Shown here in pieces: positions 1 to 64,000 of a DNA stretch of 64,000 nt. The stretch's first letter is position 1. Every line of letters starts with the position of its first letter. A program made the translations under genes and the position numbers. The notes below the pieces were generated by a model that saw only the letters and a program-made list of their open reading frames with translations, made no database searches and had not been told where the DNA came from. This stretch comes from Cliona cf. orientalis. Taxonomy: Eukaryota > Porifera > Demospongiae > Clionaida > Clionaidae. The stretch covers positions 19,553,775 to 19,617,774 of the forward strand of contig OZ005689.1 of assembly GCA_963930775.1 (NCBI GenBank), read 5' to 3'.

Positions 1-235
1 GATTATTGACACAACAGGAACATACATTGTAGATTAGCAGTACAAATCTATGGCATCAAATATGCGCCCTTGTCATAACTGACTTCTCTACCTACAGTCT
101 TCAGTTGTAAGTGTAACATGCAAAGATTAATCTCCATTTCTCTATCCTTATAATGCTGGATCGAGTATAATCAACATGGGGTACACATGTCAACAGTGGG
201 AGCATATGGGTAAGAAAAACCAATCTAGTGGACAT

Positions 236-1290
236 TGCCATACAATCCCACGTCCCTCTTGCTCCCTCTAGTCTTTTCTACAACTCTTCCTTATGCTCTC
301 TTCTTTTTGAGTCTGCCACTCTTAAACCAAGTAGCCCAATTCTAGTATATTTATTATAGTATGCTCACATGTCCTCCTTCCGCCCTCTCCTTCAACCTAG
401 TAGCCCACCCAGTATGCTCACACGTCCCTCTTGAATATATTTTTCCTGCCACTCTTCCTTAACCTAGTAGCCCACCCAGTACGCTTACACGTCACTGTTG
501 AATCCTCTCTTTTTTTGCCACTCTTACACGTTCCCCTTTTTTCCTATTCTCCCTTAACCTAGCAGCCCATCCAGTATGCTCAGACGTCCATCTCGACTTG
601 ATATTCTTCCTTAACCTAGTAGCCATACAGTACGCTCACACGTCCCCCTCGACCTTTTTCTTTGCCACTATTCCTTAACCTATCAGTCCACACAGTACGC
701 TTACACATCCCCCTCGACCTTTTTCTTTGCCACTATTCCTTAACCTAGCAGTCCACACAGTACGCTCACACGTCCCCTCGACTCTTTCTTTTCTGCCACT
801 CCTCTTAACCTAGCAGCCCACCCAATATGCTCACACGTCCCCCTCGACTATTCTTTTTTGCCACTCTTCCTTAACCTAGCAGCCTACCCAGTATGCATGC
901 TCACACGTCTCCCTCGACTATTCTCTTTTTGCCACTCTTCCTTAACCTAGCAGCCCATCCAGTATGCTCACACATCCCCCTCGACTCATCTCTTTTCTGC
1001 CACTCTTCCTTATTCTAGCAGCCCACCCAGTACGCTCACATGTCCCCTCGACTATTCTCTTTTTTTTCCTCTCTTCCTCAACCTAGCAGCCCATCCAGTA
1101 AGCTCACATGTCCCCCTTGACTCTTCCCATTCTTCCTTAACCTAGCAGCCCACCCAGTACGCTCACACATACCTCTCGGCTCTTCCAAGGCTCTTTTTTT
1201 GCCACTTCCTTATCCTAGCAGCCCACCCAGTACGCTTACATGTCCGACCCCTCAACTCTTCTTTTTTTGCCACTCTTCCTTGGGGTAACC
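236..1290. repeat. ~66-bp pyrimidine-rich minisatellite
   Basis: About 15 degenerate tandem units of roughly 66 bp. Each unit has the order CCTTAACCTAGCAGCCCACC, then CAGTACGCTCACACGTCCCC, then CTCGACTCTTC, a T-run and GCCACTCTT. Units differ by point changes and by the length of the T-run. The region is almost free of purine runs on the plus strand. Reading frames across it result from the composition and are not genes. Confidence 0.9.
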
Positions 1291-1299
1291 TGGCTAGCC

Positions 1300-1735
1300 C
1301 ACACTCATGAGTACGAGGCCAGAACAGTCTCCAGGGTTTGTCCATCTCCATCATTTGAACTTCAATTCGTCTGTAGGTAGATCGCTTTATTCGTTCTTTG
1401 GAGGAGATCCGCTCACTCATGTAAGTTTGAATAGTACTTGGGTCTGTCTTCACGCCACACCTCTTCGACTGACTGCGCATGCACTGCATGCTAGTCCTGG
1501 GGCCGGTCCATATAGGAGGCGCACGCAAAGTCGTGATTGCACCGACCAATCGTGTGGACTTTTTGATAACAGCTGCGGTACTATACGAAGCAAAGTCTCA
1601 TATGCATTGATACCTTTCTAATTGAAGCATACCACAATGCAATACAATGAATATGGATACACAGAGTATGATGAGCATGTGTATACATATGACTGCAGTA
1701 CAACACTGTATCCATAACCATAACCATATCCATTG
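1300..1735. other. No gene seen between minisatellite and MITE
   Basis: Two short overlapping frames on opposite strands run off the end of the minisatellite. They have no recognisable motif and no splice context. Around 1640-1735 there is CATA/CCATAACCAT simple sequence. I see nothing supportable here. Confidence 0.6.
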
Positions 1736-2130
1736 TACAGTGTAGTCCACTTAATTCAAATCTGCTTAAGATGGATTTTTGTCTACTTCAAATTCTTTCA
1801 GATTCCCTACATAGAGCTAATAAATAAAACTTAATTGGTCCTTTCTCTTAATTAGAAAAAATACAGCCAGCTTTAGCATACAAAAGTACACGTTTATATA
1901 TAGAACATAGGTCATTACAACCCTCCTTGAGATATGTAACTATAAGTGTCTATTTCCTAAATCACTCAGAACAATTCTAAAGCTTCATATTATGGCTGAA
2001 TGCTCCACTAATAAGCATTGCAGGGTCTCAATACAGTTGTTTATATGGATATCTGTAATTCAAATTTTCGTTTAATTCAAATATTTTTCATAGATTTTGA
2101 GATTCAATTTAAGTGTAAGTGGACGCTGTA
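1736..2130. mobile_element. Mariner-type MITE with TA target site
   Basis: The left end reads TACAGTGTAGTCCACTTAAT. The right end, reversed, reads TACAGCGTCCACTTACACTT, so the ends form an imperfect terminal inverted repeat bounded by TA on both sides. Length is 395 bp with no coding capacity. TA duplication and these termini suit a Tc1/mariner non-autonomous element. The class is inferred from the ends only. Confidence 0.55.
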
Positions 2131-2219
2131 TTGCGAATTGTGTTAGTATAGTGGTGTGCTTCAATTATAAAGGTGCTCATGTGGAATTGTTACCATTTAT
2201 GTGAGTACTGTTGTAGGAT

Positions 2220-2990
2220 GTGACCGAATTTGGAAAAACCCTCCGTATGGGATTTTTTCTGAAAATTGAGTTTGATGATAGTTGATAAGCTCTACTATAG
2301 AGCTTACCTGCGTTCAAGTCTTAGGCCGATCGCGCACTTCATTGTGGAGATACAGCGCTTTGTTTGCGATCGTCCCACACCCCCAATAATCAAGAAACAC
2401 GGGTATGGCGTTTCCGCATACTATGCAAGACCTGGAAAATAATTAAATGGACCTGGGTAGAGCCGTTTGAAATGAACGTAAAGATTGAGCTAGAGTTGAA
2501 TTTTGTTGATGACAACGACAGCCGATTATTCTTAGATGCTCAAGAAGCTAAAAAGGCGAGCGAACTTAACAGTAGTTTGATGACTCTACCTGTATGTAGA
2601 TAGCCCACTGGTGGGAATTCTAATTAGCACCCGTAGCAACGGATTCCGGGTACGACAGCTATGCCAACTAGGTGGGTCAAAACGAAGGCTTATTTTGCCT
2701 TTGTATAGCACAACTAGCCTCCATAGACAATTGCAATAGAAGAAGGGTTGTTCAACATGTATGTAGGTAGGTAGATGGTGTGATGCATGCCTGTGGTGCT
2801 CTAGTACAGTTTGGCTGCTATCAACACAGGGGTCTGTGATACTCTAGTACAGTTAGGCTGCTATCAACACAGACAAGTGAGAGTGTGTGCCCATCCTTGT
2901 TAAGCTAAGAATTATCATGTACATGTATATTATGACAAAATCTGGACTTTGACAAATTTCGAGCTGAGTTACTAAAAACACATCTGCTCA
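2220..2990 (+). mobile_element. Family A repeat, copy 1 (forward, broken)
   Basis: The left terminus GTGACCGAATTTGGAAAAAC and the internal modules match the complete copies at 44.8 and 45.5 kb. The right part (ATGACAAAATCTGGACTTTG) resumes near 2931 after about 165 bp of foreign sequence (about 2766-2925), which contains a tandem CTCTAGTACAGTTTGGCTGC duplication. The right terminal repeat is missing. The internal exon-like frame (PFEMNVKIELELNF...DAQEAKK) is still open here, but its splice donor is changed from GGTGAGC to GGCGAGC. Confidence 0.75.
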
Positions 2991-3134
2991 CTTGACTTTT
3001 GTTTGCACAAAGAGCAGTGCTAAACATCATAGTGCTATTAGAACCGTGTCATCTATAGGTATATAGGTAGTGCATGCATGCATGAGACCAGCGTGTAGCT
3101 ATAACATACTACCAACACTAAGTTTTATGCATAT

Positions 3135-3690
3135 GTGACCGTCTACGGGAAAACCCGGCATATGGGATCCGCGCGCTATTCGCACAATGCGCGTTTTAAG
3201 TACCTCAGGTCAAAAAATGTCAAAGTCCAGTTTTTGTCATTCATGTCAAAGAACCTTTCTACTAACCTTTGCCGTCGTCTACGGAGGCTAACCGTAAGTT
3301 ACAAAGGCGAAATAAGCCTTTATTTTGACCCACCTAGTCGGCCCAGCTGCCGTACACGGAGCCCGTTGCTATGGGCGCTAATTAGAATTCTCTACCTAGA
3401 TACAGCTAGATTCATTGAGCTACTATACGTTCGCTCACCTTTTTAGCTTTTTGGGCATCAAAGAACAATCGGCTGTCATCAACAACGAAATTCAACTCTT
3501 GCTCGATCGTTACGTTCATTTCGAACGGCTCCGCCCAGGTCCATTTAATTGATTTCCGGGTCACATGTAGTATGCGGAAACATCATACGCGTGCATAGCA
3601 ACGCCTTTATACTGTAATTTCTTGATTATTGGGGGTGTGGCGCGATCGCAAACAAAGCGCTGTATCTCCACAATGAAGCATGCGATCATC
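3135..3690 (-). mobile_element. Family A repeat, copy 2 (reverse, right end lost)
   Basis: It starts with GTGACCGTCTACGGGAAAAC and continues through the reverse-orientation modules: ATGTCAAAGAACC, CTTTTTAGCTTTTTGGGCAT, then GGGGGTGTGGCGCGATCGCA. It fades out after CACAATGAAGCATGCGATCA. The far terminal repeat is absent. The copy lies just beyond the 3' end of the SAM-domain gene relic on the minus strand and may have truncated it. Confidence 0.8.
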
Positions 3691-3838
3691 CCTAACATTT
3701 GGCCTTTCCAGGATTAGACCAATCTCATGGGCTACCTACAGTGCACGATTTTAGAAGGAACTGCCTCCCAGGTTGATATAGGATTACGATACATAACATG
3801 CATGGTGGGCATTATTTTAAAACAACACTTACATATGT

Positions 3839-3946
3839 ACTCCGCTTTAAAAGGGAGTAATCACTCAGAATTTCAGTCACACAGAGACAAGGACTCCGCT
3901 TTAAAAGGGAGAAATCACTCAGAATTTCAGTCATACAGAGACAAGG
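3839..3946. repeat. Tandem 54-bp duplication
   Basis: Two adjacent 54-bp units begin ACTCCGCTTTAAAAGGGAG and end AGACAAGG, differing at only a few bases. The period is a multiple of three (18 codons). It lies directly downstream of the last recognisable minus-strand SAM-gene coding segment and may be an in-frame duplication there, although the frame linking them is not clean. Confidence 0.7.
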
Positions 3947-3984
3947 ACTGTCTTGCAAGATCGCTAGGGGTATATCCTCATCAT

Positions 3985-5085
3985 TAGCTCCTTTAAAACC
4001 TCCACAGATGGTTTACCCTTTGCAAGTTCCTCCTTCAATTAAGAATAATTGCATGATCGTGACTCCTCATCCTCGGCTGTATCTGGAATAGACATGGGAT
4101 AGTAGTGTTGAGTATTGCTTGCTAATTTCACACGCTTTAGTGGTGGATCCTCAGAAAATAGGGTTTTATCTTGATATTCTGAGTTCTGTTGTGAAAGAAC
4201 TACTTCCAGGAATGCTATCATTTCAAAATTGAGCACGTATAATATACATAATTAATTTTTATGTATTTATGTGTACCAGCACACCTCTCCGGTTCCGTCA
4301 CAGTCAGTGAGAAATGTATGCCGTTCAATAAGGGATTTGGCAACCAAAGCACAATCGTCGAGTAAAGGCCATTGCTTGTAAGTCATCAAAAAAGTAGCCA
4401 CATGTACTTACGGTCATCATTTAATAGCTGCTGCTCAGAAAGATTCTGCTCTGTTGACCGATGAAACGTTGGGTTAGGGAAAGGATCAGGTAAAGCCTAT
4501 GAAATGTGTAAACAGTACACTTAACGAAGATAAAGGACATACACAACCTCTTTTTTTTTGTTATCTTGGGCCGTGGAGTGCTGTGAGCTGTTCAAGCTGT
4601 AGATGAGAAGCTTCCTACACTTCTCTACAACAGTAGCCAGTTCAGCAATACTTTGATAAAAGGCCTAATACCTGATTATTTGGCACTCTGAGAATTAGGA
4701 GTTATATCCAATGATCTAGCTGCAGGTATATTCTCCTTAGTTGTATCCTAGTTCAGATAAATTTAATATAGCTCCCTCATTTGAACTCTAGGTTCTTTTG
4801 AGTACCTGTATTTCTTCCAGTAAGGCTTTCAAGCATCTATACAGTTTGAGGTGGTATCATAGTTTAGGAACAACCTCCTGAATACAATCTGGTCCTGGCA
4901 CAGTGGCGAATGCCGTTGAAACCGCCTCACGATCCATATCATTTTCTACGGTAGAGCGGCGAACTTAATAGCTAGTAAAATGTTTTTAGTTACCTAGACT
5001 TACCAACAAAAGCATCAACAACTTCGTCAGGGAATCCATGCTCTATCAGCCATGCTGCCACCTTTTGCACGGTCCTCTCCTCCAT
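3985..5085 (-). pseudogene. SAM-domain gene relic, minus strand, at least three exons
   Basis: An ATG at 5085-5083 opens MEERTVQKVAAWLIEHGFPD..., a SAM-domain start. Exon 1 is 5085-5004 and ends in a GTAAGT donor. Exon 2 (4945-4806) gives NDMDREAVSTAFATVPGPDC... then VVPKL, a TGA stop where a glycine is expected, and YHLKLYRCLKALLEEIQ. Exon 3 (4496-4412, ALPDPFPNPTFHRSTEQNL...) also keeps phase. Exons 1+2 total 222 nt, so the join is exact. Further coding-like pieces (about 4390-4263 KQWPLLDDCALVAKSLIERH; 4206-4045; 4040-3985 LKEELAKGKPSVEVLKELMM) follow in order but with frame breaks. SAM domains mediate protein-protein or RNA contacts. The neighbour is a divergent transposase-like gene, so I infer this is the accessory gene of a two-gene mobile element. 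The stop, the frame breaks and the missing 3' end make it non-functional. Confidence 0.6.
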
Positions 5086-5239
5086 ACCTAGCAAATTTTG
5101 TGATGTGGCGCGCAATATGTGTTTTTGTGCCTTTCTCCATTTATCCAAATATTGAGGCCAGCTGAGTTAGGGGTTAGGTGCATGCCGCTCGTGAGGTCAT
5201 GCGTGCGGGACTTATCCAACCGTACTGCATGCTCAGAGG
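5086..5239. promoter_or_regulatory. Divergent intergenic spacer between SAM gene and C2H2 gene
   Basis: Only 154 bp separate the two start codons (5083-5085 on minus, 5240-5242 on plus). The spacer must have held both promoters or a shared bidirectional one if both genes belong to one element. I see no clear TATA box. This is inference from layout only. Confidence 0.35.
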
Positions 5240-5827
5240 ATGGGACTTCAGCCTCACTGCTGTACCCTTTGCTTGTTCTGCTCCCTTAAGAACTGTTCTT
5301 TGGTAAAGCATCTCTTCGAGGCCCACTCACATGATAATGGATTTAATTTTCATTGTCCTTTTGATGAACGTTCTCATATCTATAGCTATGGATCTTTCTC
5401 ATCTTTTCTTGGTCATATGAATTGTAAGCATCCTTTCTGGGAGGAAAAACTGGAGAGTACACACTCTATTAGGATTGAACTTGAGACAACCATGGCCATT
5501 ACTCAAGCAGATCCTGTCAGCCAGCAACCACTAGTACCCTCGAATACACTTGAAGATGGCTTTGATCACAATAGGGTTCCAGACAGTGATGACGATCGTT
5601 TTACTGCTGATGATCCCAGAGCAACAGCAGGAAAATTTTTGCTGATGCTGAAGGAGCGTCACCGCGTGAGTCAGACCGCCATATCATTTTCAATTGGATC
5701 AGTACGAAATTAATTGCATACACCTGTGATTATGTCACAGCAACTGCCACGGCTGCTGGAGTGAACATAAATGCTGAGGATATTGATCAACTGTATTGTA
5801 TATGCAGGAGCCTGTCACAATTGATTT

Positions 5828-6678
5828 CTGACCGTATCTGACAAAACCTGGCATATGGGATCCGCACGCTATTCGCACAATGCGCATTTTTAGTACCTCA
5901 AGTCAAAAAATGTCTAAGTTGAGTTTTTGTCATATACCGTATTTCTTCGAAAAATTCGGCATGAAAATATTGCTTTAGCTTCGCCAAATTTTTAGAGGTC
6001 AATATTCAATGTTCTGTCTGCATGCGCATTCCATTCCTGTTTATAGCATATACGCATGACGACCTTTGCTGAAAAATTGGACTAGATTCAATCATTCGGT
6101 AAAGGGTGCCGAATAATTAGAAGGGCCGAATATTAGAAGAAATATGGTACATGCCAAAGAACCTTCCTGCTAACCTTTGCCATCGTCTATGGAGGCTAAC
6201 CGTAAATTACAAAGGCGAAATAAGCCTTCATTTTGACCTACCTAGTCTGTACAGCTACCGTACACGGAGCCCGTTGCTATGGGCGCTAATTAGAATTCTC
6301 TATCTAGATATACAGCTAGATTCATTGAACTACTGTACATTCGCACACCTTTTTAGCTTCTCAGGCATCTAAGAACAATCGGCTGTCGTCAACAACGAAA
6401 TTCAACTCTCTCGATTTTTACGTTCATTTCAAACGGCTCCGCCCAGGTCCATTTAATTGATTTCTGGGTCACGCGTAGTATGCGGAAACGCCATACGCGT
6501 GCATAGACCCAACACCTTTAGACTAATTTCTCGATTATTGGGGGGTGTGGCGTGATCGCAAACAAAGTGCTGTATCTCCACAACGAAGCGCACAGTCCGT
6601 CTGAAACTTGAATGTGGGTTACATAAAACTCAACTTTCACAAAAAAATCTCATATGCCAGGTTTTCTCGGACAGTCAC
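5828..6678 (-). mobile_element. Family A repeat, copy 3, carrying a nested mariner MITE
   Basis: The left end (CTGACCGTATCTGACAAAAC) and right end (AGGTTTTCTCGGACAGTCAC) are both present but diverged. Internal modules are in reverse orientation. The copy is lengthened to 851 bp by a 215-bp MITE at 5935-6149. It splits the C2H2 transposase-like gene between AGVNINAEDIDQ and CDGTLFPKDPFG. Confidence 0.8.
5935..6149. mobile_element. TA-flanked MITE nested in family A
   Basis: The ends are TACCGTATTTCTTCGAAAAA and, reversed, TACCATATTTCTTCTAATAT, with inner ATTCGGC/GCCGAAT matches. Removing the insert and one TA restores CATATACATG, the sequence found in intact family A copies, so the duplication is TA (Tc1/mariner type). 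A partial second copy lies at about 16215-16355. Confidence 0.7.
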
Positions 6679-7217
6679 ATATGCTAATATATAGGTCACA
6701 CAGAGCCATGTGAGAGCTGACGGATTATTGGGAGACAGGTGTGATGGTACACTTTTCCCTAAGGATCCTTTTGGTTTGCAATTGTTGATCTACTTTGAAG
6801 TGGTCAATCCAATTGGAGCACACCGTGGCATCGGTTTGCTAATTTTAGGGGTTTTTTTTTTTTTTTTTTTTTTTTTCAAGGGAACCACACACTAAGCAGA
6901 AAAAAATGGTCCGAAAACCACCACACAGTCGAGCTGGATGCATAGCAGAGGCATACAATGCAAGCAGGCATCAAAAGAGCCATATATACAATGTTTGGCA
7001 AAGGGTCGTCAACGTACCCCGCGCGCCCGTAATTTTTTTTATGGGCAAACATGGCTTCCTATACAAACATATGGGAACTTTAAAGTGCCATATCTCTAAT
7101 TCTAAGGTGTGAATCAAAATTTCTCGCCATCAATTTTTTAGTTTCGACCCATTCTGCGTGCCCATGTAAAAATTATCTCCCCAAGTACTCCCAATCCCCC
7201 CGGTGAATTACATTATT
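6679..7217. other. Transposase exon, then poly-T and unassigned sequence
   Basis: 6709-6855 holds a coding segment of the C2H2 transposase-like gene (ADGLLGDRCDGTLFPKDPFG). It ends in a 27-base T-run at about 6850-6876. From 6890 to 7217 I see no gene; short open frames on the plus strand have no recognisable motif. Confidence 0.5.
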
Positions 7218-9212
7218 TAATTTCTTTTTTTTTTCTACTTAGTGTATATGTCTATAATACTTTATGCATTTCAATATGCACAGGATACACAAGTAGCAAT
7301 AAGCTAATAGCAAAGTGCACCCAAAACTAAATAAAGATAACTATGAGATAGTAGTATGGTATAATAATTAAGACTATTGTGAGCGTAAATGGTACTTAAA
7401 TGAGTGGTAAGAGGTAGACAGATTAATGATATCCTTAGGTAAGGAGTTCCATAAGGAGGAAGTATGAGGTACAAAGGAGTAAAAATATGAATTTGTGCGA
7501 GCAAATGGGACTTGGAGTTCAAGCTGGTGTGAACAACGGTTTGGCTGTGTTAAGTTTCGAAGCTTAAATGTTTCTGCTGGGAAGTATGATAGTTTATATA
7601 AAATTCTATACATTAGCCCGAGTCTGGCATGTGTCCTACGTTCCTGAAGTGGCTGAAGGTGGAGGAGTTCCAATAGAGTATCATAGCTCTCATCCCAGTG
7701 CGCTGTAGCGATCCTGCAAGCAAATTTCTGCACGTCTTCCAGTGCCTTCTTGTCCTTTTCGAGATGAGGATTCCACACATGGCAGCCGTATTCTAGGTGA
7801 GGTCTTACAAGCGAGAGATATAACTGTTTTAGGACATCCTGGCTTACATTGCCGTAGAACCTCCTGTATAACAAGCCAAGGACTTTCCGTGCTTTGAGAC
7901 AGATAGAGGAAATGTGAGATGACCAAGATAGATCAGCAGTAAGAAGACCAAGGTATTTGTAGCTTTCTACTTGTTCTAGTGTACCATTATTTAAGACAAG
8001 TGCATGATGGGGAGTAGTAGGAGTCTTCTTTCTAGAGATGATCATACTTTTACACTTCAGGCTATTCAATTGGAGGTAAGTATCTGAAGACCACTGCTCG
8101 ATGGCCGTAATAGACTGCTGAGCATCAAGATAGTCATCTGAGCAACTGATACTATGATAGAGAACATCATCTGCAAACATGTTAACTATTGAACTAGGAT
8201 GAACAATCACCCTTGTGAGGTCATTGATGTAGACAAGAAATAAAACTGGACCAAGAACAGATCCCTGAGGAACACCAGATAAAACAGAACAGCTTTCTGA
8301 TTCATCTCCATCAACAATAACTGCCTGCTGTCTATTGCAAAGGTAGTTATGAAGCCAAGTAAGAATGCAGTTGTCCAAGTTCAGAGTGGATAGCTTGCGG
8401 AGTAGCGGTTCATGTGGTACCGAATCGAATGCTTTGCGAAAGTCGAAGAAAATTGCACATACATCGTTTCCTAGCTCGAGCTCTTTTAGCCAGTCGTCCG
8501 TACATTTAATGAGAGCAGTTACAGTCGATCGGCCTTCCAGAAAACCCCACTGGTTGTTCGAGATGAAGTTAAGGGATTGAAGGTGATCCATGAGAATATT
8601 GCATATGTGCCTTTCTAGGACTTTGCTGACAATAGGCAATAATGAGATTGGACGATAACATGACGGAGAACCTGTTGAGGAGCTTTTAGGAATCGGTACA
8701 ATTAAGGAGCATTTCCACTGAGATGGTAACTGACCCTATTGTATAGAGAGATTAAACAATTTCGTTAGGGATGGAGCAATGGCATCAGCAGTGTGCTTTA
8801 ACATTGATGAGGAAATTCCATCCGGCCCATTGGATTTTGTGACATCTAGTGTCAGTAGCAAGTCATGTACTTCATCTTCAGTGCAGAGTAGAGACATTTC
8901 AGTATGGTTGTTTCGATCATGGTTGCATATCAAGGTCAGAGGCAGAAAGGCAGTATTGAAACAAGAGGAAAAGAAATTGTTCAGCATACTTGCTTTTTCA
9001 GTGCTTTGTGAAGCAACAGTTTCACCTTGAGTTAGTGTAGGAATTGAATTCTGATTTTTGCTCAGGAACTTCACCGTCTTCCAGAATGTCTTAGGGTCCC
9101 TTGGATTCAGCTGTGCAAGGTAGGAATGTTTGGCAGTGCGAAGTTGCTGCAATGTTTGGTTGCGGGCCACTTTATATTTTGAAAAGTCACCAGATATTTT
9201 GGCCTACATGCA
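7218..9212 (-). mobile_element. 5'-truncated LINE, FADD-type reverse transcriptase
   Basis: The minus-strand reading frame covers the end of a linker and the reverse transcriptase, then the C-terminal tail. Motifs in order: DPKTFWKTVKFLSKNQN, NGPDGISS, SCYRPISLLPIVSKVLERHI, AIFFDFRKAFDSVPH, GVPQGSVLGPVLFLVYIND, the catalytic MFADDVLYHS, YKYLGLLT, and LEYGCHVWNPHLEKD. These place it in the Jockey/CR1/Rex-like group of non-LTR elements. The only break in the reverse transcriptase is one in-frame TAG (8736-8738) between LFNLSIQ and GQLPSQWKC. The frame closes at 7374, and an A-rich tail (T-run on plus, 7225-7240) marks the 3' end. No endonuclease domain is present, consistent with 5' truncation. 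It is inserted in the C2H2 transposase-like gene in opposite orientation and is probably fairly young. Confidence 0.9.
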
Positions 9213-9525
9213 TATTGTTCAAGTACTTCTTAATTGTCTTAGGTCTATTCTAATATGTGCTGGGGAACATTTACCCAAAACTGCGTTCTACCTTACGACC
9301 TATTCAATTATTAGCAGTTAATTGTAACAATTCACACCTAATCTGGAAGAGTATTGTTTTGATAAAGACTTTTGTTTGTGATGCCAATAAATTAGCAGAG
9401 GCAAGTAACTGTTAATTGATAATCTGACAGTTATAAATTATGAAGACTAATCAGACATGCATATATAGCTATACATTTCTACACATAGGGTGTTAACTTA
9501 CAAATTGATCAACAATCAATATTGT
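9213..9525. other. Sequence between LINE and next transposase exon
   Basis: AT-rich, with no coding segment that I can support. A TATTGTAG acceptor near 9526 precedes the next exon of the C2H2 transposase-like gene, so this is probably intronic sequence of that gene. Confidence 0.4.
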
Positions 9526-9872
9526 AGGGGGGCTGTACTCTTAATGCTTGCCGACACCCTAGCAGCACATGCCATTGGAGGATTTAAAGGTTGGGTCGGG
9601 TTTGCCCTGAGAAAGTGCCGTGATTGCATGGTGACGCTATCAAATAATAGTAAGATGTTTTATGTAGAAAGGAACGAATATGTACACTTATTTCCTACAC
9701 TATAGAGCCGAAAATTTCGTGCCAAGAACCCCAGAGAGCTGACTACCACTGTTCTCTTCTAGATGGCTCTTAGGCTCAGTGACTTACGGAATTAATTTTT
9801 GTAGCCCACTGAATGGCCTTTCCAATTTTCACGTAGCAAACACACAGCTTCCTCAAAATTTCATGCACATAT

Positions 9873-10291
9873 GTGACCCGCTATGAGAAAAGGGACCATT
9901 GGGGATAAATTTTCATTTTCTAATAATAGCAAAAATGTGGAAAAATGAAGATTTCTCAATTTTCTGTTCCTTAGTTCACTAGAAAATGTAGAGTTTTTGC
10001 TTCATATTGATAGATTATGTTTATATAGTTACAATAATATTATGTGAACTGTAGTTACAGGCACATATATTTGCTCAGATACTAATACAAAATTTAATTA
10101 AAAATGCGCATTTTCCGAAAAACGAATGTATCTACCCGAGTGCATAAAATTGGTCATAACTCCACTTATGATTAATATTTTTATATGAAACTTGCACCAT
10201 TGTATTCAGCACACATAGGGCTATCAATCCATACCAAAAACTCAATTTTTTTGAAAGATCCCCAATGGTCCCTTTTCTCATAGCAGGTCAC
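9873..10291. mobile_element. MITE 'D', 419 bp, with ATAT target duplication
   Basis: The left end GTGACCCGCTATGAGAAAAG and the reversed right end GTGACCTGCTATGAGAAAAG continue into a shared GGACCATTGGGGAT, so the terminal inverted repeat is over 30 bp. ATAT is duplicated at 9869-9872 and 10292-10295. With the insert and one ATAT ignored, the interrupted gene reads MHILLEGVV, a motif expected at that point. It shares the GTGACC terminus with families A and C. Confidence 0.9.
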
Positions 10292-12066
10292 ATATTATTG
10301 GAGGGTGTAGTTTAGAACGAGCTAAGCAGCACCTGGTAGCATCACGCTATTTTTCAGACAACTTACTCAATGAGAATAGCATGCTTCCACTATACCCCTG
10401 ATGAATCCAAAAACAAGGTATGTTCAATTAATCTGAAGAAATCCGTCAGTCAATCAGGTAGCTACTAACGAACTATCATCAACAAAATTAATACACTTTC
10501 AATTACATGACTCTCATTTCACAAATTTAGTCACTCAAACTTGGATTTTGGTAACAAATTTACCAGTACTCATTGGTGACAAAGTTCCAGAGGGGGATGA
10601 CAAATGGGAATGCTTTTTGCTGCTTTTGGATATCTTACAGATGTGTACAAGCCGCATCATGTCAGAGGAGTGTGCTAGTTATCTTGCTGGGTTAATTATT
10701 GATCATCGTCAGGAGTTTAAGAAATGCTACCCATCAGCCCGTATCACCCCAAAATTACATTATATTATGGTGCACTTTGGTAAACAAATTTTGAGGTAAG
10801 AAACAATTATTTTTACAGGATTAAATTTAATGATTAGCTTGCCTCATCTTTAGACCTGGTCCACGAGTAACATCATGGTGCATGAAGATGGGGGCAAAGC
10901 ATACTTATTTCAAAAGAATAGCTAAGAATAGCTCAAACAGGAAAATTTAAAAACATTGCTTATAATCTTGCCCGTCGTCACCAACGCCTAAATGTGTCTA
11001 TGCCTCAATGAAGATGTTTTTTTTCTCTTCAAAAATGGAAGTTGGACCAGGTACGTGGATACATGTATGCATGCACTGTTACAATTAGAATATTATTGTA
11101 TGTATGTACTCAGCATATCTAAGGTACGTCGCTTCAACAAGCCTTCAGTATACAGAATTCTCTTTGATGTGGGGTATGGGGACAACCCAAAAGCTTTAAA
11201 GTAGCTACAGGCTTCACCCACACCATGCCCGCCCATCATGCCTTGAATTAATCTTAGGGAGAACACTGATGTATGATGTATGTATGTATGTACTGTGATA
11301 ATTGTGAATACATATTGACACATCAAAAGTAACCATGACAACCTGTGCTGTAATTGTTCAGTGGTAGTTTGTATGGTCCCATAATGGATTATAAGTTTTT
11401 ACAATATTGGTGCTTGCGACTTCTAATTTGATCGACGTACGTACAATGTCGTATATGTGTTGGCAGATTGCATATGACATGTGACCACACCATCTTTAAT
11501 GTCCTGCCAAATTATCTGCATGTACAGTGAGTATTACAATAACAGATTCTTCTCATGCATAATAGTGATGAACACACCACCATTATCTGATGAGCCTAAT
11601 CATATTAAAGATGCCATTTTGAAAATGCTACCCAATTTAACAGAGTCATGCTCAGTTACAAGGTTCTATAATATTATTATAATTAGTATTAATTGAATGT
11701 AATTACATTTCTTTGCTATAACAGTACCAAAATTAATGGATTAAATCCAGTGGCTACACCTACCAACCACCTTTGTTTATTCTAACAAGCTTCCAAATGG
11801 ATGACCTGCCATGCTTCTCTTGAATAGATAACCTATTAGTAGTTGAGCAGGAACCTCTCACAGTAGTCCGTGAGTACTTTACCGAAGGCATTATTCGCCA
11901 TTTTCACAGTTATGCTATTAAACAATCGGGACAGAGACGTATTATGCACCTTAACAGGTTACCAGAGCCTTGTCCAATGAACTGCCATTCGGGAGCAGGA
12001 GATCGAAACATATTGCACTGCGTTCCTTTGTACTGCCTACATTATGCAAATGAAATTAAACTTTAA

Positions 12067-12420
12067 TGACCATCTCTCATGTAGTCTACTAACACATTTT
12101 TTGGTGGTATGACAAAAATGTTACTTTTGTAATAACTTTGTTGACGAGCTAATGCAAACATTCACTGAAACAATACGGCCTGTCATTTTTAGTAGTGTTT
12201 CTACATAACAAATAGCTAGTCGACACAAGTAATTATTGTTAGTTGAGAGATAGGTATGCCATCATGACATGATATCGTTATAATAACGGATAATTTGTCA
12301 AATGATGCGAGAAATGGTTGTGTGACCATATTTACCATTACGTTTACAAACATTTGTCATTCTAATGCCAATATATCATTTAACAAGTATTTAAGTTGTT
12401 TCAATTAAATTATCTTATGA
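12067..12420. other. No gene seen
   Basis: AT-rich sequence after the last possible transposase exon. There are no open frames of note and no repeat structure that I recognise. Confidence 0.5.
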
Positions 12421-12956
12421 TACTGTAAAGTCTGGTTAAGTGCATATGCTTATCATAGTAAGCGCATATTTAATAAGCGCATGCTTCCTTGTTAAGCATT
12501 GTCTAATAAGCGCATGCACCCAATAAAAACGACACTGTTCGATCAAGAGTGTTCCATGCTCTACATGGCTAGAACTAATTTACCAACCTATTTTTGGATA
12601 GCCAGCTGCACAAGATCGGCTATACTGAACACTGAACACTGAACACTGATGTTCAACTGAGACAGGTTCGGACTCTTGACCTTGACTATGAAGCGAGTGT
12701 CGCCAAAGAATTCGCCTATTTTTCCACGGTTTTCTTCCAGTGATGGCTTCCGATCATACTCCCATGAATTATTACAGAGCTTATTCCAAGAATTGCTGTG
12801 TTCATAACTTGCTAGCTTTGTGATCGAGCGCTCGAATGTGCTGGCAGTGGGCGGGGCCAAAATTTCACTCTCTATTAAGTGCACATTGTCTAATAGGCAC
12901 ATGTTTCTTTACCGAGAGTGATAAGTGCATGCGCTTATTAACCAGACTTTACGGTA
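12421..12956. mobile_element. TA-flanked MITE 'E', 536 bp
   Basis: The ends are TACTGTAAAGTCTGGTTAAG and, reversed, TACCGTAAAGTCTGGTTAAT. Subterminal AAGCGCATGCGCTTA-type motifs repeat inward. The boundary is TA on both sides. A second copy lies at 49592-50014, and a third fragment flanks the piggyBac element at 20728-20767 and 24366-24395. The minus frame at 12588-12902 is internal to the repeat, and I do not call it a gene. Confidence 0.75.
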
Positions 12957-13138
12957 TCGTATTGTTTAATGTCAAAAAAATTTTGTTGTATGACGATATT
13001 TTCTGTTAGATTAACATTGGTCATTTTAATGCCAATACATTAGTTAACAAAATTAATGTTCGTTAAAATAAATTAATGTTGCTATTTGGACAAATGGTAT
13101 CTTGTAGTATTTGTTAAGTAAACAAAGAATATGGTTAA
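12957..13138. other. AT-rich spacer
   Basis: It contains a loose repetition of ACATTGGTCATTTTAATGCCA-like text also seen near 12350 (TTTGTCATTCTAATGCCAAT). This suggests an older duplication flanking the MITE. No gene is seen. Confidence 0.4.
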
Positions 13139-13605
13139 TCATAGAGTTGGTAGACTATAAGTAGGGATGACCCGGATATGCCATATATGTAATACATTAC
13201 AAAATGTTAATAAGTCAGAGCAAAAAATTAACTAACATGTTCATAATCTACTCCAGAATATCTATCAAGTCCTGGAAAAAATCAGGTATACTTGAACCAC
13301 CTATTTTTAAAATTAATCGTAAAAAAAGTGCAAACTGTCAATCTTTATTTCATTTCTTCCAGGCCTAACTCAAGACTGCCTCTACCTCTCAAGTATAAAT
13401 TCACTCCATTTTGTTGAGCATACGTCTGTGGCACACTATTCGACAGTTGGTAAATCGTGGGTATATGCAGCGCATTTCACACAATTGGTCATCTCCAGTA
13501 CACCATTTTGTCGAATAATGCGCATGCTTGTATAGGTGTTGCAATGGTGAAGTCACTCATATGACAAATGATGTCAGTGCTAGTGGCGCACGCCGGCACG
13601 AAGGG
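13139..13605 (+). mobile_element. Family K repeat, copy 1 (forward, partial)
   Basis: It begins TCATAGAGTTGGTAGACT, then AGTAGGGATGACCCGGATAT, then GCCATATATGTAATACATTA. Internal text such as CTTCCAGGCCTAACTCAAGA matches the copies at 14.1, 15.1 and 59.9 kb. No coding frame is conserved among copies. It is non-autonomous and of unknown class. Confidence 0.75.
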
Positions 13606-13959
13606 TTAGAGCACTCAAACAATCGACCGCGCCGTTGAATGTCGAACTAGCCAGTTTGAGCACTTGGCAACAACTGCATGTTAGCTGCCAACACTAAACT
13701 TTGCTCCATAAACAGAATGTACGCGTTGCTACATGGTCCAAAACAGCCTTTTTTAAATTTGTCACTGAGCCAGCTACCTCCATGAACAAGTTGATGAGGG
13801 GCATGGCTACGTACTCCTCGTAGTATATACAGCAATGCCATGGGATGAAGCTCTTGAATATGGTATTCAAGGTACCAGGCTTATGCATGCATGCACTCAC
13901 TGCTGCAACACCTTTAGCATTAAATTTATATTAGCTAACAACATAGTGCTTGGCAGAAT
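13606..13959. other. No gene seen
   Basis: Two overlapping minus-strand frames of 64-68 codons occur here with no motif, no splice context and no counterpart elsewhere in the window. I do not call them genes. Confidence 0.4.
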
Positions 13960-14160
13960 TGAATAACAAGTATAAAAACAATTGAATAAAATTGAAGGAT
14001 GAAGTTGGGATGGCAGGGTCAAAAGGTACACAAACAGGATTTTATAAGGGATAATCGCATCTCTACTATACATCCCTACGCTTGCTTTTCTTGATTATGA
14101 CATTCAGGTTGTTCCGTAGCTGTCATGATGATTTGGGATGGTCAATTCTGATTCACCATG
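13960..14160. repeat. ~200-bp dispersed repeat, first copy
   Basis: It shares GGATGAAGT.GGGA.GGCAGG, GGTACACAAACA, GATAATCGCATCTCTACTAT and ACATCCCTACGCTTGCTTTT-like text with 14520-14760. Each copy abuts a family K segment, so this may be part of a composite repeat. Confidence 0.6.
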
Positions 14161-14519
14161 GTAACACATTCTGAGCATGCGCATTATTTCATAAAATGGC
14201 GTATATCACACACTCAATCATTAATGTGCCGTACGCACCCACTATTGCGTAACTGTCGAGATAATGCCAAACTAAAATGTACTACAAAAGAGAGTGAATT
14301 TATATAAGAACTACGGTGAGCGGTCCGGACAGTTTTGAGTTAGCCCTGGAAATGAGAGAGAAAGAAAGAATGAGAAATGGCCATTTTTTTAAACACCTGG
14401 TTCTTGATTTGATGAATGGTTTTGGTCTTGTTAGATAATTTGCTGCAGATTTTGATATTCACACTTAGAAATTTCACAAACTTACCTATTTTGAGATATT
14501 TGGGTGTTTGTAATGTATT
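14161..14519 (-). mobile_element. Family K repeat, copy 2 (reverse, partial)
   Basis: Reverse-orientation match to the internal part of family K: GCGCATGCGCATTATTTCAT, CACCCACTATTGCGTAACTG, GTTTTGAGTTAGCCCTGGAA and TTGTAATGTATTACAT. It is bracketed by the two copies of the 200-bp repeat. Confidence 0.65.
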
Positions 14520-14760
14520 ACATAAACAAGTATTATTGAAGAATGAAGTAGGGACGGCAGGATCAAGAAGTACACAAACAAGAGATAATCGCATCTCTAC
14601 TATACATCCCTACACTTGCTTTTCTCGACTACTGTGCACCTATCAATCATGGTTGACGTGTTTGTTGAGTGCAGTAGCTGCTATGTTTCGTGCAGATTGT
14701 TGCCTAGTTGTCACGATGGTTCGGGTTTATCAGTTTTGATTCAATCATATTATTACTGGT
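14520..14760. repeat. ~200-bp dispersed repeat, second copy
   Basis: Second copy of the unit at 13960-14160, somewhat longer at its right end (CACGATGGTTCGGGTTTATC). There is no coding capacity. Confidence 0.55.
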
Positions 14761-15049
14761 AATTTTTGCATCCCTTGTGTACTTTTTATCCTGCCATTCA
14801 ATTGTTTTCATATTTGTTTCTGTTCTTTTTTATTGCACTTAGTATAATAATATTTATCAATGCCATCTTATATGGTTTGCTCTCAACTTCTGATTAAGTA
14901 GGTGCACAAAATTATTTGCCACGCCCCTCTTGCATTCATAATAATAATATTATTATTAATTTTTTAATATGACGAACAGGATGACAAAGAAGGCTGCTTT
15001 AGGTGGCCCAAGTAGTGATGAGACTTTTCCGCTTAGGGAGAAAACCAAG
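14761..15049. other. AT-rich spacer
   Basis: It contains a TAATAATATTATTATTAATT low-complexity stretch. No gene is seen. Confidence 0.4.
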
Positions 15050-15860
15050 TTCTAAGTGTTGGCAGCAGCTAGCCGCTACCCGGGATAATTTTATGATCTG
15101 TACATATAATACCGCCACCTCGAGCCTTGTGCCTTCGTACAATGGTATGATATCTATGATTGATTCAATGTAGCACTAGCGCTGCGAGCGCCAGCGAGTA
15201 ACTCGCCTATGCCTAGCGCCTTACCCCTCCTCGAGCCTTGAACCTTCATAATATATCCATGATCGGTCCAGCGCGCCGTTGCGATGTACAAATAAATAGC
15301 TGCGTATATAGCTCGCATAGGCGCCTAGGGCAGGCGCTGTCACATGACTTCACAACAGCAACATATTCTGCGCATGCGCATTATATCACAAAAATGGCGT
15401 ATCAGACACACCCATTCGATAATGCACGGTACACACCCACTATTACGTATGGTTGTCGAGATAACGCCAAACTAGCGTGCCACTGCACTGCGCGCTACAA
15501 AATAGAGTGGATTTATATTATGAGAATTAAGGTGAGAGGTCCAGACAGTCTTGAGCTAGCCCTGGACATCAGAAAGTAAAAGAAAGATTGAGAAATGGTC
15601 ATTAAATTTTTGTTAACATCTGGTTCTGGCATATGATGAATGATCTTGGTCTTGTTAGATAATTATTTGCTGGACATTCTGATTTTCACACTTAAATTTT
15701 TCATAAAATTACCTATTTTGAGATATTTGGATATTTGTAATGTATTACATATATGGCATATCCGGGCCATGCCTACTTATAGAATGTACTAAATTTATGA
15801 TAAGGCATATCCGGGCCATCCCTACCAATAGAGTCTACCGACTCTATGATAATTATGAAA
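15050..15860 (-). mobile_element. Family K repeat, copy 3 (reverse, near full length)
   Basis: About 740 bp collinear in reverse with 59922-61165, apart from that copy's nested insert. It runs from AGCCGCTACCCGGGATAATT to GGCATATCCGGGCCATGCCT. A second terminal module (GGCATATCCGGGCCATCCCT then AGAGTCTACCGACTCTATGA) follows at 15800-15856, so two K ends lie in tandem. The plus frame at 15238-15579 is internal to the repeat and is not a gene. Confidence 0.75.
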
Positions 15861-15971
15861 TTTAATAGCACAGCATATGCATGACATTGTTTCTTCGACA
15901 CAAGTGTTCACTAGGCTGTGGTGCCTGGATGTGTCTGGTCTGCATGTGAAAATGTGGGAGTGGCCTGGGGA

Positions 15972-16000
15972 CAAGGCTACATGTTAAACATGTAGCCTTG
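15972..16000. repeat. Perfect 14-bp inverted repeat
   Basis: CAAGGCTACATGTT and AACATGTAGCCTTG are separated by a single A. This is a perfect palindrome able to form a tight hairpin. I see no associated gene, so its role is unknown. Confidence 0.8.
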
Positions 16001-17080
16001 CATTGTATTGTATGCATGCGCAACTACTGACCACACCCACCTCACCATTATTTATTATCAATCACCATCACTCTGTCCTCATTCCTCTGATGAAGATACC
16101 TGAAGAGGTGTTGAAATGTTGGGATAAGATTTAATAATCATTGACTGGCTAGTGAAAACTCAATCAAACTAAGCGTTATCTATGTCTGACCCAGCCACCT
16201 AGGCTTCTACAAGAAGAGTCTAATTTTTTGGCAAAGGTCATCACACGTATATGCTATAAATGGGAGCACGCAGACCAAATGTTGAATGCTAACCTCTAAA
16301 AATTCGGCGAAGCTAAAGCAATATTTCCGTGCCGAATTCTTAGAAGAAATACGGTATTAATTAGTCTTTGTACAGCGTCCTAGAACGGTTGTCATAGCTA
16401 TGGACAGTTTACTCATACGAAGGAGTCATTGTACAACCTTCGTAGTTAGTTAGCTTCGTGTGTCTGTTTCGGAACATAAAAGTTTAAAAGCTTACTTACC
16501 TCCAAACAGTTGCCGTCTCAAGTCCATCAGTGGTTAGTAAAACTTTTCATCTCACTTTGTCTACACAGTAAGATAACTAGTCTAACTATGTTTAGTGATA
16601 TGTCTGTACTGCCCGTACTGTGGCAGAAAGCAAGGCTACTTCAACGCTTAGGTCGATCCGTGGCCATCTCGATCCATATGTGGGACAATTTTGTCAATTT
16701 TCACCCTATGCACAAAGTATGTCAGTGATCTACTATGCAACCATCAATAGTGTGCCTCCCTGGCAGCATCTATTAGCCTCGCTTCTATTTCTAGCATGAA
16801 ACCTGTATCCAAAGTAACCCTCTGTTGAATCAATTCAGCTAAATAAAATTACTGTTCTGTAGTATTTGACGATTGTCCTGGTGTTCCTTAGTCACACACG
16901 CCAGCCCGGCTGGCACGCGAGATTAGCAATTGTGCAAATCAGTGTTCTAGTTGTGGCAAGAATGCTATGCGTGCCCCTCACATGTTAATCACAGGCTGCT
17001 ACACATTATCATTCTTTGCTATTCAGCTAGATATGGAGTGTAAAGGCATGGTGAGGAAGTAACAGTGACTGAAATGTCAA
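16001..17080. other. MITE fragment, otherwise no gene seen
   Basis: A partial copy of the TA-flanked MITE of 5935-6149 lies at about 16215-16355, in reverse orientation and ending AGAAGAAATACGGTA. Elsewhere I see only short frames, such as the 72-codon plus frame at 16510, with no motif. Confidence 0.45.
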
Positions 17081-17084
17081 AAAT

Positions 17085-17215
17085 ATACCAGTGAGCAACT
17101 ACTTGCAGACATTCTGTCTGTCAAAAAGCGTAATATAAAGGTACCTGTGGCTGCAGAAAAGTATCACGTTCCACTCTACACTTTATGACCATGTAAAGGA
17201 GCGAGTGACAGTTCC
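17085..17215 (+). pseudogene. Pogo transposase relic: HTH_psq part
   Basis: The plus frame TSEQLLADILSVKKRNIKVP then VAAEKYHVP resembles the helix-turn-helix (psq type) at the N-terminus of pogo/jerky transposases. It continues after a frame break as STLYDHVKERVTVPQ. This domain binds element ends. It is non-functional as it stands. Confidence 0.55.
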
Positions 17216-17289
17216 ACAACTAATTAGCACTTGAGTTCATTAGCAGATAGTGTGCTCAGCTTTGCCTCATCAAACAGCTGCTGCACACG

Positions 17290-17553
17290 CTTAAACCATC
17301 CACTTCGGGAGTGGCTGAAAGAGCACAATGAGTTGGTAGATGTTACGGCTTTCGAAAGCTCAGTTCGGAATGCCGACGTTTAAGCAAACATTGCCACCAA
17401 ACTTCCTCAGGTACCCCACTGCTAAATGGATTGGGACGACCTGGCAGGTCATTCAAATAACTGCCAACAAGTTCCTTCGTTAGTCCAAATCCCATCTCTT
17501 GCAGCACTTGAAGTGAGACTACGATTTCCTTTTCTTCCTCCTTGGTTAGGAAG
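17290..17553 (-). pseudogene. Pogo transposase relic: CENP-B-type HTH part, inverted
   Basis: On the minus strand the open frame reads TFLTKEEEKEIVVSLQVLQE, then GFGLTKELVGSYLN, then PGRPNPFSSGVPEEVWWQCL and LKRRHSELSFRKP. This is the typical second DNA-binding segment of pogo-like transposases (npF..G.P...W...F..RH..L..R.P). It should lie between the HTH_psq and the DDE core on the same strand, but both of those are on plus. An internal inversion is the simplest reading. Confidence 0.6.
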
Positions 17554-17556
17554 GTG

Positions 17557-18005
17557 CAGGGGCGGATCTAGGAATTTGAGTTTAGTGGGATTATAAATAT
17601 AAATGCGCACAAAGCGTGCCAAAATGCTTGCGACCACGCCCAGTTTTAATGAGCCACGCCCACTTTTAATCACCTATGCCCGCTGAATCACGCCCCATAG
17701 AGTGACTATGACCCACTAGCACCAAGTTACTACACCACACACCACAGCTGACTCTTGTGGTTGTAGATTATTCATAGCTGAAGCCACGTTCATAGTGTAC
17801 AACTAACCTAACCACCGTGCATCACCTATTGGTTTGAGGCCAATTATGTACTACACAGCTTGTCTGCTGCTAACCATACAGTGGCAGCTACTATGCCAAG
17901 CTATAGTAGGCCTTGTATATAAGTGGGAGGGGCTGCTCAAATTCGTTGGGGGGGGTTGCAACCCTCTGAAATCCCCCCCCCCCCCCCCCCCCAGATCCGC
18001 CCCTG
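17557..18005. mobile_element. hAT-type MITE, 449 bp
   Basis: The ends are CAGGGGCGGATCT and AGATCCGCCCCTG, a 13-bp perfect terminal inverted repeat typical of hAT elements. The flanking octamers GGAAGGTG (17549-17556) and AGGAGGTG (18006-18013) match at 6 of 8. A poly-C run lies just inside the right end. It separates the inverted and direct parts of the pogo relic. Confidence 0.75.
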
Positions 18006-18014
18006 AGGAGGTGG

Positions 18015-18713
18015 GTGCTCCAGCACCTATTTTAGTCTGAAACAGGATTCTGCACAGCCATGACGGCAAAAAAGGATTTTGGCCAAGCGTGGCAATAAAA
18101 TGTCCATGAGACTGAGGGAGGAAGTGGCTATGATTACATTACAATAGGGAGCAGGCTGTGCTGATGGTACTGGGCTTCCTCCGTTTGTTGTACACAAAGG
18201 AAAAAATCTATGAAGCAGATGGATAAAAGGCGAACCAGCTGTCTGCATGTACTCTGCCTCAGACAGTGGGTGGATGGAAGCAGCTAATTTTGTACAGTGG
18301 TTTGAGAAGATGTTCCTCCCGGCAGTTGAGCACATTGCCAAGAAGCTTTCTGTCGTTTTATTCTTCGATAGACACCATTAACACCTCAGCCTTATGCTGA
18401 TTGAGCTGGCTCGTGCACACAATGTGCATTTATTTGCTTTTCAACTCATTGTACACATATCCTACAACCACTCGATGTTGCAGTATTTGACCCTGTCAAA
18501 GCAGCATGGTGGAAGGTTTTGAAACAGCACAAAATAGAGACCTGTGCAGCTTCCATAACCAAGGAGGACTTCCCCATACTCCTATCTAAGTTATGGGACA
18601 GCTCATTCAAGCCTCAGCATCTAGTCAGTGGCTTTTATAGGTGTGAACTTTGTCCTGTGTCCACGGAAGCAATCCTCCTCACACAAATTGTCCACTGCTC
18701 TACCCCATACTAA
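18015..18713 (+). pseudogene. Pogo transposase relic: DDE core
   Basis: Across several frames, plus-strand pieces read FCTAMTAKK, GAGCADGTGLPPFVV, DSGWMEAANFVQWFEKMFLP, AVEHIAKKLSVVLF, LIELARAHNVHLFAF, and finally QPLDVAVFDPVKAAWWKVLK, CAASITKEDFPILLSKLWDS and SFKPQHLVSGFYRCELCPVS. These are diagnostic of pogo/Tigger-type DDE_1 transposases, which cut and rejoin element ends. The last catalytic-region motif (QPLDVAVF) is intact, but several frame breaks and stops lie upstream. Confidence 0.75.
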
Positions 18714-18785
18714 ACCACCAGTGGAGCCTCTACCAATGATTATTGTTGAAAGTGTACTGTTGGTGATTCAGTCACACCTATTTGA

Positions 18786-20711
18786 CTACATTTGAGAGGG
18801 TATTTCTCTAGTCTCCTCCAAAAAAAACAAGCCACAAAAGACCTCTATTTTATGGTGGAGCACTTTGGATGAAGTGTACGAAAGAGTCTCCTCCATGTGC
18901 CTGAGTTCTGTCTCAACAGCATCTTTCAGAGGTAATGCAACTTTCCGTGGAGTGTAAATGGCATGTGGTACTGCATCCGATTTGAGGCGGATGATGGTAT
19001 GTTCTCCTGTGAATGTGCCTAATCCAGTGAAGAGATCTGAATACTCTTTGAGAATGTCGTTATTCTGGATACTGTCGACATACTGCAACAAACTGAGAGC
19101 TTTAATAGCAGGTACGCCCAATAGATTATTAGAAAGATCTTTCACCCTCTGGACTGAGCACTTCTGCTTTGGTGTCAGGTTGACTTCAGCTTCCCCTACG
19201 ATTTGTAGAGGCTTGCGATATGGACCACAGAGGTTCTTGGTTGCTTTTGTCATAGTACGTGGATTTCGTAGCGATTTCCAGGCGGATTCCGAAATTGCAG
19301 TCACTTCAGCGCCAGTATCAATCTTAAAAGGTAAGGGCTGATCCTCAACATTGAGTTCAATTTTCCAAGCATTCGAATCCCCTCCTACTGCATTCAGGTA
19401 AGTGGCACCAAGACAAAACTCTTCTTGTTCTTCCTCAGTACTCTCGGATTCTGAGGTTTCTTCACAGTATGTTACCTTAGCTACTGTTTTAGAGAGACAT
19501 TGTTTGGCAAAGTGTCCCTTATGGTTACACTTACTTACGACAGATTTCGTTCCTTGCGGGGCATTATTGCACCGGATGGGATTCTCTCCAACATCGTCTG
19601 CACTTCATAGTGTGTCGTTTTCCCATTTGGGGAGGTGAGTTGAAGCGTTTCTTCTGTGGTTTTTTTGGTTGCACCGAATCCAGCTGTGATTTGTTTCCAG
19701 AGGCTAGGATTTGTCCTTGCTCCTTGACTGCTTCTCGCTGTCTAATTAGTGTTTTTGCTTTTTCCAGTGTGAGGCCTGCCTCCATCTGCATACGCTCTGA
19801 AAGGCGGTCCCTGATCAACTCATCTTTCATAGCCCCATATTCGCATTTGTCCGCCATTTGGTGGATTGCTGTGATATAAAGCTCAGCTGATTCGCCCGAT
19901 TCTTGGTTTCTCTGGTTAAAACATGCTCTTTCAAAAATTTTGTTCTTTCAAACCTTAAATGGGCATCGAACTTTGCAAGCACATTATTATATTTCTTGTC
20001 TTCATCTGATATGCCTGTCATGTTCAGGACATCTTCCGAGCCTTCCCCCATACAGTAGAGTAACGTACTGACCTGTCTTTCTTCTGATTCTGTTGAAAGG
20101 CCAGCCGCCAGTCGATATTGTTGGAAGCAATTTTTCCATTTTCCCCACTCTTCAGGTTTGGTGAAATTGAAGGCACAAGGCGGTCTAAGGTTTGAAGGAG
20201 TAGCCATTTGACTCCATCCCACTCCTGACACCATGTAATGTGCTTGTATCGAATCGATTGAAATAGATAGTTTTATTTATCTTGTCTTATGACAGTACAA
20301 GAAGCACATGGTAAATCATATCACATGACTATTACATAAGCATGCATACAACTGGTAAAGATCGTCACAATAACACACACATTCTAGTTCAGTGACAGTT
20401 AACACTACACCCATGCAGTCTTAATTAGACTTACCAAACATATACACTGATGCTTTGGTAAACATGGAACTCAAAATGTATTAAAAGGGATAATTATGGC
20501 AGAAGCTTAGGCTAATTACACATGAAAGCTCTAGAATCTAGTTCAAGTACGTAAATTAGATTATATGATCAGCTAGCTTCATGATGATTTAGTTTGCGTT
20601 ATAATCTAAGTTGGCAATTAGTTCTAGGCGTCATTTCAATGTCACCTAGAGACAATATTATCACCAAAATTCACCCTGATCATTTAATTTTTATCCACAG
20701 CAGAGTTTACA
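18786..20711 (-). mobile_element. Fossil Gypsy-type LTR retrotransposon, 5' part
   Basis: An old LTR element on the minus strand. Visible parts in order are one LTR (about 20234-20711), a primer-binding-type site beginning TGGTGTCAGGAGTGGG, a gag-like region (PEEWGKWKNCFQQYRLAAGL), a protease-end region, and the start of reverse transcriptase (YTPRKVALPLKDAVE). It is of the Gypsy type often annotated as K02A2.6-like. It is partial and broken, with several breaks, and no second LTR is seen. It is a fossil, probably of moderate age since the protein signatures are still easy to read. Confidence 0.8.
20234..20711 (-). repeat. Probable LTR of the Gypsy fossil
   Basis: The segment next to the primer-binding-type site is bounded by TGTAAAC and TTACA in minus-strand reading, as expected of LTR ends. 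Length is about 478 bp. Because only one LTR is seen, the outer boundary rests on the TG...CA rule alone. Confidence 0.45.
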
Positions 20712-20727
20712 CTTTCCACGATATAGC

Positions 20728-20767
20728 TACCGTAAACTATGGTTATTAAGCACACATTACTTATTTA
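20728..20767 (+). mobile_element. MITE 'E' left fragment, piggyBac insertion site
   Basis: TACCGTAAACTATGGTTATT matches the start of the MITE copies at 12421 and 49592. The fragment stops exactly where piggyBac begins and resumes after it at 24366-24395 (TTAAGCACATGCTCGCTTCT), so the element entered a TTAA within this MITE. Confidence 0.7.
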
Positions 20768-21738
20768 CCCTTTAGGGCCAACCCACGCGTACTGGGCGGG
20801 GCTGGAATTAATTTATCAAAATGTGCCAGAACGTTGTGTACTGCTTGCATGGTAGCTGGAACTTAGTTTAGAGGCTATTGCTTGCAAATTACGGGTACAA
20901 AGAAGACGCTGACGAGGAACGATTGTCTGATGTCAGGAGCGACTCTTGGTCGCATCTGATCATGATAATAGAAGCTAAAAAAACAGGTAAGTTTGTAGCT
21001 AATTTACGGGTAGGTTTTTGGTTTATAGTATAGCCATTTCTACAAACTATGTAAGCTTCGTGCTTGAAGCTACTGATGCTTCTAGTGTATCTACTAGTTG
21101 CGTTTGGCTTCAGAGAACAAGTACAGACTAGCTACGTGTAGGTCCATACATACATACATACATGCATGCATGTACATATAAATTCAAAGGCATGGCACGC
21201 CATAATAATATTATTATATTTCATAAAGCCAGTGTCAGTGGCTGTGCATGAGGGAGCTAAACTAAGGTTGGGGTTGAGATGATAGTCTAAAGTTGTTCAT
21301 GCCAAAGTTTGAAGCAATCACTGCCATCTTCTCTTCCTGTTAGGCAGAGCGATGGGTGACCTTCACCATCCTTGCAAAACCAGTCTCCTTCCCTTGTGAG
21401 TGAACATCCCAGCAGTATGCGCAACGTTTACTCTTCGAGTGAGATGGTAAGTGTGATGTAATTGTATTTGTAGGTGGGCGGCAAGGTCGTTTGCGAGGTC
21501 TACCAGCTCGTTTCCTGCTCATGTAACTACCAATGAGCTGCTCAGCAAGCTTCACTCGAAACTGCTTGAGTCATTGGTGTGCCTGTTGTTACACTGAAGT
21601 GAGAGTTGAGAACGAAGCTGTTCGTTGTTGCCACATCAAACATAACCAGAACACATACTTATAGTTCTTTGTACACTTGAGACGAACGTGATAGTAGCTT
21701 TGCAGCTGGTCTGCCTCATCGACACCCCCCATGTACAT

Positions 21739-22383
21739 GTGACTGGATTTGGGAAAACCCTCCATATGGGATCCGTGCACAATTTGCATGATGCGCGTTT
21801 TTAATAGCTCAGGTCGAAATTTGTCAAAGTCCAGATTTTGTCATATACATGTCGAACAACACTTCTTCTAACAGTTGCCGTCTTCTACGGAGGCTAGGCA
21901 TGCTATACGAAGGCGAAATAAGCCTTAATTTTGATCCACCTAGACGGCACAACCGCCGTACACGGAGCCCATTGCTATGGGCGCTAATTAGAATTCTCTA
22001 CATAGATACAGCTAGATTCATCGAACTATTGTACGTTCGCTCACCTTTTTAGTTCTTGGGCATCTAAGAACAATTGGCTGTCAAAAACGAAATTCAACTC
22101 TTGCTCGATCCTTACGTTCATTTCGAACGACTCCACCCATGTCCATTTAATTGATTTCTGGGTCACGCATAGTATGCGGAAACGCCATACGCGTGCATAG
22201 CAACACCTTTAGACCGTAATCATAATTATTTCTCGATTATTGGGGGTGTGGCGCGATCGCAAACAAAGCGTGCAATCGGCCTAAGACTGAACGCAGGTTA
22301 GCTCTGTTAGAGTTTATCAACCATGCATCACACTCAATTTTCTGAATATATCCAATACGGAGGGTTTTCCCAAATCCAATCAC
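21739..22383 (-). mobile_element. Family A repeat, copy 4 (645 bp, both ends)
   Basis: The ends are GTGACTGGATTTGGGAAAAC and, reversed, GTGATTGGATTTGGGAAAAC. Internal modules are complete and in reverse orientation. It sits inside the piggyBac transposase. Its flanks (...TACAT and ATAAT...) do not show a clean 4-bp duplication. Confidence 0.9.
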
Positions 22384-23764
22384 ATAATATTATACAGTAA
22401 AACACACAAAGGACAACACACAGATATCCTTGTGCCATCTTTCTGTCGCCTGTCGACGGAAGTGGTTTCGGAGGGATCAGCAAGAGTGGACCTATATTTC
22501 TATATTTACCACTTTTGTTATCTTTCCAGGCTGTAGCAACCAGATTTCCACTCTGACGGAAGGCTGAATTTCGGATGGATGCTGCTTTCTGTTGGTCCTG
22601 ATTGTGCCACATCCGTAGGTAACCTCAGACAACAACTTCGTCAAGAGATAGATTGAGGTAAAATAATTATCAAAGTACAACTGGTGGTGCCTTCCTTTGA
22701 CGTATTCTGCCAAAGTAAGCACCACCTTCTCTCCCATACTTATCTTCCTGTTTCCAGTCACACCTGTATACACATTGAAATAGTACATATACCCATTACG
22801 TGCATCCGCCATGGCCCACACCTTGAATCCTCTCTTGACTGGCTTCAAAGGGATGTACTGCTTCATCGAGGATCGACGTTGGAAAGGTATCATAACCTCG
22901 TCAATGCTGAGTTCGCAGTGAGGGTAATAGGCAGACTGGAAGTTGGTCTTCAATGCAGATATCACTGGATCCACTTTTTGAAACCTCGAGTAGCCTTCTC
23001 CTCCCCTCGCGGGTAGGGAGTCGTTTTTGACTAGATGCAAAAAGCGGGTAATCTCCTTGAATCTTTCCCTTGAGATTCTGTCGGCAATTTGGGCGTGTCG
23101 AAAATACTCGCATACTGACCTATAATTTCTTTTTTCAAGGAGATGGTTTATTCCCATGAGGATCATAAACCCCATGTAAGTGTGTATCTCTTCCTTAGGC
23201 GTTGACCACACCTTGTCAGTACCCTGAAGAACCTGCTCTGCGTAGTGGCGTGTTTTGTCAACAATCATTTGCACTAGACTGTCATCAAATAACAGGGTGA
23301 ACGGACCAAGTGGGTCTTGGGGGAGTGGTACCCTTGGTCCTGCTTGTTGGGTACAAGGGGTGACGACAACTGGGCGTGCTTGTGTTGACCACTCTGTAAT
23401 AAATTACCATTATTGTTTTATATTACTGTGTACTTGTGTAATACCCTTACTAACTGTATCAGGTGCTGACTGATTGGTGTGAGCTCAAGCCAGTGTCCAA
23501 GTCGGAGTTAGACCCATCACTCTGGCTGTTATCAGGAGCTACAAGTTTGGGTAAGTTCGAGCATTTTATAGCATGTAAATTCATGGGTGGGCAACACAAC
23601 TGCATGCATGTTTGTGAGCATGCAAACCCCATGTGTAAATCCACATCCATACTTATGGAACATATCCTTCACATCTTTAGTGTATATAACTGGATTTCTC
23701 TGTTCATAGACTGACACGATATATCTGGAAATACATGCACACGTACATGCACATATGCACATGC

Positions 23765-23808
23765 ACATGCATACATACATACATACATACATACATACAT
23801 ACATACAC
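23765..23808. repeat. CATA microsatellite
   Basis: About eleven CATA units within the intron region of the piggyBac gene. It produces artificial Tyr/Met/Cys-repeat frames on both strands. Confidence 0.9.
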
Positions 23809-24382
23809 ACATTTACATCCTCTCAGTATTGGTCATGCACACGCACAATGTCATGCTCTCACAATCTCTGTCTGTATCATGCATTTGCAGGTCTCACTGG
23901 AATCACTACAATCACTACGTTCTGAAGAGGAGGAAGGGTGATCAAAGTCCAAGTCCATGTCATCTTCTGGTTCTACATATACCTTCTACTAAATTATCAG
24001 ACTCATAGTCATAGTCAGAATTCATCTCTAAATCATCACTTCCATCAGCTATGAAGTCTGTGGATCTGTCTTCGTCATCCAGATACTTCCGTACACTGTC
24101 AAAGTCCATGAAGCCCCTCCTAGCCATACTCGTTTGCTAACGCTTGATAGCAGACCACAATGCGACCAGATCTTCAACCAAAGACAACTGGGCAGCTGCA
24201 GATCTCCCGCGATCTCGGAGATGACATCACAAACGCAATAGCAATCGATCTAGTGGGCGTTCCGCGACTCGGTAAGGGTGGTTCTAGGTAAAAATACATT
24301 CGCGCGGGTATATATGCTATCGTCAATTATCGTGCGCGCATATTTCCACTGTTAGCCCTAAAGGGTTAAGCACATGCTCGCT

Positions 24383-24845
24383 TCTCGTTACTGTTTGGCT
24401 TTGTCCTGGGCAGCTTTCAGCTTGATAATTCAGTAACGTTCGTTGTACCTGTGGTTGTGGAACTCATCTCTACGGTGAGTTGAGCAGTCCTTTCGTCCTC
24501 TTTATTTAACGTCTTCATCCAGCTTTTCTGCAATTCATAACCCCTCTGCTCAGCATCAGCCAGCATTTGCAGAGTCTCCTCATTCTCGGGGGATTCTCTG
24601 ATCGCTTTCTGGAAAGGATCAAGATTCAGAAACACACTCCCCTCATCCATGAGCAATACTCTTAGTTGTAGCTTCATTCACTACCACCTGGACATTACAT
24701 ATATCATGTTGCTCAGCTAGCTTCCCTTCAATAAGTTGCCTAGTCTCGTCTGCAGGACCTGTTGTCCGCAATCCCAAACTCTCTGCAATCTTCTTGAGCT
24801 GAAGTGTAGTCAATCTTCTCGGATTTAGTGGAAGGAGCCTTAGCA
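24383..24845 (-). pseudogene. SAP-like plus coiled-coil gene relic
   Basis: After a TTCTTATAG acceptor near 24850, the minus strand reads KAAKAPSTKSEK, then (frame break) LTTLQLKKIAESLGLRTTG and PADETRQLIEGKLAEQ. It then reads (another break) LLMDEGSVFLNLDPFQKAIR and ADAEQRGYELQKSW. The LKKIAESLGL...TRQLIEGKL section resembles a SAP-type helix-extended-helix motif, and the rest looks helical. I do not recognise the gene. It ends where the MITE 'E' fragment begins. Two frame breaks suggest a dead copy of a repeated gene or transposon ORF. Confidence 0.4.
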
Positions 24846-24859
24846 GCCTTAGCTATAAG

Positions 24860-25251
24860 AATAATCATAGACAACTTGCAAAATGTAGAGAGACCATCGC
24901 TTCCTCTCCATATCTTCTCCCTAAGACCAGGACTGCAGTACTGGCGCTCTCTCTGTGGCCATCTTTCCCGGCAAATTCATTATCGCGCAAACTGCGTGGT
25001 GTAATACGGAGTCTATACAGAAACATTGAATGTTGAGCTATGTACGTACGAAACGCTCTGTTTCTCGAAAATTTGTGAACTGAGGCACGGGTGACCTGAG
25101 TAAAATTTGTTGGCCATAACTCGGCTTAGGAAAGTTTTTAGAGCCTGGCACTTTGACAACTTAACTGTCAAGTAAAATCTGCGTCGATCCATACCCAAAA
25201 CCTGATTTTCATAAAAACTTGCGAGTGGTCGATTTTTCCATAGCGGGTCAC
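24860..25251. mobile_element. Possible remnant of a GTGACC-type MITE (right end only)
   Basis: The sequence before 25251 ends GATTTTTCCATAGCGGGTCAC, resembling the right end of MITE D (TTTTCTCATAGCAGGTCAC) at 10291. A matching left end was not found, so only the right part is claimed. Confidence 0.4.
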
Positions 25252-25311
25252 ATATACCCTCATAGAATCCATTATAAACGTACATGTATCATGCATGCAT
25301 GCATGCATTAT

Positions 25312-25525
25312 CTACCTTGGACCATTCATGGATGTCAGCTTAGCATCTCTGTCAAAGTATCCATGGATCACCTAGATTGGACCATCCATGGATGTTGGCC
25401 TAGCACCTCTGTCGAAGTATCCATGGATCATCTACCTTGGACCATCCATGGATGTCAGCCTAGCACCTCTGTCGAAGAGTCCATTGATCATCTAACTTGG
25501 ACCATCCTAGGATGTCAGCCTAGTA
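25312..25525 (+). repeat. 60-bp tandem repeat, about 3.6 units
   Basis: The units carry GGACCATCCATGGATGTCAG, CCTAGCACCTCTGTCGAAGT and ATCCATGGATCATCTACCTT. The period of 60 keeps a frame open, giving a 20-residue repeat (PWTIHGCQPSTSVEVSMDHL). It directly follows the stop of the hAT transposase on the other strand. I treat it as a minisatellite. Confidence 0.85.
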
Positions 25526-25544
25526 TGAAAAGTGAATAGTCATT

Positions 25545-27714
25545 TTGCGATGTCTATGCAAACAGCTGTATACCGTCTTGGAGTTTTACGTCGTGGTAGC
25601 TGTGGTTTTTCAACATAGATGTCATCTATTTTAGCCATTGTGCTTACCTTTATCCAAAATAAATCATAATAATCCTCGGTTCTAAGGCTCTGGGGAGTAT
25701 TTCTGCGCATTTAAGGCCTGGGTCAATGTAGAATTAAGTACTTATGTTGCTACCGTCATGACATACAGTAATATAATAAGTTATTTCTATAAGCATGATT
25801 CAGTAGTCATAATAGATTTGCTAATTAGTAAATAAATGACATCACCCGCTTTAGTAATATAAATCGATGGAGGTGGATATCAAAATCACCCCAGACGGAC
25901 ACCACACACACAGATGGTTTCAATGTAAACTTACTGACAACTGAAGGAGGTTCCAGTAGGTAGGCCAGAACAGTTGAAGCCTATATCTCACCGCCCTTCG
26001 TCGTCATCAGGGGGACACGTTTACGATAGCTACTCGACTGATTTATAACTTCCAACTTTCCCCCGCCGTATCCAACGTTTAATCATTGTAATTCAAGTTA
26101 TCCTACACTAAATAAGTCTGTCAAGCGGTGATAAGACCTCCGCCTCGAACGCTGTCTACTTTACGAACTTTCTAGCTAGCTATACTGCAACGTATCACAT
26201 GACTTTACACTACTATAAATAGGGCGTGGTCACGTGCGCTTGACATTCGGTGTGCGCTATTTGGAATATCGTATTCTGTACTGGACCCAGGCCTTAACTA
26301 CGCGGAGATGAATTACCATTCTGCCTACTTGTTGACCTTTAGCTGCAGATATACTCTTATTTTGCAGGGTTATGCTGAGATTGTATGCATGACACAGCAA
26401 CATCTCACCAAGGAATACGCCAAAGAGAAAGTCAAACTTCGTCATTTGTGCCGACACTCCACCTATCCTAGGTTTCACTGTCTCTAACTACCTCTATAGC
26501 TTCTTCCCATGTTTGCTGAAGTGATGCATAATTGCACATAATGCTAAAAAGCGACTGTGCATGTACTGTCCACCTTGTTGGACACAGCACACGCACACCA
26601 GATGAATGATAATCACTAGTAGCATCACATGCACCCTTCCCTGCTGGAGAATGCTTGATCAACTTTGTCATTTCATAAAATGTCTCCAAAGCATTTTTGA
26701 TTAGTTTTGACTGCTTCACTGTATCACAGATGGCAATATTGATGGAATGACCGTAGCAATGCGTATAAACTGCCCTCGGCTCTTCTTGAGTCCTCTTAGC
26801 AATACCAGACTTAGCTCCACTCACAGGACTCGCCCCATCATAGCACTGTCCTCTGAGCTTGGACAGGGGTATATTCATTCGGCAGAGAGCATCCTTTGCA
26901 GCCATGGTTAATGTAGCAGCATCAACGGTTGGAATGTTGTAAACTCCAAGAAAGTCTTCATTCACCCACGGAAACCCATTGTACGACAATCGTTGATTGC
27001 TCCTTATTGAAGATATCTGTTGTTTCCTCCATCATCAAGGTGATAAAGGGTGATTGTTGTAGAGACATACAGCAACTTCTCTTAGGACATTCACTGCCAA
27101 GATCCTCAGAATATCATTCTGATTTTGATGTGATGTATACTTATTGGCCTTTTGTTTCAACCAATCAATCATCACTGGATCATCTTCTCCCTTCAGCTTC
27201 AGTAGCTGAAGGAAGTTTCCTGCTCATCTCCATCACCCCTCAAAGTTAACACCAAGTGCCGTATGCTAGAGAGAATCTTTAGAAACATCCTATTCGTAGC
27301 CTTTTCCTGGCCATGTGGGGCAGCTGCTTTTCAATATTTCTTGTAGTGGATGGAATAGATACCATAACATCCACAACCTTATGGCAGGCACTTAGCGGGT
27401 GATATTTGAAGGCCACAGTTGCATCCTTCCACTTAGAATAGCTGGATGAAATTAAATAATGATGGTTCAGCATTGGACTCCATCTTCTGCTTGAGTGCAG
27501 ACACACAAACGTGGCAGTAAGCCAGATCATTCACCTCGTCGTAGCGCAACCAAGTCCACTGCTTGAACCAAGCTTGCTGGAACGACCTCCACACAACATT
27601 CCTTTTCCCAAATAGGCATTTGGGATAAACAAATGATTCAGAGGACTGGTGAGGAGCTGGGGGAAGATCAGGAATCACCTGCAAATGCGAGCAGCTGGCC
27701 ATATTTACATGCAC
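25545..27714 (-). pseudogene. hAT transposase, ZMYM1-like, split by a TTAA MITE
   Basis: Minus strand, N- to C-terminal. A TTF-type zinc-finger region: FVYPKCLFGKRNVVWRSFQQ, AWFKQWTWLRYDEVNDLAYC. The SNxWKDA block: YSKWKDATVAFKYHPLSACH. A catalytic-region block: LRGQCYDGASPVSGAKSG, CYGHSINIAICDT, LCPTRWTVHAQSL. Then RIGGVSAQMTKFDFLFGVFL and, past the MITE, QSLRTEDYYDLFWIKVSTMA and KIDDIYVEKPQLPRRKTPRR, closing at TGA near 25545. This order matches the hAT-derived ZMYM1/'TTF zinc finger' proteins. Several frame breaks are visible (for example near 26470 and between 26990 and 27280), and the insertion at 25715-26293 interrupts the tail. Terminal repeats of the parent element were not found. Confidence 0.8.
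25715..26293. mobile_element. TTAA-flanked MITE, 579 bp
   Basis: The ends GGCCTGGGTC and GACCCAGGCC are exact inverted repeats, flanked on both sides by TTAA (25711-25714 and 26294-26297). TTAA duplication points to mobilisation by a piggyBac-type transposase. The insert interrupts the hAT transposase tail between VIHLRVVK and QSLRTEDYYD. The interior is non-coding. Confidence 0.85.
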
Positions 27715-28142
27715 GGTGGGCTAAAACATGTGGCACCCACGTCAGGGTTTCATTTAGGATTTTTGTCAAGGAGGGGGCAAACTCGACAATTCCAGAGCTA
27801 AGGGGGGGGGGGCAAAGACTATAGTATGTTTTTCCATCTGTGAAGAATGATGTGCTCATTAACTTCATTATATTAGGGTGTCTGGGGGTATGCTCCCCCA
27901 GAGAAATTTTTAATGTTACAACCTCGTAGACTGTTTCCGGTGGCTTCTGAGCACTCGTATGGGGAAAGTCTGTCAGTAATATCCACTAGTTCCTCTCTAT
28001 TTCAAGTCAAATGTTGCAAGGATGTGGGATGTGTCTCCTACCATGTCGGACTGGCAGCGCCAGCCCTGTACAGAAACGATCCTAAGTAATTCTTAAGTAG
28101 AAAATATTTCCAATTGCAGTTAACTGATTATAGGCCAAGAGG
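27715..28142. other. Repeat-like sequence, no gene seen
   Basis: CAGGGTTTCATTTAGGATTT at about 27743 looks like a hAT-type left terminus, but I could not find the matching right end. A G-run lies at about 27804-27813, and a stretch near 27878 reads GTCTGGGGGTATGCTCCCCC, a small palindrome. Confidence 0.4.
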
Positions 28143-28552
28143 CATAGGCTCCAATTTCCTGAACAGCTCCAGGGACATAGACCACACCCACTAGATCTGA
28201 CCGTCATTAATCAAAACTCCACCCACACCACACCCAATATGATTGAATTTGATGACCACAATGCCCAGAATATACTTTCAAGAGCATGAATTTGCAAGCC
28301 TAGTAAACCTCCTGTAGTGTTGCTACTGCAAAAACCAAAGTTTGTAAGGCACTACCACGAGCAGCTTGTTCATTTTACCACCAATAAGTGATTAGTTGTA
28401 GTACTACACCAGTGTTCTACACCAGTGTTTATTCTAGTGTCTGGACCTCTTCCGGGACCAATAATACAATTGTAGTATAGCCTTCCGGGACGCAGGACAG
28501 TTGCTAAAAATCCGGGACTGTCCCGGAGATTCAGGGACAGTTGGAGCCTATG
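28143..28552. mobile_element. hAT-like MITE, 410 bp, AAGAGG flanks
   Basis: The left end is CATAGGCTCCAATTTCCTGA and the reversed right end is CATAGGCTCCAACTGTCCCT. AAGAGG flanks both sides (28137-28142 and 28553-28558). The interior has GGGACTGTCCCGG motifs. The termini resemble the 60282-60786 element, which has a clear 8-bp duplication. Confidence 0.7.
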
Positions 28553-28558
28553 AAGAGG

Positions 28559-29753
28559 TCATGATGTCATACGTATTGCCAACGCCGAGATTTATTCAAG
28601 AAAGTATAGTGATGCAAATAAAGCGTCGTGCACAGCGTAATATCACAGCTACACAGGCAGTACAGGCCTTCATGATATGTAAGACAGGTTGCTGCAACGT
28701 TCTAGGGCACTACTATACATACTATGAGCTACAAACATACATACATACACGAAAGCTTATAAGCTTACTTATCTCCATAATGGCCGCCGTCTTTGAGTCG
28801 CTCCCAGGTAAGCTCTTGGCTCTGTTGAAAAGCTCGTCATCTGTGTAGGTATAGAATTCGCCTAACTATATACTTAGTGAGAACAAGAAGCCATAGGTTT
28901 CGCTTCCTGTCTATGACGACTTACTAGGGGCCTTCCTTACCTACCAGTGGTGTGAGGTCACCATTGGCCCAATCCTTCGCTCATTACTAAAAATGTTTTT
29001 GTGAAGATTGACGATAATGATCGGTCCAGATACAAGAGCGGTACGTTTTCAACCACATGGCAGGAGGTACAGCTCTGTTTGGAATGTAGGTGGTACCATA
29101 GTGCTAACATACAATACATAGCTGTACTGGTGCGATTTCACGTCTACAGCAGTTCGCGTGCATGACACGAAAACGTGCCTATGGTGTATCATCGGTTAAG
29201 CAAGACCAAAACCACCATGCATTCTCATAGCATTATTCATGTGTTCCTTAAATTCATCAAAATAATGCCAAAACTATCTTCAGTGAAACTGGTTGCCCTG
29301 TACAAAGTATGAATTATTAATATCAGGGTATAATGATTGTTATACGTGAGATAATATTACTTCCTTACCATTATTACGTGCTTCCTCATCACTCTCTTCC
29401 TGGGTTCCAAGCGATGAAGTATCAAATGAAAGATGAAACATCACGGTATCATCATTATCATTATTATTATTAGCTCTGGAGGGCACATATGCCCCATGTG
29501 TGCTGCAACAGCGTGTACGTAAATGTGCAAATTTGACGACCTTTACCTACATATTTATTGTTCTAGTTTGAAGTATCATATTATAGGATTTTTCTGACTT
29601 CTTGCCAGCTCTTCAATGAAATCCGTATTCCATCAACATAGGAAGTGGTCGTCCGGTCGAGCGGTGCGGTGCGTGTGCGCGCGGAGACAACCCCATACCA
29701 GCATGATTCAATTCGATATTCAGCGGTCTCAATAAGAAAGAAAGTTTGGATTT
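28559..29753. other. No gene seen over about 1.2 kb
   Basis: One 115-codon plus frame (28501-28848) starts inside the MITE and has no motif. A TCATTATTATTATTAG microsatellite lies near 29450-29475. I see no coding signature that I trust. Confidence 0.45.
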
Positions 29754-29994
29754 ATGGCTGATGGCTATGGCGATCCATACTGGGGAGATTCTATGGCGGA
29801 GCTTCTTTCCCTAACGGTGCATTTCCTCCGTATGGCGCCCCGATGCAACATGGTCAAGCTACAACCCCCAACACTGCGTGCACATCAGGAACTCCTTATT
29901 ACTCTAGTGCGTCCACAGTAACACCAGACGTCATCGTTTAGTCTGGAGCTGATGACAGCAACCACACGGTTGATTCTGATGATGAACAGGTCTG
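29754..29994 (+). pseudogene. Short Gly/Pro/Tyr-rich coding-like relic
   Basis: ATGGCTGATGGCTATGGCGA opens MADGYGDPYWGDS, and the next frame continues GGASFPNGAFPPYGAPMQHG then YYSSASTVTPDVIV, a stop, and SGADDSNHTVDSDDEQV. The codon pattern looks like a real low-complexity N-terminus with one frame break and one stop. The family is unknown. Confidence 0.3.
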
Positions 29995-30428
29995 ATTTTA
30001 AGTCTGGGTAGGCATTAATAAGATAACATACTAGTACACTGTTGTGCAATTGTTGGCTGGACCAACCCCCAACGCACACCACAACATGGTACTACCGTTT
30101 TGCATGTGTCACACCTTGTAGCAAGTATTTAATAGTAGTCCAGCTATATGACCCCCTCATTGGGCTCTCTGAAACTTAATGATTCAATACAATCCCTTAG
30201 TATACAATCTATATGCTTATCTACACACACCATGACACAAACGTACATGCTACCACTGCACTCAGGCTGACCCACAGATTCATACAGAGTTAAGATCATC
30301 AATCCCAATAAAGTGTGTAGTAGACTGTGATTTTCGATGCTATGACAACAGACCTCCGTTAAAGCACACAAGCAGTGTACATGAAAATGATCAAAGTTCG
30401 TGATATATTGTAGTCAGTGTGAATAAAT
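29995..30428. other. No gene seen
   Basis: Two minus-strand frames of 65-75 codons without motifs. I see no repeats. Confidence 0.4.
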
Positions 30429-31018
30429 ATGACCGGCTTTGGGAAAACCCTCCGTATGGGATTTTTTTAGAAAATTGAGTTTGATGCATGGTTGATAAGC
30501 TCTACCATAGAGCTAACCCGCGTTCAAGTCATAGGCCGATCGTGTGCTTGGTTGTGGAGATACAGCGCTTTGTTTGCGATCGCGCCACACCCCCAATAAT
30601 CAAGAAATTACGGTCCACAGGTGTTGCTATGCACGCATATGGCATTTCCGCATACTACGCATGACCCGGAAATCAATTAAATGGACCTGGGCGGAGCCGT
30701 TCGAAATGAACGTAAAGATCGACCAAGAGTTGAATTTCGTTGTTGACAACGACAGCCGATTGTTCATAGATGCCCAAGAAGCTAAAAAGGTGAGCAAACG
30801 TACAGTAGATCGATGAATCTAGCTGTATCTAAGTAGAGAATTCTAATTACTGCCCATAGCAACGGGCTCCGTGTACGGCAGCTGTGCCGACTAGGTGGGT
30901 CAAAATGAAGGCTTATTTCGCCTTCGTATAGCACAACTAGCCTCCGTAGAAGACAGCAATAGTTAGAAGGGTTGTTTGACATGTATATGACAAAATCTGG
31001 ACTTTGACAAATTTCGAG
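30429..31018 (+). mobile_element. Family A repeat, copy 5 (forward, right end lost)
   Basis: The left end is ATGACCGGCTTTGGGAAAAC. The exon-like frame is intact: MTRKSIKWTWAEPFEMNVKI, DQELNFVVDNDSRLF, DAQEAKK, then a GTGAGC donor. The copy stops after ACAAATTTCGAGA, before the terminal repeat. Confidence 0.85.
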
Positions 31019-31149
31019 AGTGGTGCGGGATTGTACATAGACATATCATGACTATAGTATACTTTCTAGAGTATGACAAATATAACAAGTGAATGTACTC
31101 AGAGTCTGGTGAGCCTGCTGGTATAGAGTTATAGGAGCAATACTAAAGT

Positions 31150-32865
31150 ATGGCATGGTATGGACCTGCTACACTGAGATGTATAGTATGCATAAGAAGT
31201 CTTTAGACATTGTGTGAGATACATCTAAGATGTATAGTATGCATAAGAAGTGTTTAATAGTGGGATACTACTGTGACATCGTGTGAGATAGATACATCTA
31301 AGATGTATAATATGCATAAGAATTAAGTGTTTTAATAATGGAGGATATACTACTGTGAGATAGATACATCTAAGATGTATAATATGCATAAGAAGTGTCT
31401 AGTGGAGGTTACTACTGTGACATTGTGTGAGATAGATACATCTAAGATGTATAATATGCATAGGAAGTGTTTTAATAATGGAGGATATACTACTGTGAGA
31501 TAGATACATCTAAGATGTATAATATGCATAAGAAGTGTATAGTGGAGGATACTACTGTGACATTTTGTGAGATAGATACATCTAAGATGTATAATATGCA
31601 TAAGAAGTGTTTTAATAATGGAGGATATACTACTGTGAGATAGATACATCTAAGATGTATAATATGCATAAGAAGTGTATAGTGGAGGATACTGCTGTGA
31701 CATTGTATGAGATTGATACATCTAAGATGTATAATATGCATAAGAAGTGTTTTAATAATCGAGGATATACTACTGTGAAATACATACATCTAAGATGTAT
31801 AATATGCATAAGAAGTGTATAGTGGAGGATACTACTGTGACATTTTGTGAGATAGATACATCTAAGATGTATAATATGCATAAAAAGTGTATAGTGGAGG
31901 ATACTGCTGTGACATTGTGTGAGATAGATACATCTAAGATGTATAATATGCATAAGAAGTGTTTTAATAATCGAGGATACTACTGTGAGATAGATACATC
32001 TAAGATCTATAATATGCATAAGAAGTGTTTTAATAGTCGAGGATATATTATACTACTGCGAGATCGATACATCTAAGATGTATAATATGCATAAGAAGTG
32101 TATAGTGGAGGATACTACTGTGACATTGTGTGAGATAGATACATCTAAGATGTATAATATGCATAAGAAGTGTTTTAATAATGGAGGATATACTACTGTG
32201 AGATAGATACATCTAAGATGTATAATAATTATGCATAAGAAGTATATAGTGGAGGATACTGCTGTGACATTGTGTGAGATAGATACATCTAAGATGTATA
32301 ATATGCATAAGAAGTGTTTTAATAATCGAGGATATACTACTGTGAGATACATACATCTAAGATGTATAATATGCATAAGAAGTGTATAGTGGAGGATACT
32401 ACTGTGACATTTTGTGAGATAGATACATCTAAGATGTATAATATGCATAAGAAGTGTTTTAATAATGGAGGATATACTACTGTGAGATAGATACATCTAA
32501 GATGTATAATATGCATAAGAAGTGTATAGTGGAGGATACTGCTGTGACATTGTGTGAGATAGATACTTCTAAGATGTATAATATGCATAAGAAGTGTTTT
32601 AATAATCGAGGATATACTACTGTGAAATACATACATCTAAGATGTATAATATTATGCATAAAAAGTGTATAGTGGAGGATACTACTGTGACATTTTGTGA
32701 GATAGATACATCTAAGATGTATAATATGCATAAGAAGTGTTTTAATAATCGAGGATATACTACTGTGAGATAGATACATCTATGCATAAGAAGTGTATAG
32801 TGGAGGATACTACTGTGACATTGTGTGAGAAAGATACATCTAAGATGTATAGTATGCATAATATA
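31150..32865. repeat. Satellite with 140-bp dimeric higher-order unit
   Basis: Two related half-units alternate. One is about 72 bp (GATACATCTAAGATGTATAA, TATGCATAAGAAGTGTATAG, TGGAGGATACTACTGTGACA). The other is about 68 bp (same start, then GTGTTTTAATAATGGAGGAT). The array of about 1.7 kb holds roughly 12 dimers. Because stops are rare on the minus strand and 140 is not a multiple of three, successive long frames appear in rotation. They are artefacts. Confidence 0.95.
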
Positions 32866-33171
32866 CGACATAATAAGTGATTATTACTTATGCAAGGACA
32901 AGTATGTATATAGCTGGATAGTTGGAATCATGGATGTGGTAAAGGGTCGTCAATATTGTGCTTGCTCGATGTTATAATTGGAGACTCAGGCTGATTCTTA
33001 CCCAAAATAGTGATAAGTCTAGATGCTTTAATCACTGAGATCAATTGAACAGCATAGTACAGATCGGCTGTGACATGTACATGTATACATAGCACGATAA
33101 ACCATACATCCATGCATATTAATATTATATCACTATCTCTTAAATTTTTTAATAATTATAATTAATAATAA

Positions 33172-33945
33172 TTATTATGCTGTGGGAATTACTCCATAGG
33201 AATGTTAAAGTTTCTCATGTAATTCAGTTAAACCCGGCAAATTATGTACTACTCTAAAGGCCATGCAAACCCTTTGCACCAACAGCAGTATGTACATGAC
33301 ATATATTTTATGGAAAAACCTGACATTATGGCAAGTGAACACTATTTAACAGCAAGAACAGGAAACCACAGCATTTGTTTCTTTACTAGTTGAGCTAATG
33401 ATAAAAAAGTCTGACAGGTCCCAACTTTACTTAGAGAAGAGCAATTCACTTGTGCTATTGTGGTTTCCTTCTGTCCTCTGGATAATATTATTGTCATAAT
33501 TATTATGCTGTGGGAATTACTCCATAGGAATGTTAACCAGGCAAATTATGTACCACATTAAAGGCCATGCAAACCCTTTGCACCAACAGGAGTATGTATA
33601 CGTATACATGATATTTATTTTACGGAAAAACCTGACATTATGGCAAAGTGAACACTATTTAGCAGCAAGAACAGGAAACCACAGGATTTGTTTCTTTAAT
33701 AATTTAGCTAATTGTGATAAAAAGGTCTGACATGTTCTGGGCCACCATATGTATGTTACTGATTTTATATACTGAGATAAGAGCAATTTCTAAATTCACT
33801 TGTGTTAGAGTGGTTTCCATTCTCCTCTAGGTAATTATTATTATTGTCCAATGATAAGTATTCTATGTGAATTACTCCATAGGAATGTTACAGTTTCTCT
33901 TGTAATTCAGTTAAATCAGGCAAATTATGTACTTAGTCTACATTA
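33172..33945. repeat. ~325-bp tandem duplication, 2.3 units
   Basis: Units start at about 33172, 33498 and 33848 with GGAATTACTCCATAGGAATG. They share GGCCATGCAAACCCTTTGCA, CCTGACATTATGGCAA and GCAAGAACAGGAAACCACAG. The third unit is cut after GGCAAATTATGTACT. No coding capacity is conserved. Confidence 0.85.
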
Positions 33946-34015
33946 ATTTTAAGGGCAGACAAACTGCAACTGTAAATTTCCATCGATAATTTAACGCAAT
34001 GATATTGTTATAATA

Positions 34016-34209
34016 TACTGTAAATCTGGAAATTTTTGTTATAAAAATATTTTCTTAGTCGATGGCGGCTACAAAAATTAATCTCACAAAAATTAGCATG
34101 CACTATTAACGCTAATGCAGTAAGGGGTCATTCCTACGAAAAGTTTTTAGACGAAAATTTATCATAATAAGATTATTATCTTTACACAAAAATTTCCAAA
34201 TCTACGGTA
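34016..34209. mobile_element. TA-flanked MITE, 194 bp
   Basis: The ends are TACTGTAAATCTGGAAATTT and, reversed, TACCGTAGATTTGGAAATTT, giving a terminal inverted repeat of about 24 bp bounded by TA. It is likely a Tc1/mariner non-autonomous copy. Confidence 0.75.
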
Positions 34210-35525
34210 ATATAAGTATACATAATAATAATTATATGGATTGTGGCAATAAAATTGTAACAATTCTTCATCATGAGTCAATGGTATAGGCCTGAAACCC
34301 CCCCCCCCCCACACACACACATACACATCACCACCACTTCTGACTAATAATTAAATTTGTAACTGTACTATGGGACTTTTCAAATTAAATTCTAGTTCGG
34401 GCACCTGCATGGCACGCTATAGTCTTGTGTACCTACATACTGATAATGCAGTACATCCAACATTGTGGAAGGAGTGGTCTGGTACACAATACTCTATGAG
34501 AGCCCTGAGGTCTTTTGAATCACATAGAAACCTCCTAACAACATATATAAGACAGTTGTGTATTGCTTGATCCAGTCTGAGAGATGACTACATATTAAAT
34601 CTTGTAGGAGACTATGAGGAGCTTGTAGCTATAGTAGTTGACTATCACACAAAGTTATCCGTCAGTAGTCAATCAAAATGCAGCATTTGTTACAACTTTG
34701 ATCTAATATACCCTGGTAATACTGTAATCTGATAAACAAGGATTCTAAAATTCAATAGACTCAGGCAAATCTTGATAAAATCCGACCATCATTGTCACTA
34801 TCTAAGTAACATAGTATAATTATGGCAGTTTAGCATGCAGTGGGTTGAGGTGCATGTTTAACAATGTCATAATATTGTTTGCCAGAGAGGGTCGAAGCAT
34901 TTAAATAGTATAATATGTTTGGTGGTGGGGGGGGGGGGGGAGGATCATATACGTCTGAAATAGACATTTCTTATACAATTAATTTGACTGTCAAAATTAA
35001 TATATATTGTCAAATTAGCTCAACTATAATATCACTGTAGGAATTATACTTTAGATCACGGTCCAAACTATAAAGTCATCATATAGCTACATTATCTAAT
35101 CTGCCAATATTACACCCTTATGAACTACCCTATACGAAATCTTACATACTATGTAACATGCATAATATTATAGCATGCATGGAAAAAGTCCCAAATATAA
35201 TAATATATGCATGTTACATGAAACATGCATGCTACATGCATGTAGATATATAATGGAACGTGCATATGACATGCAATAAGAATAGTGCATGTCATCGCTA
35301 GAATTATGCATGTAGCATGCATGTTACATATGCAGATGTCTTTGAAGGTATAACTGATATACCACCAACCAAGCTCTTAATTCTTATGCATGATATAAGT
35401 AATTAATAATCAGCAACCCTTTGCAAGTTTGTTCTCTCCCTTGTGTAAACTTCTATACCACAAAATTTAATAATTGCTTTTGTAACCTACATGTTCGCTA
35501 ATTAAGTTGTGGTAGCAGTGATGTG
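34210..35525. other. Low-complexity AT-rich upstream region
   Basis: It contains poly-C/CA (34296-34325), a G-run (34925-34940) and an ATGCATGCTACATG-rich stretch (35155-35345) made of short interspersed palindromes. A 66-codon frame at 34370 has no motif. I see no gene. This is the 5' flank of the gene at 35578. Confidence 0.5.
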
Positions 35526-35533
35526 TATATAAA
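35526..35533 (+). promoter_or_regulatory. TATA box of the 35578 gene
   Basis: TATATAAA lies 45 bp upstream of the ATG at 35578. A start site about 25-30 bp downstream would leave a short leader. It is the clearest core promoter in the window. Confidence 0.6.
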
Positions 35534-35577
35534 CAGTGTTTTGAGCAGCAAACTCCAGAAATACATAGTCATTCAAA

Positions 35578-36322
35578 ATGGATCGAGATTCTACTCTTTG
35601 GAGTATCAATTCTAGTTCTTCATCTTTTTTGTACTCCCAATCTTCACAGCTACAACACCCTCATCAGGAAATTTCATTGGATACTACCAATGGTGACAGT
35701 TATACTAGTGATAATGACTATGACGATGGATTTTCTAGTGATTCTTCATTTGACTTCCCTGTTGTGTCATTGAGTCAGCTAGATGCACGTAGATATGTAT
35801 ATTCAAATGGCGTAAGTGTATCTGATGGTGTACAAATTGTTCAACAGTTGAAGGTAACATCAACAAAAAAAGCCGTTGATATGGAGATGATTGGTAGTGA
35901 CGTGGTTCTTGATGGCACAAAATCACACACCAATATGCAATTAATGGGGAGCTTTAGTGGAGATGTCACTGTCACTAGAATTGGCATTCGGGGGAAAAGT
36001 CATTACAAGTATAATCCATTTTTAAAAGTAAAAATGGTGGTGCAGATTAGAAAGGGCTGTGCTGGACAATGTGAAGATACTGTAAAACTTTACGAAAATG
36101 TATTCTACCCTTCACCTTCATTGGTAAATGGTGTTTCCTTCATTGATCATGCAAAAACCATACATTGTATTTGCACATGATGGTTTTTCTCTGGAGCTTA
36201 AAATATCAGGATGTGGTAAAGCAGAAATAAGAGATTGCACTGTATGCCTTCAAGCAAAAGGAGGAAAAGTTTCTTATGTTGATAATGGTGCAGATATGGC
36301 AGCTAGGAGGCTGTACTGGTAA
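35578..36322 (+). CDS. Single-exon gene, about 248 aa, unknown function
   Basis: The ATG at 35578 opens a Ser-rich, disordered N-terminus (residues 1-60, with acidic SDNDYDDGFSSDSS). A folded-looking region with alternating hydrophobic strands follows (VVSLSQLDARRYVYSNGVSV; GSFSGDVTVTRIGIRGKSHY; NPFLKVKMVVQIRKG). The frame closes early after DHAKTIHCICT (stop ending 36180), while the +1 frame carries on as YIVFAHDGFSLELKISGCGK, then DCTVCLQAKGG and NGADMAARRLYW, with a stop at 36320-36322. The switch falls at a five-A run (GCAAAAACC, about 36151-36155), so one extra A, either real or a sequencing error, would explain it. A TATA box upstream and AATAAA downstream support a real gene. I do not recognise the family. 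The beta-rich region could be a DNA- or ligand-binding fold, but nothing visible proves it. Confidence 0.6.
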
Positions 36323-36512
36323 CAAAAACACTTTGATTAATTAACTTAATTATGATCATAACTGCAAATATAACAATCTTCATTACAATTGTTACTTTGA
36401 TCTTTATACGAGTAATTTCTTGCATAATAGTATAATATTTTGAGTTTTGAATGATATCTATTTCAATCCTTAGTGCCATAATAATGTGGTAAAGGGTTGC
36501 AACCTTGTATAC

Positions 36513-36518
36513 AATAAA
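36513..36518 (+). terminator. Polyadenylation signal AATAAA
   Basis: AATAAAATAAAG lies about 190 bp after the stop of the 35578 gene and is the first canonical signal downstream of it. Confidence 0.5.
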
Positions 36519-36677
36519 ATAAAGTCATACACTGACAAGGAGTTGTCCGAAATATCAATGACAGATTGTGGTCATGTTTACATCCTGACACACAGTGCGT
36601 ATAATAGTCCAGTACTGTACTAGTGCGAAAACATTCCAAACCAAAAGCTATTCAGAAAATATAGTTGTTATAGCTAA

Positions 36678-37050
36678 ATGGAGCAGAGCAGGAGTTTCAG
36701 GAGCTCAGGCCGGGTGGGCGAGCAGGGTAACACTGACAGAGGGAATTATTATGGCCTGTCTCTTGAAGCTTATCAAGCGATACGTGCCGCTGTAGCTGAG
36801 GAAGTGGCTGCAAGCAGCAGGTCCTTTGTAGCTACTGCCACAGAGGCAGGAAAAGTTGCCAGGGAGAGGGGGGAGGGAGCTCATGATCAGCAGGCACACA
36901 GAAATATTATAGTAAGTTATAACTTTTCATCAACATTTCTAAGGTATTAATATTTGTTTCCACTAAATTTTGATACAGAATATCTCAATCACCAAGTGTA
37001 AAAACTTCAAAGTCGTGCACAATGCCAATGGCACTGCCCCCGCTCAGTAG
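36678..37050 (+). CDS. Two-exon small gene, 101 aa
   Basis: Exon 1 (36678-36911, 78 codons) is MEQSRSFRSSGRVGEQGNTD..., with an Ala-rich helix (YQAIRAAVAEEVAASSRSFV). It ends at a GTAAGT donor. The intron is 36912-36978, only 67 nt, ending TTTTGATACAG. Exon 2 (36979-37050) keeps phase and reads NISITKCKNFKVVHNANGTA then PAQ and TAG. The exact phase match, consensus donor and short intron argue for a real gene. The tail ISITKCKNFKVVHNANGT recalls, loosely, the RHIM-type amyloid motif (I.I..C..VQ(I/V)G..N), but the central Q-V-G residues are replaced by K-V-V, so this is only a hypothesis. It lies 355 bp downstream of the 35578 gene on the same strand. Confidence 0.5.
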
Positions 37051-38032
37051 CTGTACAAATAATTGATGTCTGAACCTGTTGTTGTACTTTGTTCAAGTTT
37101 AATATTAATACAATTGCAAGACTTTTTTTTCAAGAATAATCTCAGAGAATATTAAATCGAGAAGTTGTTGACCACAGAGGTCCCCATCCACTAGGGTGAC
37201 CCTTGTTGGGATAACAGCTGGCTCCTTGAGTCTGGGAGTGCTTCTCAGATTCTCAGAGATGAAGGCACACTAATATTAAAATTTAATGTACCATAGCTAC
37301 ACATGTAACTATAGTAACAATATAATTATTATGATCCCAATCAAAGGTACACATGTACACTTACTCAGTGATGAACATATCTTTTAAGTGACTTGTGTTT
37401 ATGATATCATTTTTCAAGTTGATCAAAGCCTGACAAAGGACATTCAATTCCACAGTGCAGAAAGGTCAAATTGTTTAGCCGTTTGGATCAGACATTCACA
37501 CCTTGCAATACATATGATCGTGCAACAGCACATTTTATATCCTCATCAAAGTTGAATTTCATTAAAATTAAAACGAATGTATAATACTCCTTCAATTATC
37601 CTCAAATTATGCCGCAAGTCTACTAATCACGTCTACTTAAAAACGCTATTTTATGCCTGTCCATGTGTGTAAGACGCATTTATACCCTGCCTTGGAGGTC
37701 GTGAAATGAGGAAATTACGTTTTATTACGTTTATACCGTATCATTATGTTCTAAATATAAGAAAAATCTTCATTTTTATGAAACAACACACTCTAAATAA
37801 ATTGGCCAAATATCACAATACTACATGCAGATCCACTTCAGATCAGGTCGTTTATGCTCATAGTAAGCATGAGAAAGCATCTAATTAAAAACAGGAATAC
37901 TTTAATCATAAAATTTGATTAATATCGATACCACAATTATTATAACATTGGTATAATCAAAATAATGCGTTCACATAAATAATCTAACAATAATTATGAA
38001 ATTAAACACTATTATTATCACATAATAATACA
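37051..38032. other. No gene seen over about 1 kb
   Basis: AT-rich sequence with short frames only (for example 60 codons at 37706). There are no motifs, no inverted repeats that I can support, and no clear polyadenylation signal for the 36678 gene. Confidence 0.5.
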
Positions 38033-38035
38033 TTA

Positions 38036-38463
38036 GGCCATGCAAAGTTAATCTGTTTCTCGTCCCGCCTGCACGTACATCAAACCCGGGTGTACCTTTT
38101 ATATTCAGATTTCAGCTGGATGACGTCATTAAGCCATAACTATATAGTTAATCAATAATTAACCATTCTGGGGGTGTGGTCTCGTTGTTAGTCGCTGGAG
38201 GCCCAAATGGATGCTCTACAAATGTAGAAAATCGATTGAATGCTCAGCAGTATTGGTCAGCAAAGATCATCAGTAACTACTGTCATACTGTAAAGAGAGC
38301 AGATATAGAGCTAATCATTGTTGGTTGCTGTTTCAGCTTGTTAGTAATTAATGGGCGTATGGCTAGGGGGTGTGGTATCAAATAATATCAAAATCATTTG
38401 TGTCCCTTATGTGCTTTGGAGTATCCTATAGGACGAGAAACAGAATATTTAATTTGTGTGGCC
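38036..38463. mobile_element. Harbinger-like MITE, 428 bp, TTA flanks
   Basis: The left end GGCCATGCAAAGTTAATCTG and reversed right end GGCCACACAAATTAAATATT both continue to CTGTTTCTCGTCC. TTA occurs on both sides (38033-38035 and 38464-38466), the 3-bp duplication typical of PIF/Harbinger. The 69-codon frame inside is not supported as a gene. Confidence 0.7.
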
Positions 38464-38466
38464 TTA

Positions 38467-39988
38467 TTGTAAGCAAATCATATTATTGGCAACACTTAAT
38501 ATTATTATTGGTTCAAAATCTGATAAACGACTAATTATTGTACATGTATATACTCTCAATCACACCAATGTAATTAAATATTGTCCTGTAGAATAATATA
38601 GAGTATATAATTATATAAAATCGATGTTATGATATTGTTATCAGTCTACCATTAACCATTAAAAAATAATATTATATCAGAGCTTCAGAGAGCAATTTCT
38701 GACATTTATTCTCAGACTGTAAGAATGATATACACCTCTGCCCTCGTACTTAAAAAGTGGTAGGACTATGACCCCACGTTCTGTACAGCCCCTGAGCTGG
38801 TGGTCACAGCATTCAGCTCTACCATTTCCATTATCCTTGTGCCACCCTGTAACTCCCTTGCTTTGTATGCAATAGAAGCACAAATCCCATGCAACGGCAA
38901 AATCCAGGATGACTCCTTCTATACTGCATACAAAGTGACGAATTTGCCTCCATAGGCTTCCTATACCCTCAAATGCTTAGCAGCAATTATTGTGGAGGGA
39001 ATAGTGGGACAAGAGCCATTTCACTAATAAAATTTTTGCTGCATGTACATTGCCTTATCAGTTTAAGATAGCATAAGCTCTTCTGCAAGGATCCCACCAG
39101 TTCAGATAGGATATTCTCTTAAAAAAGGTAAGTCTGATCACTAATGGGTTTGATCAGGTAATCCCAGAGATAAGGAGAGCTGCTTCAATTGTATGCATAA
39201 TATGAGAACACCACCCCTACATTAGGGTAGTATACTGGGTGTATTCCAACAGCCACAGTAATGCCTAATAATCCCAATGTGGGTGTACTATAATTATATT
39301 AGTGTTTTTTACAGCCGCTTGAGTGAACCATAAATACTCATACACACCACCAAATGAATCACATAAAAGCAAAGAGCTCCCCTTGCCATACTGTACTTTG
39401 CAGCTCACTTGGAACATTTGATAACATGCAAAAAAGGAAAAGAACAGATCACCACACCTATTAGCCTTGGTGTGGTTTGTTGTTAGAGTTCACCTAAATA
39501 TAATTTTTGCAAAACAGAATGTTCTAGTGAGCAGAAATCCACAGTACATAATATGTTTAGCCATCTTGAACATGGTCAATGTTATAACTGCCATTTTGGC
39601 CCATGATCCCTTCTCGTCATTGGTCTACCCTGAGAGCGTGCGCACTTGAAGGGTATTTAAGTGGGTGTAGTAATTGGATGCAAGGTCAGCAAGTTTTCTA
39701 ACTGCTGCACGGCTGCTTCGAAGAACCGTCGTTTTTATACTTGATCAGCGAGATATCACTGTAGTAGGTGACGAACGCCGTGCTCACTGTATTGCAGGTC
39801 AGATTCTGAGAGCCTTTAAGGAAGGAAACAGCATCAATCGTCGATGACTATAGCAGTCGCTCGATCATGGTCGCGTTCGAGTTGCTCTAGTGCTCTTCAT
39901 CGACACAGAAGGCCCTGAATGGTGAAGCGAACAGCAGCGTAGGTACTCTAGCTACAGTATTTAGCATAGATTACCATGGTAGAAGTCA
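38467..39988. other. No gene seen over about 1.5 kb
   Basis: AT-rich with scattered frames under 70 codons on both strands and no recognisable motif. A moderately GC-richer patch at about 39640-39950 (ATCGTCGATGACTATAGCAG, TCGCTCGATCATGGTCGCGT) has no open frame of note. Confidence 0.45.
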
Positions 39989-40099
39989 GTTATACACCTC
40001 GGTTACGGTAGCTAATAGCCTATGGTGATTTATCATACCTCGTGCCCTGTGGCCATCGGTATGATAAATCCCATAGCCACTTACACCTCGGTGTATAAC
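39989..40099. repeat. Hairpin repeat, 111 bp
   Basis: The left arm GTTATACACC...AATAGCCTATGGTGATTTAT-CATACC pairs with the right arm GGTATGATAAATCCCATAGC...GGTGTATAAC, leaving a loop of about 15 bp. It is either a very short MITE made almost entirely of its inverted repeats or a small structured RNA source. I favour a repeat. Confidence 0.75.
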
Positions 40100-40779
40100 C
40101 TATGCATGATAGAGACAAATGCATCCAAATTACTGTTAGATAACTAGTTTGTTGGTAGTTGACCTCTGTTGGTCATTGGCCTATTCTATGATGACCCAAA
40201 TCCTCCATAGCCTGCAAATTGCCTATAAAAACTTTGGTTGCTAGGCAACTACCAATAAATGCATGTACCTGAAAAATACCCCAATGTGTATGATTGTGTG
40301 TATCAGGTAAATAACACAAACCATATATATACCACCATCTATAACCAAGGATTCACAAGTAACCACATATTAAGTTAAGGTGTACTTGACCAGCTGCATA
40401 TAATATACCACTAACAACTTCACTGGTAGTACACAATTGCTACATACAAATACCTCCAACAGTATATACCCATCCCAGAAACTTTGCCTGACTGCTCTTA
40501 CCCTAAGAATCTTACTTACAAGCCAGTGTGTCATGTACCTGTTAATTACTGGTTACTACAGTGGTAAGTATTCCCATAATTATAACAACTACACCCTTGT
40601 GTAGGGTAAGGTACCTATATATATTAACAATTATGTATAAAATTTTTCCAACTCAGGCTATCCAATTAATACCTGTTCTATAAGAAACTAATAGCTCAAG
40701 CAATGTATGCATATGTCCATAACCAATATACACTACATAAACAGGTCTGTAGTATCTATGGTATAATGTCATATTCCCT
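40100..40779. other. No gene seen
   Basis: AT-rich sequence with no motif. The 69-codon minus frame at 40653 runs into the degenerate tandem repeat and is not supported. Confidence 0.4.
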
Positions 40780-41262
40780 GTCCCTAACACCTTCACATCA
40801 CTCAGGTCTTGTATTCTCGCTCCCTGCTGGCCCATAACATATCTTACATCTTGTATGCCCACTGATATTGCTCCCTGGGAACCCTCACACTACTCACATC
40901 TTCTACTCCTAGTCACTTCTCCAGGGCTAACACTGACATCTTGTACTCCCACTCCCTGGACTACCCCGCTCCTTAGGCTAACTCCTCACACCAGTCACAT
41001 CTTGTACTCCTGCTCCCAGGACTAACCCCTCACATCACTCATGTCTTGTACTCCCACTCACATAGCTCCCTTGGCAGGGGTTGATCTACATAGAGCCCTG
41101 CAGGATGTGTTTCCCAGAAAGTTAATTGAAATAGATGAAATGATGGCTTTGTGGGAACACTAGTATCAACATATCCTTTTGCTCCAAGTGCTTTTTGCAG
41201 GGTGCACATCCACCTCCTATATCCACTCCCTTTGGCCTCCAAGGTGACCCATTGCTCCCCCT

Positions 41263-41296
<34 letters not shown>

Positions 41297-41425
41297 ACAC
41301 ACACACATTTTCGGGCCAGATAAAAATCCTGCCAGGACTAAGTTAACCCCTCATATCACTTACATCTTGTACTCCCACTCACATTGCTCCAGGGCTAACC
41401 TCCACACCACTCACACTTGTACTCC
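40780..41425. repeat. Degenerate C/T-rich tandem repeat with poly-C tract
   Basis: Units of roughly 40-60 bp contain CTCACATC(A/T)TGTACTCC, CACTCCC and AGG(A/G)CTAAC, at 40780-41070 and again at 41330-41425. Between them lies a C-run of 30 or more bases (about 41264-41296) followed by ACACACACA. Gly-rich frames on the minus strand are artefacts of the C-run. Confidence 0.75.
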
Positions 41426-41699
41426 TCACATCATTCACCCTGCCATCACCGACATGCAGTGCTCACACTTACATCACTACTGCCGTTCACACTCTGTCAT
41501 TGACTACATTGTAACTCCATCACACAATACTATATGCACTCCCATATAAATATATACTCCCCTCAGACTCTATACACATGTCTCAATAATGTATATTAAA
41601 TCCACAGCCTTTTATTAATCCAAAAGCTTGTAAGAACTTATTTTCTACAATGTACCAACAACAAACTCACTTCTAGCACACCCTGCCTAATTATCCTAA

Positions 41700-42095
41700 T
41701 TCCAAAAAACCCTCTCCCCCCCCCAAACACAGCACCCTGCCTAACCCCACCCCAATATCCCCCCAACACACAGCACCCTGCCTAACCCCACTCCAACCGC
41801 CCCCCCCCCCAAACACAGCACCCTGCCTAATCCAACCCCAACCTCCCCCCACACACACAGCACCCTGCCTTACCCCACCCCAACCTGCCCCACACACACA
41901 CAGCACCCTGCCTAACCCCACCCCAATATCCCCCCCCACACACACAGCACCTAGCCTAACCCCACCCCAATATCCCCCCCCCCCCACACACACAGCACCC
42001 ACCCCAACGCCCCCCCCAAACACAGCACCCTGCCTACCCCACCCCAATCCCCCCCCCCCCACACACACAGCACCCTGCCTAACCCCACCCCAAAG
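41700..42095. repeat. C-rich minisatellite, unit CAGCACCCTGCCTAACCCCA
   Basis: About nine units of roughly 40-55 bp: CAGCACCCTGCCTAACCCCA, CCCCAATATC, a C-run and ACACACA. A second array of the same unit lies at 42645-42830. Long Gly/Val/Cys frames on the minus strand are artefacts. Confidence 0.9.
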
Positions 42096-42644
42096 GTAAT
42101 GATCGTCTTGATCACTATGCATAAAGTGCACTGACCTTCTTGTATACCCCATAACAGCCATGGTCACTATGAATTAGATATCATTTACCATGATAGCGTT
42201 GTTAGTCTCTTGTTGATGCTCAATAGATAACTGTCTATGTGCAATCCCACATCCTCATGCTTACATCACTACTGCCATTCACACTTTGTCATTGTCTACA
42301 TGTATATGGCAACTCCCTCACACAATACTATATACACTCTCATATTTAAATACATACTCCCCTCCTCCCCTCAGACTCTATAGACATGTCTCAGTAATGT
42401 ATATTAAATCTACAGCTTTTTATTAATCCAAAAGCTTGTAAGAACTTATTTTCTACAATGTACCAACTACAAACTCACTTCATAGCAACTTAGACATCTT
42501 AGATCTCCCTCACAGCATAGATATGTCAGGTGACGGTACAGATCGTTAAGCTTTCTAGTCTATTTTTCTATATCAAGTATGTTGACCATCTTTACCTACT
42601 ATCCCTCGGGACATGCATAATGTATTATAGATTGACGCCCACAC

Positions 42645-42830
42645 ACACAGCACCCTGCCTAACCCCACCCCAATATCCCCCCCCCCCCCCACACACAGCA
42701 CCCTGCCTAACTCCACCCCCCCCCCCACACACACAGCACCCTGCCTAACTCCACCCCCAACCCCCCCCCCCCCCCCCCCCCCCCCCCCAGACACACACAC
42801 ACAGTACCCTGCCTAACCCCACCCCAACCA
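42645..42830. repeat. C-rich minisatellite, second array
   Basis: Same unit as 41700-42095, with a C-run of about 30 bases at 42759-42788. It belongs to the second copy of the triplicated segment. Confidence 0.85.
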
Positions 42831-42886
42831 TGAAAAAGTAAACAGTCTGCTGATTACACTCACCAATCACGGTCAAGATATTAAAC

Positions 42887-43002
42887 AGATAAACTATGTT
42901 TGCCCAGGATACACCATTCATATACCACCTTCGCTCTCGGGCTACACCCTCGAGCTCAGAGTGGTATATGAATGATATATCCTGGGCAACCATAGTTTAT
43001 CT
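42887..43002. repeat. Hairpin repeat, 116 bp, within the triplicated segment
   Basis: The left arm is AGATAAACTATGTTTGCCCA, GGATACACCATTCATATACC, ACC. The right arm is GGTATATGAATGATATATCC, TGGGCAACCATAGTTTATCT. Arms are about 45 bp with few mismatches, and the loop is about 22 bp. It is absent from the corresponding place in the first copy, so it inserted after duplication. Confidence 0.8.
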
Positions 43003-43616
43003 ATTACTTATACACCACATAACAGCTATGGTCGCTATGAATTAAATATCATTTACCATGACAGCGTTGTTAGTCTCTTTTGTTGATGCTAGATAGATAA
43101 CTGTCTATGTGCAATCCCACACCCTCATGCTTACATCACTACTGCGATTCGAACTTCGTCATTGTCTATATTGCAACTCCCTCACACAATACTATATGCA
43201 CTCTCATATTAAATACGTATTCCCCTAAGACTCTATACACATGTCTCAATAATGTATATTAAATCCACAGCTTTTTATTAATCCAAAAGCTTGTAAGAAC
43301 TTCTTTTCTACAATGTACCAACAACAAACTCACTTCTTAGACACTTAGACATCTTAGATCTCCCTCACAGCATAGATATGTCAGGTGACGGTACAGATCG
43401 TTAAGCTTCCTAGTCTATATCAAGTATGTTGACCATCTTTACCCACTATCAATTGGGACATGCATAATGTATTATAGATTGACGACCTATACCTGCCTGG
43501 GACCTACACAATAATTATGATGTGCATGCGCTTCATGATACGGCCCTACCAGAATCTAGACAAATATTGTAGACACTGTATCATAAGAAGTCTATGTACG
43601 ATCCCGCACCCTACTG

Positions 43617-43674
43617 CAAATTTCGACCTGAGCTACTAAAAACACGCATTGCGCGAATCGCGCACGGATCCCAT
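43617..43674 (+). mobile_element. Family A terminal fragment
   Basis: GCAAATTTCGACCTGAGCTA, CTAAAAACACGCATTGCGCG and AATCGCGCACGGATCCCATA match the right subterminal part of family A. The rest is missing. Confidence 0.75.
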
Positions 43675-44400
43675 ACGTATCAATCTTTTACTGAAAAGGT
43701 ATGTGAAAGCATAGCAACAAAGATTGATGCTGCTATCAGGAAGAGTTCTGTGACACTTCCAGGCAAGAACTATTTGACGCTTGCAAGCCTGCGAATATTT
43801 TAGGAACACCATTTAGTTAACCTGCCTCCGTGAGAATTACAATTAATAATAAATTTTGTTTTATTCCAGGTTTAGGCCTCTACAAAATCGATGGTGAGAT
43901 ACGAGTCAAAAAATGCAGATGAAGAGATTTATCTCTTGCTGCTTCAAGAATGTGCCATTAAGCGTAGCTATTCACCACCAACAGTGGATGTGCTATCAAT
44001 TAGCTTCCCATGGCCAAGATATGTCTAATTTTCATTATGGTGGGGATGAGGTTACTTCTGGTGAGTACATAGCTAATTCACAGCTCTATATAGCACACCA
44101 TGACAAAGGGCCAGAAATTTGAATGATCACCCTTTAGGAATAAGGTATGAAATGGAGGCCAAGTGTATAGAGTGTTCTGCAGTTACGTGGAGAGACAGCC
44201 ATTCCAAATAGAATAGCTCTCTCCTTTGCTGACTCATCCAGGGGTTGATATACGCCAATGTACGCTTCTGGGTCATTTGACTCTGATTCTGAGACGAACT
44301 CAACCCTAGCAATGCAATCTTGCTCGTACTGGTGGTCTTCAGTTACAGAATAAGCAAGACTGACGTACAAGTTCCACATTGTCTAGATTACAGTAAGTTG
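43675..44400. pseudogene. Coding-like relics on both strands, unknown family
   Basis: Plus strand: YQSFTEKVCESIATKIDAAI then SVTLPGKNYLTLASLRIF, and about 100 bp on, YESKNADEEIYLLLLQECAI then SYSPPTVDVLSISFPWPRYV. Minus strand, 44379-44134: LAYSVTEDHQYEQDCIARVE, then ESNDPEAYIGVYQPLDESAK. All read like real protein but I recognise no family. Decayed exons of a transposon or host genes are both possible. Confidence 0.3.
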
Positions 44401-44797
44401 CTGCAGCATCAAAGTGACAAATGAAATATCTTTGTGTAGCAGTTTCTCTAGGGCTACTAGGGATCTGTTGTAGCACTTTTTGATCAGTTTCTGAAGATCA
44501 TTAACAGATTCAAAAAAATTCTTAATTTTAGTTTCTCAGGCTTTTGCAGCCAAGAAATGATGCAGAGGGGCGGCTTTTTTTTATTTTTAGGGAGCGGGGT
44601 CAATCACTAATCACACCATTTACTGCCGACCTTATGCAAAAAAGTTTGAAAAGTGATTGGTCTTAGTTATCTAAAGTATCTTATAGCTTAGCCATCAAGC
44701 AGTTTTCACAAGTCAGATATCTGCCAGAGAGTGGCAAGGCTGATGCTCAAACAGCCAGCCAATGAGATCGAGCAGTAGACTTGACTTTTTAGCCATT
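44401..44797. other. No gene seen
   Basis: AT-rich flank of family A copy 6, with no motif in the short frames. Confidence 0.4.
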
Positions 44798-44801
44798 AAT
44801 T

Positions 44802-45458
44802 GTGACCGGATTTGGGAAAACCCTCCGTATGGGATCCGCACGCGATTCGCGCAATGCGCGTTTTTAGTAGCTGAGGTCGAAATTTGTCAAAGTCCAGATT
44901 TTGTCATATACATGTCGAACAACCCTTCTTCTAACTGTTGCCGTCTTCTACGGAGGATAGTCGTGCTATATAAAGGCGAAATAAGCCTTCATTTTGACCC
45001 ACCTAGTCGGCACAGCCACTGTACACGGAGCCCGTTGCTATGGGCGGTAATTAGAATTCTCTACCTAGATACAGCTTGATTCATCGATCTACTATACGCT
45101 CACCTTTTTAGCTTCTTGGGCATCTAAGAACAATCGGCTGTCAACAACGAAATTCAACTCTTGCTCGATCTTTACGTTCATTTCGAACGGCTCCGCCCAG
45201 GTCCATTTAATTGATTTCCGGGTCACGTGTAGTATACGGAAACGCCATACGCGTGCATAGCAACACCTTTAGACCGTAATTTCTCGATTATTGGGGGTGT
45301 GGCACGATCACAAACAAAGCGCTGTATCTCCACAATGAAGCGCGCAATCGGCCTAAGACTTGAATGCGGGTTAGCTCTATGCTAGAGCTTATCAACCATG
45401 CATCAAACTCAATTTTCTGAAAAAATCCCACACGGAGGATTTTCCCAAATCCGGTCAC
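44802..45458 (-). mobile_element. Family A repeat, copy 6, complete, 657 bp
   Basis: Both ends are intact: GTGACCGGATTTGGGAAAAC and, reversed, the same 20 bases except one (GTGACCGGATTTGGGAAAAT). AATT is duplicated at 44798-44801 and 45459-45462. This copy defines the family length and the 4-bp AT-rich target. Internal order is in reverse. Confidence 0.95.
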
Positions 45459-45536
45459 AATTAAATTACCACACCCACTTAAAAAAAGGCCCAGCAGCCA
45501 AAAATTGATGCAGACGGGCATGAGAAACTAATATTT

Positions 45537-46183
45537 GTGACCGTCTATGGGAAAACCCGCCATATGGGATTTTTTGTGAAAGTTGAGTTTGATGCATCTA
45601 TGATAAGCTCTACCATAGAGCTAACTCGCGTTCAAGTTCTAGACCGATCATGCGCTTCGTTGTGGAGATACAGCGCTTTGTTTGCGATCGCGCCACACCC
45701 CCAATAATCGAGAAATTGCGGTCTAAAGGCGTTGCTATGCACGCGTATGGCGTTTCCGCGTGACCCGGAAATCAATTAAATGGACCTGGGCGGAGCCGTT
45801 CGAAATGAACGTAAAGATCGAGCAAGAGTTGAATTTCGTTGTTGACAACGACAGCCGATTGTTCTTAGATGCCCAAGAAGCTAAAAAGGTGAGCGAACGT
45901 ACAGTAGATCGATGAATCTAGCTGTATCTAGGTAGAGAATTCTAATTAGCGCCCATAGCAACGGGCTCTGTGTGCCGACTAGGTGGGTCAAAATGAAGGC
46001 TTATTTCGCCTTCGTATAGCACGATTAGCCTCCGTAGAAGACGGCAACAGTTAGAAGAAGGGTTGTTCGACATGTATATGACAAAATCTGGACTTTGACA
46101 AATTTCGACCTGAGCTACTAAAAACGCGTATTGCGCGAATAGCGCGCGGATCCCATATGCCGGGTTTTCCCGTAGACGGTCAC
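45537..46183 (+). mobile_element. Family A repeat, copy 7, complete, 647 bp
   Basis: The ends are GTGACCGTCTATGGGAAAAC and, reversed, GTGACCGTCTACGGGAAAAC. ATTT is duplicated at 45533-45536 and 46184-46187. The exon-like frame (RKSIKWTWAEPFEMNVKIEQ, ELNFVVDNDSRLFLDAQEAK, K, then GTGAGC) is fully open. It lies 78 bp from copy 6 in the opposite orientation. Confidence 0.95.
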
Positions 46184-46225
46184 ATTTTTTTGGCCTGGAC
46201 TTACTGTGACATGTTCAAGCTGTGA

Positions 46226-47208
46226 TTATTCTTTACCTTCTTCTGGATCACATTCTGATACGCTTGAGGTAGAGCTCGTTTCTATGTTGATACCAAAGGA
46301 CTGCAACAAAGCTATATCTTCAACACTGGCTAAATATGCAATAGCTTGACGAATGCACTGACGTTCCTTGGCATTACATTTCATTTTGCTGAAAACCATA
46401 CCTATGATGAGCTTTTGTTCGAGTAATGCAAGAGGCACTACAAATCGCGTATTGTAAACCCTTGCGTTCACCGTCTGACTGAGCAATGCTAAGCAGCATC
46501 TTTACGACTGATTTTTGGAGGGTATTACCATTACCAGCTGAACATTATGCCGATACAAATCTATTGATAATCCCTCCTAGCTTGGAGTAGTCTGTTCCAG
46601 GGAATTTCTCCATCAGTATAGAGAAGGATCGTCCCTTCTGGGATTCACCAATGCAAATGCAAATGACAGGTATCTGAAGTAATTTTCTCCTTGCATGCTC
46701 AGCGGCATACCTACCTTACAAGGTATACCTTACCATAGGAGATGATAACTTGAATGTACAGTACCCTACTACATTGGTGACTTTTTACATTCCTGGATAA
46801 CTGTTGCATAGATTTGTGTGGGTGTCATGACAGAACACTTCTCAGGCAGAAACATACTCGAAAACTGTTCAATTAGCAACAGATGAGACATGGACACAGT
46901 CATTGATATGGGAGATATCATGCGCTATATTGCTTTGTTCGACATAACATTGTACCATTTCATGTAATTACCTCCCCAGAGAGCTTGACTGGGGAGGCCG
47001 GAAGAGATGATTCTTTGGGAGTAGGAGTAGATGTTTCTGTTGAAGTAGGAAGAGAAGATCCAGACTCCTTTATAACTGGTAAGGAACACTGTTGGACATC
47101 CTCCTCTGATAACAGAATAATTGCATCAGCTTCCGATCTCGGAGAAAGTGTGGACCATGTGGAGATGAATTGCCAGAGCTGGTATGAGATAGTGAGATCG
47201 AATGACAT
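46226..47208 (-). pseudogene. Coding-like minus-strand segments, unknown
   Basis: 46486-46226 reads VVPLALLEQKLIIGMVFSKM then KERQCIRQAIAYLASVEDIA, closing with an acidic tail. 47208-46960 reads ISYQLWQFISTWSTLSPRSE then SEEDVQQCSLPVIKE. They may be separate exons of one gene or transposon ORF; between them I see only broken frames. No family is recognised. Confidence 0.3.
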
Positions 47209-47392
47209 GATGAATGGCGGGAAAATGCTAGAAACCTCTGTGTACTGTCAGAGAATGCACCAGAGATTTTTACCTTGAGGCTTTCTTAGTAGCATGCATG
47301 ACAGCATTAAATTTTGGACTTTTTTGGTATCTTGGTTAACCCTTCAAGTTCAATATAGAGTTTCCTCCTTTCAACTTTCAGATCTGACATTT

Positions 47393-47645
47393 GTAACCAC
47401 CACGGCATATGGGATTTTTCCCAATAATCAACATTGTTATGCAGGTTGTATCTATGACCTTTTGAACTAACTCCTGTTCAAATTTACAGCGATCGCCCGC
47501 TTATTGTTCTAGCTATGACATTCTTTGTGCACTTGCGCCCGTATCATTAGTATTGAGAAATTACAATCCAAACGCATTGCTAGGGACATGAATCATTAGT
47601 ATACATGTGCGTCTTGCGCAATGCACTGGATTACGTAACGATCAG
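47393..47645 (+). mobile_element. Old diverged family A fragment, copy 8
   Basis: GTAACCACCACGGCATATGG, CAGCGATCGCCCGCTTATTG, TGAGAAATTACAATCCAAAC and GCATTGCTA follow the order of family A's left half with many substitutions. It is clearly the oldest copy. Confidence 0.6.
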
Positions 47646-49050
47646 CTGATTTTTAATTGAGCGAGAGCCAGTGCAAGATGGAGCCAAGCACAAGCAGATA
47701 CGAGTTGGCCAATGGTGAAAGGCACCAAGGAGATTATAAATGTGGCCTTCCAAGAAGTGCAACTCTGTGGAGGGAAGAAACTGTATAAGCAAGTTTGTAC
47801 TTCGCTAGGAAACATCAAACTCAGATACAAGTAGTACAGAAACATGCCACTCGTGTGTGTGGGTAGATACATATAAATCCAAGGCAACTATAAACAAAAC
47901 GAAGTTTATTCGGGCCGCCTTCTATTTGGTGTAGGGGGTGTGCTGTACTCTGCTGTAGGGTCCGGGCAGACAAGATTCTGGCAGTGGGGAGGACAAAATT
48001 CTCTTATCTTTTCAGACACTGCCTTCTTTCCAAAGACAGTCCTGGTGGTGGGATGACCGGAGGTAAATTGTCCTTATTTGGCTCCCAGCTACTGTTTTCC
48101 AGTTCACTGTATCCTTTACTGTGGCCAATCCTGGCTTTGTTTCTGAGAAGGCGAGGTGGTACATGTACTTCGTGCCTTTTTAAGGCTGCTTGTCTAAAGG
48201 GAGTGTCAAAAAACTTTGCCCAGTGCAAACTATGTCATGGCTATATTACCTAACCTGAATTAACTGGGTCTGATGAATAAGAACACCATAAGAGTTAGCA
48301 ACGCCTGACTGCTCATATATGATTGTTTCATTGGTCACAACTGTCCTGGTACGTATTTCTGTAGCTGTAGTCAGTTCAATTATTGTACATGTAGCTGGTA
48401 GCTGCTTGCCGGAGTATATAGACTTGAGAGTGACTGATGTTGACTGTTTTACAGATCACTATAGATTGACATTTGGTCATTAAGACTTCACACAATTTCG
48501 TGAGGAAGAAGTATTATTGAAGTAATTGAGGTGATAAAATCTTTGCTGCCAGTTTTACAATATTGAGCAGAATCTGATGGAGACAGTCGACTGTTCTGCT
48601 CACATTTGGTACTGTTATTCACTAGACTTCGATTGAATTATGGTTAATTAAGTAATATTATAGTTAAGATGGAATCTGCTATGTGCACTTGATTATTGAA
48701 ACCAATGGAGTTTGCTGCTTTCACACTGGGAACCTTAGGTATGACTAGTTATGTGTGTACATAGCCATACATCCATACATCCATATTTGTTGGCACTTCA
48801 TGTAATCATTTGAGAGTGATACTTGCTCTTCCCCATCACTCATGTCTGAATCAGTGTCTATTCCATCGTGTTGGGCAGGTGGAACTACTGGTATTACATC
48901 ATTTTGTCCTGCACCCTCATCCTCTTCATCACTTGTCTAATTTCCTCTTGCACAGCACATTAGTTTTAGGACATGTCCCACCATTGTCATGGGGATTATT
49001 ACATAGTTTTACATTTACATTTTACAGTACATGGTTTGAACATCCTATAG
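47646..49050. other. No gene seen over about 1.4 kb
   Basis: Frames of 74-114 codons occur on both strands without any motif or splice logic. I could not assign anything. Confidence 0.4.
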
Positions 49051-49146
49051 CACCACATTCAAGTTTCAGGCCGATCGCACACTTTGTTGTGGAGATACAG
49101 CGCTTTGTTTGCAATCATGTCACACCCCCAATAATCGAGAAATTAT
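49051..49146 (+). mobile_element. Family A internal fragment, copy 9
   Basis: TTCAAGTTTCAGGCCGATCG, GTGGAGATACAGCGCTTTGT and ACACCCCCAATAATCGAGAA are internal family A text. Neither end is present. Confidence 0.8.
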
Positions 49147-49464
49147 TATTGTAGTCCTGTGCCCAGACCCCACCCCCAAAAAGAGGGAAAGGGTCACCGT
49201 CTGGTGCACTTCAAGCCATTTCTTGTATTTGCTGACTCGACAATTCAGGATCCTGGACTACACCAATCAGATTACAGGCATGTAATTTTGTCATGTGACT
49301 TACAGACTAACGTACGTACACGTATCTACTTATACATGATAGGTGTGTGCACGAAGCTAACTAGATCACTTGCGTGTAGTGCAGTTAGTGGAGATGAACC
49401 AGGTGCAGGACGTCGTGACTATTTGTTCCTCGATAGAAGCTTATTGTGACCCTTGTTTCAGTTT

Positions 49465-49578
49465 AGCAAGCTATTACCCAGAGCGTTAAAGAACTTGGAT
49501 ACGATCAACCGACTGATGATCAAGCAGAGGCTCTTCAAAAGTTTGTAAATATAAGTGGTCACGATGTATTCATATGTA
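49465..49578 (+). pseudogene. RecQ-type helicase exon (N-terminal part), plus strand
   Basis: After a TTTCAG/TTTAG acceptor the frame reads QAITQSVKELGYDQPTDDQA then EALQKFVNISGHDVFI, followed by a possible GTAATT donor. This is the stretch just before the Walker A motif in RecQ-type helicases (LK..Q..A...F..G.DVF). RecQ enzymes unwind DNA 3' to 5' using ATP. The next expected exon lies on the opposite strand (50390-50047). Confidence 0.5.
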
Positions 49579-49591
49579 ATTAAAATAAGAG

Positions 49592-50014
49592 TATCGTAAA
49601 CTCTGGTAATTAAGCGCACCTCGCTATTAAGTGCATGCTCTCTTCTCGTAACAAGCTATTGTTTATGAAGCGCATGCGCTTAATAGGGGTGGCGTTCTAT
49701 GAACCTGACCTTGACCAGCTGGAAACTATGTGGAGTCCAGCTATCTTTAGAGAAATAATGGCCATATCATGCAAGAAGATCGAGTTTCAGACAAATCGCC
49801 AGCACTGGTCGTCTTGAGCAGCAGCTATAAACGCTAAAGCACCTGATTGATCGAGCCACCTAGCACTAGCGCGAGCGGGCCTAGCATCCATCACGTGCCC
49901 AAACGTTTGTGGGTGTGGCTATGTGCCATACAAGCGCATATCCTTTATTAAGCGCATACTGTCGTTCCGTTTACCGCTATAAGCACATGCGCTTATTAAC
50001 CGGATTATACGGTA
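49592..50014. mobile_element. TA-flanked MITE 'E', second copy, 423 bp
   Basis: The ends are TATCGTAAACTCTGGTAATT and, reversed, TACCGTATAATCCGGTTAAT, with AAGCGCATGCGCTTA motifs inside. It lies between the two oppositely oriented RecQ-like coding segments. Confidence 0.75.
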
Positions 50015-50046
50015 TTTCATTACAGAGGTCTGTGATATGAGGTCTT

Positions 50047-50390
50047 ACCATTTCTCCACTAAGTGTGCTTCATCGACCGCTAAACAGACAAGGTTGCATT
50101 GGTAACACGGGGTGCTAAACGTTTGTCTTCAATGAGGGATACATAATAGTGTCTATGGACAAAAGTAGACCAATTGCATTTCTCCATGAAGTATCCTATC
50201 ATACACTCCTTGATCTTTTTGTTCAGAACTAACAAAGGCTGCTTTCATTCTTCGTGATGTAAATCTCTCTGTCTGATCTCTCATGAGGGCGTTCAAGGGT
50301 GAAATAACAGTGATTGAGTTGCTTTCCTGTTTCAGCTTGTCGAATAGGGAAAACAACAGATTTTACCGCTCCCGGTTGGGGAAGCAGATT
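50047..50390 (-). pseudogene. RecQ-type helicase exon with Walker A and DEAH, minus strand
   Basis: The minus strand reads SASPTGSGKICCF (Walker A, GSGK), then after a one-base frame shift LFSLFDKLKQESNSITVISP, LNALMRDQTERFTSRRMKAA, FVSSEQKDQ and MQLVYFCP. A TAG follows, then TLLCIPH, a TGA, RQTFSTPCYQCNLVCLAVDE and AHLVEKW, and a GTAAGA donor. VDEAH is the Walker B box. Motifs I, Ia and II appear in the right order and spacing for RecQ helicases. The two stops sit where Glu (GAG) and Trp (TGG) are expected, so it is a relic. Confidence 0.65.
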
Positions 50391-50820
50391 AGAGGTGACT
50401 TTGCTTGCATCAGTGAGATACGTTCCCTATTGCCAAAGCAAACCAATGTTATGATAGGCACTGACTGCAACTGCTAAGAAAGTGGTGATCAAGAGTATCG
50501 AAACGAGAGATTGTTATATACTTTCAAGAAATCCAAATCAGCCGAGTATATGGTACACGGTCCTTCGAAAGCCTCGTGACCCCATTTCTATTATTCCTTC
50601 CCTTCAACAATCTGGTATGTGACAAAACTAGCGATAAATATCTCTGTTTTTGGAAAACCCACGATGACACCTGTCATATTTATGAGTCTCTACTGCTCTC
50701 GAGTTAGCACACGAAAATACATTATATCCAGCAAGCACCCATCCAGAAGTTGAAATGTAAAATCTGTACTTGCATGTTAATGGTGTGCAGCAAGAACAGG
50801 TCCTAAGGCCACTGTTAGTT
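50391..50820. other. No clear gene between helicase relic and transposon
   Basis: A plus-strand stretch (about 50520-50610, RNPNQPSIWYTVLRKPRDPI) looks faintly coding but leads nowhere. A 78-codon minus frame at 50864-50628 crosses the transposon end. Nothing is supportable. Confidence 0.35.
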
Positions 50821-51327
50821 GTAAACGTGTTTCTGGTCATCCGCCCGCATCCTTCCTGGTGCACCGCACAGTTTGGCCATTATCAATGACGTCACGCCAT
50901 TATCCAGGAAACCACACCCACACGAACAACGTGGGCACTTGTTAGTACCTACAGTACAGTCGAGGCTTCTTGCACTTTGCGAAGAAAGTGTATTTATCGT
51001 GTGGAGTTCTTGATCTGTGGGAGTTTGGACGACGACGGCGATGAGCATAATCAACTTCACAGTTTATAACAATTATACTAGAAAACGCTACTGCCTTGGC
51101 ACATTTCCAATGTTCACCCGCCAACTTTGACTTTTCGAGATCACTTTCATCAAGAACTCAGTGAAAAATGTCAAAGCGATTGCTCACTTTCTGAAGTATT
51201 CGTGGGGAAGGCGAAGGACGCCCTGGACCTCGTCAACTCTGACCTTGTGATTTTGGAAGTCACACCAATCTTTGGTCGATATGTGAAGTACACCGTCGTT
51301 GATCAGCAGAATGTTCAGGTACGATCG

Positions 51328-51335
51328 CTCTCTCG

Positions 51336-51382
<47 letters not shown>
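51328..51382. repeat. (TC)n(AC)n microsatellite in transposase intron
   Basis: CTCTCTCTC followed by about 17 AC units, within the first intron (51319-51475) of the DDE transposase. Confidence 0.9.
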
Positions 51383-51384
<2 letters not shown>

Positions 51385-52577
51385 AGTGACATGCATGTGC
51401 GCACATGCACTTACAGTTGATGAGTGAGTGTATAGTGTGCAATTGATTTAAAAATGTTTTGTGTATCTGACACAGGTGAGATGTGAAGTCAATGCATTTT
51501 CGGTCATGATGAATGCTCAACGGGAATTGGATAGGAAGTGTTTACCAGACATGGTCGAGTACCCACGAACGAACAAAGAAAGACTCAGAAATGATGTGAT
51601 CAACTTTTTGATGGAGAAACTATCAGTGGAGAGCAGCAGAAGTTTCTTCTAGTGGCAGCGGCTTTGTACAAGCAATGACGGATTTTGCCTCTGGACAATT
51701 GATGGCCATCATGATGTGTTCTACAAACAAGGCTTCGCTCTTCCCACTTTTGTTGGAAAGTTTGTTGCATACAATTGCCCAGAAACCTCAAAACATCGTA
51801 AGCGACAAAGAGGAAACATGTGTGGTAGCGTTCTGAAATCAATATCGTCACACTTGTTCGATTGTCTCCAAGGGATGTACTGGGACAGAGAGAACTGGCG
51901 AGAGTTGAAAGCAGATGTTGAAGAAGTTGCACAAGCCCTTGCTAACTACGCAAGGTATTTGCAAAAGAGCTACAAAAAGACTCTGCTCAATCAGATGCGT
52001 ACTTCACCAGTTCAACAGCTCTCTGACGGGCTAACATTCCAATTTCTGCCAGTATGATCTGCCGATACTAGTTCTTCACTCACCACTGAACTGTGCGAAC
52101 GTCTCAACGAGTGCAGTGACTACGAGTACCTTCAAGTGGAGCAATACTGCCCTACCCAGTCGATGCTGAAATATAATTTGGTGAAAGCAATGAAAAGTAA
52201 TGGATTTCCCTTCCCCACTGCCCTTGTGACTTGCACACATGGAAATAATGTTGGAAACCTCAATTTTTTGTGGAAAATCCAAGGCGATCAGGAGTCAGCA
52301 TTTTCTGATAGTCAGAGGATGGTGGAACAGTTGAAGCAACACATTCCTACCTATCACACTAGAGCTATGAGGAAAGAAGCCTTCCACCAGTTTGGACGTC
52401 TGACTTCATCTGTGAAACCAGCAGCCATGAGGGCTATCTACAGTTCTCTCACAAGTATGTATCTGATTAAATTAGTGGAGTTGTAGTCCCACCCTTGGAT
52501 TTGCAACAGTGTATGTACTGGTGCCTAATGAAATTAGAGCCACTGCCCATTTACCTTAGCCTATGGACAAGCATTTT

Positions 52578-52662
52578 GTGTGTGTGTCTGTGTGTGTGTG
52601 TGTGTGTGTGCGCGTGTGTGCGTGTGTGCGTGTGTGCGTGTGTGTGTGTGTGTGTACGCGTG
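52578..52662. repeat. (TG)n microsatellite in transposase intron
   Basis: TG and CGTG repeats within the second intron (52455-52778). Frames of Cys-Val repeats across it are artefacts. Confidence 0.9.
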
Positions 52663-55135
52663 CACGCATGTATCTGTATATCTGGGTGAGGGGGAAGGGA
52701 ACATGATTGCATGGGTGCGTGCGGATGTACTATATATGTGTGTGCAACCTTTAATGGTGCTCTTCACATTCTCTGCAGGAGATGCTTCAGCAGCTTCTCA
52801 GTTATCTGAAGAAGAGGTGAATGAGAGAGTGCAACTTTATGTTGACATGAAGGACCCTGACATTGTAGTCGACTTGCAATCACTCAATTCAGGGCAAAAA
52901 AGTAAATACGATGCGTTTTGGGACAAAGTTGAGAAATTCCTGCAGGAAGATGTAGGTTTGGCTGTTGAGGAGCGAAGACACTCACAAGTGACGCATCTAG
53001 CAAGAGTCATTTCTGTGAGAGACTTATTGGAGCAAGTTGCAGCTCGATGTCCTCCAGAAACACCCATTCCATCCCGTTCTTGGTTAAGTCTCCAGTTCTG
53101 GCCGAAAAATGCCCACGCTCAAGCTCGAATTCACTACACGGGTCGCTTTAAAGTTAAATATATGGTTCAGGCTCGTCAATTCAGAAAAGCTCACGAAGAC
53201 TCCCATTACGCTGCAGCGATCTTCAGGTATCAGAGAGAGCAAGCTGTGATGTTTCGAGAGGAGAGTATGTTTGTTTGCATGGACGATAAGCATAGAGTAA
53301 AAGTTGGTGAACCCAACTACCCCGTAGCCGCTGCTGAGAGGGGAAGGAAGGTGTTAGTGCATCTCAACAAAACATTTGAGGTCGGTGACCACGATTTTAC
53401 GAAGTTCAGCCTGATTCCTTCTGTTACTCTTTCAGTAGATATTCCTACTGACGTGGCTGATTCGTGGTATACAGGTGACGTGTTCATCGGTTTAAAAGAA
53501 GGAGTGTTTGAGCCCTCATTACCACATCGGCACATGGCAGAGCTTCTGGACATAATTCATTCACAGGATTTACTCTCTGACTAGTCTGTACTCTTCCTGT
53601 ACAGTGATGGTGGACCCGATCACCGCTTAACTTACATCTCCGTTCAGTTAAGCCTTATTGCTCTTTTCCTACGGTTGGATTTGGACTACCTCTGTGCAGC
53701 CAGGACAGCCCCTTGCCATTCTTGGCACAACCCAGCAGAGCGAATTATGTCCATTGTCAATCTAGGACTTCAGTGTGTAGGCTTGATGAGGCAGCAGATG
53801 AGTGACGAACATGAGGCCATGGTTGCAAGTTGTAACAACACTTCACAGTTGCGACATGTTGGAGAAAAAAAGCCCGAAATCATCCCGGCAATCAGTGACA
53901 GCATTGCTCCAGTCAAGCTATTGCTCAGTAATGTTTTGCAATGGCTTAAATTACATGACAAGCAATTCCGTGTCTTCTCAGCTGCAACAGAAGATGATCT
54001 GAAAGAACTGTGGTCTGAATTGGACAGTGTTGACAAGTCACTCGAGTATGGAGGTCAGTATCGCAAAAAGTGCCTTGAGAGTCATCCCGATCTAGTTAAC
54101 TTCCTCAGTCATTGCTGTAAATCACGACACTACTCCTTTGCAATAAAGAAGTGTGGGGATCCATCTTGTTCGATCTGTAAACCCGTACGAATGTCCAGAG
54201 AGATGTTTGAGAAGCTAACGTATCTCTCAGATCCTGTTCCCGGGCAAGATGGCCACTATCTTAGTTTTGCCGAAGTGTACAGTTCTCCAACTACGGAGGA
54301 ACACAGACCAAGCCTACAAGCTCGGAAAGGTTGGCAGAAATCTCTTCCTTTTGTTGCCAGTGTGCAACATGAGAAAAATGCAAACTGCATGTTTCAGTGT
54401 GAAGAATGCCAGATGTGGCGTTTGGTTTACAGCAAGTACAAGCTCAGTGCTCAGGAGAGGCAGACCCTGGACAATGCTATGCTCTGGAGAACTATACGTA
54501 CAGTTGTGGTGCCCAGCTATCTGAACTTGGCTTAGAAGGTCGCCTAGGAGATGATACTGTCTGCGTACGAGACATCCGTTGCTATGAGCCAGTAGAAAAG
54601 CTAAATTATTCAGTTGGCACCTATGAACTTATTTGCATTTTTTGCTGCTCAAGTGAGAACTTGACATCAAAGGAGGACTGCTATCCTCAATGTTGTGATT
54701 GTTCCAGGAAACAGCCCATCAAGAAAAGGAAATAGTGTTTTGTACTATTTTTTGTGTGCTCTGTGGTTTGTATAACAGTAACAGTACTATGTATATTGTC
54801 TGACTAAGTGAGATAATTGAATTTATTGCACAGGATATGACGTCACAATAATGGGATAATGAATAATGACAACCGCCCGCCTGCATTAGTAGTAGGGAGA
54901 ACCCTTGACCAGAAACACGTTTAACAGAGCTTTTCCACTATCTGAACCAGTGTCCCAAACCTGATGATGCTACATCTGTGCAATCAACATTGAACTACTT
55001 GGAAGCATGCAGTAAGCTCTTCGAGAATGGATTTTTAAGTGCTGTCAGAATGAGAGAATCACACCAAGAAGTTCTAATCAACATCCAAGCTGGTTACCAC
55101 TTCTCAGAGTGGAATTCATTGCTAAAAGGTTTATT

Positions 55136-55318
55136 ACGTGTGTGTGTGTGTGTGTGTGTGTGTAGTCTCAGAGTGGTGGAATTCCTTGCTAAAAGGTTTA
55201 TTATGTGTGTGTGTGTGTGTGTGTGTAGACACGTATATGTGTGCTTATGTGTGTGTACATTATTGTGTCAATAGTATTGGTAATGATAAGTTCATTACTG
55301 ATTGTGTATGTCAATACA

Positions 55319-55345
<27 letters not shown>
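55136..55345. repeat. TG/AG microsatellites
   Basis: (TG)n at 55138-55163 and 55205-55227, with a duplicated GGAATTCCTTGCTAAAAGGT-like unit between them (GTGGAATTCATTGCTAAAAG at 55109). (GA)n lies at 55335-55355. They lie in what should be intron of the P-like relic. Confidence 0.85.
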
Positions 55346-55354
<9 letters not shown>

Positions 55355-55961
55355 GAGAGAGACAGACACCTGACTCTGATAGGTCATGGGATGAGTGTAG
55401 ATGATCATAGGTAGTCTGATGATGAAAGGGGGCCAAATCATCTAAATCTAATTCCCCACAAATCTTGACAAACACTCCAGCTCCACAAACGAGTACAAAT
55501 GTATTTGTGTGAGCATGTGAACATGTGTCTGTATGAATGTAATATGTGCACACAAGTGGATATTGTGCATGTGTGTGTACCCTCTAATCTGGGAGTGTTA
55601 AGTGAGTAGGGAGTGGAAATACTGCCCTGGCTAATTGAGTGAACTTAACCACTGAAGGTACATTATTACCTTGTATGTTTATCCAATTACAGATCCAAAC
55701 TACAAGTCAGTTGATAATGAACAAAGAAAATTTCTGGCTTGGCAGAGTAAGAGATACTCATAAGTGTACACATACACACACATGCACACACACACACACA
55801 TGTACGCAAGCAGACACACACATACATATACACATACACACTCTAATCATTCACTATTGCATGTACCTGTGCTTATACAACACTGAAAATTCATGCAAGA
55901 GCAATGCCATGTACAATGTCATGCATGTATATTTGTATGCTATTGCAGCATGGGATAATTT

Positions 55962-56309
55962 GTGAGCGAATTTGAGAAAAGGGGTAACTTTGCGCATTTC
56001 CCGAATTTTGGTTTTGAAACGCTTATACCTTTGGAGCCATAGCAGCTATGAACTTCAAAATTGGCATGAATATTCTTCCATCATCCTATTACACGCGCTG
56101 CAAATCGCGAGCCCCGCCCACGTCCGGTATGGGTGGGGCGAGCACGCTTGTCGATCGCATTCGAAAAACGCCGTTTTATGGCCCTCTTTGGTGGCTCACC
56201 GCTCGGGACAGGAGGCTTACTCTAGCGTCTAACGTTGGAACTGTAAAGTAGAAGGTCCAAACTGCTTGCAAACCAAGTCTGAAGTCTAGGGCTCTTACTG
56301 GCTTGAAAT
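55962..56309 (+). mobile_element. MITE 'C', copy 2, right end lost
   Basis: GTGAGCGAATTTGAGAAAAG, GCGCATTTCCCGAATTTTGG and ATAGCAGCTATGAACTTCAA match the complete copy at 63053-63459. It stops after GGCTTGAAATG without the terminal repeat. It is inserted in the P-like transposase relic. Confidence 0.8.
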
Positions 56310-57468
56310 GAGTACCCAAGCTAATTCATTCCGATCAGAATCACTGGTAATGCTGTCGAAACCTTGTTTGCTCAGTACAAGTATCTGTCCGGAAACAAGC
56401 TGGATGCAGTGAATTATACTACAGCAAGAAGCAAGTACATTAGCAAAAAGAAAGTTGAAGTAACCCACCACAGCGGAATGTACTACAGGGACATACCACT
56501 CAATGTACCATTTGCACCCTTAGAGAAAACGAAATATTATGAAAGACACAAGGAAGAATCATAATTATTACACTTGATAATTGTGATTGTTTTTAATTAA
56601 TTTGAGTCTTCAAATTAACATACTGTGATAACAAGCAATCTCGTAAATTTTGTCCTGACGTAGCATTTCCTTGCTTTGCAGCATGTATCTGGTGATGAGA
56701 ACTCAAAATTCCTCAATGCGAGTATTGCACAGTTTTCTTGTAAGTTCAATGTAGACTGAGGTCAGCTCTACCTGCAAACATGTTACCTGGAAACATGTTA
56801 CGTTTTCCTTGCTACTAGCCAATTTTTCAGACAAGGTTTTGAATTTGTCCTCTAGAGTTTGATTTGCCCTCAGTTGATGTGTTGTGACTTCCACAAGCTT
56901 GGAGCCATATCTTTGTAGAGCATTTTCATTTGCATTTTCTAGCACACATGCATCTACCTCTTTCAAAAAGGGCAAAAATCTTCAGAAGGAAAGTACATGT
57001 ATCCCCGGTCTCGATATTGTAACTCATAAGGGATATGTGACTTGTCCGAGCATTTTATACACTGGAAGATCTTAATTTCTCTTTGACCGACTCTTTAAGC
57101 TCTGGCTTACATGCATCCTTTTTTTGTATCGCGCATGTAACGTGCTAGCCAATGCTCCACCACAAAATGGGTAATAGACGGAATCACTGTCAGTAACCAT
57201 AGTAGCTGTAGAAGACTGACCATTAGAGCTGGCATTGGCCTGGGAGACTTCTGTACTTACAGCTTCCTGAACACTAATGCAGTGATGCAACGGGTATTTG
57301 TACACCTCAGCACAGAATGAGATCATTACGTCATTTCTGATTTCTGTAGCAACTGAGGCTCCATGACAATACCCTAGCCAGCGATCGTGGAATTTTGCTG
57401 TTTCAATATTTACCGAGGGATCAAATCCAATTTCAGCAAGATTAGCATCTGCCAAAAGAAATACACTA

Positions 57469-57735
57469 TACCGTGTTTATGCTAATAGAATGCATGATCC
57501 AATTACCGCAAGAAAATTCAATTCCAGGAATTATTTGTATTCTATTAGAACGGAAGCAACTGTCTGTAATTATTTTCTATGAATCCAATCAGCACAATAG
57601 TATAGTGCTAAGGTGAGGCTATTGCGCATGCTCAAACTGCGTGCTGCACAGTTAAACCACATCTGCTTAGTAATAAACCGTTCCGGAAGCCTCTATATTA
57701 TTATCTCGCTCTGTCCATGCAGCTAGTCCGCAAAC
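57469..57735 (+). mobile_element. MITE 'L', copy 2 (left part)
   Basis: TACCGTGTTTATGCTAATAG, CCAATTACCGCAAGAAAATT, CCAGGAATT and the following 200 bp match 58212-58465 almost base for base. The right part is missing. It lies 20 bp upstream of the exon 2 acceptor on the minus strand. Confidence 0.8.
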
Positions 57736-57783
57736 TGCATATTGGCCTCAAGATTAGTGTGACCATCTGTAGAGGATCCTAGT

Positions 57784-58081
57784 CAGTGGCGTATCCAGGA
57801 TTTGAAGGAGGGAGGTGCTAGGTCGATCGCGCGCGCAAATATTTTAGCCACGCCCCTCATTTAGGCATTCTTGAAGAGAAAGAAGGCTGTTTTGGCCCAG
57901 TGACGATAAGAAAACGCTGTTTAAGGAGCGAATTATAGAGGCCAGTAAGTTTATTGTTGGTAGGAGCTGCCAGTTATCGATTATCATTGATAATATTTGT
58001 GCTGAGGTACTGAGCTGGCTGTTGTGCCAGAGCTGAGGGGGGTGCTCCAGCACCCTGAGCTCCATGCTAGATACGCCACTG
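57784..58081. mobile_element. hAT-type MITE, 298 bp
   Basis: The ends CAGTGGCGTATCCAG and CTAGATACGCCACTG share CAGTGGCGTATC(C/T)AG. CTAGT flanks both sides (57779-57783 and 58082-58086). The ends are typical of hAT; the expected 8-bp duplication is only recognisable over 5 bp. Confidence 0.7.
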
Positions 58082-58211
58082 CTAGTAGATAGCCAACTAG
58101 CGATCCGGGCCATATGCTAGCCAAGCGAATAGTTGCTCTCTCGAAATAGCGCTTCGGCTACATAGTGTACGGCACCCTAGAGTGCTGTAGCTAGCACCGT
58201 TTCTTGGTACC

Positions 58212-58896
58212 TACCGTGTTTATGCTAATAGAACGCATGATCCAATTACCGCAAGAAAATTCAATTCCAGGAATTGTTTGTATTCTATTAGAACGGAAGC
58301 GACTGTCTGTAATTATTCTCTATGAATCCAATTAGCGCAATAGTATAGTGCTAAGGTGAGGCTATTGCGCATGCTCAAACCGCGTGCTGCACAGTTAAAC
58401 CACACCTGCTTAGTAATAAACCGTTCCGGAAGCCTCTATATTATTATATCTCGCTCTGTCTCTCAGACTCATTGCTAGCTATAGTTAACCAAATCGCAAG
58501 TGTCATTCGTCGTTCATGAGGGTACTAAACTACACTCGGGACTGACCTTAGTTGGAACTGCACTAAGTCCAGCAGCCAGGGCCTCAGGCTGCGATCAGCA
58601 TGATTCAGTGGTAGCCTCGTACCCAGGGTACGAGGCTAGATTCAGTGGCATCGCTATTAACCATGCGGCGTGTCTGTCAGAAGGCCTTTCTCAGGCTACC
58701 CTCAGGATGATCGGGGCCAGGGGCACAGGTACGATACCATCGATAACCACTATTCGTCGTCACTCAAAGCTATGCTAATTGTTCTATTACAACGCAACAT
58801 CTAATTAACGCAAGAAAATTGTTTTGACTCTAATTGTGCGCAAACCAGATTTGAAATCATTTATTTTGCTTGCGTTCTATTAGAATAAACACGGTA
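58212..58896. mobile_element. MITE 'L', copy 1, complete, 685 bp
   Basis: The ends are TACCGTGTTTATGCTAATAG and, reversed, TACCGTGTTTATTCTAATAG, with inner AACGCAA matches, bounded by TA. The right end abuts the minus-strand coding segment ...SVASR. The 92-codon plus frame at 58500 is internal and unsupported. Confidence 0.8.
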
Positions 58897-59352
58897 CTCG
58901 TGATGCCACTGAAGTTGAAACTGTAGAAATTTGTCCTTCCCTGTCCCACACGTTTCGTATAGCTTGGCAAAGGTGATTTGCGAACGCACAAACAACTAGT
59001 TCTCCAGATGCCTTAAACTGATCCCAAAACTTAGCTTTGTCGGGGTTCATGGCAGAGAGTCGACCTCACTCATAACGTGAGATAAAATGTCATCGATACT
59101 CAAATCTCTCAAAGAAAGGACAATCCGGGTTTTCTCGCTCTTTACGAGAGCCTTCCTATTCCTCACGTGACCCTGAGATTTCTCGAGGCCTTGTGCCTGT
59201 GCTGCTTTTGAAGTACCGGCGTTACCATGGGCAGAAGCACTGCCTGAGAGATCCTCAGTTTTCTTTTTCTTTCGAGGGCATTTCACCTTGCGTGTAGCCT
59301 CGCTGCTTACTTCAACTTTGCTGGAGAAGTCGAGCGCTTCTAGTTCTGCCAT

Positions 59353-59567
59353 GACGCCGAGTCAGCACAATAATTGCATGGTTAGCACAATAATTGCGCA
59401 ATAACTCTACGCGTGATCTATCTTGCGTGCAAGGGCAAAGTATTTGATCACGTGTACGGTGCCAAAAGTCACATTACTTTCCCAACGGTGTTCACCGTTA
59501 GTATATGCGCTGTTCAATACTCTCTCTCCCCCCTTTTATATACTCTTGGTATACCTAATGCATGTAG
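59353..59567. other. Upstream region of the minus-strand gene
   Basis: TTTTATATACTC at about 59535-59546 is AT-rich but points the wrong way to be confident of a TATA box for the minus gene. AATAATTGCA is duplicated at 59369 and 59388. No gene is seen. Confidence 0.35.
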
Positions 59568-59905
59568 TCATAGAGTTGGTAGACTCTGAGTATGGATGAC
59601 CCAGATATGCCCATATATATAATAGATTACATATATTTCTATACAGGTAACTCTGTGAACTTTCTAAGTGTCAAAATCGGAATCTCCAGCAAATTGTGCA
59701 TCTAACAAGACCAAGATCATTTATCAACACACCAGATCTTTAAAAATAGCCCATTTCTCATTCTTTCTTTCTTTCTCATTTCCACGTCTTACTCAAGACT
59801 GTCATCATCTCTTATCTTAGTTTGAGTTTTAATCAACTCTATTTCATAGCGCGCAGTGCAATGGCACGATAATTCTGCTTTATGTTGACGATTACGTAAT
59901 TGTGG
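59568..59905 (+). mobile_element. Family K repeat, copy 4 (partial)
   Basis: TCATAGAGTTGGTAGACTCT, GATGACCCAGATATGCCCAT and AACTCTATTTCATAGCGCGC match family K. It runs directly into copy 5, so the two are in tandem, forward to forward. Confidence 0.7.
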
Positions 59906-59921
59906 GTGTGTACTGCATATC

Positions 59922-61165
59922 ATAGTCGGTAGGCTCTACAAGTAGGGATGACCCGGATATGCCATATATGTAATACATTACAAAACATCAAATACCTCAA
60001 AGCAAATAAATTTCTAAGCTTTTTAACTTTCATGTTCATAATCTACACCAGATTACCTATCTATCAAGCTCCAAAACATCCATGGAAACAATCAGGTACA
60101 CCTGAACCAGCTCCTTTTATTTTTTGGAAGAAAGTGCAAATTGTCAATCTTTCTTTCTTTTTCATTTCCAGGACTAATTCAAGACTGTCTGGACTGCTCA
60201 CCTTAGTTCTCATATAAATCCACTCTATTTTGTAGCGCGCAGTGCAGTGGCACTCCAGTTTGGCGTTATCTCGAGTTACGTCATAAGTGTCAACCTCATG
60301 AGAAAGTGGGACAGTTTGCTTAAAAAAGTTGGATTTTGTATTAAAAATAGGGACAACACCGTTAGAAGGTCCAGGATGATCAAAACTTAGTCCATAATCA
60401 GCCATCATTGCTGATAGGATAACTGACATATTTAATATCGGTGTGTGCATCAATTGATCAATACCTAGTTGATTTGAGGAGTTCGAGTTGAATTCTTACG
60501 GAGTTGATCCTGAGTCAATGTGTCCTGATAGTTGACATCATGCAAAATTGCTCTTGCAAGAATTAGAATTGATCTCATGTGTACACACCGTATGTACAAA
60601 CGTAATGTCACAGTTCTAAATGCTGCACACCTGGTAAGGATGGGCATGGCAAAGAGCACAGGTAAGTGGATATAAACAGTTAGCAGCTTTGTAAAATCGG
60701 GATTAAAGGCTAACAAAGCGGGACAGCGGGACACAGCAGCAGAATTCAGTACTGTCCCGCCTAAATCGGGACGGTTGACACCTATGAGTTACGTAATAGT
60801 GGGTGTGTACGGCGTATTGACAAGTGGGTGTGTCTGATACGCCATTTTGTGATATAATGCGCATGCTCGGAATGTATTGCAATGGTGAAGTCATGTGACA
60901 GCACTTTGGCCCTTAGGCGCGAGGCGATCGAGCTAGCTATATACTCGCTAGCGCGTGCAGCAGCGCACTGGATCGATCATGGATATGAAGGCACAAGGCT
61001 TGAGGAGCAGTAAGGCGCTAGACATAGGCAAGCTACTCACTAGCGCATGCAGCGCTAGTGCTCTGCTGATCGATCATAAGATATACGAAGTCGCAAACTC
61101 GAGGAGCGGTCAGCGCGGTAACGTACAGGTCCGGCATAAAATTATGCCGGGTAGCTGCTGTTAAC
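59922..61165 (+). mobile_element. Family K repeat, copy 5, with nested hAT-type MITE
   Basis: It begins ATCATAGTCGGTAGGCTCTA and continues through AGGACTAATTCAAGACTGTC and TTGGCGTTATCTCGAGTTAC. It is interrupted at 60282-60786 and resumes AGTTACGTAATAGTGGGTGT to the GGCATAAAATTATGCCGGGT end. Without the insert it is about 740 bp, collinear with copy 3 in reverse. Confidence 0.8.
60282..60786. mobile_element. hAT-like MITE, 505 bp, perfect 8-bp target duplication
   Basis: The ends are CATAAGTGTCAACC and, reversed, CATAGGTGTCAACC. AGTTACGT occurs at 60274-60281 and again at 60787-60794. Removing the insert and one copy restores the family K text. The 8-bp duplication is the hAT signature. The frames inside are not supported as genes. 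Confidence 0.9.
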
Positions 61166-61189
61166 ATAGAGGTAAGTGAAGGTGACCCC

Positions 61190-61310
61190 GCATGCACACA
61201 CATGCACGTACGCACACACACATGCACGCACGCACACTCACTCGTGCACGCACGCACCTCCTCTACGCACTTATTCAAGCACACACATACCACACTCACA
61301 CACACTGAGC
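61190..61310. repeat. CA/GCACGCAC-rich low-complexity stretch
   Basis: Irregular CACACA, GCACGTACGC and GCACGCACGC units. The Cys/Val-rich minus frame here is an artefact. Confidence 0.85.
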
Positions 61311-61920
61311 CAGTGAGCTTATGATATGTATGCCAAATTGTGTAGCTAGCAGCGAATAATAATATTTAATATTTAATTAATATGGATAAGGCTTACTTCC
61401 AGAGAACGCACAATGCCACCTGTTGCCATCGGACGGATAGCCACTCCGATATTCCTTTTAGAATCGTATCTACGACACTTAGAAAAGATAGGTGGTGATG
61501 ACTATCTCCCGCAGATAGGCAGCTGCAATCCATCATGTCCATGGAAACGGCCTTAGACTTTAAGCTAAAAAGGCGGAGTATAGGGAGAGTAAAAACCCTG
61601 CTGATTGAGGTACCAGCAGAAAGTTCAGGGTTCAGAGAGCATAGATGTAACCGAAAAAGTCTATTTAAATAACATACAGTCCATGAAAATTGTAATTTTA
61701 TACACCACACTCCGGTATGCACAAACCGCTTATACATTACATATGGGGATGAAAGTCGAGTGTATAGTTCCAATGAATAAGGCGGATACCGTAAATGTGG
61801 AAATATTGGCGTTACATTAAATTTGGCGATTTGGCAATCGGCGCAGAAATCGCCAAAATTAAACGATTTCTCGTGCTATCGCAATACATTAGGCCTACGC
61901 ATAGGAAAAAATCACCAAAT
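61311..61920. other. No clear gene
   Basis: A 126-codon minus frame (61773-61393) has no motif. TACCGTAAATGTGGAAATAT at about 61787 resembles the left end of the MITE at 34016, and may be a partial or diverged copy running to about 61920. The right end was not found. Confidence 0.35.
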
Positions 61921-61924
61921 TTAG

Positions 61925-62470
61925 AAGTTAGTTGCATAGTTGCGCACGACGAACTATGCAATCGTAAGAGGGCAATACAAGATGAGGACAGGAGGGGAGT
62001 GCTTAGCAAGCCAAAGGGGCAGTTGGCTAGATTAGCAATGATCTTACATGTCTTGCAAATGGCTCTTCTTGGTGCACCTGAATGGGACCCGATGGTTACG
62101 AAGGAAGATGCAGACTGTGCAAAGGTAATCGATTTCATCATTGAGTAGAAGTTTTGACTCATGTCACCAGCGCTTAAAGTAGCATCAGCTGCTACATATT
62201 CATGCCCAAACGTGCCTGACAAGTACCTTGCAAAATTGTTGGGGTTTAGAGGTAGTCAAATTCAAGCTAGTGATGTATCACAATGTATCACAGTTCAGGC
62301 TGATGCCACCTTCACCTTTAACACCCGGAGCTAAGAAAAACTACCCGGTAGAAAAAGTGAGGGAGTTTATGGGCACTGTTGCTAATGCAGGCTTTGAAAC
62401 AATTGTAGAAGGGTTGAAGAATGGGTCAAAATGTAAGTCTACAGTCTTTCAGAAGCATTCCTTTGATAGC
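61925..62470 (+). pseudogene. Relic resembling the C-terminal part of a DUF3987-type primase/helicase protein
   Basis: Open pieces in order, with frame breaks: [60 protein letters not shown] and KVIDFIIE (stop at 62146-62148). These are followed by KVASAATYSCPNVPDKYLAK, LLGFRGSQIQASDVSQC and FRLMPPSPLTPGAKKNYPVE then KVREFMGTVANAGF. The [14 protein letters not shown] pattern is what I remember from DUF3987-like proteins carried by large mobile elements. The assignment is tentative. Family A insertions truncate it downstream. Confidence 0.35.
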
Positions 62471-62495
62471 CTTTTAGTAGCTCAGGTCGAAATTT

Positions 62496-63567
62496 GTGAC
62501 CGGATTTGAGAAAACCCTCTGTATGGGATTTTTTCAGAAAAGTGAGTTTGATGCATGGTTGATAAAGCTCTATCATAGAGCTAACCCGCGTTCAAGTCTT
62601 AGGCTGATCGCACGCTTCATTGTGGAGATACAGCGCTTTGTTAGCGATCGCGCCACACCCCCATAATCGAGAAATTACAGTCTAAAGGTGTTGCTATGCA
62701 CGCGTATGGCGTTTTCGCATACTACGCGTGATCCGGAAATCAATTAAATGGATCTGGGCAGAGCCGTTCGAAATGAACGTAAAGATCAAGCAAGAGTTGA
62801 ATTTCGTTGTTGACAACAGCTGATTGTTCTTAGATGCTCAAGAAGCAAAAAAGGTGAGCGAACGTACAGTAGTTCGATGAATCTAGCTGTATCTAGATAG
62901 AGAATTCTAATTAGCACCCATAGTAACGGGCTCCGTGTACGGTGGCTGTGCCGACTAGTGTAGGTCAAAATGAAGGCTTATTTCTCCTTCGTATAGCACG
63001 AATAGCTTCCGTAGAAGACGGCAACAGTTAGAAGAAGGGTTGTTCGACGTATGTGACCGGATTTGAGAAAAGGGGGCACTCCGCGCATTTCCCGAATTTT
63101 GGTTTTAAAACGCTTATATCTCTGGAACCATAGCAGCTATGAACTTCAAACCTGGTATGAATATTCTTTCATAATCCTACTACACTCGCTGCAAATCACG
63201 GGCCCCGGCCACTTCCGGTATGAGCAGTGCGCGCGGCCGCGTCGATCGCGTTCGAAAATCGCCGTTTTATGCCCCTCTTTGGCGGCTCACCGCTCGGGAC
63301 AGGAGATTCTAACGTTGGATCTGTGAAGTAGAAGGCCCAAACTGCTAACAAACCAAGTCTGAAGCCCAAGGCTTTCACTGCCTTGAAATGGTGGTAAGTT
63401 GAAAAGTGACAAAAAATCGCGTTTTGCGCAAAGTGCCCCCTTTTCTCAAATCCGGTCACAATATGACAAAATCTGGACTTTGACAAATTTTGACCTGAGC
63501 TACTAAAAACGCGCATTGCGCGAATCACACGCGGATCTCATACAGAGAGTTTCCCAAATCCGGTCAC
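62496..63567 (+). mobile_element. Family A repeat, copy 10, inserted in copy 11
   Basis: The ends are GTGACCGGATTTGAGAAAAC and, reversed, GTGACCGGATTTGGGAAACT. ATTT is duplicated at 62492-62495 and 63568-63571. Length is 1072 bp because MITE C1 (63053-63459) is nested inside; without it the copy is about 665 bp. The exon-like frame is broken here by a small deletion in the DNDSRL region. Confidence 0.95.
63053..63459 (+). mobile_element. MITE 'C', copy 1, complete, 407 bp
   Basis: The ends are GTGACCGGATTTGAGAAAAG and, reversed, the same 20 bases exactly. GGGGGCACT follows at both ends. The interior (GCGCATTTCCCGAATTTTGG) matches the copy at 55962. Flanks (GTAT left, AATA right) show no perfect duplication. 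Confidence 0.9.
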
Positions 63568-64000
63568 ATTTGTCAAAGTCCAGATTTTGTCATACACATG
63601 TTGAACCCTTCAAAGTACTGCCGTTGTCTACGGAAGCTAGTTGTGCTATACAAAGGCAAAATAAGCCTTCATTTTGACCCACCTAGTTGGCCCAGCTGCC
63701 GTACCCAGAGCCCGTTGCTATGGGCACTAATTAGAATTCGCTACCTAGATACAGCTAGATTCATCGAACTACTGTACGTTGGCTCACCTTTTTAGCTTCT
63801 TGGGCATCTAAGAACAATCGGCTGTTGTCAACAATGAAATTTGACTCTTGCTCGATCTTTACGTTCATTTCGAACGGCTCCGTCCAGGTCCATTTAATTG
63901 ATTTCCGGGTCACACGTAGTATGCGGGAATGCCATACGCGTGCATAGCAACTCCTTTAGACCGTAATTTCTCGATTATTGGGGTCGTGGCACGATCGCAA

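Follow-up and report, generated by a model that had tools for sequence, protein, structure and literature searches.

A decayed DNA transposon in the sponge Cliona cf. orientalis with a probable place in the ISAzo13/TP36 group

Introduction

The closest described systems to the element reported here are the eukaryotic Zator transposons, whose founding paper is said to be one by Bao in 2009, and the bacterial ISAzo13/TP36 group, in which TP36 is what we take to be the family modelled by PF07592. Zator has been related to bacterial TP36 (PMC7386202), and it is stated to resemble ISAzo13, both yielding 3-bp target duplications (PMC10045372). In one survey of molluscs, Zator ranked with the more sparsely represented superfamilies (PMC10294476). 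Repbase merges groups when their PSI-BLAST searches converge with E below 0.005 (PMC4455052).

In our study, a 64,000-nucleotide stretch of the genome of Cliona cf. orientalis (hereafter the window) was analysed, in which a near-complete transposon had been predicted from the sequence. The element was found to span 50807 to about 54930, and is probably the decayed remnant of an autonomous cut-and-paste DNA transposon that belongs to the ISAzo13/TP36 group, with its place on the Zator (eukaryotic) side of that group. Elsewhere in the window (7377-8735, 18789-19604, 22495-23403, and 26471-27031), other mobile elements were represented by an RVT_1 reverse transcriptase, a gag-type protease, a piggyBac-type DDE_Tnp_1_7, and a weak DUF4371 piece.

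Results

Ends and gene of the window element

The left terminal inverted repeat (50807-50839, plus strand) starts with GGCCACTG. Its true terminus was the GGCC at 50807, immediately preceded by the left target site duplication TAA (50804-50806), for which no recognisable partner was present on the right. The GGCCA terminus was shared with four coding relatives elsewhere in the genome (L039, L040, L042, and L043) and with the miniature copies described below. The right terminal inverted repeat (54906-54930, minus strand) was decayed in its outer part, reading ACAGAGC where the corresponding stretch in other copies reads ACAGTGGCC followed by TAA or TTA. The longest exact arm pair, found by script between 50701-51100 and 54701-55100, was 18 nt long (TAAACGTGTTTCTGGTCA, 50822-50839 and 54906-54923). 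The inverted ends that had been predicted were present, yet the left terminus lay 14 bases outside the limit of 50821 given to it and the right one had decayed. The motif TGACGTCA, predicted as subterminal, did occur near both ends (50887-50894 and 54838-54845), but family-wide conservation was not observed: it was absent from L040, L041, and L042, present once outside the element in L039, and present once inside it in L043, and is no family feature. The right flank (54909-55133) read as a protein-like stretch of 75 codons, which belongs to a 121-codon frame and had no match in Pfam.

The gene lies on the plus strand. Exon 1 (51041-51318) has a possible ATG at 51041, with the frame of the homologous part running from 51082 and its KTLLPW matched by eye to the L039 protein; exon 2 (51476-52454) encodes the N-terminal half of the transposase, and exon 3 (52779-54735) the catalytic core and the cysteine-rich tail. 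Intron 1 (51319-51475, with a CA repeat) was absent in L039 and L041 by eye, and intron 2 (52455-52778, with a TG repeat) was absent in L039, L041, L042, L043, and L015. Both had GT-AG boundaries and phases that fit the intronless proteins of the relatives (intron 1 by eye), in agreement with the three-exon gene originally proposed. The proposed damage of three stops and one frameshift was likewise borne out, with in-frame stops at 51650 and 52055 in exon 2 and at 53582 in exon 3, and a shift of frame near the C-terminus, somewhere from about 54403 to 54535; should translation begin at the ATG at 51041, the frame probably shifts a second time upstream of 51082. Both introns carry such CA/TG repeats and are absent from the compared relatives, as if they arose with repeat expansion in this lineage. 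Around residues 250-285 of its 1132-codon frame, L039 carried about 32 extra residues that were absent from L041, L043, and L015 and are possibly an in-frame intron.

Other copies in the genome

The genome searched comprised 217 Mb, with the window on contig C1. In a DNA search that passes over simple repeats and very common words, the query 50821-51400 matched 37 other places at 79-83% identity, all of them over query bases 1-63 only. The protein segment 53585-54532 matched 66 pieces, itself included (65 others), of which the best other piece was 56% identical over most of the query and short pieces reached 73-76%. Together with the decayed terminus, these matches give no support to the suggestion that the insertion was fairly recent, and the window copy is, on this comparison, old and broken. 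Contig C1 makes up 17% of the assembly and held 42 of the 66 transposase pieces, which are not independent of one another, while miniature ends were without enrichment there (5 of 37); C1 may be a chromosome that retains coding transposons.

Ends were read at the seven DNA matches L002-L008 and at five coding loci fetched at 7-8 kb (L039-L043), with L010 to L038 left out. Some of the relatives had frames of about 890-1130 codons (for example 1132, 1079, 985, and 952). As expected if the inverted ends flank other copies of the gene, ends were present at four of the five coding loci, giving element lengths of 3738-3945 bp; none were found at L041 when exact arms of at least 10 were sought. Paired inverted-repeat motifs were present in all seven DNA matches, which proved to be miniature copies, six of 279-573 bp running from GGCC to GGCC and one (L002) without a right terminus. 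Matching 3-bp target duplications flanked 10 of the 12 loci (coding 4/5, miniature 6/7), the duplicated bases being TAA at L039, L040, L042, L006, L007, and L008 and TTA at L043, L003, L004, and L005. Since less damaged relatives and miniature copies occur elsewhere in the genome, the window element is real, and its combination of ends and gene is more than chance.

When the L042 element was removed in script with one TAA, a 521-codon frame remained across the junction, one side of which matched the Helitron_like_N domain (E 2.5e-10). Insertion at this site was precise. L039 and L040 were 99.35% identical, with 25 differences in 3861 aligned bases and 17 gap columns, and their flanks differed; their lineage therefore moved recently. 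Judged from these sequences, the family is diverse and includes near-identical copies. An alignment of one miniature, L003, with the window element showed that the two have most of their outermost 80-100 bases in common at either end, so such copies are probably mobilised by a transposase of the window type or one near it. A 673-codon frame that ends in a Tesmin/TSO1-like CXC domain (E 5.6e-7) lies on the minus strand (L039:5983-8001), roughly 1 kb away from the L039 element.

Catalytic triad and cysteine-rich tail

Three acidic residues had been proposed as a DDE triad, with their conservation in homologues set beforehand as one of two points on which the proposal would stand or fall. These residues, all on the plus strand, are Asp 1 (53282-53284, the first D of DDK), Asp 2 (53606-53608, in SDGGPDH), and Glu (53738-53740, in NPAERIMS); 43 residues separate Asp 2 from Glu, giving the active-site layout D-D-43-E. 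Among the rows covering each site, D53282 was conserved in 14/14, D53606 in 17/17, and E53738 in 17/17, in a 17-row alignment that includes near-duplicates and took [SA]DGG[PS] frames, with TDGG frames left out. A wider pattern listed 24 frames, 22 of them with the Glu pattern and 20 with DDK; three of the four frames without DDK begin downstream of or very near its place, and the fourth, L033, lacks it. The distance from Asp 2 to Glu was 44 (43 between) in 22 of the 24 listed frames. The Glu pattern of the script was not matched in L028 and L035, the alignment giving the Glu of L028 as NMAER, and in L040 the block reads NPVEG with the Glu kept. The conserved residues of the family fall in three motifs, with an Asp in each of DDK and [ST]DGGPDH and the Glu in an N-x-x-E-R block. 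The cysteine-rich tail, also part of the original prediction, held up in the relatives, its cysteines being conserved across family clades. The core is inferred to have an RNase H fold; a fold of the window core alone had a mean pLDDT of 31.8, which was uninformative on both that fold and the placement of the triad.

Profile link to ISAzo13

No transposase in Pfam, NCBIfam, or the PDB was matched by the core in sequence searches, and the PF07592 model did not report it at E up to 10. The one hit in the latter search was DUF7491 at E 0.035, far under the cut-off. Searches with two short patterns yielded 28 matches in viral contigs and 68 in prokaryote genomes, with 0 confirmed relatives in either. 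The core had been considered distinct and unassigned; that held as far as the Pfam and NCBIfam transposase models go, but trimmed profiles placed the core with ISAzo13/TP36.

The ISAzo13 set consisted of 13 loci identified in plasmid records by similarity; four of them were scanned, and 4/4 matched PF07592. The family set consisted of 12 core rows after L028 fell out (its Asp 2 context lay outside the script pattern), 10 of which were kept by hhalign; the 12 are not independent because near-duplicates are included (for example L016/L017, L012/L039, and L020/L037). Trimmed cores matched ISAzo13 in hhalign at E 3.1e-8 in a first run, and at E 4.8e-7 (probability 92.5) when the run was repeated under different settings. 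The ISAzo13 profile scored 12/12 family cores above 480 shuffles; in the first run the twelfth, L043, had 4.6 bits, barely over a reversed decoy at 4.5. Profiles of 7 or 5 ISAzo13 sequences gave E 2.2e-6 and 1.1e-7 with 11/12 cores each, and with four cyanobacterial copies alone the hhalign match weakened to E 0.0016. Reversed family alignments did not match (E 0.15 to 0.81), and without trimming, six ISAzo13 sequences gave no significant match to the family (E 0.42). The reverse direction was weak, the family profile finding ISAzo13 at a best E of 0.0094 with 8/13 above the best decoy. The aligned blocks cover the three acidic residues, DHDF, and PxxSxxNxxE. The comparisons with trimmed cores indicate that the transposase core is homologous to ISAzo13 transposases.

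An IS630 profile (5 sequences, three of only 114-147 residues) recovered 0/12 family cores, with hhalign E 0.7. ISAzo13 and IS630 themselves matched over 38 columns only, outside the core; the method therefore misses deep links between cores, and its negatives are weak. In a tree built jointly from 11 rows of the family and 9 of ISAzo13, which left out L012 from the family and the short ISAzo13 sequences L045, L046, L049, and L056, a single branch separated the two sets with support of 100/100. The distance between them was long, at more than 5 changes per column.

Discussion

Superfamily placement

TWA duplications are a mark of PIF/Harbinger, and together with the GGCC ends they first suggested a divergent element of that kind (PHIS). 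Starts of AG/GG or GGG in the PHIS groups Pangu and NuwaI, given in PMC4482050, also agree with the GG-starting ends of the family. Against these likenesses, the core had no link to an IS5 profile of 7 bacterial sequences, which scored 0/12 cores above shuffles (hhalign E 0.31); there was also no Harbinger or IS5 domain among the Pfam matches, and a scan of the proteins turned up no Myb/SANT domain. Because of the IS5 control, this explanation was ranked low, and we consider it highly improbable. Besides its single long frame, the L039 element contained an antisense frame of 155 codons with no Pfam match, and it might also include a spliced small gene. Two other candidates disagree with the target sites: for IS630-Tc1-mariner proper a TA duplication would be expected where the 3-bp TWA was found, and Kolobok would duplicate the 4-bp TTAA where the flanks agree over three bases.

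Within the ISAzo13/Zator reading, the family could be an ordinary catalogued member of the Zator superfamily, perhaps already in Repbase. The bacterial relative and the 3-bp duplications are as stated for Zator (PMC10045372), and the hhalign link is of the same order as the Repbase PSI-BLAST criterion (PMC4455052), but the family went unreported by PF07592, which is Pfam's model for that bacterial relative; we give this a little less than an even chance. The family could instead form a eukaryotic superfamily of its own, with Zator plus ISAzo13 as its sister and with the long N-terminal part and the zinc tail as its marks; for this the long distance to ISAzo13, the lack of a library transposase match to the core, and the tail cysteines kept across family clades would speak. 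The profile link to ISAzo13, still at E of about 1e-7 to 2e-6, counts against such a separation, which we hold as a serious but tentative option, somewhat short of the halfway mark. This link, set beside the Repbase criterion, favours one superfamily. The literature searched, in the parts accessible and with Repbase and most subscription papers outside its scope, showed no such family.

Proposed mechanism and significance

In the ISAzo13/Zator-type mechanism that we propose, the transposase (about 1100 residues in the relatives) would bind the inverted ends starting with GGCCA, and its DD43E active site would cut both ends, by a chemistry assumed from the group. The ends would then be joined at positions three bases apart at TAA or TTA, and host fill-in would produce the 3-bp TWA duplication. 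The cysteine-rich tail probably aids DNA or chromatin binding. The scheme builds on the observed ends and duplications, the conserved triad, the ISAzo13 profile link, and the miniature copies with like ends.

The ends and the target site are defined and nearly identical open copies exist, which makes activity of the family assayable, and the tail raises the idea of chromatin-guided insertion. Annotation led by Pfam probably misses this lineage, as no Pfam transposase model recognised the core.

Comparison with known systems

The likeness of the tail to a described domain was partial. A match to the CW-type zinc finger (PF07496) was found in 3/13 members, below the cut-off of Pfam; the CxxCxxWR block scored 23.9 bits in L041 (E 4.3e-5) and 19.2 bits in L039 (E 1.3e-3) against a cut-off of 27.5, whereas L042 and L043 were without the tryptophan and had no PF07496 match.

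Compared with ISAzo13/TP36 (PF07592), the SxDxK, DHDF, DGG/DNG, and SxxNxxE blocks align with the family, and 42 residues lie between Asp 2 and Glu (by eye, in L047) against 43 in the family. The annotated ISAzo13 proteins inspected are about 190 to 700 residues long, whereas those of the family relatives are about 1100, and the cysteine-rich tail of the family was absent from the six ISAzo13 proteins aligned. The 3-bp duplications of the family are as described for ISAzo13 in PMC10045372, which gives Zator the same duplication and a relation to ISAzo13; Zator enters this comparison by description alone. The family would best be read as a divergent lineage of the Zator/ISAzo13 group whose transposase has both a long N-terminal part and a tail rich in cysteines, and it has the look of a diverged branch within a known kind rather than of a wholly new one.
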